Assembly: GCA_021805565.1 (NCBI GenBank)
Contig: JAJZFA010000054.1
Span: forward strand, 92,411-156,410
Length of the DNA stretch: 64,000 nucleotides
DNA from: Pseudomonadota bacterium
Lineage (GTDB): Bacteria > Pseudomonadota > Alphaproteobacteria > Acetobacterales > Acetobacteraceae
Direction of reading: 5' to 3'
The notes under the pieces were generated by a model. It searched no databases. It saw only the letters and a list, made by a program, of their open reading frames with translations, and was not told where the DNA came from. Positions 1-64,000 of this stretch are shown in pieces (position 1 is the first letter of the stretch; each line of letters opens with the position of its first letter). The position numbers and the translations under genes are program-made.

Positions 1-451
1 GACTGATCCCCAGTGCTTCCGACAGCGCGGTGGCGGATAGACGGGTCAGGTGCAGCACTTCGGCCAAATGCGGCTTCACCAGAGCGAAATCCGCCTCGCC
101 GCGCGCGACCCGCCAGATTTTTTCGCAGTTGGAATTTGCCTTCGCCCGCGCCTCGACCAAATCCGCCGGCAGTGCTTTTGCCCGTTTATAGGCGTGGCGC
201 ATCAGTCCGAGATTGGCGGATTCCCAGGCGCCGGAGGCTTCGGCGGCGGCAAGGTCCGCCTCGGTTTCTGGCGCGATCAGGTTCCGGTGCCCCAATAACG
301 CCAGCACCGCGAGTTGATCGCCGCGGGCCTGTCCGCCACCCGGCGGCATGATGGCGGCGGCGTCCCATCCCAGCATGGACGCACATTCGCCAATCGTGGC
401 GACAAGCCGGAAACGATCGACCAGACGGTCGTAGGCGAGATGGTTAGTCAT
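1..451 (-). CDS. Carboxypeptidase Taq (M32 metallopeptidase), N-terminal part
   Basis: This frame is not in the ORF track because it runs off the left edge. Translated by hand, the start ATG at 451 gives MTNHLAYDRLVDRF, then SMLGWDAAAIMPPGGGQARGDQ, an arrangement typical of the N-terminus of M32 carboxypeptidases (WD..T/IMPPGG..ARG.Q). The family members are zinc-dependent cytosolic enzymes that remove C-terminal residues. About 150 of some 500 expected residues are visible, so the HExxH catalytic motif lies outside the window. Its ATG overlaps the SURF1 stop in an ATGA arrangement, so it is probably translationally coupled as the last gene of the oxidase operon. The function is inferred from the N-terminal motif alone. 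Confidence 0.75.
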   Translation of the reverse strand, partial: MTNHLAYDRLVDRFRLVATIGECASMLGWDAAAIMPPGGGQARGDQLAVLALLGHRNLIAPETEADLAAAEASGAWESANLGLMRHAYKRAKALPADLVEARAKANSNCEKIWRVARGEADFALVKPHLAEVLHLTRLSATALSEALGIS

Positions 452-1155
452 GACCTCACGGTCTTCCGAACCCAGGTGCCGAAGATGACGAGCAGAACGA
501 CGGCCAGACCATACCACGTCACCACATAAGACAAGTGATTGTTGGGCGGGCGCGGCAGTTGCCGGGCCGGGTCCGGAAACAGGCCGGGTTCGGACGGTCC
601 GACTGCCACCAGAATAAACGGTTCCAGGTTGGACAGCCCCAAAGCCCGGCCGATCGCCGCCGGATCGAGCGTATAGAATCGCCGGTCCGCCACGTCGTCG
701 GCCGGGCTGAACCAGTGCGGCCCCTCGGCCGGCCGGACGTAGCCCGTCACGATCTGGCGGCCGGCCGGTTCATCCAGCGCGGCGACCCGCTTTTCCGGAA
801 CCCAACCCCGAAGCACCAGCATGTCGGGTGCCCCGTCGCGTTCAAGGGGAACGATCTGTCCATAGCCCATCGCGGCTCCGCCCGGCATATCGCGGACGTC
901 ATCGCCAAAACGGGCCTCCAGATCGAATCGAAAACGGCCGGCGACGGCGATTTTGGTGAATGGCGGGGGCACCGCTACCACAGGACCCGGCGGCAATGCG
1001 ATCGGTGGCGAGGCCTCGGCGGTGGCGATGCGTGCCAGGATAGCCTCTTTCCAGTGCAGGCGGCGCACCTGCCACGTTCCCAGTGCGATCAGAACCGCCA
1101 GCATCGCGACGGTACTGATCGCCGGGACGATAAAGCGCCGATACCCCGATGTCAC
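448..1155 (-). CDS. SURF1 family cytochrome c oxidase assembly protein
   Basis: 235 aa, the usual size for bacterial SURF1. The N-terminal membrane helix ends in GTWQVRR and the C-terminal helix begins near NNHLSYVVTWYGLA; both are family hallmarks. Between them lies the periplasmic domain. SURF1 assists heme a insertion or delivery to subunit I of aa3-type oxidases. It sits at the promoter-distal end of the oxidase operon, overlaps the DUF983 gene by 4 bp at its start and the M32 peptidase by 4 bp at its end. The position, topology and motifs agree, so the assignment is firm. Confidence 0.93.
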   Translation of the reverse strand: MTSGYRRFIVPAISTVAMLAVLIALGTWQVRRLHWKEAILARIATAEASPPIALPPGPVVAVPPPFTKIAVAGRFRFDLEARFGDDVRDMPGGAAMGYGQIVPLERDGAPDMLVLRGWVPEKRVAALDEPAGRQIVTGYVRPAEGPHWFSPADDVADRRFYTLDPAAIGRALGLSNLEPFILVAVGPSEPGLFPDPARQLPRPPNNHLSYVVTWYGLAVVLLVIFGTWVRKTVRS

Positions 1156-1520
1156 ACGCCCATCTCATTGGCTCGGTGGCGGAACTGAGCGGCTACCAGC
1201 GCGGCTTTCATCGGGCGCATGAGCAGGATGGCAAGCGGTATGGTTATCGCCGGCCAAAGGACCGCATGCACCCATAACGGTGGCGAAAACCGGAATTCCA
1301 CCCAGAAGGCCATTGCGACGACAAATGCGCCCAACACCATGATCAGGATCACCGCCCCCGCGTCCCCGGTGTCGGATTGCCCAAAACTCAGCCCGCACAC
1401 AGGACACGCGGGCCGCAATGTCAGCAGACACGTAAATAACCGGCCCTTGCCGCATTGCGGGCAGCGGCACAGCAACGCCGCCCGAAGAATGGAGATTTGC
1501 GGTTCGGCCACCGGGGACAA
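1152..1520 (-). CDS. DUF983 zinc-ribbon membrane protein
   Basis: I chose a TTG start at 1520, preceded by GGAG, two bases after the COX III stop; a GTG at 1511 is the alternative. The longer ORF in the track (to 1805) is an artefact inside ctaE. The 122-aa product has a CxxC...CxxC zinc ribbon (CPQCGKG and CPVCG) followed by two hydrophobic helices, the DUF983 architecture. DUF983 genes commonly sit between COX III and SURF1 in alphaproteobacterial oxidase operons. A role in oxidase assembly is inferred from context; the biochemical function is not established to my knowledge. Confidence 0.85.
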   Translation of the reverse strand: MSPVAEPQISILRAALLCRCPQCGKGRLFTCLLTLRPACPVCGLSFGQSDTGDAGAVILIMVLGAFVVAMAFWVEFRFSPPLWVHAVLWPAITIPLAILLMRPMKAALVAAQFRHRANEMGV

Positions 1521-1522
1521 GG

Positions 1523-2371
1523 TTACTCCGCCGCGATCTGGCCGGCGCCGTACCAGTAAATGCAGATGAACAGGAACAGCCACACCACATCGACGAAATG
1601 CCAGTACCAGGCTGCGGCCTCGAAGCCGAAATGACGCTGCGGCGTGAACTGGCCGGCGCGCGCCCGGAACCAGCAAACGGTCAGGAACAAGGTGCCCACA
1701 ATGACATGGAATCCGTGAAATCCGGTTGCCAGGAAAAACACCGACGAATAAACGCCGCCGCCATTGAAGGCGAACGGGGCGTGGGAATATTCGATGGCCT
1801 GGCACGCCGTGAAACTAAGACCGAGCAGAATGGTGAGGCCAAGTCCGCGCACGAGACCCTTACGGTCCCCTTCCAGCAAACAGTGATGCGCCCAGGTCAC
1901 CGTCGTGCCCGACAGCAGCAGGATCATCGTATTCAGCAGCGGCAGATGGAACGGATCGAACGTATGGACGTTGGACGGTGGCCACACGGTCTGGCCGTTT
2001 CCCTGCGTGTCCGGGAAAATCAGGAAATTGAAGTAGGACCAGAAAAAGCCGACGAAGAACATCACCTCGCTGGCGATGAACAGCGTCATGCCATAGCGAA
2101 GCCCGAGTTGCACGATGGCGCTGTGCGCACCGGGAATGCGGGATTCCCGCACGACGTCGCGCCACCAGAAGAACATGGTCGTCAGCACGGTCAGGGCACC
2201 CAGGACGAGAACGACATAATTCCCGAAATGCGCGGCCAGGACGATGCCGAATACCGTCAGGAACCCGCCCAGGGACCCAAGGATCGGCCACGGGCTTGGA
2301 TCGGGAAGATGGTAAGGGTGCTTCAGGCCGGAACTTGTCAGAACCGGTCCACCGTGCGCGTCGCTGCTCAT
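1523..2371 (-). CDS. ctaE: Cytochrome c oxidase subunit III
   Basis: 282 aa with seven predicted membrane segments. It starts MSSDAHGG and contains HPYHLPDPSPWP near the N-terminus, FIASEVMFFVGFFWSYF with the conserved Glu in the middle, and a helix-7 region ending FVDVVWLFLFICIYW. Subunit III stabilises the proton-pumping core and supports proton uptake. The gene lies 107 bp downstream of ctaG and overlaps nothing; DUF983 begins 2 bp after its stop. No strong ribosome binding site is visible before the start, but the homologous N-terminus supports it. Confidence 0.96.
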   Translation of the reverse strand: MSSDAHGGPVLTSSGLKHPYHLPDPSPWPILGSLGGFLTVFGIVLAAHFGNYVVLVLGALTVLTTMFFWWRDVVRESRIPGAHSAIVQLGLRYGMTLFIASEVMFFVGFFWSYFNFLIFPDTQGNGQTVWPPSNVHTFDPFHLPLLNTMILLLSGTTVTWAHHCLLEGDRKGLVRGLGLTILLGLSFTACQAIEYSHAPFAFNGGGVYSSVFFLATGFHGFHVIVGTLFLTVCWFRARAGQFTPQRHFGFEAAAWYWHFVDVVWLFLFICIYWYGAGQIAAE

Positions 2372-2478
2372 GCCATACCCATATCGTCACCGCCGGGGAA
2401 AACCGCCCGGCCCGGTTGCCGCATAATCGCGTAATCCGCACCTAGTTCAAGTGGCCGGTACCGACTTCCGTCCGGCAC

Positions 2479-3099
2479 TCAATTCGCTTTTGCCTTTTCC
2501 GTGGCGTCCGCCGCCGACATGGGACCGACATGCGGCCCCGCCTTCGCCAGCGCGCCGGATTTCGCCGCGTCGTCCAGCGACTGGAAAAATGTGTAGGACA
2601 GAGTGATGACCTTCACGTCCGCCGTGTTCGGATCGGTGCGAATCGCTGGATCGACCCAGAAGCTGACCGGAAATTCCATTTTCTGCCCGGCCGATAATGT
2701 CTGTTTGTTGAAGCAGAAGCAGGCGGTCTTGTGAAAATATTTTCCAACCTTTTCCGGCGTCACATTGTACAGCGCCATACCGGTCACCGGCCGGTCCGCC
2801 AGGTTGGCGGCATGGTAGAACGCCACCTGTTCATCCCCCAGATTCAGTGTGACCTCGCGCTGGTCGGGGGCAAAGGACCATGGCAGTCCAGGGTTGGTGT
2901 CCGCGTTGAAGCGGACGCGAATCGGCTGTCCGCTCGATCCGGGTGCGGCCAAGGGTCCTATATTCGGTGTACCGCCGTAACCTGTGGCGGCGCAGAACAT
3001 CCGGTATAACGGAATGGCGGCAAACGACATCCCCACCATGCCCGCGATAATCGTGACCATGACGGACCCGAGGATCGCGTTGCGCCGGCCGGCTGACAT
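2479..3099 (-). CDS. ctaG: Cytochrome c oxidase assembly protein CtaG (Cox11)
   Basis: 206 aa. One N-terminal membrane helix (residues about 10-35) is followed by a periplasmic domain. The copper-binding motif KTACFCFNKQTL and the following FPVSFWVDP are diagnostic of Cox11/CtaG, which delivers copper to the CuB site of subunit I. The start ATG at 3099 lies directly next to the stop of the small membrane protein gene, so the two are likely coupled. The tail carries a non-conserved polar extension. The assignment is firm. Confidence 0.95.
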   Translation of the reverse strand: MSAGRRNAILGSVMVTIIAGMVGMSFAAIPLYRMFCAATGYGGTPNIGPLAAPGSSGQPIRVRFNADTNPGLPWSFAPDQREVTLNLGDEQVAFYHAANLADRPVTGMALYNVTPEKVGKYFHKTACFCFNKQTLSAGQKMEFPVSFWVDPAIRTDPNTADVKVITLSYTFFQSLDDAAKSGALAKAGPHVGPMSAADATEKAKAN

Positions 3100-3249
3100 T
3101 TAGAAATGCGCCATTTTAACGATGGTGATCGCGTAAAACAGACCGCACAGCGCCAACAAGACGATCAGTATTGCCCAGCTACGCCCACGGCGTCGTCGTG
3201 CGGAATCGGCGCCGATCGGTTCGGCCGGCGGGAGGGGTGGGGGAGCCAT
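3100..3249 (-). CDS. Small single-TM protein of the oxidase operon (CoxF-like position)
   Basis: A 49-aa ORF absent from the ORF track, found by reading the minus strand between ctaB and ctaG. It begins MAPPPLPPAEP, has an arginine cluster SARRRRGRS, then a single hydrophobic helix (WAILIVLLALCGLFYAITIV) and ends KMAHF. It lies 3 bp after the ctaB stop and its own stop abuts the ctaG start. Short single-helix genes are common at exactly this place in alphaproteobacterial oxidase operons. A structural or assembly role is inferred from position only. Confidence 0.75.
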   Translation of the reverse strand: MAPPPLPPAEPIGADSARRRRGRSWAILIVLLALCGLFYAITIVKMAHF

Positions 3250-3252
3250 CGG

Positions 3253-4194
3253 CTAACTTACCCAACGATCGACAGCCAGCGCACCAAACAACGCGAACAG
3301 ATACCAGATCGAGTATTTAAAGGCAGCCTTGGCCGGTACATCGTTTGTCAGGCTGTTCCCCTGGGTGTCTTGCCGGTCGGCGATCACGCGGTACGCTCGC
3401 CACAAGAATGCCGCGCCCAATACGGTCGCCACCGATCCGTACAGCCACCCGCTGAAACCCAAAAAGTACGGCACAAGCGTCAACGGCACCAAAACAATCG
3501 TGTAGAGCAGTATTTGCCGGCGGGTTTCCCTGGCGCCGGCCACCACCGGCAACATCGGCACGTTGGCGCGCCGGTAATCGTCGTTCGCCCACAGTGCCAG
3601 CGACCAAAAATGCGGCGGCGTCCAGATGAACACAATACCGAACAAAATCAACGGAATAAGATCGACCGATCCGGTCACCGCCGCCCAGCCGATTACCGGC
3701 GGAAACGCGCCGGCCGCGCCGCCGATAACGATGTTCTGCGGTGTGCGGCGCTTAAGCCACATGGTATAAACGAACACGTAAAAACAGATCGACAGTGCCA
3801 GGATCAGCGCCGCCGGAATATTGACGGCCAGCCCCATGATCAGGACCGAACCGGCACCCAGCGTTATTCCGAACCCCAGTGCGGGGCCAGGCTGGATGCG
3901 CCCTGCCGGGATTGGACGGTTGCGGGTCCGCCGCATGATCGCGTCGATATCGCGGTCATACCACATATTGATCGCACCGCACGCGCCGGCCGCGACCGTG
4001 ATGCACACGATTGCGGTAAAACCGAGTACGAGATTCAAATGCCCTGGCGCCACCAGCAACCCGATCAGGCCGGTGAAAACCACCAGCGTCAGCACGCGCG
4101 GTTTCAGCAGCGCAATCCAGTCGCGGTAATCCGCTTCCGTCGCCGACGAGGGCGATAGACCGCCCTTGTCAGCATCGATCGCCGATGGAGTCAT
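3253..4194 (-). CDS. ctaB: Protoheme IX farnesyltransferase (heme O synthase)
   Basis: 313 aa, UbiA superfamily, with about nine membrane helices. The first aspartate-rich motif NMWYDRDIDAIMRRTRNRP binds the farnesyl diphosphate-magnesium complex. The enzyme converts protoheme to heme O, the precursor of heme A needed by subunit I. The gene starts 13 bp after ctaD, with TAGGG upstream of the ATG. No ctaA (heme A synthase) is present in the window, so that step must be encoded elsewhere. Confidence 0.96.
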   Translation of the reverse strand: MTPSAIDADKGGLSPSSATEADYRDWIALLKPRVLTLVVFTGLIGLLVAPGHLNLVLGFTAIVCITVAAGACGAINMWYDRDIDAIMRRTRNRPIPAGRIQPGPALGFGITLGAGSVLIMGLAVNIPAALILALSICFYVFVYTMWLKRRTPQNIVIGGAAGAFPPVIGWAAVTGSVDLIPLILFGIVFIWTPPHFWSLALWANDDYRRANVPMLPVVAGARETRRQILLYTIVLVPLTLVPYFLGFSGWLYGSVATVLGAAFLWRAYRVIADRQDTQGNSLTNDVPAKAAFKYSIWYLFALFGALAVDRWVS

Positions 4195-4207
4195 GTTACT
4201 CGCTACC

Positions 4208-5815
4208 CTAGGTTATCCGGGGCATTTCCAGATAGGTGTGGTACGCCGGGGGTGACGTCTGGGTCCATTCCAGGGTGGTCGCGCCCTCCCCCCAGTAATT
4301 ATCCGCTACATGCGCTTTCGATGTGAAGGTGCGGTAGCAGACATAGAAGAACACCAGAAGCGCGGCACCGCCCATATACGCACCCAAGGACGATACGTAG
4401 TTCCAGCCGGCGAACGCCGCCGGGTAGTCGGGATAGCGCCGCGGCATGCCGGACAGTCCAAGGAAATGCTGCGGGAAGAAGGTCAGGTTGACGCCGACGA
4501 AGGTCAGCCAAAAATGCACCTTGCCCCAGAACTCCGGATACTGATGCCCCGACATTTTGCCGATCCAGTAGTAGAAGCCGCAAAAGATCGAGAACACCGC
4601 ACCGAGGGACAACACATAATGGAAGTGGGCGACCACGTAATAGGTGTTGTGCAAGACCTCATCGAGGCCGGCGTTAGCCAGCACAACACCGGTCACGCCA
4701 CCGACGGTGAAAAGGAAGATCATGCCGATCGCCCACAACATCGGCGTATTGAGTTCGATCGAGCCGCCCCACATCGTCGCGATCCAGGAAAAGATCTTGA
4801 TGCCGGTCGGCACGGCGATAACCAGCGTCGCGGCCATAAAGTAGGCGCGCGTATCGACATCGATGCCGGATATGAACATGTGGTGAGCCCACACGACGAA
4901 CCCGACAACGCCGATAGCGATCATGGCATACACCATGCCGAGATAGCCGAAGATCGGTTTCCGGCTGAACGTCGATACCACGTGGCTAACGATCCCGAAG
5001 CCCGGCAGGATCATGATGTACACTTCCGGGTGGCCGAAGAACCAAAACAGGTGCTGAAACAACACCGGATCGCCGCCGCCGGCGGGGTCGAAGAAAGACG
5101 TGCCGAAATTACGGTCGCAAATTAGCATAGTGATCGCCCCGGCAAGCACGGGCACGGCCAACAACAACAGGAAAGCGGTGACCAGTTCCGACCACACAAA
5201 CAGCGGCATCTTGTGCAGCGTCATGCCGGGCGCGCGCATGTTGAAAATCGTGACAATGAAATTCAGTGCACCCAATAGCGAACTCGCGCCGGCAAGATGC
5301 AACGCGAACAATGTGCAATCCATGCCCATGCCCGGTTCGTAAATCGCGTTGGACAGCGGCGGATACAGCGTCCAGCCGGACCCGGATTCACCCATCAGCA
5401 AGCCAATGCAGATCAGCACGAACGCCGGCGGCAGCAGCCAGAAGCTGATATTGTTCAACCGCGGAAACGCCATATCCGGCGCGCCGATCATCAGCGGGAT
5501 GAACCAGTTACCGAAGCCTCCGATCAAGGCGGGCATGACCGAGAAGAAGATCATCAACAACCCGTGGCTGGTGATGATCGTGTTCCACTCCTGCCCTTCG
5601 GTCACGATGTGGTTGTTCGGAAACTGCAACTGCGCGCGCATGATTTCGGACAGCAGGCCACCGAGGGTTCCCCCGACCGCCGCGAAGATCAGGTAGAGGG
5701 TCCCGATATCCTTATGGTTGGTGCTGAAAAGCCAGCGCGCCACGAAACCGGGTTTATGATCGTGCGCGTGGTCGTCCCCATGGCCGTGGGAGTGCGTATC
5801 GGAAATCGCAGCCAT
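4208..5815 (-). CDS. ctaD: Cytochrome c oxidase subunit I
   Basis: About 535 aa from the chosen ATG at 5815. A GGAG sits 7 bp upstream of it; an adjacent ATG at 5818 is possible, and the track's start at 5854 adds residues without homology. The His-rich N-terminus ([13 protein letters not shown]) precedes twelve membrane helices. The copper-B/tyrosine motif HPEVYI, the AHHMF histidine pair and the heme ligand region HFHYVLS are all intact, so it is an active A-type heme-copper oxidase. It follows ctaC, with the dispersed repeat at 5875-5994 between them. Confidence 0.96.
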
Positions 5816-5874
5816 CATATCTCTCCACTGATGTGCCGGCCGGCCGGCTGGCACCCGTTCGCGCTAATACAATC

Positions 5875-5994
5875 CTTAGGGCATGCCCGGCAATTATCGC
5901 CTGGAATTGGGGTGTCGCGCATACCCTAAGCCGAGTTTTGAGAGGGCAGCTTCGTCGTCATTCCGACGCATCTATCGCCGATCCCGTCTTTAGC
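5875..5994 (+). repeat. Dispersed double-hairpin repeat, copy 1
   Basis: First hairpin: CTTAGGGCATGCCCGGCA pairs imperfectly with TGTCGCGCATACCCTAAG (15 of 18 positions). The second half (5936-5994) is a diverged version of the second hairpin of copy 2. It fills the ctaC-ctaD gap, beginning about 6 bp downstream of the ctaC stop. Similar units occur at 11817, 55103 and 63620. Confidence 0.75.
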
Positions 5995-5999
5995 CAAAT

Positions 6000-6833
6000 T
6001 CATTTGGATGCGATCCTGGGAAGCACAGCCGCCGAAGCGGATTTTTTCGTCTCAGCGACCCATGCCTTGAAGTCGGCATCGGAAACCGCGCGCACGGCGA
6101 TCGGCATACGGCTGTGGTCCTGGCCGCAGATCTGATTGCATTCGCCATAGAATGTGCCGATCTGGTCGGCCTCCATCCAGGTTTCGATGGTCCGGCCAGG
6201 GATCGCATAACGCTGCACACCGAATGCCGGGATAAAGAAACTGTGGATCACATCGGAACTGGTCGTCAGAATACGGATCTTCTTGTTGACCGGAATGACG
6301 AGTTGATTATCGACGGTCAGCAAGCGGGGCTGACCCGGTTTTAAATCCTCATCGTGAACATAACGGCTTTCGACGTCCAGATTGCCTTGATCGGGATAGC
6401 TGTATTCCCAGTACCATTGATGACCGGTGACTTTGATCGTCATGTCGGGGTTCGGCGTCCGGTCCTGATAATAGATCAGCCGGAAAGACGGGATCGCGAT
6501 CACGACCAGGATCAGGACCGGAAGTACTGTCCAGGCTACCTCCAGAATCGCGTTATGGCTGGTTTGGGCCGGTACGGGGTTGCGCTTGGCATTATAGCGA
6601 TACATCACCCAGGCCAGCAGAACGGCGACCAGCAGGGTGATAACAGTGATGATGAACAGCACCAGATCGTGCAGCGCGACGATTCGATTTTTGATCGGCC
6701 CGTAGGCCTGCTGCATGCCCATTTCCCAGGGCTTTGGGCCACCGACCACACCCTGCGCCCACACCGCTGGCGCCGCCGACAGATAAAACACAAACCCGGC
6801 CAGGACCGCCAGAAGCCACTTTACCATCCGCAT
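6000..6833 (-). CDS. ctaC: Cytochrome c oxidase subunit II
   Basis: 277 aa from the ATG at 6833, which has GGGG upstream; the track starts 7 codons earlier at a GTG. A Sec signal (MRMVKWLLAVLAGFVFYLSAAPAVWA) is followed by two membrane helices and a periplasmic cupredoxin domain. The CuA ligands are intact in GECNQICGQDHSRMP and in the upstream HSFFIPAFG histidine. The aromatic electron-entry stretch HQWYWEYSYP is also present. This is the first gene of the oxidase operon and the electron entry point from cytochrome c. Confidence 0.96.
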   Translation of the reverse strand: MRMVKWLLAVLAGFVFYLSAAPAVWAQGVVGGPKPWEMGMQQAYGPIKNRIVALHDLVLFIITVITLLVAVLLAWVMYRYNAKRNPVPAQTSHNAILEVAWTVLPVLILVVIAIPSFRLIYYQDRTPNPDMTIKVTGHQWYWEYSYPDQGNLDVESRYVHDEDLKPGQPRLLTVDNQLVIPVNKKIRILTTSSDVIHSFFIPAFGVQRYAIPGRTIETWMEADQIGTFYGECNQICGQDHSRMPIAVRAVSDADFKAWVAETKKSASAAVLPRIASK

Positions 6834-6930
6834 CGATTGACTACCCCAACTCACTCGCAGGTCACGTATCGACGGCCTGAACGCAATACCGCCTGTCTGT
6901 CAGTGCGCCTACCGGACACGGCGGACAAGA

Positions 6931-7692
6931 TCAAGATGCGCGGGACCGGCTGTTCAGGTTTTCCGTTTGTCCGGCCTGCGACACGCCAGCCCGGTCGCCC
7001 GGGTCAGCGGCCGGAACGCGCAGTCTGACCAATGTGAACAGTCCAAAACGCGATACGAACTCGGTTTCGATCCGGGACAGGTCGTCGGCGGAAAAAATCG
7101 CGTCCATGGCAAAGTCCGGATGCCAGCCCAGTGCGCGAGACGCGGGCGCCAAGGCCCGTTCCAGCCACCAGCGCGGCCCCTTCGCCGCGGCAAAATGATT
7201 GATCAGCAAAATATCCCCGCCCGGCCGCACCACCCGCCGGAGCTCGGTCAGCAGCCGCCTGGGGTTCGGCACCACGGATGCAACAAACATCGCGACGGCG
7301 ATGTCGAAAGATGAATCCGCGAACGATGTCGCTTCAGCATCCATCTCGTGCAGTGCCTGTACATTCGTCAAACCATCCGCGCGGGTGCGCTCACGCGCCT
7401 TGCGCAGCATTTCTTTCGACAGATCGATACCGGTAACGCGCTTGTCGGCATGATAGTGCGGCAACGCGAGACCCGTGCCGACACCGACTTCCAGCACATC
7501 CTTTCCAGGCAGCCGGTTGACCAACGCGGTGGCACGCAGCCGTCCCCTGGACGAAATTCGGCCGAACGCAGTGTCGTAAATTCCCGCCCACCGCCGGTAA
7601 GCCTCGAGAATCGAAGCCTGGTCCAGCGCGGCGACAGGCACAAACCGGCCAGCGTCCGCGGACGCATTCGGTTTCCGGAGAGTTTGATTCAT
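6931..7692 (-). CDS. PmtA-like phospholipid N-methyltransferase
   Basis: 253 aa from ATG 7692; the track adds 19 residues upstream, but GGGGGCGG lies just before this start. A class I SAM-binding motif VLEVGVGTGLALPHY is followed by VTGIDLSKEML, then FDIAVAMFVASVVPNP and RVVRPGGDILLINHF. This set resembles the Rhodobacter-type PmtA that methylates phosphatidylethanolamine toward phosphatidylcholine. The C-terminal region (FVSRFGLFTLVRLRVP) also fits. The gene follows tatA on the same strand but is 148 bp away. A ubiquinone/menaquinone-type methyltransferase is the main alternative. Confidence 0.8.
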   Translation of the reverse strand: MNQTLRKPNASADAGRFVPVAALDQASILEAYRRWAGIYDTAFGRISSRGRLRATALVNRLPGKDVLEVGVGTGLALPHYHADKRVTGIDLSKEMLRKARERTRADGLTNVQALHEMDAEATSFADSSFDIAVAMFVASVVPNPRRLLTELRRVVRPGGDILLINHFAAAKGPRWWLERALAPASRALGWHPDFAMDAIFSADDLSRIETEFVSRFGLFTLVRLRVPAADPGDRAGVSQAGQTENLNSRSRAS

Positions 7693-7840
7693 CCGCCCCC
7701 AGGCACCTCTGGCTACCGCCCAATCATGTGGACGTCTCGCGCGAAACATAATCGCACGGTTGTAATACAGGCCTTAAATGACGACGCCGGGTAGCGCAAG
7801 CCAACATCGGCGCGGATGCGCCAGACCCGGCGAATCACAA

Positions 7841-8086
7841 TCAGTGCGTGGCGGAAGGCTCACGATTCGCAGCCGACGCCTGCGCACCAGGACCCGCCAG
7901 AGATCCACCGGGTTTCGATGCGCTCTCTTCCATCGATGCATCGTCGGGTTCCGCCATATTTTTCTTGAACGACTTGATACCTTTGGCAAAGTCACCCATC
8001 AGGCCGCTGATCTTGTTGCCGCCACCGAACAGAACAAGGATCACGGCCAGCACGACCAACCAATGCCAGATGCTGAAGCTTCCCAT
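7841..8086 (-). CDS. tatA: Twin-arginine translocase subunit TatA
   Basis: 81 aa. A short N-terminal helix ([17 protein letters not shown]) is followed by an amphipathic segment ([20 protein letters not shown]) and an acidic, disordered tail, the TatA plan. The hinge reads FGGGNKI rather than the more usual FGxxKLP. AGGAGGT lies directly upstream of the start. No tatB or tatC is nearby, so the remaining translocase genes are elsewhere. Confidence 0.88.
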
Positions 8087-8226
8087 ACGACCTCCTAAAT
8101 CCCCGACCGGATGCGCGCGTTTTCCAGGACCCCGTTATTCGTCAACCTGCCCCAGGCCCAGGGAAAAATATACATTCCGATTCCCCGCCTGACATGGCGC
8201 GAGTCGTCAGGCGATGCAAGCACCGT

Positions 8227-8688
8227 TTACGGCATCGGTCGGCCCGCCCGATGATAAGGATGACCCAGTGCGATGGTCTGTGCGCGGTAAAGTTGTTCAA
8301 TCAGCATCGCACGCACCAGGAAATGCGGCCAGGTCATCGTGCCCATCGACAGCACGAAATCCGCCCTGGCGATAACCGCATGATCCAAACCTTCCGCGCC
8401 GCCGATCAGGAAACACACCGGACGCGACAAGGCGGCCCAGCGGGCGAGCCGGTCGGCGAATGCCGCGCTGTCCAGCGCCTGACCACCCATATCCAGAGGT
8501 ACGGCGAAGGCGTCCCGCGGCAGGGCGGCCAACAGGGCGATGCCCTCTTGACGCTTTACCACAGGCGCCGAACCGCGTGCCTCCGGCAACTCGGCGATCG
8601 TCAGGCGCGGGCGCAGCCGCAGGGCATACCGATCGATCAGTTCGGCCTCCGGGCCACCGCGCAACCGTCCGATCGCAAACAGATTCAT
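8227..8688 (-). CDS. rlmH: 23S rRNA (pseudouridine1915-N3) methyltransferase
   Basis: 153 aa, standard length. SPOUT-fold motifs are clear: FLIGGAEGLDHAV, LSMGTMTWPHFLVRAMLIEQLYRA and the C-terminal GHPYHR, the knot that binds SAM. RlmH methylates pseudouridine 1915 in helix 69 of 23S rRNA. In many proteobacteria rsfS lies just upstream; here the 152 bp upstream contain no such gene, and the next gene is the Sua5-type enzyme. Confidence 0.95.
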   Translation of the reverse strand: MNLFAIGRLRGGPEAELIDRYALRLRPRLTIAELPEARGSAPVVKRQEGIALLAALPRDAFAVPLDMGGQALDSAAFADRLARWAALSRPVCFLIGGAEGLDHAVIARADFVLSMGTMTWPHFLVRAMLIEQLYRAQTIALGHPYHRAGRPMP

Positions 8689-8840
8689 CGTCCGGACCCC
8701 TTCCGGCTAACGGCCGACGCTGCACCGAGGACTTGCCCGGCCATTTTGGTTTCGGATAGCGACGTCAGGCCTGCCATTAAGCCCTTGTTTGCGCGGACAG
8801 CTCTATCGGCCTGCAACCGCACTTGTTATCGATACCGCCG

Positions 8841-9806
8841 TTAGCCGCCCCGTGGCGCCGCCGCCCGCCGCAGCCGGTCGTTGATCGCCAATCCCAGGCC
8901 GGCATCCGGAACCGGCATCGCCGCGATCCGCACCGCCCCCAAACGAGCAGCTTCCGAATCGAGCCAGCGCAACCCCTCGAACAGCCGCCCGGCCGCTTCG
9001 GCCGTATCGCCCGAGGCGCTGAGTTGAAAGACGCACCGAGCGCCGGCCAGCACGCCGCCGAAGGCTAATAGTGCCTCGTTGTCAGCCACCGCCGTTGCAT
9101 GCAGTCTTACCGGCAAAGCCGGCGCATAATGCGATGCCAACATGCCCGGCGACCGCATGACAGACTCGTCGCCTGGCAACCGAACCGGTCCAAGACACGC
9201 TTCCAGATTCTCCCGCGAGACCCCGCCCGGCCGCAACAGAACCGGCTCCGCACCGCTCAGGTCCAACACGGTGGATTCAACCCCGACCCGGCACGCGCCG
9301 CTATCCAGAACGGCGGCGATCCGGCCATCCAGCCCATCCAGCACATGCCTGACGGATGTCGGGCTGACCTGCCCGGACCGGTTGGCGGACGGCGCCGCGA
9401 CCGGCCGGGCGGCCGCGACCAGCAGGGCCGTCGCGGACGGATGGGCGGGCACCCGGACCGCCAGCGTGCCGAGTCCCGCGCCGGTCGCAAGCGTTACCGC
9501 ACAATCGGTCCGGCGCGGCAGCACCAAGGTCAGCGGCCCCGGCCAGAATGCCTCCGCCACCCGTTCCGCGCGCGGATTCGACACCACATCGCGAAATACC
9601 CGATCCGCCGAGGGATAATGACAAATCAGCGGATTAAGCGCCGGCCGGCCCTTGGCGGCGAATATCGCGGCCACCGCATCGGCATTCGTCGCATCGCCGC
9701 CCAGTCCGTAAACCGTCTCCGTCCCGAAAGCGACCAGCGCGCCCTGCCGCAGCAGGGCCGCCGCCTGTGCCACGCCAGCCTTGTCCGCGCTTAAAATCTG
9801 GGTCAT
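8841..9806 (-). CDS. L-threonylcarbamoyladenylate synthase (Sua5/YwlC type)
   Basis: 321 aa from ATG 9806 (MTQILSADKAG); the 38 residues added by the track have no homology. The YrdC domain has GTETVYGLGGDATNADAV, RPALNPLICH and SANRSGQ. It is followed by the Sua5 C-terminal domain, beginning near SPGMLASHYAP. The enzyme makes threonylcarbamoyl-AMP for the t6A37 modification of ANN-decoding tRNAs. It is divergent from pepA, with 91 bp between the two starts. Confidence 0.93.
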   Translation of the reverse strand: MTQILSADKAGVAQAAALLRQGALVAFGTETVYGLGGDATNADAVAAIFAAKGRPALNPLICHYPSADRVFRDVVSNPRAERVAEAFWPGPLTLVLPRRTDCAVTLATGAGLGTLAVRVPAHPSATALLVAAARPVAAPSANRSGQVSPTSVRHVLDGLDGRIAAVLDSGACRVGVESTVLDLSGAEPVLLRPGGVSRENLEACLGPVRLPGDESVMRSPGMLASHYAPALPVRLHATAVADNEALLAFGGVLAGARCVFQLSASGDTAEAAGRLFEGLRWLDSEAARLGAVRIAAMPVPDAGLGLAINDRLRRAAAPRGG

Positions 9807-9897
9807 GCAGCAAATCAATAGCCATTCCGCATAACCATGGCAAAGGCCGCCCAGGCTGGATAAGCTGGGCAGCCGGCCCACCGGAGACGTCACATCC

Positions 9898-11379
9898 ATG
9901 CTCGATATCGCGTTCGCCAAACCCGCCTTGCCGAAAACCGGCGCGCTGGTGCTGTTGATTCATGAGGGCGAGAAACCTTCGGGCCTGTGGGCGCAGCTCG
10001 ACGACTCCACCGGCGGCGCCATCGCCCGCGCCTTCGCGGTTGCCGATTTCACCGGGGTAAAAGGCAAAACCTGTGCGATCCTGGCACCCGGCGCGGGCAT
10101 CGGCCGTGTGCTGGCCATCGGGTTGGGCAAGCCGGCCGAAACAACCCGGACAATCCTGCAAGAAGCCGGCGGCACCATCGTCGCCGGGTTGCCGCGCGAG
10201 ACCGCCGCCACCGTGACAGCCAGCGCCCTGACCGCCCAACAGGCCGCCGACGTCGCATTCGGCGCCGTGCTGCGCAGCTACCGCTTCGGCCGCTACCGCA
10301 CCAGGGAAAAGCCGGAAGACCTGCCAAAACTGGCCAAGATAACGATTCAAACAGCGGAAATTCCTAAGGCCAAAGCAGCCTGGGAACCTCTGGACGCGAC
10401 CGCGAAAGGGGTGTTCCTGACCCGTGACCTGGTCAGCGAGCCGCCAAACGTCCTGGATCCGCCGGAAATGGCGGAGCGGTGCCGCAAACTGTCGGAACTC
10501 GGGCTGAAAGTCGAAATCCTCGGCCCCCGGGAAATGTCCAAACTCGGCTTCGGTGCTCTGCTCGGTGTGTCCCAGGGCAGCGTGAAAGAGCCGCGCATGG
10601 TCGTCATGCACTGGAACGGCGCCAACGGTAACGGGCGGAAATCAAAAGAAAAACCGGTCGTGTTCGTCGGCAAGGGCGTCACCTTCGACACCGGCGGAAT
10701 CAGCATCAAAGGCGCCGCCGGGATGGAGGACATGAAGTGGGACATGGCCGGCGCCGGCACGGTGATCGGTCTGATGGCCACGCTGGCGGGGCGCAAGGCG
10801 AAAGTCGATGCCATCGGCCTGGTCGGGCTGGTGGAAAATATGCCGTCTGGATCCGCCCAACGGCCCGGCGACGTGGTCACCAGCTATTCCGGCCAGACCA
10901 TCGAAGTGATCAACACCGACGCCGAGGGGCGCCTGGTCCTGGCGGACGTGTTGTGGTACGCGCAGCAGAAATACGATCCCAAATTCATGGTCGATCTGGC
11001 GACCTTGACGGGCGCCATCATCGTCGGCCTTGGGCATGAATTCGCCGGACTGTTCAGCAACGACGATTCGTTGTCGCAAAAACTGACGGCGGCCGGTCAG
11101 GCCACCGGGGAACGGGTCTGGCGCATGCCGCTGGACGAAGCCTTCGACAAGCAAATCCGCTCCGACATCGCCGACATGAAAAATGTCGGCGGCCGGCCCG
11201 GCGGTTCGATCACCGCCGCGCAGTTCATTCAGCGCTTCGTCAACGGCAAGCCATGGGCGCATCTGGATATCGCCGGCATGGCCTGGAGCACGAAAGACGC
11301 CGCCATCGTCCCGAAAGGCGCCACCGCGTTCGGCGTGCGCCTGTTGGACCGGCTGGTCGCCGATCACTTCGAAGGCTGA
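9898..11379 (+). CDS. pepA: Leucyl aminopeptidase (M17)
   Basis: 493 aa with an N-terminal macro-like domain and a C-terminal catalytic domain. Metal and active-site motifs are intact: VGKGVTFDTGGISIK, MKWDMAGAG and the signature NTDAEGRLVLADVL. It removes N-terminal residues from peptides as a cytosolic hexamer. Some PepA proteins also bind DNA, but nothing here shows that. holC begins 1 bp after its stop, the usual pepA-holC pair. Confidence 0.96.
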   Translation: MLDIAFAKPALPKTGALVLLIHEGEKPSGLWAQLDDSTGGAIARAFAVADFTGVKGKTCAILAPGAGIGRVLAIGLGKPAETTRTILQEAGGTIVAGLPRETAATVTASALTAQQAADVAFGAVLRSYRFGRYRTREKPEDLPKLAKITIQTAEIPKAKAAWEPLDATAKGVFLTRDLVSEPPNVLDPPEMAERCRKLSELGLKVEILGPREMSKLGFGALLGVSQGSVKEPRMVVMHWNGANGNGRKSKEKPVVFVGKGVTFDTGGISIKGAAGMEDMKWDMAGAGTVIGLMATLAGRKAKVDAIGLVGLVENMPSGSAQRPGDVVTSYSGQTIEVINTDAEGRLVLADVLWYAQQKYDPKFMVDLATLTGAIIVGLGHEFAGLFSNDDSLSQKLTAAGQATGERVWRMPLDEAFDKQIRSDIADMKNVGGRPGGSITAAQFIQRFVNGKPWAHLDIAGMAWSTKDAAIVPKGATAFGVRLLDRLVADHFEG

Positions 11380-11380
11380 T

Positions 11381-11821
11381 ATGGCCGCGGCCGGGTTTTA
11401 TCACCTGACCCGGTCGCCGCTACAGCAGGCGTTGCCGCGGCTTCTCGCCCGCACGCTGGAATCCGGCCAGCGCGCGTTGATTCTGGGAACCAGTCAGCCG
11501 GCCCTGGACGCACTGAGCACCGCGTTGTGGGCCCAGCGCGTCTGGCTGCCGCACGGGTCGGCGGCGGACGGCGATCCGGACCTGCAACCGATATGGCTGA
11601 CGACCGAGGCAGAACCGGTCAACGGTGCCCGCTATTTGTTTCTGGTCGATGGTGCCGAAACCGGTCGCCTGGGCGAATTCGACCGTGCCTTCGACCTGTT
11701 CGACGGCAACACCGCCACCGCCCTCGCCGCCGCTCGGTTACGATGGCGTGCGGCAAAAGAGGCCGGTCATACCCTGACCTATTGGCAGCAGACTGAAAGC
11801 GGCTGGCGGAAAAACGCTTAG
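11381..11821 (+). CDS. holC: DNA polymerase III chi subunit
   Basis: 146 aa. The track starts much earlier (11183) within pepA, so I chose the ATG at 11381, right after the pepA stop. FYHLTRSPLQQALPRLL and QRALILGTSQPALDALSTALW match the N-terminal half of HolC, and FLVDGAETGRL is typical of the centre. Chi joins the clamp loader to SSB. The TAG stop codon lies inside the CTTAGG edge of the downstream repeat, so the repeat supplies the end of this gene. Confidence 0.93.
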   Translation: MAAAGFYHLTRSPLQQALPRLLARTLESGQRALILGTSQPALDALSTALWAQRVWLPHGSAADGDPDLQPIWLTTEAEPVNGARYLFLVDGAETGRLGEFDRAFDLFDGNTATALAAARLRWRAAKEAGHTLTYWQQTESGWRKNA

Positions 11822-11938
11822 GCCATGCCCAACAATTATCGCTTCGGATTGCGGTGTCGGGCATGCCCTAAGCTCATGTTTTGCAAGGCAACTTTGCTGG
11901 CGTGCTGACGCACTTATTTGCCAGCGTTGCCTTAGGCC
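11817..11938 (+). repeat. Dispersed double-hairpin repeat, copy 2 (reference copy)
   Basis: Hairpin 1 runs from CTTAGGCCATGCCCAACA to TGTCGGGCATGCCCTAAG. Hairpin 2 pairs GGCAACTTTGCTGGC with GCCAGCGTTGCC around a GTGCTGACGCACTT loop and ends CTTAGG. The unit lies between convergent genes and contains the holC stop codon. The stretch GGCGTGCTGACGCACTTAT is present in copy 3 almost unchanged. Confidence 0.8.
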
Positions 11939-11995
11939 GATGATCCGGCGGGCAGCGCGATCGACACGCCTACACGCAGTTTGCCGGCAGCAGGC

Positions 11996-12928
11996 TTAGC
12001 GCCTTTTGCTCGCGGGCTTGGTATTCAACCACCATTTCACCGGCTCCGGCGCGACAGCCGCCGGTTCGGCCTGGCGCCCGCGCCGCACCGCGACGTCTGC
12101 TTCAGCCGCGACGGGATGCCGGTAGGCCGGTTCGGCCGGCCGCCGCGACGCCGGTGTTTCCTCGGAGAAGGACCTTAGAAGCATTTCAGCCGCTTCCCCC
12201 GCGGCTTCCGCGTGACGCAACGCCTTCTCGGCGGACTTGCGGAGATGACGCTCCTCGGCAAGCTGGTCCTGGAAAGTTTGCGCGCGATGTTCGGCGGCCT
12301 GCGCCTGCTCCGACGCCTCCCGCAGTTGTTCGGCGAGCGTTCCGGCGCCGGCACGAAGCTGGGCCGTTGCCTCGCGTTCGCGGTTCAATGCGTCCAATGC
12401 CTCATTTTTAGCGAGTTCGGCGTGGCCGATCTTGGTTTGCAGATCGTGCGCAACCGCCTGTATGTCCGCCAATGACCGTTCGGCCTTATCGCGTGCGGCG
12501 GTTTCGGCGGCCAGGGCGGCTTCGGTTCGTTGCAGCCGGCTGCTGGTCGGGCCTTGCGGGGATGCAGCACCGCGATGAGCGGGGGCTTCATGCGCCTGAT
12601 CGCGGCGCAGCACTGTCACCGGGATATCGCCGTCCTGGACGAATCGGCGCCGGTGCAAGCCGCCATTGAACCGGTCCCCCATGCGCAGCTGTTGATCCGC
12701 CCGGTCGGTGTCCGGGCGCTGGCGTTGCGATTCGCCAAGCAGGCCAAGTGCTTTTCGCATTTGCGATTCGGCTTGGTCCCCAGGGCCGGACTCCTCCGGT
12801 CTCGATCCGCTGGCCGTCCCGGAATTTGTCGCTCGGGAGAATGGATCGTGCGGCGTGTCGCTGGCCGCATGATCGAGTCGTGGTTTCAAAATCTCAGACA
12901 ATTCCATCACCTGGACGATAGGGGGCAA
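11996..12928 (-). CDS. Hypothetical coiled-coil protein
   Basis: 310 aa. The first ~125 residues are polar and probably disordered, apart from a compact basic stretch (MGDRFNGGLHRRRFVQDGDIPV). Residues about 130-240 are rich in Ala, Glu, Gln and Arg with heptad spacing (for example EREATAQLRAGAGTLAEQLREA), a likely long coiled coil. The end is basic (WWLNTKPASKRR). There is no signal peptide or membrane helix. I do not recognise the family; a structural or nucleoid/scaffold role is possible, but nothing in the sequence proves it. It is convergent with holC. Confidence 0.6.
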   Translation of the reverse strand: MPPIVQVMELSEILKPRLDHAASDTPHDPFSRATNSGTASGSRPEESGPGDQAESQMRKALGLLGESQRQRPDTDRADQQLRMGDRFNGGLHRRRFVQDGDIPVTVLRRDQAHEAPAHRGAASPQGPTSSRLQRTEAALAAETAARDKAERSLADIQAVAHDLQTKIGHAELAKNEALDALNREREATAQLRAGAGTLAEQLREASEQAQAAEHRAQTFQDQLAEERHLRKSAEKALRHAEAAGEAAEMLLRSFSEETPASRRPAEPAYRHPVAAEADVAVRRGRQAEPAAVAPEPVKWWLNTKPASKRR

Positions 12929-12977
12929 TCAAGGGATCGTTACACAAAGCCTGACGATCGACCGAAATCCGGTCCAG

Positions 12978-13000
12978 CCATACGGCGATTCGCCGTATGG
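12978..13000. promoter_or_regulatory. Perfect 11-bp inverted repeat
   Basis: CCATACGGCGA-T-TCGCCGTATGG is perfectly symmetric around one base. It lies about 50 bp upstream of the coiled-coil gene start and about 270 bp upstream of the receiver gene. It could be an operator or a hairpin; there is no U-tract. Confidence 0.5.
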
Positions 13001-13148
13001 CCCATCGATCGGGCTGTGTTCACCTGGATGTCGCGCCAGAAGCCATTGTGTAACCATTGGTTCAATTGAGCGGGACAACAACGATAAAAATACATTTATT
13101 CCGCGTTCATCGGCCCGGTATGCACCGAACACCTGCCTTATTTAGGCG

Positions 13149-13167
13149 TTGCTATCAACAATAGCAA
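13149..13167. repeat. Small inverted repeat upstream of the receiver gene
   Basis: TTGCTAT and ATAGCAA form 7-bp arms around CAACA, about 105 bp upstream of the receiver start. Its function is unknown. Confidence 0.35.
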
Positions 13168-13272
13168 GTGATGCATTGATTTAGGCCTTAGCCGGTTCGC
13201 GAGACAGGGGTAGCATCCTGATAGACCCGATGCGCCGCCGGTCAGGTGGCACGGAAACCGGCGAAGGATTGC

Positions 13273-13650
13273 ATGGCGATGATCATGGATACGGCGAGCA
13301 TTGTGGCGGTTATCGACGACGACGCCGATGTAGGCGACGTAATCGGCGGCCTGCTCGAAACAATGGGGTATCAGGTCGAGACCTACAGATCGGGAATGGA
13401 TTTTCTGTCTGGCGCGCGATTGGCCACGCTGGCCTGCCTGGTGGTCGATCAAAACATGCCCAAGATGACAGGGCTGGAAATGATCGAAACCCTTTCGACA
13501 CGGGGCGTCAGTATTCCCGCACTATTGATCACCGGAAATCAAGATGCGGAGATCGAACGCAAGGCCAACAGTCTCGGCGTTATGACCGTCTTGGAAAAGC
13601 CCATGTCGCATCATGAACTCTTGCGATTTGTTTCACTTTCTGCCGGCTGA
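13273..13650 (+). CDS. Single-domain response regulator (receiver only)
   Basis: 125 aa from the ATG at 13273, with GAAGGA just upstream; the track start at 13246 is less likely. It is a bare receiver domain: acidic pocket VIDDDADV, phospho-acceptor Asp in VVDQNMPKMTG, switch Thr in LLITGN and Lys in VLEKPM, all present. The sequence resembles the receiver of FixJ/NarL-type regulators, but no output domain follows. No kinase is adjacent, so its partner is unknown. It may act as a CheY-like or phosphate-sink protein. Confidence 0.88.
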   Translation: MAMIMDTASIVAVIDDDADVGDVIGGLLETMGYQVETYRSGMDFLSGARLATLACLVVDQNMPKMTGLEMIETLSTRGVSIPALLITGNQDAEIERKANSLGVMTVLEKPMSHHELLRFVSLSAG

Positions 13651-13696
13651 CCGCAGGGCGGACCCCAAATTTTTCGCTGCCTCGGCTCTTTCGTAG

Positions 13697-13716
13697 CCGG
13701 GGCCGACAGCCCCCGG
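13697..13716. terminator. GC-rich hairpin between convergent genes
   Basis: CCGGGGC-CGACA-GCCCCCGG lies between the receiver stop and the ABC-F stop and could terminate transcription from both sides. There is no clear U-tract, so confidence is modest. Confidence 0.4.
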
Positions 13717-13724
13717 CCGGCCTG

Positions 13725-15587
13725 TCAGGACGCCGCTTCCAGTTCTTCCTCGGCCATTAGCCATGCCGCCTCGACCACCGCGGCTTCCTTGGCAATGGCA
13801 CCCAGCCGCGCATTGGCATCCGTTATATCGGCCGTCCGGCCCGGCGCATACAGGGCTGGGTCAGCCAGTTTGGCCTCGATCCGCACCCGTTCGGCGGCCA
13901 GAACCGCGAGGCGCTTTTCCGCGTCCTGGGCCTTCTTGCGAATCGGGGCCAGGGCCAAACGCGCCTCCGCGCGCTCCCGCCGGTCGTCCTTGCGGGTGAC
14001 GGCACCGGCCTTGACCGCGGGCCGGGCGCGTTCGGTCAACAACGCGCGATAGTCGTCCAGATCGCCATCGAACGGCTTGACGGTGCCGTCGCCAACCAGC
14101 CACAGCCGGTCGGCCACCAGTTCGACCAAATTCGGGTCGTGGGTGATCAGCAGCACCGCGCCCTGAAAGTCCGCCAGCGCCTTGACCAGGGCATCGCGGG
14201 CGTCGATGTCCAGATGATTGGTCGGCTCATCCAGGATCAGCAGTTGCGGCGCGTCCCGCGTTGCCAGCGCCAGCAGCAAGCGAGCCTTTTCCCCACCCGA
14301 AAGGTTGGCGACCGGCGTTTCCGCGCGATCCGCATCCAGCCCGAACCGGGCGAGTTGCCCCCGCAATTTTGCGGGCACCGCGTTCGGCAGGACACGCGCC
14401 ATGTGGTCGATCGGGTTTTCGCCGGCCACCAGTTCATCGGTCTGGTGCTGCGCGAAATACCCCACTTTCAGCCTGGGACCGCGGCGGACTTCGCCCGACA
14501 AGGGCGCCAGCCGCCCGGCCAGCAGCTTGGCCAGCGTCGATTTGCCGTTGCCGTTGGCGCCCAGCAGCGCGATCCGGTCGTCCATATCGACCGCCAGCGA
14601 CACGTTGCGCAGAACGGTGGCGGTGCCGTAGCCGATATCCGCACGGTCGAGCACCAGGATCGGCGGCGCCATCCGCGCGGGTTCGGGGAAGTCGAAGCGC
14701 GTCGGCGCGTCTTCGATCACCGATTCGATTCGCGGCAGACGCTCCAGCGCCTTGATCCGCGCCTGGGCCTGACGGGCTTTCGACGCTTTATAGCGAAACC
14801 GGTCGATGAAAGACTGAATATGCGCCCGCTCCACCGCCACCCGTTCCGCCGCGCGAGTCTGTTGCATCGCCCGTTCGGTGCGGATACGGACAAATTCGTC
14901 GAACCCGCCGGGGGTGAGCGAAATCTTGCCTTTGTCGAGATGGGCGATCGCCTCGACCGCGCGGTCCAGCAAGCCGCGATCGTGCGACACCACCAGGGCC
15001 GCGCCGGGAAACCGCGCCAGCCAGGTTTCCAGCCACATCGTCGCTTCAAGGTCGAGGTGATTGGTCGGCTCGTCCAGCAGCAACAGATCGGGATTAGCGA
15101 ACAAAGCGGTTGCCAACGCGACGCGCATCCGCCAGCCGCCGGAAAATTCGGCGACCGGCCGGCTCTGCGCCGCCTCATCGAACCCCAGGCCCGCCAGGAT
15201 GGTCGCCGCCCGGGCCGGGGCCGAATCGGCACCGATGGTCACCAGCCGGTCATGCACCTCGGCCAGGCGAAGCGGTCCGGCGGCCTGCGCTTCGGCCAGC
15301 AGGGCCAGCCGTTCCGGATCGCCTTGCAACACCGTGTCCAACAACGACGCCGGACCCTCCGGCGCTTCCTGACGCACCGTGGCCATGCGTGCGCGCGATG
15401 AAAGCCGGATGTCGCCGCCGTCGATGGCGATTTCGCCGGCGATGGCCCGCAGCAGGGTGGATTTACCGGCGCCGTTGCGGCCGACCAGCCCGATTCGCCG
15501 GCCGGGATCGATCGTCAGGCTTGCCTCGTTCAGCAGGGTGCGGCCGCCCATGCGGATGACGGCGCCGGAAATAACCAACAGGGACAT
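13725..15587 (-). CDS. ABC-F family ATPase
   Basis: 620 aa with two ABC domains and no membrane segments. Walker A motifs are GRNGAGKST (about residue 36) and GANGNGKST (about 340). The signatures are FSGGWRMRVALA and LSGGEKARLLLA, each followed by DEPTNHLD. The linker between the domains is basic and helical, and a coiled-coil tail follows domain 2. This is the ABC-F plan (Uup/YheS group), whose members act on ribosomes or nucleic acid rather than in transport. Which subgroup it belongs to cannot be settled by eye. Confidence 0.93.
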   Translation of the reverse strand: MSLLVISGAVIRMGGRTLLNEASLTIDPGRRIGLVGRNGAGKSTLLRAIAGEIAIDGGDIRLSSRARMATVRQEAPEGPASLLDTVLQGDPERLALLAEAQAAGPLRLAEVHDRLVTIGADSAPARAATILAGLGFDEAAQSRPVAEFSGGWRMRVALATALFANPDLLLLDEPTNHLDLEATMWLETWLARFPGAALVVSHDRGLLDRAVEAIAHLDKGKISLTPGGFDEFVRIRTERAMQQTRAAERVAVERAHIQSFIDRFRYKASKARQAQARIKALERLPRIESVIEDAPTRFDFPEPARMAPPILVLDRADIGYGTATVLRNVSLAVDMDDRIALLGANGNGKSTLAKLLAGRLAPLSGEVRRGPRLKVGYFAQHQTDELVAGENPIDHMARVLPNAVPAKLRGQLARFGLDADRAETPVANLSGGEKARLLLALATRDAPQLLILDEPTNHLDIDARDALVKALADFQGAVLLITHDPNLVELVADRLWLVGDGTVKPFDGDLDDYRALLTERARPAVKAGAVTRKDDRRERAEARLALAPIRKKAQDAEKRLAVLAAERVRIEAKLADPALYAPGRTADITDANARLGAIAKEAAVVEAAWLMAEEELEAAS

Positions 15588-15759
15588 AGGCGGGGTTTAG
15601 CGCCGGGCGAGGCCGTTAGGAAGCACCGGTTGCTCTGCCCGGCCGAGCGGGCAGGATGTGCGGTCTGGTTCGGGACTCACCGCGGCCCCGTCGCCCCGCG
15701 GAACCGGGCGCCCACCCGCGATGAACCCTGGCCGGCCGTCGCGGCCTTACATAATTATC

Positions 15760-15779
15760 CGATAAGAATAAAATTATCG
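15760..15779. terminator. Weak AT-rich hairpin downstream of the HNH gene
   Basis: CGATAA and TTATCG flank an 8-nt loop 14 bp beyond the HNH stop, in a short AT-rich patch. It is a possible terminator for that gene. The rest of 15588-15792 contains no ORF. Confidence 0.3.
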
Positions 15780-15792
15780 CTATTTCCGCAGC

Positions 15793-16734
15793 CTATCCAA
15801 GGAAACGTTTGGCTCGATGATACAGCATATAGGCCCATTTTTGCTCCGAGAAGTGCCGCGGCAACGCAGCTTGCTCTAGTTGCCAACGCGACTTGACCTC
15901 AGCAGGCAAATTAGCCGCGAGCAGCATTGTCCCGTCTCGCTCGAACGTCATATAGCCCTGATCAAAAAGATGATCGATGTGCGGCGAGAGCATCAGTCCA
16001 TTATTTCCGTCTAGCCGTTCAGAGTCGTTTGAATCCTTCCATGGCTTGATGTGGCTCGCGCGAAGATGCTTGGGCGCCGCGATCCCTGTCACGCGACAGC
16101 TTTGCTCCTCGCGGAGCACCTCGATTCGAAATTTACCTTGCCCGCATCGCGCGGCTATCAATTGTTCCTTTTCTGTCGGGGATAGGTCAGACCGCGCGAT
16201 CAGTGCCTGTATGTCCTGATCCAGGATATTCGTGCCGGTATCGTATTTAATTAGAGGTTCGAACCGTGGCTCCGAACACAAGGTAGCCAGCGAAATTCCA
16301 AATGTCTCCCAACACAGTTTCTCCAGGTTGGGTAATTCGTCCCTTATTTCATTGTAAGATGATTGGTACGCATGCTCACGTCCATTTTTGTGAATCTTGC
16401 ACGCTTCAGCCTCGATCATCGAATCCAACCTGATGAACGGCTCCGCATCCAGAGAACATGCGTTAGCAAATCTTATTGGATACTCCGGCTTTCCTTTCCT
16501 GTTCGTTTTCGGATCTCCGTCCCACATTTGACCAAACCCGATGATTCCTTTGCTTCCCGTTTTGCCAACGCGCAGAAGAACAACCTGTTCTCCGGGCTTC
16601 GATCCTTTTATTAACTGCCACTCGGTTAGAATAAAGCCACCCCCTTGCTGACGGGCGTTCTGAAGATCGTTTTCCCACCGCTTCGCATCCATTCCCGCAG
16701 CGGGATTACCGATAGGCATATACGTTCTGACCAT
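15793..16734 (-). CDS. HNH endonuclease with N-terminal EVE/PUA-like domain (putative modification-dependent nuclease)
   Basis: 313 aa. The C-terminal half carries an HNH_2-type nuclease: CRVTGI, HLRASHIKPWKDSNDSERLDGNNGLML and HIDHLFDQGYMTF, with all expected His and Asn residues. The N-terminal half (FILTEWQLIKGSKPGEQVVLLRVGK, then GIIGFGQM) looks like a PUA/EVE-like fold, a base-reading domain that is fused to nucleases in modification-dependent restriction enzymes. The fold call is inference. GC is visibly lower than in the neighbours (about 45% in one 60-base line I counted), suggesting horizontal acquisition. No methyltransferase is adjacent, as expected for a type IV-like enzyme. AAGGAG lies upstream of the start. 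Confidence 0.75.
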   Translation of the reverse strand: MVRTYMPIGNPAAGMDAKRWENDLQNARQQGGGFILTEWQLIKGSKPGEQVVLLRVGKTGSKGIIGFGQMWDGDPKTNRKGKPEYPIRFANACSLDAEPFIRLDSMIEAEACKIHKNGREHAYQSSYNEIRDELPNLEKLCWETFGISLATLCSEPRFEPLIKYDTGTNILDQDIQALIARSDLSPTEKEQLIAARCGQGKFRIEVLREEQSCRVTGIAAPKHLRASHIKPWKDSNDSERLDGNNGLMLSPHIDHLFDQGYMTFERDGTMLLAANLPAEVKSRWQLEQAALPRHFSEQKWAYMLYHRAKRFLG

Positions 16735-16801
16735 ACGCGAACGTTGCTCCTTATCCAGCTTTCACTCAATTTTTCCCACAACGGAGGGGAGTCCGGTCTC
16801 A

Positions 16802-18688
16802 CTACTCAGCCAACAACACCCGCAACTCATCCAGTGCGGCCGGATCCTCGATCGTCGGGGGCACCGGCGCATCCTCGCCATCGGCGATCTTGCGGATACT
16901 GCCGCGTAGGATTTTGCCTGACCGGGTCTTGGGCAGCCGCGCGACAACCCTGGCGTCCCTGAACGCCGCCACCGGGCCAATACGGTCCCGCACCAGCGCG
17001 ACCAGTTCGGCCGCGATGTCCGCTTCCGGCCGGTTCACCCCGGCTTTCAGCACCACGAACCCCATCGGAGTCTGGCCCTTCAGGTCGTCGCGGGCGCCGA
17101 TAACGGCGCATTCGGCGACATCGGGATGCGACGCCAGCACTTCCTCCATCGATCCGGTGGACAAACGATGGCCGGCGACATTAATGATGTCGTCGGTGCG
17201 CCCCATGACCCAGACATCGCCATCGGCATCCACCAGTCCGGCATCGCCCGTGCGGTACCAGCCGGGAAAATCGGCAAGGTAAGACCGCCGGTAATTGGCG
17301 TCGTCCTGCCACAGCGTCGGCCCGCATCCGGGCGGCAACGGCAGGCGCAGCGACAGATTGCCCGTTGTGCCAGCCGGCAGGACCTGCCCCGAATCGTCCA
17401 GCGCGTGCAGATCGTATCCGGGGCACGGGCGTCCGCCCGATCCGGGTTTGAACGGAAACAACCCGAACTGGCGGAATCCGGCGGTGATCGGCCAGCCCGT
17501 CTCGGTCTGCCACCAGTGATCCACCACCGGCTTGCCCAGCAATTCATGCGCCCAGATGCCGGTGGGCGGGTCGCAGCGTTCGCCGGCCAGATACAGCGCG
17601 TCCAGCGACGAAAGGTCGTGCGCCTTGGTCAGCTTACCTTCGGGGTCCTGTTGCTTGATGGCGCGCATCGCGGTCGGGGCGGTGAACAGCACCTTCACCT
17701 TGTGCTGTGAGATCACCCGCCAGAACGCGCCCGCATCGGGGGTACCGACCGGTTTGCCCTCATACATCACCGACGTACAGCCGCGCAGCAGGGGCGCATA
17801 CACGATGTAACTATGACCGACGACCCAGCCCACATCCGACGCGGTCCACCAGACATCGCCGGCATCCAGGCCGTAGATCATCTTCATGGAGTTCCAAAGC
17901 ACCACCGCGTGGCCGCCATTGTCGCGCACCACGCCCTTGGGTTTGCCAGTGGTGCCGGACGTGTAGAGCACATACAGCGGATCGGTCGCCAACACCGATA
18001 CGCAGCCATGCGGTGCGGCGGCATCCACCGCGGCGACGAAGTCATGGTCGCGACCCGGCGTCATCGGCGCTTCCGCCTGCGGCCGTTGCAGAATCAGGCA
18101 CGCATCGGGCTTGTGCGGCGACATCGCGATGGCGGCGTCCAGCAGCGGTTTGTATCGGATGACCCGGTTCGGCTCCAGGCCGCACGACGCCGAAATAATC
18201 ACCTTGGGCCGAGCATCGGCGATCCGCACCGACAGTTCCGCCGCCGCGAAGCCACCGAACACGACGGAATGCACCGCGCCAAGGCGGGCGGTGGCAAGCA
18301 TGGCGATGGCGGCTTCGGGCACCATGGGCATGTAAATGACGACGCGGTCGCCTTTCGCCACGCCCAGGGCAGCCAGGGCGCCGGCCAGTTTTTCAGTACG
18401 GGCCAGCAGATCGCGATAGGTGAAGGCGGTGACGGTGCCGGTCATCGGGCTGTCATGGATCAGCGCCGCCTGCTCGCCCCGGCCGGCCTGGACGTGGCGA
18501 TCGAGGCAATTATAGCAGGTATTCAGTGCGCCGCCCGCGAACCACTGGCCGAACGCGCCCATTGTGGGGTCGAAAATCCGCTCCCACGGCGTGGTCCAGC
18601 TAATGCCCGCGGCCTCGGCGGCCCAGTACGCAGCAGGGTCGCGCTTCCAGGCGCCATAGGCGTCCGCGTAGGCCGGGGCGGTGGTCAT
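16802..18688 (-). CDS. prpE: Propionyl-CoA synthetase (AMP-forming)
   Basis: 628 aa from ATG 18688, with GGGAGA upstream. The 934-aa track ORF continues antisense through the SDR gene and is an artefact. AMP-forming core motifs are present: YTSGTTGKPKGV, WWQTETGWP, YRTGDAGLVDADGDVWVMGR and the acylation-site lysine in TRSGKILRGSIRK. The N-terminus (WKRDPAAYWAAEAAGISW) matches PrpE-type enzymes closely. It activates propionate, and perhaps other short acids, to acyl-CoA. It is divergent from the SDR gene, with a 117-bp shared promoter region. Acetyl-CoA synthetase is the alternative. Confidence 0.88.
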   Translation of the reverse strand: MTTAPAYADAYGAWKRDPAAYWAAEAAGISWTTPWERIFDPTMGAFGQWFAGGALNTCYNCLDRHVQAGRGEQAALIHDSPMTGTVTAFTYRDLLARTEKLAGALAALGVAKGDRVVIYMPMVPEAAIAMLATARLGAVHSVVFGGFAAAELSVRIADARPKVIISASCGLEPNRVIRYKPLLDAAIAMSPHKPDACLILQRPQAEAPMTPGRDHDFVAAVDAAAPHGCVSVLATDPLYVLYTSGTTGKPKGVVRDNGGHAVVLWNSMKMIYGLDAGDVWWTASDVGWVVGHSYIVYAPLLRGCTSVMYEGKPVGTPDAGAFWRVISQHKVKVLFTAPTAMRAIKQQDPEGKLTKAHDLSSLDALYLAGERCDPPTGIWAHELLGKPVVDHWWQTETGWPITAGFRQFGLFPFKPGSGGRPCPGYDLHALDDSGQVLPAGTTGNLSLRLPLPPGCGPTLWQDDANYRRSYLADFPGWYRTGDAGLVDADGDVWVMGRTDDIINVAGHRLSTGSMEEVLASHPDVAECAVIGARDDLKGQTPMGFVVLKAGVNRPEADIAAELVALVRDRIGPVAAFRDARVVARLPKTRSGKILRGSIRKIADGEDAPVPPTIEDPAALDELRVLLAE

Positions 18689-18805
18689 GGCTACGTTTCT
18701 CCCTGTCTGATCGATGCGGTTGTCAGGCCGGATCGTTCGCCGGTCAAGCCGGGCTTGCACGGGCGCGCGGCTGGTGCTTTGTGCGGTTTTGAAACGGAGG
18801 ATCAC

Positions 18806-19570
18806 ATGATGGACATCAACGGTCTGGCGGCGCTGGTTACCGGCGGCGGTTCGGGGCTGGGCGCCGCGACGGCGGCCCATCTGGCGGCGCTGGGCTGCCG
18901 CGTGGCGGTGGCCGACATCAACCGCTCGGCGGCCGAGGCGCAGGCGACCAAAATCGGCGGCATCGGATTGGAATGCGATGTCGCGGACGCCGCGTCCGGG
19001 GAAGCCGCATTTGCCGCCGCGCGCGCCGCGAACGGGCCGGTGCGGATTCTGGTGAATTGCGCCGGGATCGGCGTGGCGGGACGGATCGCCGGGCGCGACG
19101 GCCCGTTGCGCCTTGACGCATTCGAGCGGGTGATCCGGGTCAACCTGATCGGCACGTTCAACATGCTGCGACTCGCGGCGGCGGAGATGACCGCGGCCGA
19201 ACCGCTGGACGAGGACGAACGCGGGGTGATCGTGAACACCGCCTCGATCGCGGCGTATGACGGACAGATCGGCCAGCCGGCCTACGCCGCGTCCAAAGGC
19301 GGCGTGGTCAGCCTGACGCTGCCCGCCGCACGGGAACTGGCCAGGGCCGGTATCCGGGTGATGACGATCGCGCCGGGGCTGTTCCATACGCCGATGGTCG
19401 ATGGACTGCCGCCAGACATCCAGGCCAGCCTGGGCGCCGGCATCCCCTTCCCGCCCCGCCTGGGCCACCCGTCCGAATATGCCGCGCTGGTGGAACATAT
19501 CGTGCGCAATCGGTTCCTGAACGGCGAGGTCATCCGCCTGGACGGGGCCCTGCGCATGCCGCCGCGATAA
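18806..19570 (+). CDS. Short-chain dehydrogenase, 3-hydroxyacyl-CoA dehydrogenase type II-like
   Basis: 254 aa from ATG 18806, with ACGGAGG upstream; the track ORF starts far earlier, inside antisense prpE. The Rossmann motif TGGGSGLG is at the N-terminus. ADINRS fits NAD preference, then come NCAGIG, the catalytic Ser region VNTASIAA and YAASK. The end, VEHIVRNRFLNGEVIRLDGALRM, is typical of HSD17B10-type 3-hydroxyacyl-CoA dehydrogenases. A role in branched-chain or short-chain acyl-CoA oxidation fits the divergent prpE. Confidence 0.85.
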   Translation: MMDINGLAALVTGGGSGLGAATAAHLAALGCRVAVADINRSAAEAQATKIGGIGLECDVADAASGEAAFAAARAANGPVRILVNCAGIGVAGRIAGRDGPLRLDAFERVIRVNLIGTFNMLRLAAAEMTAAEPLDEDERGVIVNTASIAAYDGQIGQPAYAASKGGVVSLTLPAARELARAGIRVMTIAPGLFHTPMVDGLPPDIQASLGAGIPFPPRLGHPSEYAALVEHIVRNRFLNGEVIRLDGALRMPPR

Positions 19571-19678
19571 TCCGCGACATCGCGATGGCCGCCCGAGCGG
19601 GGACATGCCGGCGATGGACCCGAAGGTCCGAAGCGGCTATCAGGTGCGGCCTTTCCCGCCCGAAGGCCATTGTCCCGC

Positions 19679-22270
19679 ATGTTGATCCGCCTGCTCGTCC
19701 GTCTGGCTGAATTCAGCCGCCGCCATGCGTTGCCCGTCGTGGCGGGCGGTGTGCTGCTGGCGGTGTTCGCCGCCTGGGTTGCGTCCAACCATCTGGGGGT
19801 CAGCACCGACACCGACCTGTTGTTCAAGACGTCCCTGCCCTGGCGCCAGCGCGCCGTCGCCATGGACCGCGATTTTCCACAGTTTCAGAATCTTCTCGTC
19901 GCCGTCGTGGACGCGCGCATCCCGGAGGAAGCCGCCGCCACCGCCGCGGAACTGGCGTCCAGGCTGTCGGCCGATCCGGCCCGGTTTCAGTCCGTCCGGC
20001 GCCCCGACTCCAACCCGTTCTTCGATAAGGAAGGCCTGCTGTTTCTGCAGCCTCGGCAACTGTCGGACCTGATGGACCGGACGATCGATGCCCAGCCGTT
20101 CCTGGGCCAGCTTGTCGCCGACCCGTCCGCGCGCGGCCTGTTCGCGGCGCTATCCCTTCTCGGCATGGGCGTCACCCATGGCGATGCCGACCTGACACCG
20201 TTTCTGGCGCCCATCGGCGGCTTTCACCGAGCCCTGGCGGACGCCCTGGCCGGCCATCCGCAACCATTGTCGTGGCAAAGCCTGCTGGGCGGCGGCGTCG
20301 GCGATCTGGCCGGACCGTACCGCTTCGTCCTTGCCCAGCCGCACCAGGATTTCGGCGCGCTGGAACCGGGCGGCGCGGCCACGGCGGCGATGCGGGCCAT
20401 CATCGCGGATCTGCCGTACGTGCGATCCGGAGATGCGCATGTCCGGATCACCGGATCCGTCGCGTTGGCCGATGAGGAGTTCGCGACCGTGGCCCAGGGC
20501 GCGGTCAAGGGCCTGATCGGTAGCCTGATCCTGATTACGCTGTGGCTGTTCCTGGCCGTCCGCACCTGGCGCCTGATCGTGCCGGTGCTGATGACACTGG
20601 TGCTGGGGCTGATGCTGACCGTGCTGTTCGCCACCCTGGCGATCGGCACGCTGAACCTGGTTTCCGTCGGGTTCGGCGTGTTGTTTGTCGGCATCGCGGT
20701 GGATTTCGCCATCCAGTTTTCGGTACGCTACCGGGAATTCCGCTTCGAAACCGGCGATCCCGTGGCCGCGATGACGCAAACCGCCCGCCGGGTGGGGTTA
20801 CAGATCATGATCGCCGCACTCGCCACCGCCGCCGGCTTTCTGGCGTTCGTGCCCACGGCCTTTTCCGGCGTGGCGGAACTCGGCCTGATCGCCGGGGCCG
20901 GCATGATCATGGCGTTTCTCTGCACACTGGGCTTCCTGCCGGCGGCGATCGTCCTGTTTCGCCCCGGCGGCGAGGCGGCCGAAGTCGGGTTCGCCTTCGC
21001 GGCCGCGATCGATCCGGCGATCGTGCGCCGCCGCCGGGCGATCCTGGCGGGATTCGCCGTCCTGGCCGTGGCCGCTGTCGCTGTCTCGCCCTGGCTGGTG
21101 TTCGATTCGGACCCGCTGGACACCAAGAACCCACATACCGAGGCGATGCGCACGCTGCGCGACCTGATCGATAATCCCCTGACAAACCCGTACACGATCG
21201 ACGTGCTGGCCCCGGATGCCGCGGCCGCCGCGACACTGGCCACCCTGTTGGAGACTCTGCCAACAGTGTCCGGCGCGATAAGCATCGATAGCTTTGTCCC
21301 GAACGATCAACCGCAAAAACTGGCGGTCATCGCCGATGCCAACACCATCCTGGCGCCCACCCTGGCACCGCACGGCATCGCCGCACCGGTCACGCCGGCC
21401 CAGATCCGGATGGCAGCGAAGGTCGCCCTGGCGCAAATCGACCCAGCCCTGGCAAAATTGCCGAAAGATCATCCGCTGGCGTTGATCGCGGACGATTTAC
21501 ACCGAATGCAGGCGGCGCCCGACGATGTGCTGATGGCAGCCAATGCCGCGCTGACGCGCTTCCTGCCGGCGGAGTTGGCGCAACTGCGGTTGGCATTGCA
21601 GGCAGAGCCGGTCACATTAGCGTCAATCCCGCCGTCGATGGCCCGCGACTGGGTGCTGCCGGACGGACAGGCGCGCGTCCAGGTCAACCCCAAACCCGAT
21701 GCGCAAACCCCGCGAGGATTGAAACGATTTGTGCGCCAGGTTTCCGCAGTCGCGCCCAACGCCGGCGGCTCGGCGGTGACGATCGCGGCGACGGCGGACA
21801 CCATCACCGGCGCGTTCCGCGACGCGGCGATCTATGCCGTGCTCGCGATCGCACTTATCTTGTTTGGGCTGCTGCGGCGTTTGCTGGATACCGTCCTGGT
21901 GCTGGCGCCGCTGTTTTTGTCGGCACTTTTGACGTTGCTGATCGCTGTGCTGCTGCCCTTGCCGCTGAATTTCGCCAACATCATCGCGCTGCCCCTGCTG
22001 CTTGGTGTCGGCGTATCGTTCAATATTTATTTCGTAATGAACTGGCGGGCCGGGCAGCAAAACCCGCTCGGCAGCGCGACCGCGCGGGCGATCGTGTTTT
22101 CCGCGCTGACCACGGGCACGGCATTCGGATCGCTGGCGCTGTCGGACCATCCAGGGACCGCAAGCATGGGAAAACTGCTGCTGATCAGCCTGGGCTGCAC
22201 ATTGCTGGCAAGCCTTGTGTTCATTCCCGCCCTGCTGGCGAGCCTGACGCCGCCGCGCGACCGGATGTGA
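19679..22270 (+). CDS. hpnN: MMPL/RND-family exporter, hopanoid transporter HpnN-like
   Basis: About 863 aa from ATG 19679; the track begins three codons earlier at a TTG. Topology is typical of HpnN: one helix near residue 20, a large periplasmic domain, a block of about five helices (ITLWLFLAVRTWRLIVPVL onward) containing VGIAVDFAIQFSVRYRE, a second periplasmic domain, and a second helix block. WRQRAVAMDRDFPQFQNLLVAVVDA is characteristic of the hopanoid-associated branch. It is thought to move hopanoids to the outer membrane. No other hpn gene lies in the window, so the assignment rests on sequence alone. Confidence 0.82.
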   Translation: MLIRLLVRLAEFSRRHALPVVAGGVLLAVFAAWVASNHLGVSTDTDLLFKTSLPWRQRAVAMDRDFPQFQNLLVAVVDARIPEEAAATAAELASRLSADPARFQSVRRPDSNPFFDKEGLLFLQPRQLSDLMDRTIDAQPFLGQLVADPSARGLFAALSLLGMGVTHGDADLTPFLAPIGGFHRALADALAGHPQPLSWQSLLGGGVGDLAGPYRFVLAQPHQDFGALEPGGAATAAMRAIIADLPYVRSGDAHVRITGSVALADEEFATVAQGAVKGLIGSLILITLWLFLAVRTWRLIVPVLMTLVLGLMLTVLFATLAIGTLNLVSVGFGVLFVGIAVDFAIQFSVRYREFRFETGDPVAAMTQTARRVGLQIMIAALATAAGFLAFVPTAFSGVAELGLIAGAGMIMAFLCTLGFLPAAIVLFRPGGEAAEVGFAFAAAIDPAIVRRRRAILAGFAVLAVAAVAVSPWLVFDSDPLDTKNPHTEAMRTLRDLIDNPLTNPYTIDVLAPDAAAAATLATLLETLPTVSGAISIDSFVPNDQPQKLAVIADANTILAPTLAPHGIAAPVTPAQIRMAAKVALAQIDPALAKLPKDHPLALIADDLHRMQAAPDDVLMAANAALTRFLPAELAQLRLALQAEPVTLASIPPSMARDWVLPDGQARVQVNPKPDAQTPRGLKRFVRQVSAVAPNAGGSAVTIAATADTITGAFRDAAIYAVLAIALILFGLLRRLLDTVLVLAPLFLSALLTLLIAVLLPLPLNFANIIALPLLLGVGVSFNIYFVMNWRAGQQNPLGSATARAIVFSALTTGTAFGSLALSDHPGTASMGKLLLISLGCTLLASLVFIPALLASLTPPRDRM

Positions 22271-22282
22271 GAAGATGCGTCG

Positions 22283-22756
22283 ATGAAATGGAAAATGCCG
22301 GCTGTGCTTTCACTGGTGTTTCTAACCGCCCAGGGCCATCCGCCAGGCGCGTCCGGGCCCAACGGGCTTCCTCCGGGCGGGATGCCGCCCAATGCGTATC
22401 CTCCCGGCGGGTTTCCGCGTAACGGATATCCACCGCCCGGATATCCGCGAAATGGGTATCCACCAAACGCATACCCGCCCTGGACGTATCCACCTGGGGC
22501 ATATCCACCGGCTGGGTACCCGTCCGAGGCGTACCCGAACCAGCCGTTTCCCGGAGTGCCCTATCCGCCCGAACAGCCTTACCCAGGCCCCCCGCCCGGC
22601 CCGGTCGCGCCAATGCCGGACTCCGGCCCGGCCAGCGGTCATCGCGACTTACTGGAAAGCGGGTCGTCATTACACGGCGAACCCGGCGATGCCCTCAGCG
22701 GCGATCGGGTTCCCGACCTGTTGTGGCCGCCAGACGAACCGCAGCCGCAACAATAA
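22283..22756 (+). CDS. Secreted Pro/Tyr/Gly-rich pentapeptide-repeat protein
   Basis: 157 aa starting 12 bp after hpnN. A short hydrophobic N-terminus (MKWKMPAVLSLVFLTAQG) looks like a weak signal peptide. Residues 27-96 are about 14 tandem pentapeptides of the form x-x-[Y/F]-P-[P/R], such as NGYPP, NAYPP and GAYPP. The tail is acidic (LLWPPDEPQPQQ). Close spacing suggests co-transcription with hpnN. I recognise no family; low-complexity repeats of this type occur in cell-envelope proteins, which is only a hint. Confidence 0.6.
   Translation: MKWKMPAVLSLVFLTAQGHPPGASGPNGLPPGGMPPNAYPPGGFPRNGYPPPGYPRNGYPPNAYPPWTYPPGAYPPAGYPSEAYPNQPFPGVPYPPEQPYPGPPPGPVAPMPDSGPASGHRDLLESGSSLHGEPGDALSGDRVPDLLWPPDEPQPQQ
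22361..22570 (+). repeat. 15-bp tandem coding repeat, about 14 units
   Basis: In-frame degenerate 15-mers encode xx[Y/F]P[P/R]; the most regular core is around TATCC(A/G)CC. It lies wholly inside the preceding CDS. Confidence 0.75.
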
Positions 22757-22854
22757 CTTTTGCGATGTGCACAATCAATTGACGCCGGCGATCATTCCAC
22801 AAGCCGCCTGGAACGACCACCTGAACGGCGTGTCTTTCCGGAAGGATCCCTTAC

Positions 22855-23004
22855 ATGCGCAAACTATTGCTCGTCGCGCTTCTGCCGCTGGGCCTCGGCG
22901 GCTGCCTTAGCTACACCGGTTCGCCGCCACCCGCGCAAACAACCGTCGTCGCCCCACCGGGATCGACGGTGACGTGCTCCAACGGCATGTCTGGACCTTG
23001 TTAA
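22855..23004 (+). CDS. Small lipoprotein
   Basis: A 49-aa ORF not in the track. MRKLLLVALLPLGLGGC is a clean lipoprotein signal with the lipobox LGGC, so the mature protein would be only about 33 residues: proline-rich, ending TCSNGMSGPC with two further cysteines. GGAAGGAT lies upstream of the ATG. It is probably anchored in the outer or inner membrane. The function is unknown; the length and cysteine pair are the only clues. Confidence 0.6.
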   Translation: MRKLLLVALLPLGLGGCLSYTGSPPPAQTTVVAPPGSTVTCSNGMSGPC

Positions 23005-23033
23005 GCGGGTAGCCTCGCCGGGCTCCTGGCGCT

Positions 23034-24008
23034 TTATCGAGGCGCCCGGCGGGCTTCCCATGACTCGGTAAGCAGGCACAGAATTTCGAACAGTACCGAC
23101 GCACCGTTGAACGCGGTGATCGATCCCACGTCGAACGGCGGCGAAACCTCCACCAGATCGCCGCCGACAAAATCGATGCCGCGCAACGCCCGCAGCAGGC
23201 GCAGCGCCTGCAATACGGAAATACCGCCGGCTTCCGGCGTGCCGGTACCCGGTGCCTGGCTGGGGTCCAGGCTGTCGATATCGAACGTCAGATACACGGG
23301 GCCGTCGCCAACCACGCGGCGGGCTTCTTCGGCGGCGTAGCGCCAACCCTTGTCGTCGAATTCCTCCATCGGCAGCACGCGCATGCCGCTGCGCTGGCTG
23401 AACCCCCACAAATCCGGATCGTTTGTCGTGCCGCGGATGCCGATCTGGATCACCCGCTTAGGATCGAGCAAACCTTCCTCCACCGCTCGGCGGAACGGCG
23501 CGCCATGGTGAAAGCGGGACCCCATGTAATCGTCGCCCGTGTCGCAATGGGCATCGATATGGATCATCCCCACCGGCCCCTTGGCCGCGACCGCGCGCAA
23601 GATAGGCAGGCTGATGGCATGGTCGCCGCCGACCGATAACGGAACCACGCCGGCTGCAACCAGCGTGCGGTAAAAATCCTCGATCTCCTTCAGCGCGCCC
23701 TGGAGTTCGTACGGCCGCTCGATCCAGCAATCGCCAAGATCGCGGACGCGGGCGGTCGCGAACGGCGCCACCCCGGTCACCGCGTTGATCCGGCGCAGCA
23801 TTGTGGATTGTTCGCGCACCGCCCGCGGGCCGTGTCGCGTGCCGGACCGGTTGGTCACCCCACCGTCGAACGGAACGCCGACGATGGCGATATCGGTGTC
23901 GTCTAACTGTTGCGAGGCCGGAGTCCGGAAGAACGTGGCGATACCGGTATAGCGCGGATGCGCCTGCGGGTCCTGGAAGTCCTGATACGTCGCGGGTTGC
24001 TTGATCAT
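23034..24008 (-). CDS. Agmatinase/ureohydrolase family enzyme
   Basis: 324 aa. All ureohydrolase manganese motifs are present: SVGGDHAIS, MIHIDAHCDTGDDY and LTFDIDSLDPSQAPGTGTPEAGG. The enzyme hydrolyses a guanidino compound to an amine plus urea. SpeB-type agmatinases and guanidinobutyrase/guanidinopropionase look alike at this level, so the substrate is not settled. It is divergent from the N-acetyltransferase gene, with about 73 bp between starts, and no polyamine gene lies nearby. Confidence 0.85.
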   Translation of the reverse strand: MIKQPATYQDFQDPQAHPRYTGIATFFRTPASQQLDDTDIAIVGVPFDGGVTNRSGTRHGPRAVREQSTMLRRINAVTGVAPFATARVRDLGDCWIERPYELQGALKEIEDFYRTLVAAGVVPLSVGGDHAISLPILRAVAAKGPVGMIHIDAHCDTGDDYMGSRFHHGAPFRRAVEEGLLDPKRVIQIGIRGTTNDPDLWGFSQRSGMRVLPMEEFDDKGWRYAAEEARRVVGDGPVYLTFDIDSLDPSQAPGTGTPEAGGISVLQALRLLRALRGIDFVGGDLVEVSPPFDVGSITAFNGASVLFEILCLLTESWEARRAPR

Positions 24009-24081
24009 CGGTTTCGCTCTCTCGCTGCCGGCGTTGTAAGGAATGACGGTTCATCCGGCCCCATTGTTCAAGGTGTTTTCG

Positions 24082-24933
24082 ATGTCGCCGCAAGATTTGA
24101 ATCTGGACGCCTATCTGGCCCGCGTCGGTTTAAAGGCCACTGCCGGACCATCCGCCGCCCTGCTGCGGGCGGTAGTCGCCCGGCATACCGACACGATCCC
24201 GTTCGAAAATCTCGACATCGTCCTCGGACGGCCGATCCGGCTGGACCTGGGGTCGATCCAGGCAAAGCTGGTCGATTGCCAGCGCGGCGGATACTGCTTC
24301 GAACAGAACACGTTGTTGGGAGCGGCACTTCAGGCGCTGGGGTTTTCCGTGGTCAGCCTGATGGCGCGCGTGATTCGCGGCGCGTCGGCGGACGCGATCA
24401 TGCCGCTGACCCACATGCTGCTGCGAGTCGATCTGCCGGAAGGCGCCTTTCTGACCGACGCCGGTTTCGGCAATCTGACACCCACCGCGCCGCTGGCGAT
24501 GGACCGGCCCGAGGCGCAGGCGACAGACCATGAAAAGTACAGGCTGCAACCGTTGGACGGCGAAACCCTGCTTCAGGTCAGGCTGGGAACCGCATGGGAA
24601 AACGTCTATCGCTTTTCCGGACGGCCATCGCACCCGATCGACCACGAAGTCGGCAACTGGTACACATCGACAAAACCGGATGGCCTGTTCACCGCCAACG
24701 TTATCGCCGCGCGTCCCGGGACAAAAGTCCGCAAGACATTGTTCAACACCCTGGTAACGATTCGCGACCTCGATAACCGGCCGGAACGGCTGGCGATAGA
24801 TTCCGGAACGACGCTGGCCAGCGCGTTGCGGGACCATTTTGGAATCGTGCTGGATGCCGACGAACGCGCGACGGTCTATGCGGCGACGCAACGCTTTGGC
24901 AACCGGCCGGGCACAGATTTCCGCCTGGACTGA
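24082..24933 (+). CDS. Arylamine N-acetyltransferase
   Basis: 283 aa from ATG 24082 (MSPQDLNLDAYLARVG); the track adds 13 residues. The catalytic Cys lies in QRGGYCFEQN, the His in PLTHMLLRVD and the Asp in TDAGFGN, so the NAT triad is complete. PFENLDIVLGRPI is also a family motif. NATs transfer acetyl or other acyl groups from CoA to arylamines and hydrazines. It starts a same-strand run with the esterase and lactonase-like genes, but the gap to the next gene is 67 bp. Confidence 0.93.
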   Translation: MSPQDLNLDAYLARVGLKATAGPSAALLRAVVARHTDTIPFENLDIVLGRPIRLDLGSIQAKLVDCQRGGYCFEQNTLLGAALQALGFSVVSLMARVIRGASADAIMPLTHMLLRVDLPEGAFLTDAGFGNLTPTAPLAMDRPEAQATDHEKYRLQPLDGETLLQVRLGTAWENVYRFSGRPSHPIDHEVGNWYTSTKPDGLFTANVIAARPGTKVRKTLFNTLVTIRDLDNRPERLAIDSGTTLASALRDHFGIVLDADERATVYAATQRFGNRPGTDFRLD

Positions 24934-25000
24934 CCGTGCGCCCCTTCCCTTTTGTTCCGATCGTCCGGCATGCTGGCGTCCGGACAGGCGGGGTACGGCA

Positions 25001-26542
25001 ATGAACGACGTGGTGGAAACAGCATCGGGCAAAGTGCGCGGAACGGCGGTGGATCGCGTTCTGGTCTTCAAATCCATCCCGTATGCCGCCGATACGGCGG
25101 GCGCGAACCGATTTCTGCCGCCCCAGCCCCCGGTATCCTGGACCGGCATTCGCGACTGTCCGGACTTTACAGGCAAAGCGCCGCAGGCCGGATTACGGCC
25201 GCCGACCCGGCCGGAACTGGAGGATTTTTCCGGCGCGGCCGATCCATCGCCTGAAACCGAGGATTGCCTGACCGTCAATGTCTGGACTCCGGATCGCGAG
25301 ACCGGCGCGAAACGGCCCGTGATGGTGTGGTTCCACGGCGGCGCGTTCGCCTACGGCAACGCGAATTCGCCGCGCACAACCGGATCCCGCCTCGCCGCCC
25401 GGAACGATGTGGTGGTGGTTACGGTCAATCACCGGCTGAACATTTTCGGCCATCTCGATCTATCCGCCGTGGGAGGTGAGGCATTCCGCCATTCCGGCAA
25501 TGCCGGCACGCTGGATATGGTCGCGGCGCTGGAATGGGTACGCGACAATATCGCCGCGTTCGGCGGAGATTCCGGCAATGTAACGATCTTCGGTGAATCC
25601 GGCGGGGGCGCGAAAGTCAGCACTTTGCTGTCGATGCCGCGGGCGAAGGGTTTGTTTCACCGGGCGATCGTCCAAAGCGGCGCGGCGGTACGGCTGCGGA
25701 CACGGGAACGGGCGCTCGCGTTGACCGAATGCGTGCTGCGGCATCTCGGCGCGACAGCGGATACGATCCAGTCCGTTCCTGTTGCCGATCTTCTCGCCGC
25801 AATCGCCCCAGCCGAAGACGCGCTCGGACGCCCGCCGCTGCCATTGTTCGATCGTTACCCGTTCGGCCCGGTCGTGGATGGCGACGTGTTGCCGGCTCAA
25901 CCCTTCGATCCGGTGGCATCGGATATTTGCGCGGACGTTCCGTTGTTGATCGGCGACATGCGGCACGAAACGGCCAATTTCCTGGCGGTTGTCGATTCCG
26001 TCTGGGACCGGACGCTGACCGCGACCGGAATGCGGCAGCGTATCGAGGCGATCGCCGGCGAGCATACCGGTCGCGTCGTGGACTTGTATGAACGGTTGTA
26101 TCCCGGCCTGAACCCGGCCGAACGACTGATCGCGGCGACGACCGATTGCAATTTCCGGATCAGATCGCTGGTGCTGGCGCAACGCCGAACGGCGCTGAAT
26201 CGGGGGCCGGTGTGGATGTATTCCTTCGAATGGGAAACGCCGGTGCTGGGTGGCCGGTTGAAGGCGCCGCACGCGATGGATGTGCCTTTTGTTTTCAATA
26301 CCCTGGATCTAACTAACGCGACCGGCGGCGACCCCGGCGCACAAGCGCTCGCGGACACGATGTCGTCCGTGTGGGCCGCGTTCGCCCGGAACGGCCGGCC
26401 GGATCATCCGTCGATTCCGGCATGGCCGGCCTATGACAATGCCGTCAGGGCAACACTCGTCCTGGACAAGACATGCCGGATAGAAAACGATCCGCGCGGC
26501 GAGGAACGCCGGCTGTGGCAACACATAACAGGCACCGAATAA
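25001..26542 (+). CDS. Type-B carboxylesterase
   Basis: 513 aa from ATG 25001; the track start at 24839 lies in the previous gene. The N-terminus VETASGKVRG...VFKSIPYA is typical. The disulfide-region motif EDCLTVNVW, oxyanion hole FHGGAFAYG and nucleophile GESGGGAKV follow. There is no signal peptide, so it is probably cytosolic. It hydrolyses carboxylic esters; the natural substrate is unknown. It leads the tight group esterase, phosphotriesterase-like, GMC oxidoreductase (13-bp and 4-bp gaps), which probably forms one degradative operon. Confidence 0.9.
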   Translation: MNDVVETASGKVRGTAVDRVLVFKSIPYAADTAGANRFLPPQPPVSWTGIRDCPDFTGKAPQAGLRPPTRPELEDFSGAADPSPETEDCLTVNVWTPDRETGAKRPVMVWFHGGAFAYGNANSPRTTGSRLAARNDVVVVTVNHRLNIFGHLDLSAVGGEAFRHSGNAGTLDMVAALEWVRDNIAAFGGDSGNVTIFGESGGGAKVSTLLSMPRAKGLFHRAIVQSGAAVRLRTRERALALTECVLRHLGATADTIQSVPVADLLAAIAPAEDALGRPPLPLFDRYPFGPVVDGDVLPAQPFDPVASDICADVPLLIGDMRHETANFLAVVDSVWDRTLTATGMRQRIEAIAGEHTGRVVDLYERLYPGLNPAERLIAATTDCNFRIRSLVLAQRRTALNRGPVWMYSFEWETPVLGGRLKAPHAMDVPFVFNTLDLTNATGGDPGAQALADTMSSVWAAFARNGRPDHPSIPAWPAYDNAVRATLVLDKTCRIENDPRGEERRLWQHITGTE

Positions 26543-26555
26543 GGGGAAGCGATCC

Positions 26556-27560
26556 ATGCACGTTCAAACCGTTACCGGCCCGATCGGGCTCGATCAGCTC
26601 GGCCGCACCTTGATGCACGAGCATCTGTTCATTGCGTTTCCGGGTGCCGAATTCGATCCGTCCGCGATGTTCGACCGCGCCGCTTTCGTAACGGAGGCGG
26701 TGCGCCGCCTGAAACAGTTGCGGATCGAACACGGGGTGCGGACGTTCGTCGATCCCTGTCCGATCGAACTCGGGCGCGATGTCGCGCTGATGCGGGAAAT
26801 CGCGGAGAAGTCCGAAATGCACGTTGTCTGCACCACCGGGTTTTACTTCGAGGAAATGGGCCTGCCGGTTTATTGGCGGGCGCGGACGGTGGAGGAAATC
26901 GCCGGGCTTTATATCCGCGAAATCACCTATGGAATCGGCAAGACCGGCATCAAGGCGGGGGCGATCAAGGTCGCCACCGGGGCGCCGGCGATCACCGGAC
27001 TGGAACACAAATTCCTGGAAGCGGCGTGCCTGGCGCAACACGCGACCGGCGTCCCTATCATTACGCATACGCAAGACGGGTGTGCCGGGCCGGAACAGCA
27101 AGCGGCATTCGCCAAGGGCGGCGTGCCGGCACATCGTTGCCTGATCGGCCATTGTTGCGGCAACGCCGACCCGGCGTATCACCGGCGTGTTGTCGATGGC
27201 GGTTCGTATATCGGCTTCGATCGCATCGGATTGTTACGGTTTCAGCCGGATGAAATACGCGCCGATAACCTTGTAAGGCTCGCGCAAAGTGGCCATCGCG
27301 CGCAGATTATGATGAGCCAGGACCGGCATTGCGGCTGGCTTGGCAAATATGCCCGCCAAATCGGCCCACAAGAACAAGCGCGGATCGATCGTTTGCGCAC
27401 CGAAGGCCAATGGCCACCGCATTACACCTATCTGTTCACCGATTTCATCCCGATGCTGAAAGCGCGCGGCCTGCCGGAGGCGGAGATTTACTCGATCCTC
27501 GACGATAATCCGCGTCGTTTCTTCGCCGGCGAGCCGTTGCCGCCCGCGCGCGGACACTGA
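26556..27560 (+). CDS. Phosphotriesterase-family metal hydrolase (lactonase-like)
   Basis: 334 aa. The binuclear-metal site of the amidohydrolase superfamily is complete: HEH in TLMHEHLFI, the bridging Lys in AGAIKVATG, His in IITHTQ, His in LIGHCCGN and Asp in [10 protein letters not shown]. Family members are phosphotriesterases or, more often, lactonases. It is cytosolic, with no signal. Its place between an esterase and a GMC oxidoreductase suggests opening of a lactone or cyclic ester in one catabolic route; this is inference. Confidence 0.87.
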
Positions 27561-27564
27561 CGCG

Positions 27565-29166
27565 ATGGAAGCCGATTATATCGTCGTCGGGGCCGGGTCA
27601 GCCGGTTGCGTCGTCGCCGCGCGTCTCAGCGAAACCGGCGCGAGCGTCATCTTGCTGGAAGCCGGGCCGAAGGACTCGCTGGTCTGGATTCACATCCCCG
27701 CGGGCATATTGAAGCTGCTATATCATCCCGTGGTAAACTGGAATTACAGCGCGGATGGCGGTCCCGGCACCAACGGCCGGCCCATCCATTGGCCGCGCGG
27801 CAAGACGCTGGGCGGATCGAGTTCGATCAACGGCATGCTGTATGTCCGCGGCAATCCGGCGGATTTCGACGGCTGGGCGCAAATGGGCTGCCGTGGTTGG
27901 AGTTTCGACGATGTTCTGCCGTATTTCCGCAAATCGGAGGACTATAAGCAAGGCACGGATGCCGAATACCGGGGCACCAGCGGCCCGCTGAAAGTGGAGG
28001 ACTACCGCACCGTTCTGCCGCTGACCCACCGCTTTGTCGAGGCCGCGCAACAGGCCGGATACAAATTCAGCAAAGACCTGAACGGGCGCGAACAAGAGGG
28101 CGTGGGCTACTCGCAAATGACCCGCAAGGGGCGGTGGCGCGGATCGACCGCGCAAACCTTCCTGAAGGAAGCGCGAACCCGTCCGAATTTGCGCGTGGAA
28201 ACCGAGGCGCTGGCAACAAAGCTATTGTTCGAGGGCACGCGCTGCACCGGGGTCGCGTTCCGTCAGCGCGGTCAAACGATCGAGGCGCGGGCGCACAAGG
28301 AGGTTGTCCTGTGCGGCGGCGCGGTCAATTCGCCGCATCTATTGCAGATTTCGGGCATTGGACCCGCCGCCCATCTGCAATCGATCGGCGTCGATGTGGT
28401 TCACGATCTGCCCGGCGTCGGCGGTAATCTGCAAGATCATTACGTTGCCAGGGTCTCGCACCGGGTGAAGGGATCGATCTCGATCAACAAGTTGGCGCGC
28501 GGCCCCCGGATGCTGCGGGAAGCGGTGCGCTTCGCCGTCGAAGGCCGCGGCGCTTTGACGTTCGGCGTAACGTCCGCGCAGGTGTTCTGTCGTTCGGCGC
28601 CGCACAAGGCCAGCCCCGATCTACAGCTTCTGTTCACCCCGGCAAGTTACGACCCCAGCCGGTTCGGAGCGCTGGAGAATGAGGATGGCATGACGGTCGC
28701 GGTATGCCCGGTGCGGCCGGACAGCCGGGGCACTATCATGGCCGCCAGCGCCGATGCCACCGAAAAGCCGGTCATTACGCCGAACTATCTATCCGATCCG
28801 GCGGACTTCCAGGTTATGAAAGCCGGAATCGGATTCACCCGAGCGATTTTCGCCGCGCCGGCGATTGCGGCGCATAGCGTGGTGGAAACATTGCCCGGCT
28901 CGGATATCGTTACCGACGACGGGTTGCTGGGCTACGCGAGGCAATACGGCACAACGATCTATCATCCTGTCGGCACCTGCCGGATGGGCGACGGGCCGTC
29001 GGCTGTGGTGGACTCGCGGTTGCGGGTGCATGGACTGACAGGTTTGCGGGTGGTCGATGCTTCGGTGATGCCGACCCTGACCACCGGCAACACCAACGCC
29101 CCGACGATCATGATCGGCGAGAAGGGGGCTGCGATGATCCGGGAGGATTTGGCAGCGGGCGAGTAA
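27565..29166 (+). CDS. GMC-family FAD oxidoreductase
   Basis: 533 aa. The N-terminal FAD motif is [15 protein letters not shown]. Signature 1 ([28 protein letters not shown]) and signature 2 ([16 protein letters not shown]) are intact, as are the active-site His in [10 protein letters not shown] and Asn in [16 protein letters not shown]. It resembles choline dehydrogenase and alcohol dehydrogenases of this family and oxidises an alcohol, passing electrons to an acceptor. It ends the esterase-lactonase-GMC group. The substrate is unknown. Confidence 0.92.
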
Positions 29167-29175
29167 GCCGGACGC

Positions 29176-29952
29176 TCAGGCTTCGGTTCCGAGATACGCC
29201 TTGATCACTTCGGGATTTGTCCGCACGTCTTCCGGGCGGCCATCCGCGATTTTTTGGCCGAAATTCACCACGACGACGCGATCCGACACCGACATCACAA
29301 GGCTCATGTGGTGTTCGACCAGCAAGACGGTGACGCCCTGCACGTCGCGCACGCGGCGGATCTGGCCTTCCAGGGTATGCACCTCTTCGTGGTTCAGGCC
29401 GGCCGCTGGCTCATCCAGCAGCAGCAGTTTGGGTTCCGCCGCAAGCGCGCGTGCCAGTTCGACGCGTTTGCGGATGGGGAACGGCAACCCGGCGGCGATG
29501 CGATGGGTGAATTCGTTCAGATTCATGAACTCGATCAGTTCCATCGCCTTTTCGCGAACCGCGGCTTCTTCCCGGCCGACGGATGGCAGGCGCAGGGCAT
29601 TTTCCGCGAATCCCGCGCTGGTGCGGCTATGGCGCCCGACCATCACGTTCTGCAAGACCGTCAGGCGGTCGAACAAGGCGACATTCTGGAAGGTGCGGCC
29701 GATGCCCAGCCGCGAAATCCGGTGCCGGGGCACCGACAGGATGGATTGGCCCTCGAACATAATTTCGCCGGACCCAGGCTGGTACAGCCGGCTCAGGCAG
29801 TTGAACAGCGTGGTTTTGCCCGCGCCATTAGGGCCGATCAGTCCGGCGATCTGGCCCTTCGCGACATCGAAACCAACGGCATTGAGCGCGACCACGCCGC
29901 CGAAGCGAAGGGTTACGTCCCGGACGGATAAAAGCGGCGCGTTCTCAGACAT
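29176..29952 (-). CDS. Orphan LivG-like ABC transporter ATPase
   Basis: 258 aa from ATG 29952 ([19 protein letters not shown]); the track adds 38 non-homologous residues. Walker A is GPNGAGKTT, Walker B LLLLDEP, followed by AAGLNHEE, as in LivG of branched-chain amino acid transporters. The signature region reads [16 protein letters not shown] instead of LSxGxxRR, so the key Gly is missing. No permease, LivF or binding protein lies nearby. It could serve a transporter encoded elsewhere, or be a decaying copy. Confidence 0.83.
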
Positions 29953-30226
29953 TGTGTCGGTACATCCCCCAGCGCGACAGGGCCGAACCGCTAGGCCGGT
30001 TCTTAACCCCTGTCCTGCGCTACACTGCGCAAAGAGGCGGTCGCGCGCAAGCACCCTGATGGGCATATCGGGGCCGGATCGATCGGCTTTCGTTGGCCTG
30101 TGATCTGGTGGACGGTGGCGGCGTTGCCGGTTGCGGACCGGGGCGCGATGTGGCCCGCGTCCCTACCGAGTCGTGTTGCCTTCGCAAAGACCGCCACCCC
30201 TGAACACTGTCACCCCAAGCGACCCC

Positions 30227-30895
30227 CTACTGATACCGCTCACCATGCAAATCCACCCGGTCGATCGCATCCGCCGGCGGGACCTCCCCAATCAACCGGT
30301 AATGCGAGGCATGCCGCGTCCTGTAAGAAACCGTCGCCCTGTCCAAAAAACCCAACCGAACACCTGCCCGCTTCATATGCCCCCACACATGCTGGTCCAT
30401 CACGGCCGCCACATCCTGGCCGTACAGCACCCACGCGATCAGGTGATGGAACGCCGGCTTCATCACCAGCAGGCAACTCGTGTCGATATAGGGCCGCCCA
30501 TTCACCGTCGGGCATTTCGCCATGAAAGACCCGTCCGGCCGGTGCAGCGTGCGCGCGGACGAGCACGCATCCAACCGATTGTCCTGGGCAAACCGCGACA
30601 ACCCCTCCAGATGGTCCGGCTGAAACCAGTTATCGGCATCCAGGAACGCAATCGCCTCCGCCCCTTGATCGATCGCGTTGTAACAACCGATCAGCCGCGG
30701 CGTATTGCCGTAATCCTTATAGTTGCGCTGCAACAGGATATGCGTCCCCTGGAACGCCTCGATCTGCACCGGCGCCGATCCATCGCACACCAGGATGTGG
30801 TGGGCCGGGACCGTCTGGCCGTGGACGCTCGCATGACCCTGGCGAATCCAGGACTCCTCCGTCTCGAAATACGGCGTGACGACGCAGATTTTCAT
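30227..30895 (-). CDS. Family 2 (GT-A) glycosyltransferase-like protein
   Basis: 222 aa. It begins MKICVVTPYFETEESWI, a GT-A nucleotide-sugar start, and has the metal-binding DxD-type motif in IAFLDADNWFQPDHLE. A membrane anchor is absent. It is short for a GT2 enzyme but has a natural start and stop. It likely transfers a sugar to a surface glycan or protein; the acceptor is unknown. It is divergent from ruvC. The 274 bp beyond its stop, toward livG, contain no ORF I can support. Confidence 0.75.
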   Translation of the reverse strand: MKICVVTPYFETEESWIRQGHASVHGQTVPAHHILVCDGSAPVQIEAFQGTHILLQRNYKDYGNTPRLIGCYNAIDQGAEAIAFLDADNWFQPDHLEGLSRFAQDNRLDACSSARTLHRPDGSFMAKCPTVNGRPYIDTSCLLVMKPAFHHLIAWVLYGQDVAAVMDQHVWGHMKRAGVRLGFLDRATVSYRTRHASHYRLIGEVPPADAIDRVDLHGERYQ

Positions 30896-30979
30896 TCCCG
30901 GCTGCTCTCAACGATGGCATGGCGTGTGTTGGCGCACCCGTATAAGCATGGCTCGCTCCTCGGGGAACGCGAATCGCCA

Positions 30980-31492
30980 ATGATCAGACTGCTGGGTATC
31001 GATCCGGGCCTGCGCTTTACCGGCTGGGGCCTGATCGATGTCGATGGCAACCGGCTGAAGCACGTGGCCGATGGCGTGATCGCCACCGATAACACGCTCC
31101 CGGTTCCCGCTCGGCTGAAAATCCTGCACGACGCGCTGATGGCGCTGCTGACTTTGCACCGGCCGGCCGAGGCCGCCGTCGAGGAAACTTATGTCAACCG
31201 CAACGGTTCGGCGACGCTGAAACTTGGCTATGCGCGCGGCGTCGCGTTGCTGACGCCTGCGCTGGCCGGGGTTCCAGTCACCGAATATGCCGCCAAGACG
31301 GTGAAGCTGGCGGTGGTCGGCACAGGCGGCGCCGAGAAGGAGCAGGTGGCGATGATGGTGCGCCGGCTGTTGCCCGGCGCCACGCTGCGCCGGACCGACG
31401 CGTCGGATGCGCTGGCGGTGGCGATCTGCCACGCGCATCACCGGTCGTCGCGGCTGGCATGGTCGGCCGCCAAGGCGACGGCGGGGTATTAG
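30980..31492 (+). CDS. ruvC: Holliday junction resolvase RuvC
   Basis: 170 aa from ATG 30980; the track ORF begins 850 bp earlier, antisense to the glycosyltransferase. Catalytic acidic residues are in LLGIDPGLRFTGWG, AAVEETYVNRN and RRTDASDALAVAICHAH. It cuts Holliday junctions during recombination. ruvA and ruvB are not adjacent here, which is unusual among proteobacteria. Its stop overlaps the convergent pncC stop by 4 bp. Confidence 0.95.
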   Translation: MIRLLGIDPGLRFTGWGLIDVDGNRLKHVADGVIATDNTLPVPARLKILHDALMALLTLHRPAEAAVEETYVNRNGSATLKLGYARGVALLTPALAGVPVTEYAAKTVKLAVVGTGGAEKEQVAMMVRRLLPGATLRRTDASDALAVAICHAHHRSSRLAWSAAKATAGY

Positions 31493-31974
31493 CCTAGCGC
31501 TTCAGCCAGGAGTTCCAGCGCTTTGACGCCGAATGCGCGCATGTTCGCGATGCGGTCAGGACTGCCGGTTTCCAGGGTGATCGCCTTGGAAAAGCCTGGC
31601 CCGCACACCGCGATGCAGGTATGGCCCGCCTTGTCGCCGTAGCGGTTGCCCGCCGGACCGGTAGCGCCCGTTTCACCCAATCCCCAGGTCGCCCTAAGCC
31701 GGACGCGCACGGTTTCTGCCAGAAGCAGCGCGTAAGGTTCGGTGGAGGCACGCTCGATCGGCGCCGGCAGCGGATTTGATATCTCCAGGAACGCCTTGCG
31801 CGCATAGGCGGTATAGATCACGCTGCCGCCCCGGAAATACGCCGAAGCGCCACCGATCGACAATAACGCGGCGGACAGCAGCCCGCCGGTGGAGGATTCG
31901 GCGATGCCGATCGTCTCGCCGCGTTCTTTCAGGCGGGCGCCGATTGTCTCGGCCAGGGGCAGCAGGGCGTCCAT
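31489..31974 (-). CDS. pncC: Nicotinamide-nucleotide amidase (CinA C-terminal type)
   Basis: 161 aa from ATG 31974, with GAAGGA upstream; the long track ORF to 32619 is antisense to nrtR. The motifs IGIAESSTGGLLSAAL, GGSVIYTAYARKAFL, GLGETGATGPAGNRYGDKAG and HTCIAVCGP define the stand-alone CinA C-terminal amidase. It deamidates NMN to nicotinate mononucleotide in NAD recycling. It is divergent from an NrtR-like NAD regulator, with 111 bp between starts, which supports the NAD role. Confidence 0.92.
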   Translation of the reverse strand: MDALLPLAETIGARLKERGETIGIAESSTGGLLSAALLSIGGASAYFRGGSVIYTAYARKAFLEISNPLPAPIERASTEPYALLLAETVRVRLRATWGLGETGATGPAGNRYGDKAGHTCIAVCGPGFSKAITLETGSPDRIANMRAFGVKALELLAEALG

Positions 31975-32085
31975 CGTCGGTGTCCTTCGTTGGATGGCGA
32001 GATACTTACCCGTGGCGGTGCGCGTGTCCATGTCCTGGACCGTTTGGGCATGGCAAGCCCCTGCCCCGGCATGCGACAAGCACGC

Positions 32086-33039
32086 ATGGCGGACGATCGT
32101 ATCGACAGCGATAGCGTACCCATCACCGCGGAACTGACCGCGGTGATCGTTGCCGTGACCGGCGGCCAGCCGCGTGTGCTGACCATCGAGCACGGCGAGG
32201 CGCTGCCGTCGGGACCGTTCGAACCGGGCCACCGGTCGCTTCAGGCTGGATTGCGGGCCTGGGTGGAAACGCAGACGCATCATCCGCTGGGGTATGTCGA
32301 ACAACTCTATACGTTTGCCGACCAGGACCGAAAGCAGGGTGCCGCCGGCCGGGTCGTCTCGGTCAGCTATCTGGGTCTGACGCGGGAAGCGCCCGTCGTC
32401 GCGGGCTGGGATGCGGCATGGCAACCATGGTACCGGTTCTTCCCGTGGGAAGATACCAGGGGACCCGATGCCGGCCTGGTGGAAGCGGTGCTGGCACCCG
32501 CGCTGCTGGACTGGGCCGATACCGCGAACGATTCGATCGTCAAACTCGACCGCCAGCGGCGCATCGCCATCGACTTCGGCCTGCCCGGCCATGGGTGGAA
32601 CGAAGACCTGGTACTTCAACGATACGAATTGCTATGGGAGGCGGGGCTTACGGCCGAGGGCCGCGTCAGCGTCGGCGGGTGGACCGGAACGTCCGCCTGT
32701 TCGCCGGGCACGCCGATGCGCCACGACCACCGCCGGATCCTCGCCACCGGAATCGCTCGGTTGAGGGCAAAAATCAAGTACCGGCCTGTGGTTTTCGAAC
32801 TGATGCCACCGGCGTTCACGTTGCTTCAACTGCAACGCGCGGTCGAGGCGCTGGGCGGCCGGCCGCTGCACAAGCAGAATTTTCGGCGCCTGATCGATCA
32901 ACAGGATCTGGTGGAGGAAACCGGCGACATTACGACGGAAACCGGTGGCCGGCCGGCCAAACTGTTCCGCTTCCGGCGAGAAGTGCTCGCCGAACGCGAG
33001 GTCGCCGGGACGAAACTGCCCCTGGTGCGAGCCGTTTAG
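32086..33039 (+). CDS. NrtR-like NAD-metabolism regulator (Nudix-like plus winged helix)
   Basis: 317 aa from ATG 32086; in-frame ATGs at 31990 and 32071 are possible. Residues 15-85 are Nudix-like (ELTAVIVAVTGGQPRVLTIEHG, then YVEQLYTFADQDR), but the catalytic Nudix box GX5EX7REUXEEXGU is not preserved. A C-terminal winged helix follows (FTLLQLQRAVEALGG, HKQNFRRLIDQQDLVEE). This is the NrtR plan, where the Nudix-like domain senses a NAD-derived ligand. Its likely target is the divergent pncC. The binding site was not identified. Confidence 0.8.
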   Translation: MADDRIDSDSVPITAELTAVIVAVTGGQPRVLTIEHGEALPSGPFEPGHRSLQAGLRAWVETQTHHPLGYVEQLYTFADQDRKQGAAGRVVSVSYLGLTREAPVVAGWDAAWQPWYRFFPWEDTRGPDAGLVEAVLAPALLDWADTANDSIVKLDRQRRIAIDFGLPGHGWNEDLVLQRYELLWEAGLTAEGRVSVGGWTGTSACSPGTPMRHDHRRILATGIARLRAKIKYRPVVFELMPPAFTLLQLQRAVEALGGRPLHKQNFRRLIDQQDLVEETGDITTETGGRPAKLFRFRREVLAEREVAGTKLPLVRAV

Positions 33040-33125
33040 GGTACCGCCCGTCCGCCGAAAAGCATTTGACAAGGGGCGACCGCGTGGCGGAGCTTTCGGT
33101 GGCCACAAGACGTTAGGAAACGCCC

Positions 33126-33566
33126 ATGCAGCCGCCTCTGAGCCGAGCCTTGTTGGGGTTTATCGCCGCTGGACTTTCGGTGCTGATTTTTCATCAGGCG
33201 ATGTGGGAAGCGTTGCATCTTCTGGCTCTGCCTGGGATGGGCATGCCGTCGGCGTATCCCACCGATCCGATCCCGCCGCTCGGCGTGCCGCGGATCGCCA
33301 ATCTGTGTTTTTGGGGCGGGCTGTATGGTATCGTCTTCGGCTTGGTACTGCCGCGGCTGACCGCGCCGGCCTGGGTGTGCGGCCTTGGACTGGGCATCAT
33401 CGCCGCCCTGGTGGGGCTTTTGGTCGTGCCGGCGATCAAGGGCCTGCCGGTGGGTGCCGGCTGGCCGCTGGGTTGGGTGCGGTCATTCCTGATCAATGGA
33501 TTCTGGGGACTCGGCACCGGCCTGATCCTGCCGTTGTTGCTACAGCGGCGCCGGCATCCGGTCTAA
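33126..33566 (+). CDS. Hypothetical four-helix membrane protein
   Basis: 146 aa with about four hydrophobic helices (for example LLGFIAAGLSVLIFHQAMW and GGLYGIVFGLVLP). A periplasmic-type loop PGMGMPSAYPTDPIPPLGVP follows helix 1. It ends in RRRHPV, a positive-inside tail. I do not recognise a characterised family. It sits between the regulator and the CobW gene with about 85 bp on each side and may be independently transcribed. Confidence 0.7.
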   Translation: MQPPLSRALLGFIAAGLSVLIFHQAMWEALHLLALPGMGMPSAYPTDPIPPLGVPRIANLCFWGGLYGIVFGLVLPRLTAPAWVCGLGLGIIAALVGLLVVPAIKGLPVGAGWPLGWVRSFLINGFWGLGTGLILPLLLQRRRHPV

Positions 33567-33648
33567 TCCGAGGGCGACCGGCGAGGCTGTTCCGGCGGTG
33601 CGGCGTCTGCTATTGGCGTCCTCCAGACAGTTTCAGGAGCCGTTCATC

Positions 33649-34623
33649 ATGGCCGCGATTACGACACAGGTACCGGTGACGGTCCTTACCGGCTACCTCG
33701 GCGCCGGCAAGACCACCCTGCTCAACCGCATCCTAACCGAAAACCATGGCCGCAAATACGCCGTTGTAATCAACGAGTTCGGCGAACTTGGCGTCGATAA
33801 CGACCTTGTCGTGGACAGCGATGAGGAAGTGTTCGAGATGAACAACGGCTGCATCTGCTGCACCGTGCGCGGCGACCTGATCCGCATCGTCGGCGGCCTG
33901 ATGAAGCGGCGGGACACGTTCGACGGCATTATTATCGAGACCACTGGGCTCGCCAACCCGGCTCCGGTCGCGCAAACGTTTTTCGTCGATGACACCGTGA
34001 AGGCAAAAACCCGGCTGGACGCCATTGTTACCGTGGTCGATGCCAAGAACCTGCCGGCCCGCCTGGCCGACAGCCATGAGGCCGCCGACCAGATCGCCTT
34101 CGCCGACACGATCGTGTTGAACAAAACCGATTTGGTGACACCGGCCGAACTGGACGCGGTGGAAGCCACCATCCGCGGCATCAATCGCTTCGCCATCATC
34201 CACCGCACCCAGCGGGCGGAACTGCCGATCGCCCAGATCATGGACCGGGGCGCGTTCGATCTGTCCCGCATCCTGGAATTGCACCCCGATTTTCTCGATG
34301 GCGACGACGATCACACCCACAACGACGACGTGTCGTCCATGAGTTTCGAGGTCGAAAAGCCGATCGATCCAGAGAAATTCAACGCCTGGATCGGTGTCCT
34401 GCTACAGGACAAGGGCGCCGATCTGCTGCGGACCAAGGGTATCCTGCACTATGCGAACGACGACCGCCGCTTTGCCTTCCAGGCGGTGCATATGATTGCC
34501 GACGGCGGCTTCATCGGCCCCGCGAAAACCGGCGACACGACAACCAGCCGGTTGGTGTTCATCGGCCGCAACCTGAACCGCCCGCAACTGCGGCGCGGGT
34601 TCGAAAGCTGCGCGGCGGATTGA
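33649..34623 (+). CDS. CobW/COG0523 G3E GTPase, putative metal chaperone
   Basis: 324 aa from ATG 33649; the track adds 17 residues. The P-loop GYLGAGKTT, metal-binding NNGCICCTVRGD (CxCC), the switch region IIIETTGLANPAP and the base-specificity motif VLNKTDL are all present. An acidic-histidine stretch DGDDDHTHNDD precedes the C-terminal CobW_C domain. COG0523 proteins insert zinc or another metal into client proteins. The class cannot be settled by eye, and no Zur box was identified upstream. Confidence 0.92.
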   Translation: MAAITTQVPVTVLTGYLGAGKTTLLNRILTENHGRKYAVVINEFGELGVDNDLVVDSDEEVFEMNNGCICCTVRGDLIRIVGGLMKRRDTFDGIIIETTGLANPAPVAQTFFVDDTVKAKTRLDAIVTVVDAKNLPARLADSHEAADQIAFADTIVLNKTDLVTPAELDAVEATIRGINRFAIIHRTQRAELPIAQIMDRGAFDLSRILELHPDFLDGDDDHTHNDDVSSMSFEVEKPIDPEKFNAWIGVLLQDKGADLLRTKGILHYANDDRRFAFQAVHMIADGGFIGPAKTGDTTTSRLVFIGRNLNRPQLRRGFESCAAD

Positions 34624-34648
34624 CGCCAATCGATCTCGTAGCTACATT
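34620..34648 (+). promoter_or_regulatory. Probable sigma-70 promoter of brnTA
   Basis: TTGACG, a 17-bp spacer, then TACATT, starting over the CobW stop codon and ending 20 bp before brnT. The 8-bp palindrome GTAGCTAC at its 3' end could be part of a BrnA operator. Confidence 0.55.
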
Positions 34649-34668
34649 ATGGTAGTACAACTTAGTCG

Positions 34669-34971
34669 ATGATTGTGCCTGAATGGCGCTGTGATCCTTT
34701 GAAAGACCGCCTGAACCGCCGGCGGCACAACGGACTATCGTCGGCCGACGGGGTGGCGGCCTTGATGGACCCTCTGGCGATTTCGAAGCCGGACCCTCAT
34801 CCGGATGGCGATCGTTGGCAATTGGTGGGATCGGCCGCTGGCATAGTTACCCTCTTTGTCGTTTACACCGAATCGCCGGACATATCCGATGAACCGGGAA
34901 CCGGCCGTATCGTCAGTGTAAGGAATGCCTCACCGCGCGAAAGAAGGGCATATGAAAATGGCGACTTTTAA
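34669..34971 (+). CDS. brnT: BrnT-family toxin (ribonuclease)
   Basis: 100 aa, standard length. The layout EWRCDPLKDRLNRRRHNGLSS...ALMDPLAISKPDP is that of BrnT (usually FEWDPxKxxxNxxKHG). It continues through RWQLVGSAAGIVTLFVVYTE to RIVSVRNASPRERRAYENGDF, the diagnostic C-terminus. BrnT is a RelE-like RNase that halts translation. It is followed, with a 20-bp overlap, by the BrnA-like antitoxin gene. The motif order makes the identification good. Confidence 0.88.
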   Translation: MIVPEWRCDPLKDRLNRRRHNGLSSADGVAALMDPLAISKPDPHPDGDRWQLVGSAAGIVTLFVVYTESPDISDEPGTGRIVSVRNASPRERRAYENGDF

Positions 34972-35275
34972 ACCTCGGGCGATGACCCCGGAGGAACTAG
35001 ACCCAGCATCGCTGGACCGGCTGCGAGCCGCGGCAAAACTGCCGGATGACCATGTCGATCTTTCCGACCCGGATGCACCGGAGGTCGTGGACTGGACCGG
35101 GGCGGTTCGCGGGCGTTTCTACAGGCCTGTCAAAAAGCTCAAAAGCCTGCGCATCGATGCGGATGTCCTCGCCTTCTTCGAGGCGCAAGGGCCAGGTTAT
35201 CAGACCCGCATCAATAACGTCCTGCGCGATTGCATGCTCCGGGAGCTGCGCCGCACGTCAGCCGAACGGACTTAG
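34952..35275 (+). CDS. brnA: BrnA-family antitoxin
   Basis: 107 aa from ATG 34952 (MKMATFKPRAM), with AGAAGGG upstream; the track starts 9 codons earlier. The centre is acidic (DVDLSDPDAPEVVDWT-like), and the C-terminus LRIDADVLAFFEAQGPGYQTRINNVLRDCM is the ribbon-helix-helix DNA-binding end typical of BrnA. It neutralises BrnT and represses the operon. The WD40 gene starts 4 bp after its stop, so the toxin-antitoxin pair lies inside a host gene block. Confidence 0.86.
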   Translation: MKMATFKPRAMTPEELDPASLDRLRAAAKLPDDHVDLSDPDAPEVVDWTGAVRGRFYRPVKKLKSLRIDADVLAFFEAQGPGYQTRINNVLRDCMLRELRRTSAERT

Positions 35276-35279
35276 CGGC

Positions 35280-36326
35280 ATGAGCCAATCCGCCGAAGCC
35301 GACTTCTTCTTGAAATCCCGCGGCGTCTCGCGCGGCCTCGACGCATACGTCGTCGCCGCCCGCTTCTCCCGCGATGGCCGCCGCGCCGCGTTCGCACTTG
35401 GCGACGGTTCTGTCCGGCTGGTCGCGACGGCCGCCCCTGACGACTGGTCCTCCATCGCTGTCCATGACGGTGCCATCCTGGATTTCGCCGTCGATCCATC
35501 GGGCGGTGGCTTCATTTCCGGCGGCGACGACGGCAAGCTGAACCGCATCGCCGCCAGCGGCGCCGTATCCAATGCCGGCACCTTCGGCACGAAATGGGTC
35601 GAACACGTCGCCACCCATGCGCTGGACAGCGGCAAGGGCCTGATCGCCGCCAGTGCCGGCAAGCTGATAAAGCTATACGATCAGTCCGGCCAGTTGCTGA
35701 AGGAACTGACCCACCCGTCCACTGTCACCGGCCTGTCATTCGATGGCAAAGGCAAGCGAATTGGCGCGTCCCACTACAATGGCGCCTCGATATGGTTTGT
35801 GGCCGCGAAGACCGACAGTCCCCGCAAGCTGGAATGGAAAGGCAGCCACACCGGCATCGCGATCCACCCGGATGGCGACGCGGTGGTGACCGCGATGCAG
35901 GAAAACGCCCTGCACGGCTGGAAACTGCCCAACGGCGAACATATGCGCATGAGCGGTTATCCGGCCAAAACCGACAGCCTGTCCTTCAACCGCAACGGCA
36001 AATGGCTCGCCAGCAGCGGCGCCGACGCCATGGTGCTATGGCCGTTCTTTGGCGGCGGCCCAATGGGTAAGGCGCCGATCGAACTTGCTGGCGGCGACGG
36101 CATCATCTGCACGCGAGTCGCATGCAACCCAAAGCAGGACATTGTCGCCGGCGGATTCACCGATGGGCTGGTGGTGGTGGCGCAAATCGACTCGTCGCGC
36201 ATTCTGCCGATCGTTCCCCCCGACCATGGGCCGGTTAGCGCGCTGGCCTGGAGTCCGGACGGAACACATCTGGCGGTGGGCACCGAAACCGGCTTTGCCG
36301 CCCTGATCGATTTTGCCAGTCATTAA
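35280..36326 (+). CDS. WD40-repeat beta-propeller protein
   Basis: 348 aa from ATG 35280; the track start at 35046 is inside brnA. Repeating blade motifs are visible: VVAARFSRDGRRAAFALGDGSVRL, ILDFAVDPSGGGFISGGDDGKLNRI, VTGLSFDGKGKRIGAS, SLSFNRNGKWLASSGADAMVLW and VSALAWSPDGTHLAVGTETG. No signal or membrane helix is seen, so it is a cytosolic scaffold. WD40 genes often sit next to COG0523 GTPase genes in alphaproteobacteria, which suggests a joint role in metal delivery. Confidence 0.88.
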   Translation: MSQSAEADFFLKSRGVSRGLDAYVVAARFSRDGRRAAFALGDGSVRLVATAAPDDWSSIAVHDGAILDFAVDPSGGGFISGGDDGKLNRIAASGAVSNAGTFGTKWVEHVATHALDSGKGLIAASAGKLIKLYDQSGQLLKELTHPSTVTGLSFDGKGKRIGASHYNGASIWFVAAKTDSPRKLEWKGSHTGIAIHPDGDAVVTAMQENALHGWKLPNGEHMRMSGYPAKTDSLSFNRNGKWLASSGADAMVLWPFFGGGPMGKAPIELAGGDGIICTRVACNPKQDIVAGGFTDGLVVVAQIDSSRILPIVPPDHGPVSALAWSPDGTHLAVGTETGFAALIDFASH

Positions 36327-36331
36327 CGGGG

Positions 36332-36823
36332 ATGGAGCGTCCGTTCTCGATCCGCGCCGCCACTGCCGGCGACATGGGGTCGATCGCCGCGTTGTTCCGC
36401 ACCTATGCACGTGGGATCGGGGTGGATTTGTCTTACCAAGGATTCGAACAGGAACTGGCCTCTCTGCCCGGCGCCTATGCGCCCCCTCTCGGCGCGTTAT
36501 TCATCGCCGTTTCGGCCACCGAAGCCCCAATTGGCTGCGTCGCGGTTCGGCCGTTCGGCGAACCCGGCGTGTGCGAAATGAAGCGCCTGCATACGTTGCC
36601 GGACTCCCGTGGTGCCGGCATCGGCTCCGCGCTTGCCGCCGCGGCGATCGAGGCCGCGACCCAGGCTGGATTTGCGACAATGCTGCTCGACACGCTGCCC
36701 AGCATGACCGCGGCGCTGACCGTGTACCGCCGGCTTGGGTTCGAAGTCACGTCGGCCTATTACGATTCGCCCCTGCCGGATACGATTTTCATGCGAAAGG
36801 CGCTGCGCCGCTCCGGCACCTGA
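36332..36823 (+). CDS. GNAT-family N-acetyltransferase
   Basis: 163 aa starting 5 bp after the WD40 stop. GNAT motifs are clear: IGCVAVRPFGEPGVCEMKRLHTLPDSRGAGIGSAL holds the acetyl-CoA loop (R-G-A-G-I-G-S-A), and LDTLPSMTAALTVYRRLGFEV is the C-terminal half. It transfers an acetyl group from CoA to an unknown amine. The tight spacing places it in the CobW-WD40 transcript. Confidence 0.88.
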   Translation: MERPFSIRAATAGDMGSIAALFRTYARGIGVDLSYQGFEQELASLPGAYAPPLGALFIAVSATEAPIGCVAVRPFGEPGVCEMKRLHTLPDSRGAGIGSALAAAAIEAATQAGFATMLLDTLPSMTAALTVYRRLGFEVTSAYYDSPLPDTIFMRKALRRSGT

Positions 36824-36833
36824 ACGCAAATAA

Positions 36834-37970
36834 TCAATTGGGCAAACCAACCGTCCACGCGTCGTAGCCGTACACCCAGTCCGCATCGTGCGGCTGTTTC
36901 AGCCAGGTATTTTGCGCCGAGGTCTGCTGGATGCGGCTGGTGCGCGGTTTGCGCGCGGCTTCGTAGCGCAGCAGCGCGGCATGCAGCCCGTCGCGGTCAA
37001 CGCCGTCCAGGCAGCGCGACAAAATGGCACCGTCCTCAATGGACGTGGATGCCCCCTGCGCCATGTACGGCGTCATCGGATGGCAGGCATCCCCGAGCAG
37101 AGCGACGTTGCCTTCGACCCATTTCGGTAGTGGATCGCGCTCCACCAGCGCCCATTTATGCACATCGGGGCACGCCGCCAAAATGGCCCGGACCCGCGGA
37201 TGAAATGTGTCGTAGGCGGCGCGCAAGGCGGCGAGATCGCCCTTCGCGGACCATGATTCAATGTCGAAATCCGGTTCCGGCGTGCTGGTGACGAAATACA
37301 GTTCGTCCCGCCTGGGGTTGACGAAATAGCTGACGATATGGCGATCCGGCCCCCACCATTTGACGCACGGATCGGGCCGCATGGCGCCCAGCCGTTCGGT
37401 TGGAAACACGGTGCGGTAGGCGACCCGCCCGGTAAAGCGCGGCTGTTCCTTGCCCAGCATGACTTCGCGCACGACCGAATGCACGCCGTCGGCACCGATG
37501 ACGGCATCGGCGACCTGGGTCTCGCCGTTGGCAAAGGTCATGCGGACGGTGCCGTCCGGCGCTTGATCCAGACCGGTGAGCGTGTGGTTCAGGCTGATGG
37601 CACCGGGCGGTATCAGGTCAGCCAGCATGGCATGCAGATCGCCCCGATGCATGAGGAAATACGGCACGCCGTGCCGGTCCAGGACAGACTGCCCAAGCGG
37701 CAGCGAGTTGGTCAGGTTTCCGGTGTCGTAGTCGCGCGAATCGTTGGTTTCGGGCTGGAACGCCTGGGCCAGCAACTTGTCCTTCAAGCCCAGCGCATAC
37801 AACACCCTGATCGAGTTCGGCGCCTGCTGAATGCCGGCCCCAAGCCGGGTAAAGCCCCGCGCCTGCTCAAAAATATGGGCGTCGATGCCGATCCGGCGCA
37901 AGCAGGCGGCAGCGGTCAGGCCACCTATACCGGCACCGATGATCGCGATGCGGGGTTTTTGTTGGATCAT
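36834..37970 (-). CDS. FAD-dependent aromatic monooxygenase, 6-hydroxynicotinate 3-monooxygenase (NicC)-like
   Basis: 378 aa. The FAD motif GAGIGGLTAAACLRRIG, FTRLGAGIQQAPN, HRGDLHAML, GADGVHSVVRE and GDACHPMTPYMAQGAS place it in the salicylate-hydroxylase group. PCVKWWGPDRHIVSYFV, RDELYFVTSTPEPDF and the C-terminal DADWVYGYDAW strongly resemble, from memory, NicC of nicotinic acid degradation. No other nic gene lies nearby, so the substrate is not assured. It is convergent with the GNAT gene, 10 bp away. Confidence 0.82.
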   Translation of the reverse strand: MIQQKPRIAIIGAGIGGLTAAACLRRIGIDAHIFEQARGFTRLGAGIQQAPNSIRVLYALGLKDKLLAQAFQPETNDSRDYDTGNLTNSLPLGQSVLDRHGVPYFLMHRGDLHAMLADLIPPGAISLNHTLTGLDQAPDGTVRMTFANGETQVADAVIGADGVHSVVREVMLGKEQPRFTGRVAYRTVFPTERLGAMRPDPCVKWWGPDRHIVSYFVNPRRDELYFVTSTPEPDFDIESWSAKGDLAALRAAYDTFHPRVRAILAACPDVHKWALVERDPLPKWVEGNVALLGDACHPMTPYMAQGASTSIEDGAILSRCLDGVDRDGLHAALLRYEAARKPRTSRIQQTSAQNTWLKQPHDADWVYGYDAWTVGLPN

Positions 37971-38030
37971 CGGTATCCTCCGTGGGACTGCGATTTGCCG
38001 GGTTGCGCGGCCATCGCCAGGAAGGCGGCA

Positions 38031-38828
38031 TTATGGCGCGGCGTTCAACTCAGCCAGAACACCCATATAGGCATCGGGCGGAATCGTCACCGCGCCGTGA
38101 AACGGCGAACTCAGCCCAACGATCAGAAGCAGCACCAGCAGGCCGGATGCAACCAGCGCCGCTGTCATCAGCAGGTGCAACCCCGGAGCGGGTGCGCCCA
38201 AAACGAAACTGAATGCGGCCATCAATGCACCGCCAGACAGCAGAACCACCCAGACCAGATTGGGAATAGTCCCATGGGTCGCCAGTCGCCGGTCGCGGCG
38301 TTCGGTCGCGATATCGCTCAACCCCTGGATCAGAAACGCCTGGATGTTCGCCTGTCCCAGATCGGCCGGGATCATCGAGAACACCGTACGATCGAGGTGC
38401 AGCAACAGCGGCTCGGCGGCCGGAAGCGTGCGGCCGGCGATTTGCGCGGGCCATTCGACATCGACGATGTGAGCCAGATAGGCTTTCAAATCGGCGCGCA
38501 TCGCTGTCCCGGCCGGTTCTGGGATGCCATGGCTTGCCTGGTAAATATTGCCGATCAGGTCCGCCTCGTGGCGGGCCAGTGCTTCGGCCGCGCTGTATTG
38601 TTCCCACGCCGCCGTCGCCATGAATGCCAGCAGCACCGCGTAGGTGGTACCGATCACCGCGAAAATCGCGCTTCCCAGCACGGTATGGTCGCGCCGCAGG
38701 CTGGCCGGCACGATTCGCTGCACCAGGATTTGCAAGACCAGCGCGCCGATAATACCGGCTGCGAGAATAAAAGCGCCCGATTGCCAGATCGGGTGCATCG
38801 TGGCGGCCATCGACATCATGATGTACAC
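38031..38828 (-). CDS. DUF4239 (bestrophin-like) membrane protein
   Basis: 265 aa with two N-terminal helices (AFILAAGIIGALVLQIL and VIGTTYAVLLAFMATAAW), a long polar domain and two C-terminal helices. The segment ...AVLLAFMATAAWEQYSAAEALARHEADLIGNIYQ is diagnostic of DUF4239. Its function is not established; a channel-like role is proposed by fold similarity. Several Met codons lie near the start, so the exact start is uncertain. It is divergent from hprK, with 205 bp between starts. Confidence 0.75.
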   Translation of the reverse strand: MYIMMSMAATMHPIWQSGAFILAAGIIGALVLQILVQRIVPASLRRDHTVLGSAIFAVIGTTYAVLLAFMATAAWEQYSAAEALARHEADLIGNIYQASHGIPEPAGTAMRADLKAYLAHIVDVEWPAQIAGRTLPAAEPLLLHLDRTVFSMIPADLGQANIQAFLIQGLSDIATERRDRRLATHGTIPNLVWVVLLSGGALMAAFSFVLGAPAPGLHLLMTAALVASGLLVLLLIVGLSSPFHGAVTIPPDAYMGVLAELNAAP

Positions 38829-39033
38829 TTCCCCGAGCCTGGAGCGGCGGAAGCCGTTGCCGAGGCGGCCATGCTAGGGTGGCCGACCAGCGTGCGGCAA
38901 TACCGGACAGACTTGCGACGCCGGCTTTCTTCGCGTGGCTGGATGCCCGGATGGAATCGACTGGGCCGGACGGATGCTGGTGTGCCGGCAAGCGGCTTCC
39001 CTTTCGCCCGCGATGCGATCAGACTGCGCCCCC

Positions 39034-39468
39034 ATGGACAGCCAGCGGCGCATGCACGGAAGCTGCGTATCAAGGGACGGCCACGCGGTACTCGTGACCG
39101 GTCCTCCTGGATCGGGAAAGTCCGACCTTGTGTTAAGGCTGCTTTCGCGCGGATTCGAACTGGTCGCTGACGACCGGGTCGATATCGACGGCGGTTTCGC
39201 TTCCTGCCCCGCGCCGCTGGCCGGCCTGCTGGAAGCGCGTGGGCTTGGCATTGTGCGCCTACCATACCGGACACGGGCCAAACTCGCATTGATCGTCGAA
39301 CTTGATGCACAGCCAGATCGTATGCCCATGCCGCGGCAGCACCCGGAGCTGCTTTTGCCGGTCGTGCGGATCGATGCCGCCGCGGCATCCGCCCCCGACC
39401 GGCTTATTCTGGCGCTGGACTGTGCGCTCGGGCGGGTCACCCAGATCGCCGGAGCGTTCGCCGCATGA
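39034..39468 (+). CDS. hprK: HPr kinase/phosphorylase, short alphaproteobacterial type
   Basis: 144 aa from ATG 39034; 39013 and the track start 38935 are possible. It contains only the C-terminal catalytic half of the full-length enzyme: RMHGSCVSRDGHAVLVTGPPGSGKSDL carries the P-loop, then LVADDRVDIDGG and the capping LGIVRLPYRTRAKLALIVEL region. It phosphorylates HPr on its regulatory Ser. The TGA overlaps the rapZ ATG (ATGA). The cluster with rapZ, EIIA, ptsH and ptsI confirms its role in the regulatory PTS. Confidence 0.9.
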   Translation: MDSQRRMHGSCVSRDGHAVLVTGPPGSGKSDLVLRLLSRGFELVADDRVDIDGGFASCPAPLAGLLEARGLGIVRLPYRTRAKLALIVELDAQPDRMPMPRQHPELLLPVVRIDAAAASAPDRLILALDCALGRVTQIAGAFAA

Positions 39469-40448
39469 GCAGCCTGTCCGTCGTCATCGTCAGCGGTTTG
39501 TCCGGTGGCGGCAAGGCGTCGATTCTGCGCGCGCTGGAAGATTCGGGGTATGAGGCGGTGGACAATCCGCCGCTGACGTCCCTGGAGGATATGATCGCCC
39601 GCGGCGACCGACGGCTGGCGGTGGGGATCGACGCCCGGACCCGTGGCTTCGACGCCGCCGCCGTGCTGGAGACGATCGCTCGTCTGCGTTCGGCGCCCGG
39701 CCCCCTGGTTCAATTGGTGTTTGCCAGGGCGGACGAAAGCACGCTGCTCCGCCGCTACACCGAAACCCGCCGTCGCCATCCGCTTGCCCCGCAAGGCGTG
39801 GTCGCCGACGGTATCGCGGCTGAAATCGCGCTGACCGAACCGCTGCGCCAAAACGCCGATCTGGTGGTCGATACCACGGGACTGACCGTCGCCAACCTGC
39901 GACGGCTGATCGAGCGGCATTTCGGGGCCGGCGCCGGTCAGGCGCAACTGGCCGTTTCGCTGGTGTCATTTGCCTATCCGAAGGGCCTGCCGCCGGAAGC
40001 AGATCTGGTATTCGATGCACGCTTCCTGCGAAACCCGTACTACGATCCCATATTGCGCTCACGGACGGGGATCGATGCCGAAGTTGCCGCCTATGTCGAA
40101 GCCGACCCCGACTTCGGGAATTTTTTTTCGCTGATGACCGGATTGGTCGAACTTCTCTTGCCGCGGTTTCTGCAAGAGGGCAAAAGATACGCAACGATCA
40201 CGATTGGGTGTACTGGTGGCCACCATAGATCCGTGCATCTTATTGAAAAATTGGCGAATCATCTCACTGGATGCGCCGGTTCCCTCCCAACCGCGAAGTT
40301 TGTCAACGCCGGTTGGCGGGTATTCGTCACCCACCGGGAACTGATGCGGGACGGGACGACGGACGCTTTTATGATGGACCGCCCGGTTGCGCGCCGGGAC
40401 GAATCCGAATTAGACAAGGGTGCGCTGGGTTTGTCGGTTCAGGCGTAG
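39465..40448 (+). CDS. rapZ: RNase adapter RapZ (YvcJ-type nucleotide-binding protein)
   Basis: 327 aa. It has the P-loop VIVSGLSGGGKASIL, DNPPL, and the C-terminal motifs FDARFLRNPYYDP, TIGCTGGHHRSVHLIEKLANHL and TGLVELLLPRF, all typical of RapZ. The canonical Ser/Thr after the P-loop Lys is Ala here, followed by Ser, which may affect nucleotide binding. RapZ proteins sense cell-wall sugars and control RNA turnover in enteric bacteria; here it sits in a PTS operon. The start overlaps the hprK stop. Confidence 0.92.
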   Translation: MSSLSVVIVSGLSGGGKASILRALEDSGYEAVDNPPLTSLEDMIARGDRRLAVGIDARTRGFDAAAVLETIARLRSAPGPLVQLVFARADESTLLRRYTETRRRHPLAPQGVVADGIAAEIALTEPLRQNADLVVDTTGLTVANLRRLIERHFGAGAGQAQLAVSLVSFAYPKGLPPEADLVFDARFLRNPYYDPILRSRTGIDAEVAAYVEADPDFGNFFSLMTGLVELLLPRFLQEGKRYATITIGCTGGHHRSVHLIEKLANHLTGCAGSLPTAKFVNAGWRVFVTHRELMRDGTTDAFMMDRPVARRDESELDKGALGLSVQA

Positions 40449-40531
40449 GAGGCCTGATACAGCACGATGGTCACATCGAACGTCTTTGGATTGGTAAGCC
40501 CGCTCATGATCTGGGACACCGCGGTTCGCTC

Positions 40532-40963
40532 ATGATCGGTATGATCCTGGTCACGCATGGCCATCTGGCGGACGAACTTCGTTCCGCGATGGAGCATGTG
40601 GTCGGCTCCCAGCGCAATGTCGATACGGTCTGCATCGGACCGGAGGACGACATGGAAAACCGCCGGGCCGAGATCGAAGCCTGTATCGGGCGGTGCGATA
40701 CCGGCGACGGTGTCGTGCTGCTGACCGATATGTTTGGCGGAACTCCCTGCAATCTTGCCATCTCGATGATGGAAAAAAAGGGTGTGGAAGTCATCGCGGG
40801 CGTCAATCTGCCGATGCTCGTCAAACTCGCCAAGGTTCGCTCCAACCAGCCGCTGGCCGATGCCGTCACCTGTGCCGAGGATGCCGGTCGCAAATACATC
40901 GCCGCCGCGTCGCACATCCTGCATGGCTGCAAGACGAACGGATCCAGCGGATCCTGTGAATGA
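40532..40963 (+). CDS. PTS EIIA component, mannose/fructose family
   Basis: 143 aa from ATG 40532. The start MIGMILVTHGHLADELRSA has the phospho-acceptor His in THG, and LLTDMFGGTPCNLAISMM is the family's middle motif. It carries no EIIB or EIIC partner; no PTS permease is in the window. In alphaproteobacteria such single EIIA proteins are the output of a regulatory phosphorelay. It overlaps ptsH by 4 bp. The gap to rapZ is 83 bp. Confidence 0.92.
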   Translation: MIGMILVTHGHLADELRSAMEHVVGSQRNVDTVCIGPEDDMENRRAEIEACIGRCDTGDGVVLLTDMFGGTPCNLAISMMEKKGVEVIAGVNLPMLVKLAKVRSNQPLADAVTCAEDAGRKYIAAASHILHGCKTNGSSGSCE

Positions 40964-41259
40964 CCGACGCGCCCCCATCGGGTGAGCCGGTTCTGTCGCG
41001 AGTCGTGACCATCTGCAACAAACGCGGCCTGCATGCCCGCGCCGCCGCGCGCTTCGTCACCATGGCGGAGCAATATGGCGCCTCGGTCGATGTGCTGAAG
41101 GACGGACAGGTGATTTCGGCCCGATCGATCATGGGCCTGATGATGCTGGGCGCCGCACGCGGGGCCGATATCGAGTTGCGTGCCGAAGGCTGGGATGCCA
41201 AGGAAGCGTTGGACGCTCTGGCAGCCCTGGTCGAGGCCGGCTTCCATGAACAGGATTGA
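40960..41259 (+). CDS. ptsH: PTS phosphocarrier HPr
   Basis: 99 aa. The active-site His is in NKRGLHARAAARFV, and the regulatory Ser lies in SARSIMGLMMLGA, the residue HprK would phosphorylate. It receives phosphate from EI and passes it to the EIIA. It begins with an ATGA overlap on the EIIA gene and overlaps the likely ptsI start by 14 bp. Confidence 0.95.
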   Translation: MTDAPPSGEPVLSRVVTICNKRGLHARAAARFVTMAEQYGASVDVLKDGQVISARSIMGLMMLGAARGADIELRAEGWDAKEALDALAALVEAGFHEQD

Positions 41260-43102
41260 GCCACCGCCGCAGCAACACCAGCGAATGGCCCAATCCGCCC
41301 TCGCTGCCCCCGATGCACGCCCCGAACGATCCTTCCATGGGTTGGCCGTATCGGCCGGTGTGGCGATCGGCCCGGTATTCGGCACCACCGAACCGGAAGC
41401 GGTTATCGCCCGCCACAAAATTCAGGCATCCGATATCGGCGCCGAAAGCGGCCGGCTGGAAGCGGCGATTGTCCAGTCGCGCAAGCAACTGGCGAAACTT
41501 CGCGCGAAACTGGCGCTGTTGCCGGAAGAAAGCCAGTCGCAGATCGCCCCGCTGATCGATGCGTACATCCAGATGCTGGGTCCGTCGCGTCTGCTGCGGG
41601 GTGTGCGCGCAAGAATCGCGGAAACTCTGCTGTCCGCCGAAACCGCCGTTCTGACCGAGGCCGCGGCGATCGCGGCAGCCATCATGGCCCAGGCGGAACC
41701 CGGCTTGCCAGCCGAGGACCGGGCCGGACTGCAACGACGCGCCGATGAAATCGGGGAAATCGGCCGCCGGCTGGTGCGCAACCTGACCCGCTCGCCGTTC
41801 CGCAGCTTCGCCGGCCTGCCGGAAGGATCGATCCTGGTCGCTGAAAGTCTTCGCCCGGCCGACGCCGCGCTGCTTGACCCGTCGCGCCTTGCCGGCGTGG
41901 TGACGGACGAGGGCGGCGCGGACGGGCATACCGCCGTGATGCTGCGTGCCCTTGGCGTCCCCGCGGTCCTTGGCGCTACCGGACTGGCGCATGCAATGCA
42001 GCCGGGCGACATCGCCGTGGTGGACGGCAGTGCCGGGACGGTCACGCTGAACCCGTCCGCCACGACGATGACCGCCGCCAAACGCTCGGTAACCGCCTTC
42101 GCGCGGGAACGGCAGCGATACGCCAAGCTGCGCCGGCTTCCCGCCGTGACGATGGATGGCGAACCGGTGGAGTTGCAGGCCAACCTCGAATTGCCCGTCG
42201 AACTGCCGCTGATCGTGCAATCCGGCGCCGTGGGGATCGGTCTGCTGCGAACCGAGTTCCTGTTCATGAACCGGGAAACCGTGCCCGATGAGGCCACTCA
42301 GGCCGAGAGCTATCGTACCATCGTCGAGGCGATGAACGGCGATCCCGTCACCATCCGCGTCCTGGACTGGGGCGGCGAGAAGGAAATCGAGGCACTGACG
42401 CTGGCCGGCGTTGTGCCGGAAATCGCCGATACCAATCCGGCGCTGGGACTGCGCGGTATCAGGCTGCTGCTGCGCTGCCCAGACCTGCTGGAAACACAGT
42501 TATCGGCGATTTTGCGCGCGTCCATGAGCGGCCCGGTGCGCGTGCTGCTTCCCATGGTCACCACCGTCGGCGAGGTTCGCGCGGCCCGCGAGATCTACGA
42601 ACGGGTGGCGAGGCGATTACGCCGCCGCGGCGAGCGCATCCCCGAAAAGTTGCCGCCGATGGGGATCATGATCGAAACCCCCGGCGCGGCGTTGTCGGCC
42701 GATGCGCTGGCGCTGGAAGCAGATTTTTTCGCGATCGGGACCAACGACCTGACCGCCTATACCCTGGCGGTGGACCGGGCGGAAAGCGACGTGGCGGCGC
42801 TGTACGATCCGATGCATCCGGCTGTTCTGCGGCTGGTGCAGTTCGCGGCCGAGGCCGCGCTGCGCATGCGGATGCCGGTGTCGATCTGCGGCGAACTGGC
42901 CGCCGCCCCGCGGCTGACTCCGCTGCTCCTCGGACTGGGGATCCGGTCGCTCAGCATGAATGCTTCGGCGGTGCCGAGGGTAAAGCAAATGGTCCGGTCC
43001 GTGCAGATCGATGCCTGTGTACGCTTCGCCCGCAGGGTGATGGAACAAGGCGATGCGGATCGGATCCGGGCGCTGGTGGACGGGTTCGGAAAGGACGTAT
43101 GA
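41246..43102 (+). CDS. ptsI: PTS enzyme I (phosphoenolpyruvate-protein phosphotransferase)
   Basis: About 618 aa from ATG 41246, where GAGG precedes the start; ATG 41285 (605 aa) is the alternative. The N-terminal HPr-binding domain begins FHGLAVSAGVAIGP. The phospho-His lies in DEGGADGHTAVMLRALGVPAVLG. The PEP-binding part has GIGLLRTEFLFMNR, PTSMGIMIETPGAAL-like (PPMGIMIETPGAAL) and FFAIGTNDLTAYTLAVDR. There is no GAF domain, so it is EI rather than EI-Ntr (PtsP). It powers the phosphorelay encoded by this operon. Confidence 0.93.
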   Translation: MNRIEPPPQQHQRMAQSALAAPDARPERSFHGLAVSAGVAIGPVFGTTEPEAVIARHKIQASDIGAESGRLEAAIVQSRKQLAKLRAKLALLPEESQSQIAPLIDAYIQMLGPSRLLRGVRARIAETLLSAETAVLTEAAAIAAAIMAQAEPGLPAEDRAGLQRRADEIGEIGRRLVRNLTRSPFRSFAGLPEGSILVAESLRPADAALLDPSRLAGVVTDEGGADGHTAVMLRALGVPAVLGATGLAHAMQPGDIAVVDGSAGTVTLNPSATTMTAAKRSVTAFARERQRYAKLRRLPAVTMDGEPVELQANLELPVELPLIVQSGAVGIGLLRTEFLFMNRETVPDEATQAESYRTIVEAMNGDPVTIRVLDWGGEKEIEALTLAGVVPEIADTNPALGLRGIRLLLRCPDLLETQLSAILRASMSGPVRVLLPMVTTVGEVRAAREIYERVARRLRRRGERIPEKLPPMGIMIETPGAALSADALALEADFFAIGTNDLTAYTLAVDRAESDVAALYDPMHPAVLRLVQFAAEAALRMRMPVSICGELAAAPRLTPLLLGLGIRSLSMNASAVPRVKQMVRSVQIDACVRFARRVMEQGDADRIRALVDGFGKDV

Positions 43103-43244
43103 GTCCTGCGACCCGGCTGGGCATGGCTTGTATCGCAGGTATGCCAATACGATAAGACAACGACATGACCGCCGGCCGACAACGCGTTGACCAACCCCGC
43201 TCCGTAGCCGCCGAAACCCACCCGCACCCAGCCGAACGCAATCG

Positions 43245-44207
43245 CTATCCTTCCCCCGGCAGTGCAATCGCCGGCCGCCGCCCGCCCCCTGGCCGATAGC
43301 GACGCAGATAGGGCGGCACCACCAGCTCCACCGGCGTCGGTGCGATTCCCAGAGCGGCCAGGCCGGCCGCGCCGGCCGTCACGACATTATCGTGCGATAG
43401 CAGCAAAAGCTGATCCGGCGTCAGCGGCTTGCCAGGAACGTATTGCAGCACCGCCGCCTGCAACCGCGCAATTCCCATGGGGATGTCGAGCAGCTTTTTG
43501 TGCCGGTGCGTTGTCTCCAGGATGAACGCCAGCAGTTCGCGGAACGTCCAGACGCGCGGGCCGCCAAGTTCGAACGTCATGCCTTGCGTCGCGGCCGAGG
43601 CCAGCGCGGCCATCGTCGCGTCGGCGACATCGCCAACGAACACCGGCTGCATTTTGGTATCGCCGGCAATGACCGGCATGAACGGCGCCAGCCGCGCGAT
43701 CCCCGCGAACCGATTGAAGAACTTGTCCTCCATGCCGAACACCAGCGACGGCCGCAGGATCGTGGCGCCCGCAAAGGCGGCCCGTACCGCCTGTTCCGCG
43801 TTGCCTTTAGTCGCGGCATAGCGGCTGGGGCTGTCCGGATCGGCCCCGATGGCGGAAACCTGAATCAACCGGCCGACACCGGCTGCGGCGGACAGGCGGG
43901 CGATGCGCGCGGCGCCCTCGGCGTGGATGGCCTGAAACGACGCCGCGCGGCTTTCGGTCAGCAGCCCGACCAGATTGATCGCCACGGCCGCACCTTCGAC
44001 CGCGCGCTGTACCGTCGCCTCATTGGTAACCGAGGCATACAGAGGCACCACCTGCCCCACTGCCCCCATCGGTTTCAGAAACAGCGCGCCCGCGGGGTCG
44101 CGGGTTGGAATACGCACGATATAGCCCTGCTGCGCCAGCCGTTTGACCACGTAGCGCCCGATAAACCCGGTACCGCCAAAAACCGCCGCGACGCGCCGCG
44201 TTGCCAT
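43245..44207 (-). CDS. NDUFA9-like NAD(P)-binding protein (complex I-associated)
   Basis: 320 aa with a perfect AGGAGG before the start. The Rossmann motif VFGGTGFIGRYVVKRLA is followed by INLVGLL, VSAIGADPDSPSRYAATKG and ILRPSLVFGMEDKFFNRFA, the pattern of the NDUFA9 atypical SDR subfamily. In mitochondria this protein is an accessory subunit of complex I; in alphaproteobacteria the homologue may associate with complex I or act in quinone metabolism. No nuo genes lie here. The role is therefore inferred from family only. Confidence 0.86.
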   Translation of the reverse strand: MATRRVAAVFGGTGFIGRYVVKRLAQQGYIVRIPTRDPAGALFLKPMGAVGQVVPLYASVTNEATVQRAVEGAAVAINLVGLLTESRAASFQAIHAEGAARIARLSAAAGVGRLIQVSAIGADPDSPSRYAATKGNAEQAVRAAFAGATILRPSLVFGMEDKFFNRFAGIARLAPFMPVIAGDTKMQPVFVGDVADATMAALASAATQGMTFELGGPRVWTFRELLAFILETTHRHKKLLDIPMGIARLQAAVLQYVPGKPLTPDQLLLLSHDNVVTAGAAGLAALGIAPTPVELVVPPYLRRYRPGGGRRPAIALPGEG

Positions 44208-44330
44208 CTGCTACCTCCTGTATCCGCCTGGGTCTGATACGCCGCGCGGGCGGCTGCCTCAAGCCGCGCCGCCATTTTATCGTGCGCCGCGATCGTTTGC
44301 GCCGTCAGGCAAATTATTATGTGCCGGAGG

Positions 44331-44359
44331 TTGACGCGGGCCGGCGCGGGGGCTACATC
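44331..44359 (+). promoter_or_regulatory. Probable sigma-70 promoter of tRNA-Leu
   Basis: TTGACG, a 17-bp spacer and TACATC, ending about 43 bp before the tRNA. The same -35 box and spacing occur at the brnTA promoter. Confidence 0.6.
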
Positions 44360-44401
44360 GCGACCCCTGCCGATGTTCGCGGCTCTCGCGGACGGACGGT
44401 T

Positions 44402-44488
44402 GCCCTGGTGGCGGAATTGGTAGACGCGCAGGTTTCAGGTACCTGTGGCCGCAAGGTCGTGGAAGTTCGAGTCTTCTCCTGGGCACCA
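44402..44488 (+). tRNA. tRNA-Leu (anticodon CAG)
   Basis: An 87-nt class II tRNA read by eye. The D-arm is GCGGAATTGGTAGACGC. The anticodon stem CAGGT/ACCTG encloses TTCAGGT, giving anticodon CAG. A long variable arm, a T-arm with GTTCGAGTC and an encoded CCA follow. The acceptor stem GCCCTGG pairs with CCTGGGC except for a T:T mismatch at pair 5-68. Confidence 0.93.
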
Positions 44489-44498
44489 ATACAACACA

Positions 44499-45152
44499 AT
44501 GAGTATTACGCAGTTCATGCCAAACGGCACGATCCACCTCTACCGGAACGATTTGCCGGATGTCCTGTCCCTGGGCCCGGTCGTTGCCGTCGATACCGAG
44601 ACAATGGGCCTGAATCCGCACCGCGACCGGCTGTGTCTGGTGCAGATGTCGGGAGGCGACGGCCACGTCCATCTTGTCCAGTTGATCCCAACCGAACACG
44701 GCGGGCGCGGCTTCGATTGTCCGAACCTCAAACGGCTCATGAGCGATCCAAATGTGGTGAAGCTCATGCATTTCGGCCGGTTCGACGTGGCGGCGATGCA
44801 GCATTACCTGGATATCGAGGTTGCCCCGGTGAAATGCACCAAGATCGCGGCGAGGCTGGTTCGCACCTTCACCGACCGGCACGGCCTGAAAGACCTCTGC
44901 AAGGAATTGCTCGGTGTCGAGTTGTCCAAGCAACAACAGTCCTCCGACTGGGGCGCCATCGACCTGACGCCGGAGCAACTGGCGTACGCAGCGTCGGACG
45001 TGCTGCACCTGCATGCGCTTTGGGCAAAACTGGAAGCGATCCTGATTCGCGAAAACCGCCTGGCTCTGGCGGAGTCCTGCTTTGCATTCCTTCCCACGCG
45101 GGCCCGTCTCGATCTGCTGGGATACGACACGCCGGACCTGTTCGCGCATTGA
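44499..45152 (+). CDS. RNase D-like 3'-5' exonuclease (DEDD family)
   Basis: 217 aa from ATG 44499, only 10 bp after the tRNA; the track start at 44445 lies inside the tRNA. DEDD motifs are VVAVDTETMGL (Exo I), LMHFGRFDVAAM (Exo II) and LAYAASDVLHLHAL (Exo III, Y-x3-D). It lacks the HRDC domains of full RNase D and is the short alphaproteobacterial form. The spacing suggests co-transcription with tRNA-Leu. It probably acts in RNA 3' end processing. Confidence 0.9.
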   Translation: MSITQFMPNGTIHLYRNDLPDVLSLGPVVAVDTETMGLNPHRDRLCLVQMSGGDGHVHLVQLIPTEHGGRGFDCPNLKRLMSDPNVVKLMHFGRFDVAAMQHYLDIEVAPVKCTKIAARLVRTFTDRHGLKDLCKELLGVELSKQQQSSDWGAIDLTPEQLAYAASDVLHLHALWAKLEAILIRENRLALAESCFAFLPTRARLDLLGYDTPDLFAH

Positions 45153-45253
45153 TGAAATTGCGTGCAGGTTAGGCGATAGCCAAACCCGCCAGCGTTCGGT
45201 TCGGGTATCGGCTTCGCCCGGTTAATCCGTATTAAGCACGACAGGAGGCCGAA

Positions 45254-46198
45254 ATGGTTCCAGTTTCAAAAATCGTCGCCCAGGCTTTAGTTGCCTGCCT
45301 TTTCGCGGTTGCCGCGCAGGCGGCGACCTTGGAAGTCGGCGCCAACAAGGAATACAAAGCGCCGTCGGCCGCCATTGCCGCCGCCCACGATGGCGACCAT
45401 GTGGATATCCAGCCCGGCGAATACTTCGACTGCGCCTTCGTAAAGCCGAACAGGCTGACGATCGAAGGCCTGGGCGACCCGGCTAAAATCGTTTTGACCG
45501 ACAAGATGTGCGGCGGCAAGGCGCTGCTTGTCGTCGAGGGCAGCGACATCGTCGTACGCAACCTGACGCTGACCCGTGCCCGTGTGCCGGACGCAAACGG
45601 CGGGGGCATTCGCGCCGAGGGACATAACCTGACGATCGAGGGCGTGCGTTTCGTCAACAATGAGACGGGAATCCTGACCACCGACGGCGTCGGCACGTTG
45701 ATCGTCCGCGACAGCCTGTTCGATAATAACGGCAGTTGCGATCAGTCCTGCGCGCACGGCATCTATACGGGCCATATCGACCTGCTGCGGGTCGAGCGGA
45801 CAAAATTCACCAATACCCGCCACGCACATCATATCAAATCTCGCGCCCAGCGGACCGAGGTTATCGGATCCTCCATCGTGGACGGCCCCGAGGGCACCGC
45901 CAGCTATGAAATCGAAGTTCCCAACGGGGGGTCTATCCTGATCCGCGACAACACCATCGAAAAGGGCCCGAAAGCAGAAAATCATAGTGCAGCCATCATG
46001 ATCGGTGCCGAGGGCGTCACCCAGCCGAGCCCCGAGATACTGGTGGAAAATAATCGCTTCCGGAACGATGGAAATTTCGAGACTTATTTCGTTTACAATC
46101 TAACCGCGACCGGGGCGATGCTGCGCGGAAATCAGTTCGTGGGCGCGGTCAAACCGCTACACGGCGATGGTCAGGTCATCCCCGCCACCGCCAGATAA
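45254..46198 (+). CDS. Secreted right-handed beta-helix protein
   Basis: 314 aa. A Sec signal (MVPVSKIVAQALVACLFAVAAQAA) is preceded by a strong AGGAGG. The mature part is a parallel beta-helix: successive strands such as LTIEGLG, IVVRNLTLTRA, LTIEGVRFVNNETGIL, LIVRDSLFDNNGSC, ILIRDNTIEKG and ILVENNRFRNDG. This is the pectate-lyase/right-handed beta-helix superfamily, usually polysaccharide-active. Catalytic residues cannot be assigned by eye. Its stop overlaps the next gene's ATG (TAATG), so the two are translationally coupled. Confidence 0.83.
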   Translation: MVPVSKIVAQALVACLFAVAAQAATLEVGANKEYKAPSAAIAAAHDGDHVDIQPGEYFDCAFVKPNRLTIEGLGDPAKIVLTDKMCGGKALLVVEGSDIVVRNLTLTRARVPDANGGGIRAEGHNLTIEGVRFVNNETGILTTDGVGTLIVRDSLFDNNGSCDQSCAHGIYTGHIDLLRVERTKFTNTRHAHHIKSRAQRTEVIGSSIVDGPEGTASYEIEVPNGGSILIRDNTIEKGPKAENHSAAIMIGAEGVTQPSPEILVENNRFRNDGNFETYFVYNLTATGAMLRGNQFVGAVKPLHGDGQVIPATAR

Positions 46199-48135
46199 TG
46201 CCGGTGCGGCCGACATCCTTTGGCGGATTGGTTGCCGCGGCACTGCTGCTGATCGTACCCTCCCGCTTGCCGGCCGCCGATACCGGACAGGTTCCGGCGC
46301 TGCCCCAGTCTGTCGTCGGCGCTGCCCCCGGCCCGTGGGACACTTACCAACTTATAATGTGGCAGACCCGGACCGAGGCCCAAATGGCCGGCCTGAAGCA
46401 GTTGGGGTTCACCGGAACCAAGCTGATGGCCAGCGGCGGGCATATCGATCCCGCGGCCTTGCGGATGGCGACCGGCTCCGGACTGCCATGGTATCTGGAA
46501 AACATCGCGACCGATTTTCTCTCGCCGTATCATCGCTATACGCCCGGCAAGCCGGTCACATGGCTGTTCGACGCCGCCAAGGCCCGCCGCCACGACAATC
46601 CAGCGGATAACAGCGTATTCCTGCGCGAACCCGGCCTGTCCGATTCCGCCTGGCGGGACGCGATCAATCTTCGGCTGACCGGCATGGTGCGTGCGCAATC
46701 CCAGTATCGCCCGCTGTTCTATAACCTCGCCGACGAAGCGGGCATCGGCGATCTCGCCAGCGCCTGGGACGCCGACATTGCCCCAACGTCGCTCGATGGC
46801 ATGCGAAACTGGCTTCGTACGCAGTATCCCAGCCTGACCGCCCTCAACCAGGAATGGAGCACCGGTTTCGGCCGTTGGGACGACGTGGTTCCGGAACTGA
46901 CCGACGCCGCAATGGCCCGCCACGACGACAACTACGCGGCCTGGGCGGATTTCAAGGCCTGGATGGACGTGGCCTTCGCCACCGCCGTCAGCCACGCCAC
47001 CGATACCGTGCATGCGGCCGACCGCGCCGCGTTTGCAGGCTTGGAAGGCGGCCAGGTGCCGGGTTGGGGCGGCTACGACTATGGCCTGCTGGCCCCAGCC
47101 GTGGATGTCATGGAAATCTACGACTTTGGAAACGCCCAGGATCTTGCTCGCGCGTTCAATCCCAGCCTGCGAATCCTGCGCACAAGCGCCGGCACCGGTT
47201 CGCGCGAGACTTTTGCGGCGTGGCATCATCTTCTACACGGCGGACGCGGCACGATTGTCTGGGACGAGAATCAAGACGTGACCGGTCCCGACGGAACGCC
47301 CGGCCCGCGCGGGCGAGAGATCGCCGCCCTTACCGCCGGACTGCGGCAGGCGGCATCGGTACTGTTCGATTGCTTGCCGTCGCGCGACCCTGTCGCCTTA
47401 CTCTATTCGCAGGCGAGTTTCCGCACCCGTTGGATGCTCGATCATCGCGTGCTCGGTCCGGCCTGGTCCAACCGCGACGCCGAACGCGAATACGAGGATA
47501 ACGCCTGGCGGGCCTCTCGCCGCCAGACCTTGCGGCGCCTGAGCGAAATCGGGGTGGAGCCCTACATCCTGACCTCCGCAATGGTCGAAGGCGGCGCCCT
47601 TCGTACGAATGGCTTGCGCGTACTGATCCTGCCGCAAGCGATTGCAATGTCCACGGCGGAAGGCGCCGCCATCGCCGATTTCGCGGCGCACGGAGGCACC
47701 GTATTAACCGATACGGCCCCCGGCCTGTTCGACCAACACAGCCGCCGCCGGACGGAACCGCTGCTGGCCGGAGTGGCAAAGCTAGAGCCGTTTCTGTGGC
47801 CCGACGGGACTCCGTCCGCCCCGGAGAACCTCGATCCCCTGGCCGAGGCTCTCCGGCAGGCCGGCGCTCCGCCACGCCTGACCCTGTCCGGCCCGGACGG
47901 CGCGACAGCATCCGGCGTTGACGTCCAATGGTTCGCCCATGGCGACATCGGGATTTTAACGCTGCAAGCGCAGACGCCCTGGGGCAGCGCGACCGATTTC
48001 GATCTGCATTTGTCCCAGCCGGCACTTGTTCACGACCTTCGCCATCCGGGCCCGCCGCAACGCACCGACCGGATGGCCGTGCATCTCGACGGCATCGAAC
48101 CGACGCTTTTGATGCTGGAGCCGGACCACCGCTAA
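46198..48135 (+). CDS. Secreted glycoside hydrolase-like protein (GH42-type, beta-galactosidase trimerisation-like)
   Basis: 645 aa with a signal peptide (GGLVAAALLLIVPSRLPAAD). The N-terminal TIM-barrel-like part has candidate acidic residues in YNLADEAGIGD and GLEGGQVPGWGGYDYG. A trimerisation-like domain follows (VALLYSQASFRTRW, then VLILPQAIAMSTAEGAAIADFAAHGGTVL). The family call rests on this domain order. With the coupled beta-helix gene it probably degrades or modifies an extracellular glycan. Both genes interrupt the run from the RNase D-like gene to the lpt genes. Confidence 0.7.
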   Translation: MPVRPTSFGGLVAAALLLIVPSRLPAADTGQVPALPQSVVGAAPGPWDTYQLIMWQTRTEAQMAGLKQLGFTGTKLMASGGHIDPAALRMATGSGLPWYLENIATDFLSPYHRYTPGKPVTWLFDAAKARRHDNPADNSVFLREPGLSDSAWRDAINLRLTGMVRAQSQYRPLFYNLADEAGIGDLASAWDADIAPTSLDGMRNWLRTQYPSLTALNQEWSTGFGRWDDVVPELTDAAMARHDDNYAAWADFKAWMDVAFATAVSHATDTVHAADRAAFAGLEGGQVPGWGGYDYGLLAPAVDVMEIYDFGNAQDLARAFNPSLRILRTSAGTGSRETFAAWHHLLHGGRGTIVWDENQDVTGPDGTPGPRGREIAALTAGLRQAASVLFDCLPSRDPVALLYSQASFRTRWMLDHRVLGPAWSNRDAEREYEDNAWRASRRQTLRRLSEIGVEPYILTSAMVEGGALRTNGLRVLILPQAIAMSTAEGAAIADFAAHGGTVLTDTAPGLFDQHSRRRTEPLLAGVAKLEPFLWPDGTPSAPENLDPLAEALRQAGAPPRLTLSGPDGATASGVDVQWFAHGDIGILTLQAQTPWGSATDFDLHLSQPALVHDLRHPGPPQRTDRMAVHLDGIEPTLLMLEPDHR

Positions 48136-48262
48136 ACCGCGCTTTGGCCCGGTTCGCCACGATCGCGATTTTGCCGTAACTCTTCGATAACAGTCGGCGG
48201 TTGACCCGGTGCGGCGGGACGGCCCATAGAAACTCCGCGCGAAAAACGGAAGACCCGTCATT

Positions 48263-49255
48263 TTGAGTCATTCAATCACCCAGCCGGATACCGATAGCGC
48301 CGATCTTCAGGTCGCGCGGAACGTGTTGAACACGGAAGCCGCCGGCCTGTTGGCGCTCGCCGCCAGCCTGGGGGGCCGCTTCGGCCAGGCAATCGACCGG
48401 CTTGCATCTGCAACCGGTCGCGTTGTCGTGTCCGGCATGGGCAAATCCGGCCATGTCGGCCGCAAAATCGCCGCGACCCTGGCGTCCACCGGTGCGCCGG
48501 CATTGTTTGTCCATCCGGCCGAGGCGTCGCATGGCGACCTGGGCATGATCGTGGCGGGCGACGTCGTGCTGGCGTTGTCCAATTCGGGCGAAACGGCGGA
48601 ACTCGCCGACCTTGTCGCCCATACCCGTCGATTCGGCCTGCCGCTCATTGCCATTACCGCCCAACCGGACTCGGCTCTGGCGCGGGCGGCTGACGTCGCT
48701 TTAATCTTGCCGAAAGCCGCCGAAGCCTGTCCGATGGGCCTGGCCCCCACCACATCCACCACCATGCAACTCGCGTTGGGCGACGCCATCGCCGTCGCGC
48801 TCCTCACCCGCCGCGGTTTTACAGCCGCCGACTTCCGCCAGTTCCATCCTGGCGGTCGGCTGGGTGCGCGCCTGCGCCGGGTGCGGGAAGTCATGCATGC
48901 GGGCACTGAAATGCCGCTCGCAAGCCCCGATACGCCGATGGCGACCGCTCTGGTACGTATGACCGAAAAGCGATTCGGCTGCCTTGGTGTCGTCGATGGT
49001 AATGGCGTGCTTTGCGGCATCGTCACCGATGGCGACCTGCGACGCGCCATGGGGCCGGACCTGTTGTCGCGCAGGACGGGCGACATCATGACCGCCTCGC
49101 CCCGCACGATCGGCCCCGACGCGCTGGCGGCGGAGGCATTGCACGCAATGAATGCCAGCGAACGCCCCGTCACCACATTATTCGTGGTCGATCCGGCTGG
49201 CCGGCCGCTGGGAATTCTGCATGTTCACGATCTGCTGCGGGCGGGTCTGGCATGA
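48263..49255 (+). CDS. kdsD: Arabinose-5-phosphate isomerase (KdsD/KpsF type)
   Basis: 330 aa, with a TTG start at 48263 and no in-frame ATG nearby. An N-terminal SIS domain (VVVSGMGKSGHVGRKIAATLASTGAPALFVHPAEASHGDLG) is followed by two CBS domains at the C-terminus. The enzyme converts ribulose-5-phosphate to arabinose-5-phosphate for Kdo synthesis, the first committed step of LPS core. It leads the lptC-lptA-lptB-rpoN block, 10 bp before lptC. Confidence 0.94.
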   Translation: MSHSITQPDTDSADLQVARNVLNTEAAGLLALAASLGGRFGQAIDRLASATGRVVVSGMGKSGHVGRKIAATLASTGAPALFVHPAEASHGDLGMIVAGDVVLALSNSGETAELADLVAHTRRFGLPLIAITAQPDSALARAADVALILPKAAEACPMGLAPTTSTTMQLALGDAIAVALLTRRGFTAADFRQFHPGGRLGARLRRVREVMHAGTEMPLASPDTPMATALVRMTEKRFGCLGVVDGNGVLCGIVTDGDLRRAMGPDLLSRRTGDIMTASPRTIGPDALAAEALHAMNASERPVTTLFVVDPAGRPLGILHVHDLLRAGLA

Positions 49256-49265
49256 TTGTATCGTC

Positions 49266-49952
49266 ATGAGCGGCCGGCCGCTGCCATCCAACGCCGTGCA
49301 ATCGCCCGGAAACGACAGTTATCTGCTGACCGGGACCGGTACGCGCGATCGCATGGCGCCGGCGCCAGGACGAATCGCGCGCAGGCGGCTGATGATTACC
49401 GTCACCAAATGGCTGCTGCCGGTCGCCGCGATGGCATTGCTGGCGTCGATCGCACTGTGGCCGGAAATCCAGGATGCCGCGACCAAGGCACGCCTGAAGT
49501 TGAACCGCATTACCGCGGAGGTGGACGGCGGCAAACTGCTCGATGCCCGGTATAACGGCGTCGATGAGAGAGGCCGTCCTTACACCGTTACCGCCGCCAC
49601 CGCGTGGCAGATCGATCCCGAACGTGTCGGCCTGACGCTGCCCAAGGGCGACATCACGCTGGAGAACGGAACCTGGCTGCTGCTGACGGCGAAGACCGGC
49701 ACGTTCATGCAGCATCTGAACCAGCTCGATCTGCTGAAGGACGTGACGCTGTATCGCGACGACGGCACCACGATGCATACCGAAAGCGCTTCGATCGACG
49801 TGAAGGCCGGCGCCGCCGCGGGGTCAGAACCGGTGCATGTGGAAGGTCCGTTCGGCGTTCTGGATGCGCAGGGCTTCACTGTCATGGATAAAGGCACCGC
49901 GATGGATTTCCCCGGCCCCGCCCATCTGGTGCTGAACGGAACCAGCCATTGA
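49266..49952 (+). CDS. lptC: LPS export protein LptC
   Basis: 228 aa from ATG 49266; the track starts inside kdsD. One N-terminal helix (MITVTKWLLPVAAMALLASIALWP) precedes a periplasmic beta-jellyroll domain (LNRITAEVDGGKLLDARYNGVDERGRPYTV...). The polar extension before the helix is about 40 residues. LptC links the LptBFG transporter to LptA. It overlaps lptA at its stop. Confidence 0.88.
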   Translation: MSGRPLPSNAVQSPGNDSYLLTGTGTRDRMAPAPGRIARRRLMITVTKWLLPVAAMALLASIALWPEIQDAATKARLKLNRITAEVDGGKLLDARYNGVDERGRPYTVTAATAWQIDPERVGLTLPKGDITLENGTWLLLTAKTGTFMQHLNQLDLLKDVTLYRDDGTTMHTESASIDVKAGAAAGSEPVHVEGPFGVLDAQGFTVMDKGTAMDFPGPAHLVLNGTSH

Positions 49953-50959
49953 CACCTGTTTTTGCCGCGCTTGCGTCGATCGGTCTGGCCCTAGCGCTTT
50001 GGCCGGCACCCGCCAGGGCGCAGCAACTCGATATGATGCATGGCGGCCCGATCGACATCACAGCCCGAGACGGCATGGAATGGCGCCAAAATGAGCAGGA
50101 AGTCATCGCCCGCGGCGACGCAAGGGCGATTCGCGGCACTGTTACCGTCACGGCCGATAAACTGACCGCCTGGTACCGTAAGAAAGCCACGACAGGGTCG
50201 GCACCGGCCGCACCGGCTTCTGGTTTGGCCGGCGATTCATCAACCGATGGCAGCGAAATCTATCGCCTCCAGGCCGACGGCAATGTCCATATCTTTACCG
50301 CCACCGACCGGGCCCAGGGCGACAAGGCAACCTACGACCTGGATCAGGGCGTGCTGGTTCTGACCGGGCACGACCTGAAACTGACCACGCCGAACGATAC
50401 GATCACCGCCCGGGACGATCTGGAATACTGGCCGCAGCCGCACATGGCGGTCGCACGCGGAAACGCGATCGTCGTCACCAGCGATGCCAAACGGGTCGCC
50501 GCGGACACGCTGGTTGCCTACACGACGGACAATCCGCCGCCGGCCGCCGACCCCAAGGCGGCGCCACCGCCTGTCATAGCGAAAGCGACGGCAGCGCCGA
50601 ACGACGATCCGCTGGCCGCATCGGGAAAGCTGGACCGGGTAGAGGCATTCGGAAACGTGTCCATCCGAACCCCGACCGATACGATCACCGGGGACCGGGG
50701 GGTTTATGTGACCGGTACTGGCATGGCTCGTTTGGTCGGTATCGTTCGGATCACCCGTGGCCAAAACCAGTTGAATGGCGCCGAGGCGGACGTGAATATG
50801 AAAACCGGCATCGCCACTCTGGTCGCTCAGAAATCCGGCCGCGTACATGGTCTGGTGGTGCCCAACGATGACAGTACAAAGGCACCCGGGACTACGCCGC
50901 CTGGCGAACCGCCCGCCGCGGCAAAATCGGCGCCCGCATCGTCGGGGCAGAAACCATGA
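49949..50959 (+). CDS. lptA: LPS transport periplasmic protein LptA
   Basis: 336 aa, with a TTG start overlapping the lptC stop (TTGA). A signal peptide (ALASIGLALALWPAPARAQ) is followed by OstA-type repeats: VIARGDARAIRGTVTVTADKLTAWY, then YRLQADGNVHIFTATDRAQGDKATYDLDQGVLVLTG. It is nearly twice the length of the E. coli protein, with two low-complexity Pro/Ala linkers and a third OstA-like repeat toward the end. It forms the periplasmic LPS bridge. Confidence 0.9.
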   Translation: MTPVFAALASIGLALALWPAPARAQQLDMMHGGPIDITARDGMEWRQNEQEVIARGDARAIRGTVTVTADKLTAWYRKKATTGSAPAAPASGLAGDSSTDGSEIYRLQADGNVHIFTATDRAQGDKATYDLDQGVLVLTGHDLKLTTPNDTITARDDLEYWPQPHMAVARGNAIVVTSDAKRVAADTLVAYTTDNPPPAADPKAAPPPVIAKATAAPNDDPLAASGKLDRVEAFGNVSIRTPTDTITGDRGVYVTGTGMARLVGIVRITRGQNQLNGAEADVNMKTGIATLVAQKSGRVHGLVVPNDDSTKAPGTTPPGEPPAAAKSAPASSGQKP

Positions 50960-51747
50960 CGATTGCCGGGGATAACGAAGCCCCTAAAGGCGCGCCCAAT
51001 GCGACGTTCAAGCTCGTTCCGGGCAGCGCCGGTCTGACCGCGCGCGCCGTGGGCAAGACTTACAAAGGACGGCCGGTCGTGCGCAACGTCTCGGTCACGC
51101 TCCACCGGGGCGAAGCCGTCGGCATGCTCGGTCCTAACGGCGCCGGGAAGACCACCACATTCTATATGATCGTCGGACTGGTGAAGCCCGATACGGGATC
51201 GATCAGCCTGGATGGCGCCGACATCACTCGCCTGCCGATGTACCGCCGCGCCCGGCTGGGTATCGGCTATCTGCCACAAGAGGCGAGCGTGTTCCGCGGC
51301 CTGAATGTCGAACAGAACATCATGGCGGCGCTGGAAGTGATCGAGCCGGATGGCGCCAGCCGCGAGCGGATGCTGGATGAATTGCTGGCCGAATTCGGCA
51401 TCGGCCACTTGCGCCGTACACCGGCACTGGCGCTGTCCGGCGGGGAGCGTCGGCGGGTGGAAATCGCGCGCGCCCTGGCAACCCAGCCATCGTACATACT
51501 GCTCGATGAGCCGCTGGCCGGCATCGATCCGATCGCCGTCGGAGAAATCCGCGATCTGGTGAAGCATCTTAAGGATCGCGGCATCGGCGTGCTGATCACC
51601 GACCACAACGTGCGGGAAACTCTGGATATTATCGACCGTGCTTACATCATGCACGATGGGCAGGTGCTGATGGAGGGAAAGCCGAGCGAAGTGGTGGCCC
51701 ACGAGGGGGTGCGCAGGGTCTATTTAGGCGAGAAATTCAGTATGTAG
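50956..51747 (+). CDS. lptB: LPS export ABC transporter ATPase LptB
   Basis: 263 aa, with an ATGA overlap with lptA. Walker [10 protein letters not shown], signature LSGGERRRVEIARAL, Walker B YILLDEPLAGIDPIAV and the C-terminal VRRVYLGEKFSM are diagnostic of LptB. The first ~30 residues are a non-conserved extension. It drives LPS extraction through LptFG, which are not encoded in this window. rpoN follows 108 bp later, with its own apparent regulatory signals. Confidence 0.96.
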   Translation: MTIAGDNEAPKGAPNATFKLVPGSAGLTARAVGKTYKGRPVVRNVSVTLHRGEAVGMLGPNGAGKTTTFYMIVGLVKPDTGSISLDGADITRLPMYRRARLGIGYLPQEASVFRGLNVEQNIMAALEVIEPDGASRERMLDELLAEFGIGHLRRTPALALSGGERRRVEIARALATQPSYILLDEPLAGIDPIAVGEIRDLVKHLKDRGIGVLITDHNVRETLDIIDRAYIMHDGQVLMEGKPSEVVAHEGVRRVYLGEKFSM

Positions 51748-51785
51748 CTTTATTAACCCATTCTGGCTGACATGCCCGCCCGTGT

Positions 51786-51801
51786 TTGCACGTTTTTTGC
51801 A
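51786..51801 (+). promoter_or_regulatory. Putative sigma-54 (-24/-12) promoter of rpoN
   Basis: TTGCACGTTTTTTGCA fits TGGCACGNNNNTTGCW with one mismatch (T for the first G of the -24 GG) and exact spacing. The expected start of transcription is about 40-45 bp before the rpoN ATG. Confidence 0.55.
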
Positions 51802-51830
51802 TGCACTATGACGGAAATTAATTGACCGAA

Positions 51831-51854
51831 CCGGGAATGACGGGATAATCCCGG
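51831..51854 (+). promoter_or_regulatory. Hairpin over the rpoN translation start region
   Basis: CCGGGA and TCCCGG form perfect 6-bp arms around a 12-nt loop and end one base before the rpoN ATG. The only SD-like sequence (ACGGGA) lies in the loop, so the hairpin could affect initiation. Confidence 0.45.
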
Positions 51855-51855
51855 C

Positions 51856-53358
51856 ATGGCGATTGCTCCCCGTCTCGACTTACGCCAAAGCCAGACCCTG
51901 GTCATGACGCCGCAATTGCGGCAGGCCATTAAGCTTTTGCAATTTTCCAATATCGAAGTGAATTCCTTCGTCGAGGAGGAGATCGAGCGTAACCCGCTGC
52001 TGGAACGCGACGAGTCCCCCGAACCTCCGGTGGGCGAACGGGCCGCGTTGGACCAGTTAGAACCGCGCACCGCGTCCATCATGGATACCGCCGACGCCGC
52101 GCGATCCGGCGTGCTGCCTGACGAGGGCGCCGCGCCGCTGGATGCGGAACATGCCGAAACCTACGATCCAGGCGGAGCAAGCGATGGCGTGCCGCTTGGT
52201 GGGCGGATGGATGGCAGCGGCGGCAGCCATGGCTTTGACAGCGACGATCGCGGCATCGACGATTTCGCGGGGGAGAAACGCTCCCTGCGCGATCACCTGG
52301 GGGAGCAGTTACGGCTGAATTTCCCCGACCCGGTCAACCGGATGATCGGGGCACACCTTATCGCCTTGCTCAGTCCCGCCGGGCGGCTGACGGCAGAACC
52401 TTTGGCCATCGCTCAGGCGATGAGCCTGACGCTCGACCGTGTCGAATCGGTTCGCACCGAGATGATGCGCTTCGATCCGGTCGGGTTGTTCGCGCGCGAC
52501 CTTAGCGAATGCCTGGCGGCACAACTGGCGGAGCGCAACCGGCTCGATCCGGCGATGCAGATATTGCTGAGCAATCTTGGCCTGCTGGCCAACCGCGAAA
52601 ATCGCCGCCTGATGATACTGTGCGGCGTCGATGCGGAAGACCTGACCGATATGATAGCCGAAATCCGGGCGCTGGACCCCAAGCCAGGCGCGACATGGGA
52701 CACGACGCCCGCCCAGATGGTGGTACCGGACCTGCTGATGCGGCATTTGCCCGACGATAGCTGGATTATCGAACTCAACCCTGAAACGATGCCACGGGTA
52801 CTGGTTAACGAACGATTTTACGCCAAGGTCGCGCCTTACGTAAAAAAAGACGAAAAAAATTTTCTGACCGAACGCCTTGCCAACGCGAACTGGTTGGCTC
52901 GGTCGTTACAGCAAAGGGCACAAACGATCCTGAAAGTGGCGGTGGAAATAATGCGCCAACAGGACGGTTTCCTGCGTCAGGGCGTGGCCTTCTTGCGGCC
53001 GCTTATCCTCCGCGATATCGCGGAGGCAGTGGAACTGCACGAAAGTACGGTCAGCCGCGTGACGTCGAACAAGTATATCGCAACGCCGCGCGGGACGTTC
53101 GAACTGAAGTATTTCTTCACCACGGCGATCCACGGCACCGACGGCGGCGAATCGCATAGTGCCGAGGCAGTACGCCACCGTATCAGGGGCATGATCGACG
53201 CGGAACCGCCTGCCGATATTCTGTCGGACGACGCGATCGTTAAGGTGCTACGCGAGGAAGGCGTCGATATCGCCCGCCGGACGGTGGCGAAGTACCGGGA
53301 GGCAATGCGGATTCCGAACTCGGTTCAGCGGCGGCGGGACAAAGCGGTTCCCGCATAG
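51856..53358 (+). CDS. rpoN: RNA polymerase sigma-54 factor RpoN
   Basis: 500 aa. Region I is APRLDLRQSQTLVMTPQLRQAIKLLQFSNIEV, the activator-interaction domain. An acidic region II (about residues 55-140) follows, then the core-binding domain. The HTH (LRDIAEAVELHESTVSRVTSNKYIATPRG) and the RpoN box (ARRTVAKYREAMRIPNSVQRRR) are intact. It directs transcription from -24/-12 promoters with AAA+ activators. hpf and ptsN, which often follow rpoN, are missing here; an alcohol dehydrogenase on the other strand follows. Confidence 0.97.
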   Translation: MAIAPRLDLRQSQTLVMTPQLRQAIKLLQFSNIEVNSFVEEEIERNPLLERDESPEPPVGERAALDQLEPRTASIMDTADAARSGVLPDEGAAPLDAEHAETYDPGGASDGVPLGGRMDGSGGSHGFDSDDRGIDDFAGEKRSLRDHLGEQLRLNFPDPVNRMIGAHLIALLSPAGRLTAEPLAIAQAMSLTLDRVESVRTEMMRFDPVGLFARDLSECLAAQLAERNRLDPAMQILLSNLGLLANRENRRLMILCGVDAEDLTDMIAEIRALDPKPGATWDTTPAQMVVPDLLMRHLPDDSWIIELNPETMPRVLVNERFYAKVAPYVKKDEKNFLTERLANANWLARSLQQRAQTILKVAVEIMRQQDGFLRQGVAFLRPLILRDIAEAVELHESTVSRVTSNKYIATPRGTFELKYFFTTAIHGTDGGESHSAEAVRHRIRGMIDAEPPADILSDDAIVKVLREEGVDIARRTVAKYREAMRIPNSVQRRRDKAVPA

Positions 53359-53376
53359 GCGATCCGAGCGGCAAGC

Positions 53377-54564
53377 CTAACGGTTCGCGGCCGAACCGGT
53401 CCAGACTTCCCGGTAAAGGCGCACGATCTCGTCCGCGGAAGGTACGCGCGGATTATTGGCCGGGCTGCCCGACGCCAGGGCCTGTTCGGCCATCAGCGTC
53501 ATTTTCCCGTTCCACGCCGCTTCATCGATTCCGTATTCCGCCGGGGTGGGAACCGACAGATCTTTGTTCAATGCCTCCAATCCGGTAATCAGTCTGACAA
53601 CCGCGTTCGCATCGCCTTCGTCCGGCGCGGCGAAGCCGATCCGGCGAGCGGCCTCGGCATAGCGGCGTTCGGCGCCAGGGACAGAAAAACGGGTGATAGC
53701 CGGCAGCAGCATCGCGTTGGACAGTCCGTGCGGGACGTGGAAATGCGCCCCGATCGGCCGCGACATGCCATGCACGAGTGCGACCGAACTGTTGGAAAAT
53801 GCCAGCCCTGCCTCGGTCGCGCCCAGCATCATCGCCTCCCGCGCCGCGGCGTTCCGCGGTTCGGCGTAGGCCGTTCGGATATTGGCGCCGATCAGGGCCA
53901 TCGCCGATAGCGCCAGCGCATCGGAAATCGGATTAGCCCGTTTGGAGACATACGCCTCCAGCGCATGGGTCAGGCTATCGACGCCGGTATCGGCCGTGGT
54001 GCGGGGTGGAACGGAGAAGGTCAGTTCGTAATCTACCAACGCCGCCAGCGGCAGGGCACCCAATCCGGCGATCAGCATTTTTTCGTCGCGTTCGGTATCG
54101 GTAATGACCGTGAAGCGGGTGCATTCGCTGCCGGTACCGGCAGTGGTGGGAATGGCGATGACCGGCAGTTCCCCCCTGTCGGCGGCGAACGGCGCCTTGT
54201 AGTCGCGCATCCTGCCGCCGCCGGCCGCCAAAATCGCCATCGCCTTCGCGGTATCGATGGGGGATCCGCCGCCAAACCCGATCAGACAATCGTAGTCACC
54301 TGCTTTCAACACGGCGACCCCGGCCTCGATCACGGTATCGGTCGGGTCTGGAACGGTGGCGCTGAAGACTACGGCGGCCATACCGGCCGCGTCCAACGGA
54401 TCGAGGCAATGACGGACATGGCCCGAACCCACCATGAAAGGGTCGGTGACCACCAGCGGCCGGGACAGGCCGAACTTCGCCAGCACGCCGGCGATCTGCC
54501 GGACGGCCCCAGCCGACACCATCAACAGACGAGGGGACGCGAAATTCATGTCGATGGCAGCCAT
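53377..54564 (-). CDS. Iron-containing alcohol dehydrogenase
   Basis: 395 aa from ATG 54564 (MAAIDMNFASPRLLM); the track adds 14 residues. NAD-binding GFGGGSPIDTAKAMA, ADTGVDSLTHALEAYVS and the metal-binding His region GMSRPIGAHFHVPHGLSNAMLLP are typical of group III alcohol dehydrogenases. It oxidises or reduces a short-chain or hydroxylated substrate that cannot be named. It is convergent with rpoN, with 18 bp between stops, and has no operon partner. Confidence 0.92.
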   Translation of the reverse strand: MAAIDMNFASPRLLMVSAGAVRQIAGVLAKFGLSRPLVVTDPFMVGSGHVRHCLDPLDAAGMAAVVFSATVPDPTDTVIEAGVAVLKAGDYDCLIGFGGGSPIDTAKAMAILAAGGGRMRDYKAPFAADRGELPVIAIPTTAGTGSECTRFTVITDTERDEKMLIAGLGALPLAALVDYELTFSVPPRTTADTGVDSLTHALEAYVSKRANPISDALALSAMALIGANIRTAYAEPRNAAAREAMMLGATEAGLAFSNSSVALVHGMSRPIGAHFHVPHGLSNAMLLPAITRFSVPGAERRYAEAARRIGFAAPDEGDANAVVRLITGLEALNKDLSVPTPAEYGIDEAAWNGKMTLMAEQALASGSPANNPRVPSADEIVRLYREVWTGSAANR

Positions 54565-54747
54565 GGTGTGTCCTCGCGCTTCATCCAAATAATATAGCCC
54601 GGGCAACGGTCGGCGTCACGTCCTCGCTTTTGTGGACAAGCCGTTACGATTCGTCGCATAAGCCTTCTGTTCGGGCGATGGGGCCAGCAAGAGCGCCGCA
54701 CAACGCACAACCCGACCGCGAAGGTGTCTGGTACCGGGGAGAGAACG

Positions 54748-55029
54748 ATGGATAATTTACAACATGTCTTGACAACCTTGCTGCGAATGTCGATTGAAAT
54801 TGGGAATATTTTACTCGATATGCTTGTCGCGAGCGAAGAGTGGGCGCACGACCGGCTAAGCCAGTTGGGTCTGTCAGCCAATGTTCAGACCGTTACCATG
54901 ACCACGGTGACGCTGGTCCTGATATTGTTTGCGCTACGCCTTTTCGGCGGGCTGATCCGTTTTATCGTGGTCGTGGCGTTGCTGCTGGTCGCCATTCACA
55001 TTCTGTTGCCCATACTTCCGCACTCGTAA
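54748..55029 (+). CDS. Small membrane protein of unknown function
   Basis: 93 aa from ATG 54748, with GGGGAGAG upstream. The N-terminal half is an amphipathic segment (LTTLLRMSIEIGNILLDMLVASEEWAHDRL). Two adjacent hydrophobic stretches follow (TVTLVLILFALRLFGG and FIVVVALLLVAIHILLPIL), probably a hairpin in the membrane. I do not recognise a family. It is divergent from the alcohol dehydrogenase, 183 bp away, and is followed by a copy of the dispersed repeat. Confidence 0.6.
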   Translation: MDNLQHVLTTLLRMSIEIGNILLDMLVASEEWAHDRLSQLGLSANVQTVTMTTVTLVLILFALRLFGGLIRFIVVVALLLVAIHILLPILPHS

Positions 55030-55102
55030 GGCAGCACCGGCGATTGGAGCAGCCTCGGTCATAAGCGCCTCAGAACGCCGATAAAGCTTCCCGCTCAGGC
55101 TG

Positions 55103-55162
55103 TAGTTCCGGGCATGCCCGACGCCGCTATCCGACACGAATTATGTCGGGCGTGCCCATAAG
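55103..55162 (-). repeat. Dispersed repeat, copy 4 (first hairpin only)
   Basis: GGGCATGCCCGAC pairs with GTCGGGCGTGCCC (12 of 13). In reverse complement it aligns with hairpin 1 of copy 2, including CTTA at the outer edge and GTCGGGCATGCCC. It begins 6 bp beyond the giant gene's stop. Confidence 0.65.
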
Positions 55163-55168
55163 TCACCG

Positions 55169-58100
55169 TCACGACCAGGTCAGTCTGGTGCCGGATGCAC
55201 CGTCGCTCGTCAGGTGGAATGAACCGGACGCAGCGGTGTTGGCGAACGAAAATCCCATTGCCGCGATATGGGAGCCGTCGGTGACGGTCAGCATGCCGGC
55301 GGAATAATGCGCGGTCGCGGCGGCGGGATTCATATCGATGAAGTCGATTTGGTCGGAGCTTGCGAAGTCCAGGATCGAACTGCCATTCAGATATGCGGTA
55401 TAATCCCTGAAATCGATCCCCGAAAATGTCCCCGCGCTCATGACGTCGCTGCCGCCTTCGCCGCTGATGGTCTGGCCGTTCGCGGTCGCGGTAAGGTGGT
55501 CGGACCCGACCGTGCCCTGGATCATGCTCATTTGCGGCGGCCCGGCCTGCAAAGACTGTAATGTAATGACGGCGGTATTGCCGTTTGGCGCAGTGTCCAG
55601 ATGGAACGCGTTGGCGCCGCCATACGCGCCGGCAAGGTGGAGTACACCCACCGTCGCGGTGCCGTCGCTTAGAGTCAGTGTCGCGGCATTGCCGCCGGTT
55701 TGATTATAGGTCATGACAGTGATGGTCTGGTCTAGTTGAATTTGGTCGCCGGTAGCGAAACCGGTAATCGTGGCGGAGGGGATCGCTGCCAGGATCAATG
55801 TTGCGTCGGGCCCAGCGAACTGAATCGCCGCACTATCGGCCACGCCAAGCCCCAGCGTGCTGTTTTCGGCGAGCACCAACGAGCCGCTACCGCCAATGGT
55901 GGGTGTAGCGGTTGCGTAGGGGTCGCTTTCCGCTGTTCCGTTCATGTCGATAAACAGCGTGCCGCCGCCGCTGACCCACAGCGCGCCGTTGGAAACCACG
56001 CTGCCGTAAATTTGGCCGCTGAACTCGGCCGGGGCACCCGCCCCGATGCTGACGGTTCCGGCGACGGCGGGGGCGGCGCCGCCGATTTGCAATGTGGAGT
56101 TGGCATCGACCGCGAGTATGTCGCCGGCGCTGTCGCCGATCAGCCCTCCGGCTCGCACCGCACTGCCGCTCAGGACCAGCATGGAGCCGCCATACAGGAA
56201 GGCGTAGCCTGGGAAGGTCATCGAACTGCCACCGCCCAGTTCCATTCTGCCGAACACCTCTCCGGACCCGGCGGCGGTTACCACGGCGCCGGCTTGCAAT
56301 GCCAGATCGGCCGCCGGGCCGCTGCCGGTGGACACATGCACCGACGCGGCGACGTTAACCTGACCGGTTAGCATGACATTGCCAGTCACTGTCAGGTCCA
56401 CCGCCGCACCGTTGCCGGTAACCGTGGTGTATTGTCCGGCGACAGTGCTGCCCGCGATGCTAACGACATCGCCACCGCCCGGCACCGTCGCCGTGGCCGC
56501 GCCGGCCCAATTCGCGGCGGTGGTCCAGCTTCCGCCACCCATGGCCGTCCAGGCGTAGGTCTGGCCGTTCGTTCCGGCCGGGGCGGCCGCGCCGGCCGGG
56601 GCGGGCGAGGCTTGCAGCGAAATGGTGGCGACCCCGGTTCCCGGCGCGACATCGACCTGAAACACGCTGCCCGCGAAATTCCCGTCAAATGTCAGCGTAC
56701 CCACGGCGGTCCCGCCATCGGTCAGCGTCAGCGTGCCCGCGGTGCTGCTGGTCTGCGCGAAACTGGCGCCGGTCACGTTGGCATCGATCGCGATGGTGTC
56801 GCCGGCAATGAAACCGGAGATGATACCCGTCCGCGGGGTATTCCTCAGTTCCAGATGCTCCACGGCATAGGCAACGCCGTTCACGAGGTAATCCCGGAAG
56901 TCGATCGCGGCGGTATCCGCTGCGTTCAGGATCAGATAGCCATACCCGCCCAACGCGCCGATGACGATCGTGCCGGTCCCGCCAACCGATCCGATCGTGC
57001 CGCCGAACCCTTCGATTGTGCCGGAATAGACCAGCAGACTGCCGTTGACGACAACATTGGCCTCGATCGCCGCCGCACCTTGCAGCGTTACCGACTGGCC
57101 GTAATCGATTGCCAGCGTGCCTTGCGCCGCGGTCCCCGCGCTGCCGAATTCGACGCTGGATGTCCCGTCCACCGAAACCGCACCGGTAATCGTGCTGGCC
57201 CCGCCGGTCACCCTTACGGCGCTGTCGGTACCGACCGCCAGAGTCCCGGAAATGAACGTGCCGCTGCCCGATCCGGCAACCGTCAGCAGACTGTTGCTGG
57301 CAACACGCAGCAGCGAGGCGACGTTCAGGCTGCCGGCACTGAGATCGGCGCCGCTGAACAGCGCCACGTCGGCCGACGGGGTGCCATACTCGCTGACGGA
57401 AAACAGGCCCGCGACCGACATTGTCCACATCAAGATCGTGTTGGCGGAACCCGAGATGGACAGCGATGCCGCGGCAGCGGGGCCGGCGATAATCTGCGGT
57501 GTCCACGCGCCGGTATTGTCGGCGATGGTCACGGCGTTACTGGCACCGGGCGCGGCGGCCGGGGTAGCGCCCGCGGTGGTGTCGATCCAGTCGGCCGCGT
57601 TGTTCCAGTTGCCGCCTCCCGCATTGGTCCAGCTGTAACTGTCGCTGCTGCCGCTGACCGCGCTGCCGGGGCCGGCAACCGGCGTCGAGGCGTAGGTAAT
57701 GGCACTGGAAAGGCCGCCGTCCGTTGGCTGCACCTGAAACTGCGTGCCGACATAAGTGCCCGACAGCGCAAGCATGCCAACCGTGGTGCCGCCTTCCAGC
57801 AGCGCCAGCCGCCCGCTGCCGCCGAACGGGGTGTAGATCAGTTTGGTCACGATCAGCCCGGTGCTAATAACATCGCCGGCCGCGAAACCCGAGATAACGC
57901 CGGTCGGCATCGTCGTACCGAACGTCAGCATTTCCGTCGTGCCGCCACTGGCCGGCGATGTGAATTGCACCGGAACACTGTCCGATCCGGCGATAGCAAG
58001 GCTGCCGCCGCTGGTCAGATCGATCTGGCCGCCGCCAGTAACCGATGACATCACCCCACCAAAGGGCGCAACCGTCAGCATGCCGGATACCGACAACGTG

Positions 58101-60166
58101 CCGTTCACCACGACGTTGCCGTTGACCGTTCCGGCCAGTCCGGCCGTCACCCCGCTGGCGATCGTCAAGGCACCCGACGTGACGGCGCCGCCCGGCCCGA
58201 ACACGATCGACGACGTTGAATCCACGCCAATGACGGACGACGCGGTTCCGCCGCCAAGGACCGAACCGAACGTCGCCGAACCGCCTCCTGTTGCCAGCAG
58301 CGCGCCCCCGCTACCGGAGAACAGCACGCCGCCGGCGCCGGTCAGCGTGCTGCCGCCGCCAATCTCGATCAGGCCGCCGACGCTGGCCGAACCGGCCAGT
58401 ATCAGGGCGGCGCCCGCGTCCAAGGCGAGCGTCCCCGTTTGGGTCAACGACCCGCTGACACCGGCCAGCCCGCTGCCCACGTTCAGGCTTCCCCACTGCA
58501 GCACATCGCCGCTGGTTGTCACGCTGGCGGCGAAACCGTTGCCGGTAAGATCGGTGTAGGCCCCTGCCCCGCCGGCGATGGCGACTGCATTGCCATAACT
58601 GGGTGCCAGCGCGGCGATGGTGCCGGTGGTCAGATCCTGCCATTGGGATGCAGCGGCATAGCTGCCGCCCACCGTGCCGCCGAAAACGTAAGAATCCGTG
58701 TTCGCGGCGAAATACGTCACCGCCGTGCCGCCCGACCCATCGGCCGCGGCGGTAAAAAACCCAGGTGCAAGGCCGTTTGCGAAAAACAAACCGATCGTGG
58801 CGGTGTGCGTGCCGTCGGTCGCCATCAACACGGGGGATGCGCCCGGTGTGTACGACACCGATGCGGCCGCGGGGTTCATGTCCGTCAGATCGATCGTATC
58901 GGACGCGGCGAAGGACACGATCGTGCTGCCGTTCAGGTTGGCGCTGGTATCCTTGAAGTCGATCCCGGTAAAGCCACCCGAACCCAGTGTATCGTTTCCG
59001 CCCAGGCCCGTCAGCGTCTGATTGTTCGCGGTCGCGGTCAGCACGTCGGAACCGGCGGTACCCAGAACAATGCTTGGCTGAACGGGCGGAGAGCCGATGG
59101 TTTGCAAGCTGACGAACGCATCGCCCGCTGTGCCCAGATTCAGATGGAACAGGGTGCCGGCATAGTTTCCGGCAATGGCAAGCGTGCCCGCCGGTCTTCC
59201 GCCTTTGGTGAATGTCAGCGTCCCAACGCTTGCGGCGGTCTGGCTATAGGACAGGCCCGTTGCCAAGTAAGTGCCATTGCCGGATAGATCGATGACGTCA
59301 CCCGCCACGAAGCCTGTAATCGTGCCGCTTGGCAATATGTTCGCCACCAGCGTGCCAGCCGGCCCGCCAAACTGGATCGCGGCACTGTCTGCGACACCCA
59401 GCGTCAGAACGCTGCCCTCGCTGAGTGTCAAAGTACCCGCGCCCGCAATCCGCGAGGCCACACCGAAGGGGTCGCCAACGTCGATTGACAGGGTGCCCTG
59501 CGCCTGGACGCCCAGCACGCCGTTGACGATCAGGTTGCCATAGACGGCGCCGGTTATAGCCGCCGCGGCACCTTGATCGATCGTGATCGCGCCGGTAGCC
59601 GATCCGCCCGCGTGGCCGACCTCGACCGAGGAATTTCCGTCCACCGCGATGATGCTGGGGGCAAGGCCAAAGCCCATGTCGATACCGTTGGCGATCAGGC
59701 CGCCAACCTGGAGGGCGCTTCCGTCGATGGCGGTCAGAAAGCCTGCCGTCACGCTGGCAAGCCCGCTGACTGCAATGGTACTACCGCCACCTGCCTGCAT
59801 AGACGCGCCGTTGCCGATGTTCAGGCTGGCGGCGCTCAGGCTGGCACCGCCGTCGAGATTGAGATCGCCCGCCGCGCCCAGCGTAACGGTACCGCCGATA
59901 TCGATCGCGCCCCACAGCAGCACGTCGTTGCTCAGCGACAACTGCGCGGCCGCGCCGGCACCCACGATATTGGTGAAATTTCCGTTGATGCCTCCGGCGA
60001 TGGTGACCGCATTGCCTGCCCCGGGCGCGCTGCCGGCGACAAGGCCCGCCGTGATATCCAGCCAATTTGGCGCCGAATTCCACGAGCCGCCGTATTGATT
60101 CGTCCACCCATAGGCGTCTGCACCGAGCGATTGGACTTGAATGGAACTGGTTTGTTGAAAGGTCAT
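55169..60166 (-). CDS. Giant tandem-repeat beta-strand protein with hemolysin-type segments
   Basis: 1665 aa from ATG 60166 (MTFQQTSSIQVQ); the track adds 29 residues. Four modules begin with related motifs: AYGWTNQYGGSWNSAPNWLD, SYVFGGTVGGSYAAASQW, SYSWTNAGGGNWNNAADWID and TYAWTAMGGGSWTTAANWAG. Each holds Gly/Ala-rich beta-strand runs and ends with a TGxIxGFxxGDxI segment. After module 1 and at the C-terminus lie GTAGSDVLTATANNQTLTGL / GTVGSDHLTATANGQTISG segments, followed by DFKDTSANLNGS-type motifs, similar to hemolysin calcium-binding repeats. No Sec signal is visible; the C-terminal RTX-like end suggests type I secretion. It is probably a surface or secreted adhesin. Confidence 0.8.
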   Translation of the reverse strand: MTFQQTSSIQVQSLGADAYGWTNQYGGSWNSAPNWLDITAGLVAGSAPGAGNAVTIAGGINGNFTNIVGAGAAAQLSLSNDVLLWGAIDIGGTVTLGAAGDLNLDGGASLSAASLNIGNGASMQAGGGSTIAVSGLASVTAGFLTAIDGSALQVGGLIANGIDMGFGLAPSIIAVDGNSSVEVGHAGGSATGAITIDQGAAAAITGAVYGNLIVNGVLGVQAQGTLSIDVGDPFGVASRIAGAGTLTLSEGSVLTLGVADSAAIQFGGPAGTLVANILPSGTITGFVAGDVIDLSGNGTYLATGLSYSQTAASVGTLTFTKGGRPAGTLAIAGNYAGTLFHLNLGTAGDAFVSLQTIGSPPVQPSIVLGTAGSDVLTATANNQTLTGLGGNDTLGSGGFTGIDFKDTSANLNGSTIVSFAASDTIDLTDMNPAAASVSYTPGASPVLMATDGTHTATIGLFFANGLAPGFFTAAADGSGGTAVTYFAANTDSYVFGGTVGGSYAAASQWQDLTTGTIAALAPSYGNAVAIAGGAGAYTDLTGNGFAASVTTSGDVLQWGSLNVGSGLAGVSGSLTQTGTLALDAGAALILAGSASVGGLIEIGGGSTLTGAGGVLFSGSGGALLATGGGSATFGSVLGGGTASSVIGVDSTSSIVFGPGGAVTSGALTIASGVTAGLAGTVNGNVVVNGTLSVSGMLTVAPFGGVMSSVTGGGQIDLTSGGSLAIAGSDSVPVQFTSPASGGTTEMLTFGTTMPTGVISGFAAGDVISTGLIVTKLIYTPFGGSGRLALLEGGTTVGMLALSGTYVGTQFQVQPTDGGLSSAITYASTPVAGPGSAVSGSSDSYSWTNAGGGNWNNAADWIDTTAGATPAAAPGASNAVTIADNTGAWTPQIIAGPAAAASLSISGSANTILMWTMSVAGLFSVSEYGTPSADVALFSGADLSAGSLNVASLLRVASNSLLTVAGSGSGTFISGTLAVGTDSAVRVTGGASTITGAVSVDGTSSVEFGSAGTAAQGTLAIDYGQSVTLQGAAAIEANVVVNGSLLVYSGTIEGFGGTIGSVGGTGTIVIGALGGYGYLILNAADTAAIDFRDYLVNGVAYAVEHLELRNTPRTGIISGFIAGDTIAIDANVTGASFAQTSSTAGTLTLTDGGTAVGTLTFDGNFAGSVFQVDVAPGTGVATISLQASPAPAGAAAPAGTNGQTYAWTAMGGGSWTTAANWAGAATATVPGGGDVVSIAGSTVAGQYTTVTGNGAAVDLTVTGNVMLTGQVNVAASVHVSTGSGPAADLALQAGAVVTAAGSGEVFGRMELGGGSSMTFPGYAFLYGGSMLVLSGSAVRAGGLIGDSAGDILAVDANSTLQIGGAAPAVAGTVSIGAGAPAEFSGQIYGSVVSNGALWVSGGGTLFIDMNGTAESDPYATATPTIGGSGSLVLAENSTLGLGVADSAAIQFAGPDATLILAAIPSATITGFATGDQIQLDQTITVMTYNQTGGNAATLTLSDGTATVGVLHLAGAYGGANAFHLDTAPNGNTAVITLQSLQAGPPQMSMIQGTVGSDHLTATANGQTISGEGGSDVMSAGTFSGIDFRDYTAYLNGSSILDFASSDQIDFIDMNPAAATAHYSAGMLTVTDGSHIAAMGFSFANTAASGSFHLTSDGASGTRLTWS

Positions 60167-60634
60167 TTGATTGCTCACACCTGCCGGTTGGCGGTTTGTG
60201 CGAATAAATTGTATCGTAACGGGCTGGACCGGATGGCTGGACGCACCATCCATCGAAAGCCGGGCGGCGCGATCAGGACCGTGTTGGCAAAGCGGGTTAC
60301 CCCATCACAAACGAATGCGGCTTTTTGCCAGCGGGAACGGACGGACTGTCAGTCGCCAGAAATAACGCAATCCGAAAGTACAATCCCGACAGCGCATGTG
60401 CAAATTCGCAAACCTGCTTGATTTTGTCAAACTCGTTTTAGTTAAATATTAATAAATAAATTATACAATATTCACGCAATAATATTCAGGGAAACTGCCC
60501 GGAACGTCCGCACATCGCTCGTCCGAGGCGCCGGAAAATAAGCATTCACCGCGAATCGCGAATGCCATTATAATCGTAACAACGGCCTTCCCCTGGCGAC
60601 CCAGGGCCGGCGATGCGACCCTCGGAGCGTTCAG
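60167..60634. other. 468-bp AT-rich divergent intergenic region
   Basis: No ORF is supported. 60425-60490 is strikingly AT-rich (TAAATATTAATAAATAAATT). On the plus strand TTGTCA, 17 bp and TATTAA (60424-60452) look like a promoter for the Hint gene. On the minus strand TTGACA overlaps the same bases, and a TATAAT lies at 60460-60465. This probably holds both divergent promoters and binding sites for silencers or regulators. Confidence 0.6.
60424..60452 (+). promoter_or_regulatory. Candidate promoter of the Hint-domain gene
   Basis: TTGTCA-17 bp-TATTAA, about 180 bp before the start codon. The -35 heptamer TTGTCAA read on the other strand is TTGACAA, a possible shared -35 for the divergent gene. 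Confidence 0.4.
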
Positions 60635-63487
60635 ATGACCGGCCTGACCATCACCAGCAACACGACCAACGGTTATCTCCTCGGCCCAACGACGCTTAAT
60701 CCAATCACCGTCGCATCTGGCGTGACCATTACGGACACCAATTTCCCCGCGCTCGCCAGCAGTCTTGCAACCAACTGGACGATCGTGAACGCCGGCACCC
60801 TGCTGGCAAGCGGCAAAAATATCATTAGCGACGGCATCGCGTTGCTCGGGGCCGCCGTCAGTTCGATCGCGAACCTGCAAGCCGGTTCGGTCACGGGGTA
60901 TTACGCCGGAATTTCGGTCGCAAGTCGCGGTTCGATCACCAATCAAGGTGTCATCGCCACCACCGGAACCAGCGGCGCCGGTTTCCAATATATCAATAAT
61001 CTCTTCACCGCGACGTCCGCCGGCATCCTGCTCGGCAGCGGTCAGGTCAGCAATGCGGCGCACGGGCTGATCTCGAGCTACTGGGAAGGGATAGCCATTG
61101 GCGGGGCGGGGTCAGTGGTTAACGCCGGAACGATTCGGGCGACGGGCACCGCCAACGGATTCGGCGTTGTGCTGACAGCCGGTGGCAGCATCGTAAATGT
61201 TCAGGGCGGCTCGATCGCGGGCGCAAAAGACGGTGTTCTGGCATTCGGTCCGTCTGCCACGCTGACTAATCAAGGCTCCATTTCCGGCAACCTGGTCGGT
61301 GTCGGACTGGAGTCCGGGGGCATGCTCACCAATGCGGCTGGGGCGGAAATTTTTGGCGTCAACACCGGCGTACGGTCGTTTGGTGCGAACGCCGCGAGCG
61401 TAACCAACGCCGCCGGCGGTACCCTCGCCGGCGGAAGCTACGGCTTTTTTGCCGAACCGGGGGGCACCGCCACGCTGACGAATGCGGGGCTGCTGTCCGG
61501 ACAGTCGGGGGCCGGGGCCGTGCTGCTCGATCCCGGCAGACTGGACAATATCCTGGGCGGCACGATCGTCGGCGGCATCTTTGGCATCTACATCGGCGGG
61601 ACATCCGCCGCAGCCGTAACGAACGCGGGCAGCGTCGGCGGTTACAGGTTCGGCGTGCAGGTCAATGGAACACCCGGCACGGTGGTCAACTCAGGGCATA
61701 TCGCGGACACCCAGACGCTCGCCGGAGCCGGGGTGCAGTTGGTCGCCGGCGGGCTGGTGACCAATAACGCGGGCGGCACCATCGCATCGCAATGGATGGG
61801 CGTACAGATTGGCACCGGAACGTCCAGCGTCGGCGGCACGGTCGTCAACCAGGGCACAATCCACGCCGCCGACACCCTTGGCGATGGCGCCGGGGTATGG
61901 ATTCACGGCCCCGGTGCCATCGTCAACGGATCAGGCGGCATAATCAGCGGCGGCGCATTCGGCGTCGTGGCCTATTACCAGACGACCGTGGTAAATCAGG
62001 GCACGATTTTTGGAACCGGATTTGCCTTCGACGCCGTCCATTCCGGCTTTGCCAATCGCGTCATCGACACATCCACGGGCGTCTTCATCGGCACCGTGGC
62101 CGGCGGCAACTCGCTTGGGTCGGCCATTTACAGCACGCTGGAACTGGCCAGCGGATCCTCGGTTGGCACCATCGCCAACATCGGCAGCTTTACCGGTTTC
62201 GGCCGGATCGCCCTGGATAACGGCGCAACCTGGTCGGTCGGCGGATCCATGGCGGCCGGCGAAACCCTGGCATTCGGCGGGCCGAACGCCACACTGATCC
62301 TGGCAAGCCCATCGGCCGCGGCCTCCACGATCGCCGGTTTCGTTGCCACCGATACCATCGTGCTCGCCGGTGTCGCGGACGTTACCGGCCTGGCGTTCAA
62401 CGGCAATACGCTGACGATCGCGGAAAGCACCGGCCCAGGCCTGACGCTGACCTTTGCCGCGCCGTTGGCACTGACCCGCACGGTGACGAACGGATCGACC
62501 GACATTTCCGTCGTCCCCTGCTTTCTGCCCGGCACACACATCCTGACCAGCCAGGGCGAAGTGCCGGTGGAGAAGCTGCGCATCGGCGACACGATCGTCA
62601 CCGCCGGCGGCGACCGGCGGCGTCTGTGCTGGATCGGCCACGGCCGGACTCTCGCCGCGCGCGGCCGGCGTTCGGCGGCCACACCCGTTATCGTGCGCAA
62701 GGGCGCCCTGGCCGCCAACGTGCCTGCCCGAGACCTGCGCATCACCAAGGGTCACTCACTTTACCTCGATGGCGTGTTAATTCCGGTGGAATTCCTGGTG
62801 AACCATCGGTCCATTTTATGGGACGACCGGGCGCAGGACGTAACCGTGTACCATCTGGAACTGGACGCGCACGACATCCTGGTCGCCGACGGCGCGCATG
62901 CGGAAAGTTACCGCGACGACGGCAACCGCTGGCTGTTCCAGAACACCAACGAAGGCTGGTCCGGGACACCGCAACCGCCCTGCGCGCCGGTCCTGACCGG
63001 CGGCGCCCAGGTCGATGCGATCTGGCGGCGCATCCTGGACCGGGCGGGCCCGCGTCCAGGATTGCCGCTGACGGACGATCCGGACCTGCACCTTCTGGCC
63101 GGCGGTGCACGGATCGACGCCGCCAAACGCCAGGGTTCGGTCTATGTCTTCAGCCTGCACGCCCCGCCGGCCGGGCTGCACATCGTCTCACGCGACGCCG
63201 TCCCGGCCGAACTCGGGCTGGCCCGCGACGCGCGGCCGCTCGGTGTCGCCCTGCGCCAAATCGCGATCCGGCAAGGCACGCGATTCACGGTCCTGCAGGC
63301 CGCCGACACCCGCCTGACCGACGGCTTCCACGGCTACGAAGCGGCCGAAGATCTGCGCTGGACCGATGGAGACGCGACGCTGCCCAGCGAACTATTCGCC
63401 CGCTTCGCCGGTGAAATGGAGGTGGTACTGCATCTCGCCGGAACCACCCGGTACCGGGAGGATGGGCCGGCTTCGGCGATGGCCTGA
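60635..63487 (+). CDS. Beta-helix repeat protein with C-terminal Hint (hedgehog/intein) domain
   Basis: 950 aa, with CGGAGCG upstream. Residues ~60-510 contain about 15 repeats with a [VIL]-[TV]-N-x-G-x-I core, such as LTNQGSISGN, VVNAGTIRAT, VTNAGSVGG and VVNQGTIFGTG, a beta-helix passenger. Then comes a module FGGPNATLILA..STIAGFVATDTIVLAG, shared with the divergent giant protein. From Cys629 (CFLPGTHILTSQGEVPVEKLRIGDTIVT) runs a Hint domain with the block-B-type His707 in ITKGHSLYLDG. About 240 residues follow it. Hint domains cleave their own backbone at the Cys, so the passenger may be released or ligated. No Sec signal is visible. Confidence 0.85.
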   Translation: MTGLTITSNTTNGYLLGPTTLNPITVASGVTITDTNFPALASSLATNWTIVNAGTLLASGKNIISDGIALLGAAVSSIANLQAGSVTGYYAGISVASRGSITNQGVIATTGTSGAGFQYINNLFTATSAGILLGSGQVSNAAHGLISSYWEGIAIGGAGSVVNAGTIRATGTANGFGVVLTAGGSIVNVQGGSIAGAKDGVLAFGPSATLTNQGSISGNLVGVGLESGGMLTNAAGAEIFGVNTGVRSFGANAASVTNAAGGTLAGGSYGFFAEPGGTATLTNAGLLSGQSGAGAVLLDPGRLDNILGGTIVGGIFGIYIGGTSAAAVTNAGSVGGYRFGVQVNGTPGTVVNSGHIADTQTLAGAGVQLVAGGLVTNNAGGTIASQWMGVQIGTGTSSVGGTVVNQGTIHAADTLGDGAGVWIHGPGAIVNGSGGIISGGAFGVVAYYQTTVVNQGTIFGTGFAFDAVHSGFANRVIDTSTGVFIGTVAGGNSLGSAIYSTLELASGSSVGTIANIGSFTGFGRIALDNGATWSVGGSMAAGETLAFGGPNATLILASPSAAASTIAGFVATDTIVLAGVADVTGLAFNGNTLTIAESTGPGLTLTFAAPLALTRTVTNGSTDISVVPCFLPGTHILTSQGEVPVEKLRIGDTIVTAGGDRRRLCWIGHGRTLAARGRRSAATPVIVRKGALAANVPARDLRITKGHSLYLDGVLIPVEFLVNHRSILWDDRAQDVTVYHLELDAHDILVADGAHAESYRDDGNRWLFQNTNEGWSGTPQPPCAPVLTGGAQVDAIWRRILDRAGPRPGLPLTDDPDLHLLAGGARIDAAKRQGSVYVFSLHAPPAGLHIVSRDAVPAELGLARDARPLGVALRQIAIRQGTRFTVLQAADTRLTDGFHGYEAAEDLRWTDGDATLPSELFARFAGEMEVVLHLAGTTRYREDGPASAMA

Positions 63488-63619
63488 CCGCGGCCGGCGC
63501 CTGCCGAAAGGCTGACGCAGGGCCAGAGCGGCGAAAGCAGCGAGGCCGAGGATGCCGCTTTCGAACAAAAAATCCAAATACTGACCGACGATACGCCACG
63601 ACACGTGGCAGTCGCCAGG

Positions 63620-63741
63620 CCGGCAACGGAATCGGCTTCAATAAGTGCGTCAGCACGCCAGTAAGGTTGCCCTGCAAAACATGGCCTTAGGGCTTGCTCG
63701 GCACTGCCGATTGTAGCGGTTGTTGCCGGGCATCGCCTAAG
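63620..63741 (-). repeat. Dispersed double-hairpin repeat, copy 3
   Basis: On the minus strand it reads CTTAGGCGATGCCCGGCAAC...GCCCTAAGGCCATGTTTTGC, then AGGGCAACCTTACTGGCGTG and CTGACGCACTTATT, nearly identical to copy 2 over its second half. It lies about 130 bp after the Hint gene stop. The 63488-63619 stretch before it contains no ORF I support. Confidence 0.75.
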
Positions 63742-64000
63742 TTACCCACCCAGTCGGCTCGCTGATCGGCGCCATCCACTTCGAACCGCATGGCCAGGAA
63801 CCGACGAAGCGCCACGGCCGCGTCCAGCGGAACGCAGTAAAACCGGCCGCCCCGATGACCGTGCTGAAATACGCCATCGCCACCCGTACCCCAGGCAAAG
63901 CCACGCCAGCCTGGACCGGGCAGGCGGTACCGACGCACAACATTTCGCGCGGCGGCGCGGCTGCCCTGTCCGGTAGCGGTACATCCGGGTAAGGGCAGCA
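63737..64000 (-). CDS. Possible 3' end of an unidentified gene (partial)
   Basis: An open frame runs in from the right edge and ends at a TAG inside the CTTAG of repeat copy 3. The visible 87 residues include a Cys/Pro-rich start (CCPYPDVPLP), CVGTACPVQAGVALPG and a tail GSKWMAPISEPTGWVT. I recognise no family. Support is only the uninterrupted frame and the stop-in-repeat pattern also seen at holC. It may be chance in GC-rich DNA. Confidence 0.35.
   Translation of the reverse strand, partial: CCPYPDVPLPDRAAAPPREMLCVGTACPVQAGVALPGVRVAMAYFSTVIGAAGFTAFRWTRPWRFVGSWPCGSKWMAPISEPTGWVT

Follow-up and report, generated by a model that had tools for sequence, protein, structure and literature searches.

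Why a single AT-rich gene sits among housekeeping genes in an Acetobacteraceae genome, and what its product might cut, are the questions raised by this locus. The sequence-only reading had taken the gene for a type IV-like enzyme in which an EVE-like base reader is fused to an HNH nuclease. We re-examined it within a stretch of 64,000 nucleotides (the window), in the rest of the genome and among related proteins. The open reading frame of 313 codons begins with ATG and ends with a stop codon at 15793-15795. Related EVE domains begin with the pattern M-x-x-[FY]-x(4)-N-P, to which the N-terminus of the product aligns, hence the assigned ATG is probably correct. The features of the locus are collected in Table 1.

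Table 1. Features of the EVE-HNH gene and its surroundings (positions in the window).
Feature	Positions	Strand	Basis
Whole gene, EVE-HNH fusion, 313 aa	15793..16734	-	ORF listing and translation; single copy in genome
Putative N-terminal modified-base sensor, residues 1-147, EVE-like, QSS(G) type	16294..16734	-	Profile score with controls; alignment
Inter-domain linker, residues 148-181	16192..16293	-	Alignment to 6YEX and domain limits in PMC7897488
C-terminal HNH (beta-beta-alpha-Me) nuclease domain, residues 182-313	15796..16191	-	phmmer to VcaM4I 6YEX, E 1.4e-36; Pfam HNH_2
Catalytic residue span, H228, N245, D254, D258	15961..16053	-	Residue check against residues mutagenised in VcaM4I (PMC7897488)
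Possible ribosome-binding site AAGGAG, 12 nt upstream of the ATG	16747..16752	-	Sequence reading
AT-rich island, coincides with the EVE-HNH gene	15740..16790	.	Composition

The gene has a G+C content of 51.2%, compared with 67.6% in the adjacent ABC-F gene (13725-15587) and 66.4% in the acyl-CoA synthetase gene (first 1.9 kb, from 16802). Third-position G+C is 0.55 in the gene and 0.81 in each of these two neighbours. The earlier remark that the gene is clearly poorer in G+C than both neighbours thus holds (51% against 66-68%), and no other stretch of this length in the window has so low a G+C content; the composition changes abruptly near 15740 and near 16790. The surrounding genes are of a housekeeping kind (ABC-F ATPase, acyl-CoA synthetase, MMPL transporter, aminopeptidase and terminal oxidase), and the gene lies outside any defence island. 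The N-terminal domain was found in one of the 33 genomes of the genus that were searched, namely this one, the remaining listed matches (E > 0.03) being noise; the ABC-F gene was not seen adjoining the acyl-CoA synthetase gene in the other genus genomes searched. An AT-rich island of one gene, housekeeping neighbours and a patchy distribution in the genus are as expected for a gene acquired on its own and not as part of a defence island. The EVE-HNH gene was probably acquired horizontally as a single gene, and probably recently.

The C-terminal half of the protein covers the full Pfam HNH_2 profile (residues 213-265, E 6.9e-13), which bears out the original description of a complete HNH domain. 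Residues 182-310 align with VcaM4I (6YEX) by phmmer at the E value given in Table 1, and all four of the VcaM4I residues H224, N241, D250 and D254 are kept, as H228, N245, D254 and D258. A tree of HNH domains places the protein among VcaM4I-type EVE-HNH enzymes with support of 92/86, slightly below the starred level. In a sample of the phylum, roughly one genome in seven carries relatives of this domain, fused to many different N-terminal domains. Joining of the VcaM4I-type HNH module to many unrelated N-terminal domains was seen repeatedly (L007-L015, L020-L046), and some of these domains recur across several genomes of this genus; DNA sensors not yet described may be found among them.

A sharp AT-rich island in one genome could also be the trace of a self-spreading HNH endonuclease, of the homing kind or otherwise mobile, that cuts at a fixed site; the sequence-only reading had named a homing endonuclease of this sort among the cases that would count against it. 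The foreign composition of the one-gene island and the absence of its N-terminal domain from the other genus genomes searched fit such an element. However, the gene is a free-standing frame between two intact genes, and not part of an intron, an intein or a conserved gene; no flanking repeats above chance were found. By the VcaM4I match and the tree, the HNH domain is of the free-standing restriction type and not of the homing type, and its family is spread over chromosomes and plasmids with many different sensor-like N-termini; the full protein matched only two phage records, in both through the HNH half only. We consider a homing origin extremely improbable.

The N-terminal half was more difficult to place. 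As a single sequence it gave no match in Pfam, the PDB, plasmids, viral contigs or 289 genomes of the class, and Pfam EVE itself did not match it. In order to search further, we used an EVE subfamily consensus solely as a seed, which also stands as one row of the query alignment (A7); all comparisons were made with the real sequences retrieved by the seed. The seed mainly retrieved EVE domains within McrB-like AAA proteins adjoining a gene annotated 'restriction endonuclease'. Five of the seven alignment rows match Pfam EVE independently, the query row not being among them, and the conserved positions of the putative sensor are W39, L53, R55, G63, G68, W71 and Q124-S125-S126.

A restriction-type EVE profile was built from eight EVE domains of McrB-like and other restriction proteins. 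The query N-terminus scored 20.7 bits with this profile and the HNH half of the same protein -1.3 bits. The highest score among about 8,000 shuffled sequences was 11.0 bits, and among 2,065 unrelated ORFs it was 7.8 bits; genuine stand-alone EVE proteins scored 19.9-26.1 bits. Comparison with hhalign gave a probability of 94% (P 8.9e-8) over residues 18-140. These scores support the view that the N-terminal half is an EVE domain, resembling the restriction-type group as much as true EVE proteins do, and at the level of sequence they uphold the first proposal of a base-reading PUA/EVE-like domain. A profile built from stand-alone EVE proteins did not reach the query N-terminus. Since neither this profile nor Pfam EVE matched, the link to EVE runs through the restriction-type subfamily.

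Two AlphaFold models made from shallow alignments had a mean pLDDT (46 and 47.5) too low to confirm the fold of residues 1-147. The predicted strand order E-H-E-E-E-E-E would fit an EVE/PUA fold, at this low confidence, and a Foldseek search with the first model, likewise of low pLDDT, gave noise and no match. In a separate comparison, kinship between the query N-terminus and that of another protein (L005) appeared as a weak lead and was unsupported on checking.

The closest characterised relative is VcaM4I, an EVE-HNH modification-dependent endonuclease known from structures 6YEX, 6YJB, 6YKF and 6YMG, in which the EVE domain flips out the modified base and a linker helix represses the HNH dimer until modified DNA is bound, whereupon the HNH domain cuts (PMC7897488). 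Cleavage by VcaM4I is faster on 5hmC DNA than on 5mC DNA, and the enzyme restricts phage T4gt; its isolated HNH domain is toxic and the substitution S23L kills the enzyme (PMC7897488). Fusions of the EVE-HNH kind are described in PMC7641849 and PMC7897488. The present protein shares with VcaM4I the two-domain layout, a similar length (313 against 309 aa), the type of HNH domain with its catalytic residues, the position of the linker and the status of an orphan gene. The linker lies at the place of the auto-inhibitory helix of VcaM4I (148-178), any helix here being putative, since the model has low confidence. In contrast, the EVE subtype differs: a VcaM4I-type EVE profile (MxYWWV... start, WSP pocket) gave the query -1.8 bits and an hhalign probability of 0.3%, and the putative pocket W39-Q40-L41 stands against W22-S23-P24 of VcaM4I, in a part where the alignment is uncertain.

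The EVE domains of EVE-McrB proteins (for example L054, L062 and L063) share with the query the EVE subtype by profile, W39, the strand G-D/E-x-V-x-L-x-R-x-G, K-G-I-x-x-x-G and the Q-S-S motif. This architecture belongs to type IV McrBC systems (PMC7641849). There the EVE domain works for a GTPase translocase, McrC being a separate nuclease, whereas in the present protein it is fused directly to an HNH nuclease. A gene on a contig classed as viral (L140:2092-2898) carries the same EVE subtype, also fused to an HNH nuclease, but of a cysteine-containing, McrA-like type and not of the VcaM4I type. Weak HNH similarity (17.4 bits) to ScoMcrA-like phosphorothioate-dependent HNH enzymes (NF045808) falls far below the cut-off of 180, and the sensor is unmatched. 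On present alignments the putative sensor groups near McrB-type EVE domains and the nuclease with VcaM4I. Because a sensor that is not of the VcaM4I type is joined to an HNH domain inside the VcaM4I clade, either an exchange of the sensor or its divergence beyond recognition is probable.

We then considered the methylation of the host. No C5-MTase or N6/N4-MTase match fell within the window, and tblastn found no Vsr or related MTase there. The earlier statement that no methyltransferase is nearby therefore stands for the window; it does not extend to the genome, since three C5-cytosine methyltransferases with open frames lie on other contigs and N6/N4-MTase matches occur in at least six places. 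Two of the three C5-MTases lie beside Vsr genes, one recognised by Pfam and the other by similarity. Vsr repairs mutations caused by 5mC. As two C5-MTases adjoin Vsr genes, the host itself probably carries 5mC. With such methyltransferases in the cell a general 5mC cutter would harm its host, which makes plain 5mC in every context an unlikely target. More likely than general 5mC cutting is a need for 5hmC or some other hypermodified cytosine, or for a narrow sequence context. The enzyme may thus read another base (5hmC or hypermodified) or a narrow context, or else the methyltransferases may be silent.

Several loci that carry these functions were recorded in their own right, three of them in the same genome (contigs C36, C47 and C11). 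On contig C36 (L142:9655-12550) a C5-cytosine methyltransferase, a HEPN gene (MAE_28990-like) and a GmrSD_N/DUF262 gene form a same-strand run of lower G+C, a possible defence unit. On contig C47 (L143:5689-10875, with L073:156-575) an Mrr restriction protein, a Vsr-like gene and a C5-methyltransferase lie within about 5 kb, and the Mrr protein is a candidate for a second modification-dependent enzyme beside a 5mC methyltransferase. On contig C11 (L141:8060-10680) Vsr and a C5-methyltransferase are accompanied by a gene for 214 aa without a Pfam match, possibly the matching restriction enzyme. On two rhizobial plasmids (L016:5022-6408 and L017:5022-6358) the gene immediately after a VcaM4I-type EVE-HNH gene is Vsr, or the sequence there is Vsr-like, and on the first of these, a Rhizobium plasmid, a cytosine MTase lies about 3 kb past the pair, a coexistence comparable to that in our host. 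One would not expect an enzyme that depends on 5mC to be encoded beside such 5mC functions.

The methyltransferases elsewhere in the genome also bear on the idea of a type II-like enzyme, whose N-terminus would read a fixed site while a distant C5 or N6/N4 MTase protects the host. The supply of such enzymes (three C5-MTases and N6/N4-MTases in at least six places) speaks for it, as does the labelling of two related HNH models in PADLOC as type II restriction enzymes. Yet no MTase lies near the EVE-HNH gene, a type II system being recognised by an adjacent cognate methyltransferase; the N-terminus scores as an EVE reader of modified bases; and the two MTase/Vsr loci and the HEPN/GmrSD_N locus look like self-contained units. 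We regard a type II-like enzyme as distinctly improbable.

It is also conceivable that the EVE domain reads a modification other than of cytosine, for example N6-methyladenine, or acts on RNA, a reading that differs from our preferred one in the target alone. EVE, YTH and ASCH are sister PUA families, and the YTH domain of T. gammatolerans McrB reads N6-methyladenine. One member of our alignment also touches Pfam YTH, and the 5mC methyltransferases of the host argue against a 5mC trigger. However, the data for a characterised EVE-HNH enzyme, VcaM4I, concern 5mC and 5hmC, and the several N6/N4 MTases of the host pose the same problem of self-damage for an m6A or m4C target. This reading appears rather unlikely, if less so than the type II-like one.

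Collectively, our data make it likely that the gene, an orphan acquired horizontally, encodes an EVE-HNH restriction endonuclease that is modification-dependent (type IV-like) and independent of NTP. Its orphan status follows from the lack of a DNA MTase in the window and from neighbours that are housekeeping genes only. Direct support here comes from the gene itself, from an HNH domain that is homologous to that of VcaM4I and keeps its catalytic residues, and from the EVE-type sequence profile; the VcaM4I-type HNH and the EVE profile favour the type IV-like assignment proposed at the outset. Against it count the missing match to Pfam EVE, the low pLDDT of the fold models, the putative pocket residues that differ from those of VcaM4I, and a location outside any defence island. 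We infer dimerisation, base flipping, auto-inhibition and phage restriction from VcaM4I. By this analogy the N-terminal EVE domain would flip a modified base out of incoming DNA and hold it in an aromatic pocket, binding of the base would relieve the inhibition that the linker exerts on a dimeric C-terminal HNH nuclease, and the released nuclease would cut near the modified base. The most likely purpose would be the destruction of phage DNA protected by modified bases.

A more specific model is that of a sensor-swapped EVE-HNH enzyme, in which a VcaM4I-type HNH domain is joined to an EVE reader of McrB type whose pocket has changed. In a host that methylates its own cytosines with three C5-MTases, such an enzyme would be tuned to a modified base that is not plain 5mC, or else to a narrow context. 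We hold this model tentatively and give it rather less than even weight; if true, it would be a natural case of the avoidance of self-damage.

This kind of enzyme is already known, and the unusual part is a sensor subtype unlike that of VcaM4I. To our knowledge VcaM4I is the only solved EVE-HNH example, and EVE sensors are far more diverse than this one structure. Modified bases can be mapped with modification-dependent enzymes, and a known nuclease coupled to a divergent reader in a host that probably carries 5mC could show what determines the choice of target base and how the enzyme is kept from cutting its own host.
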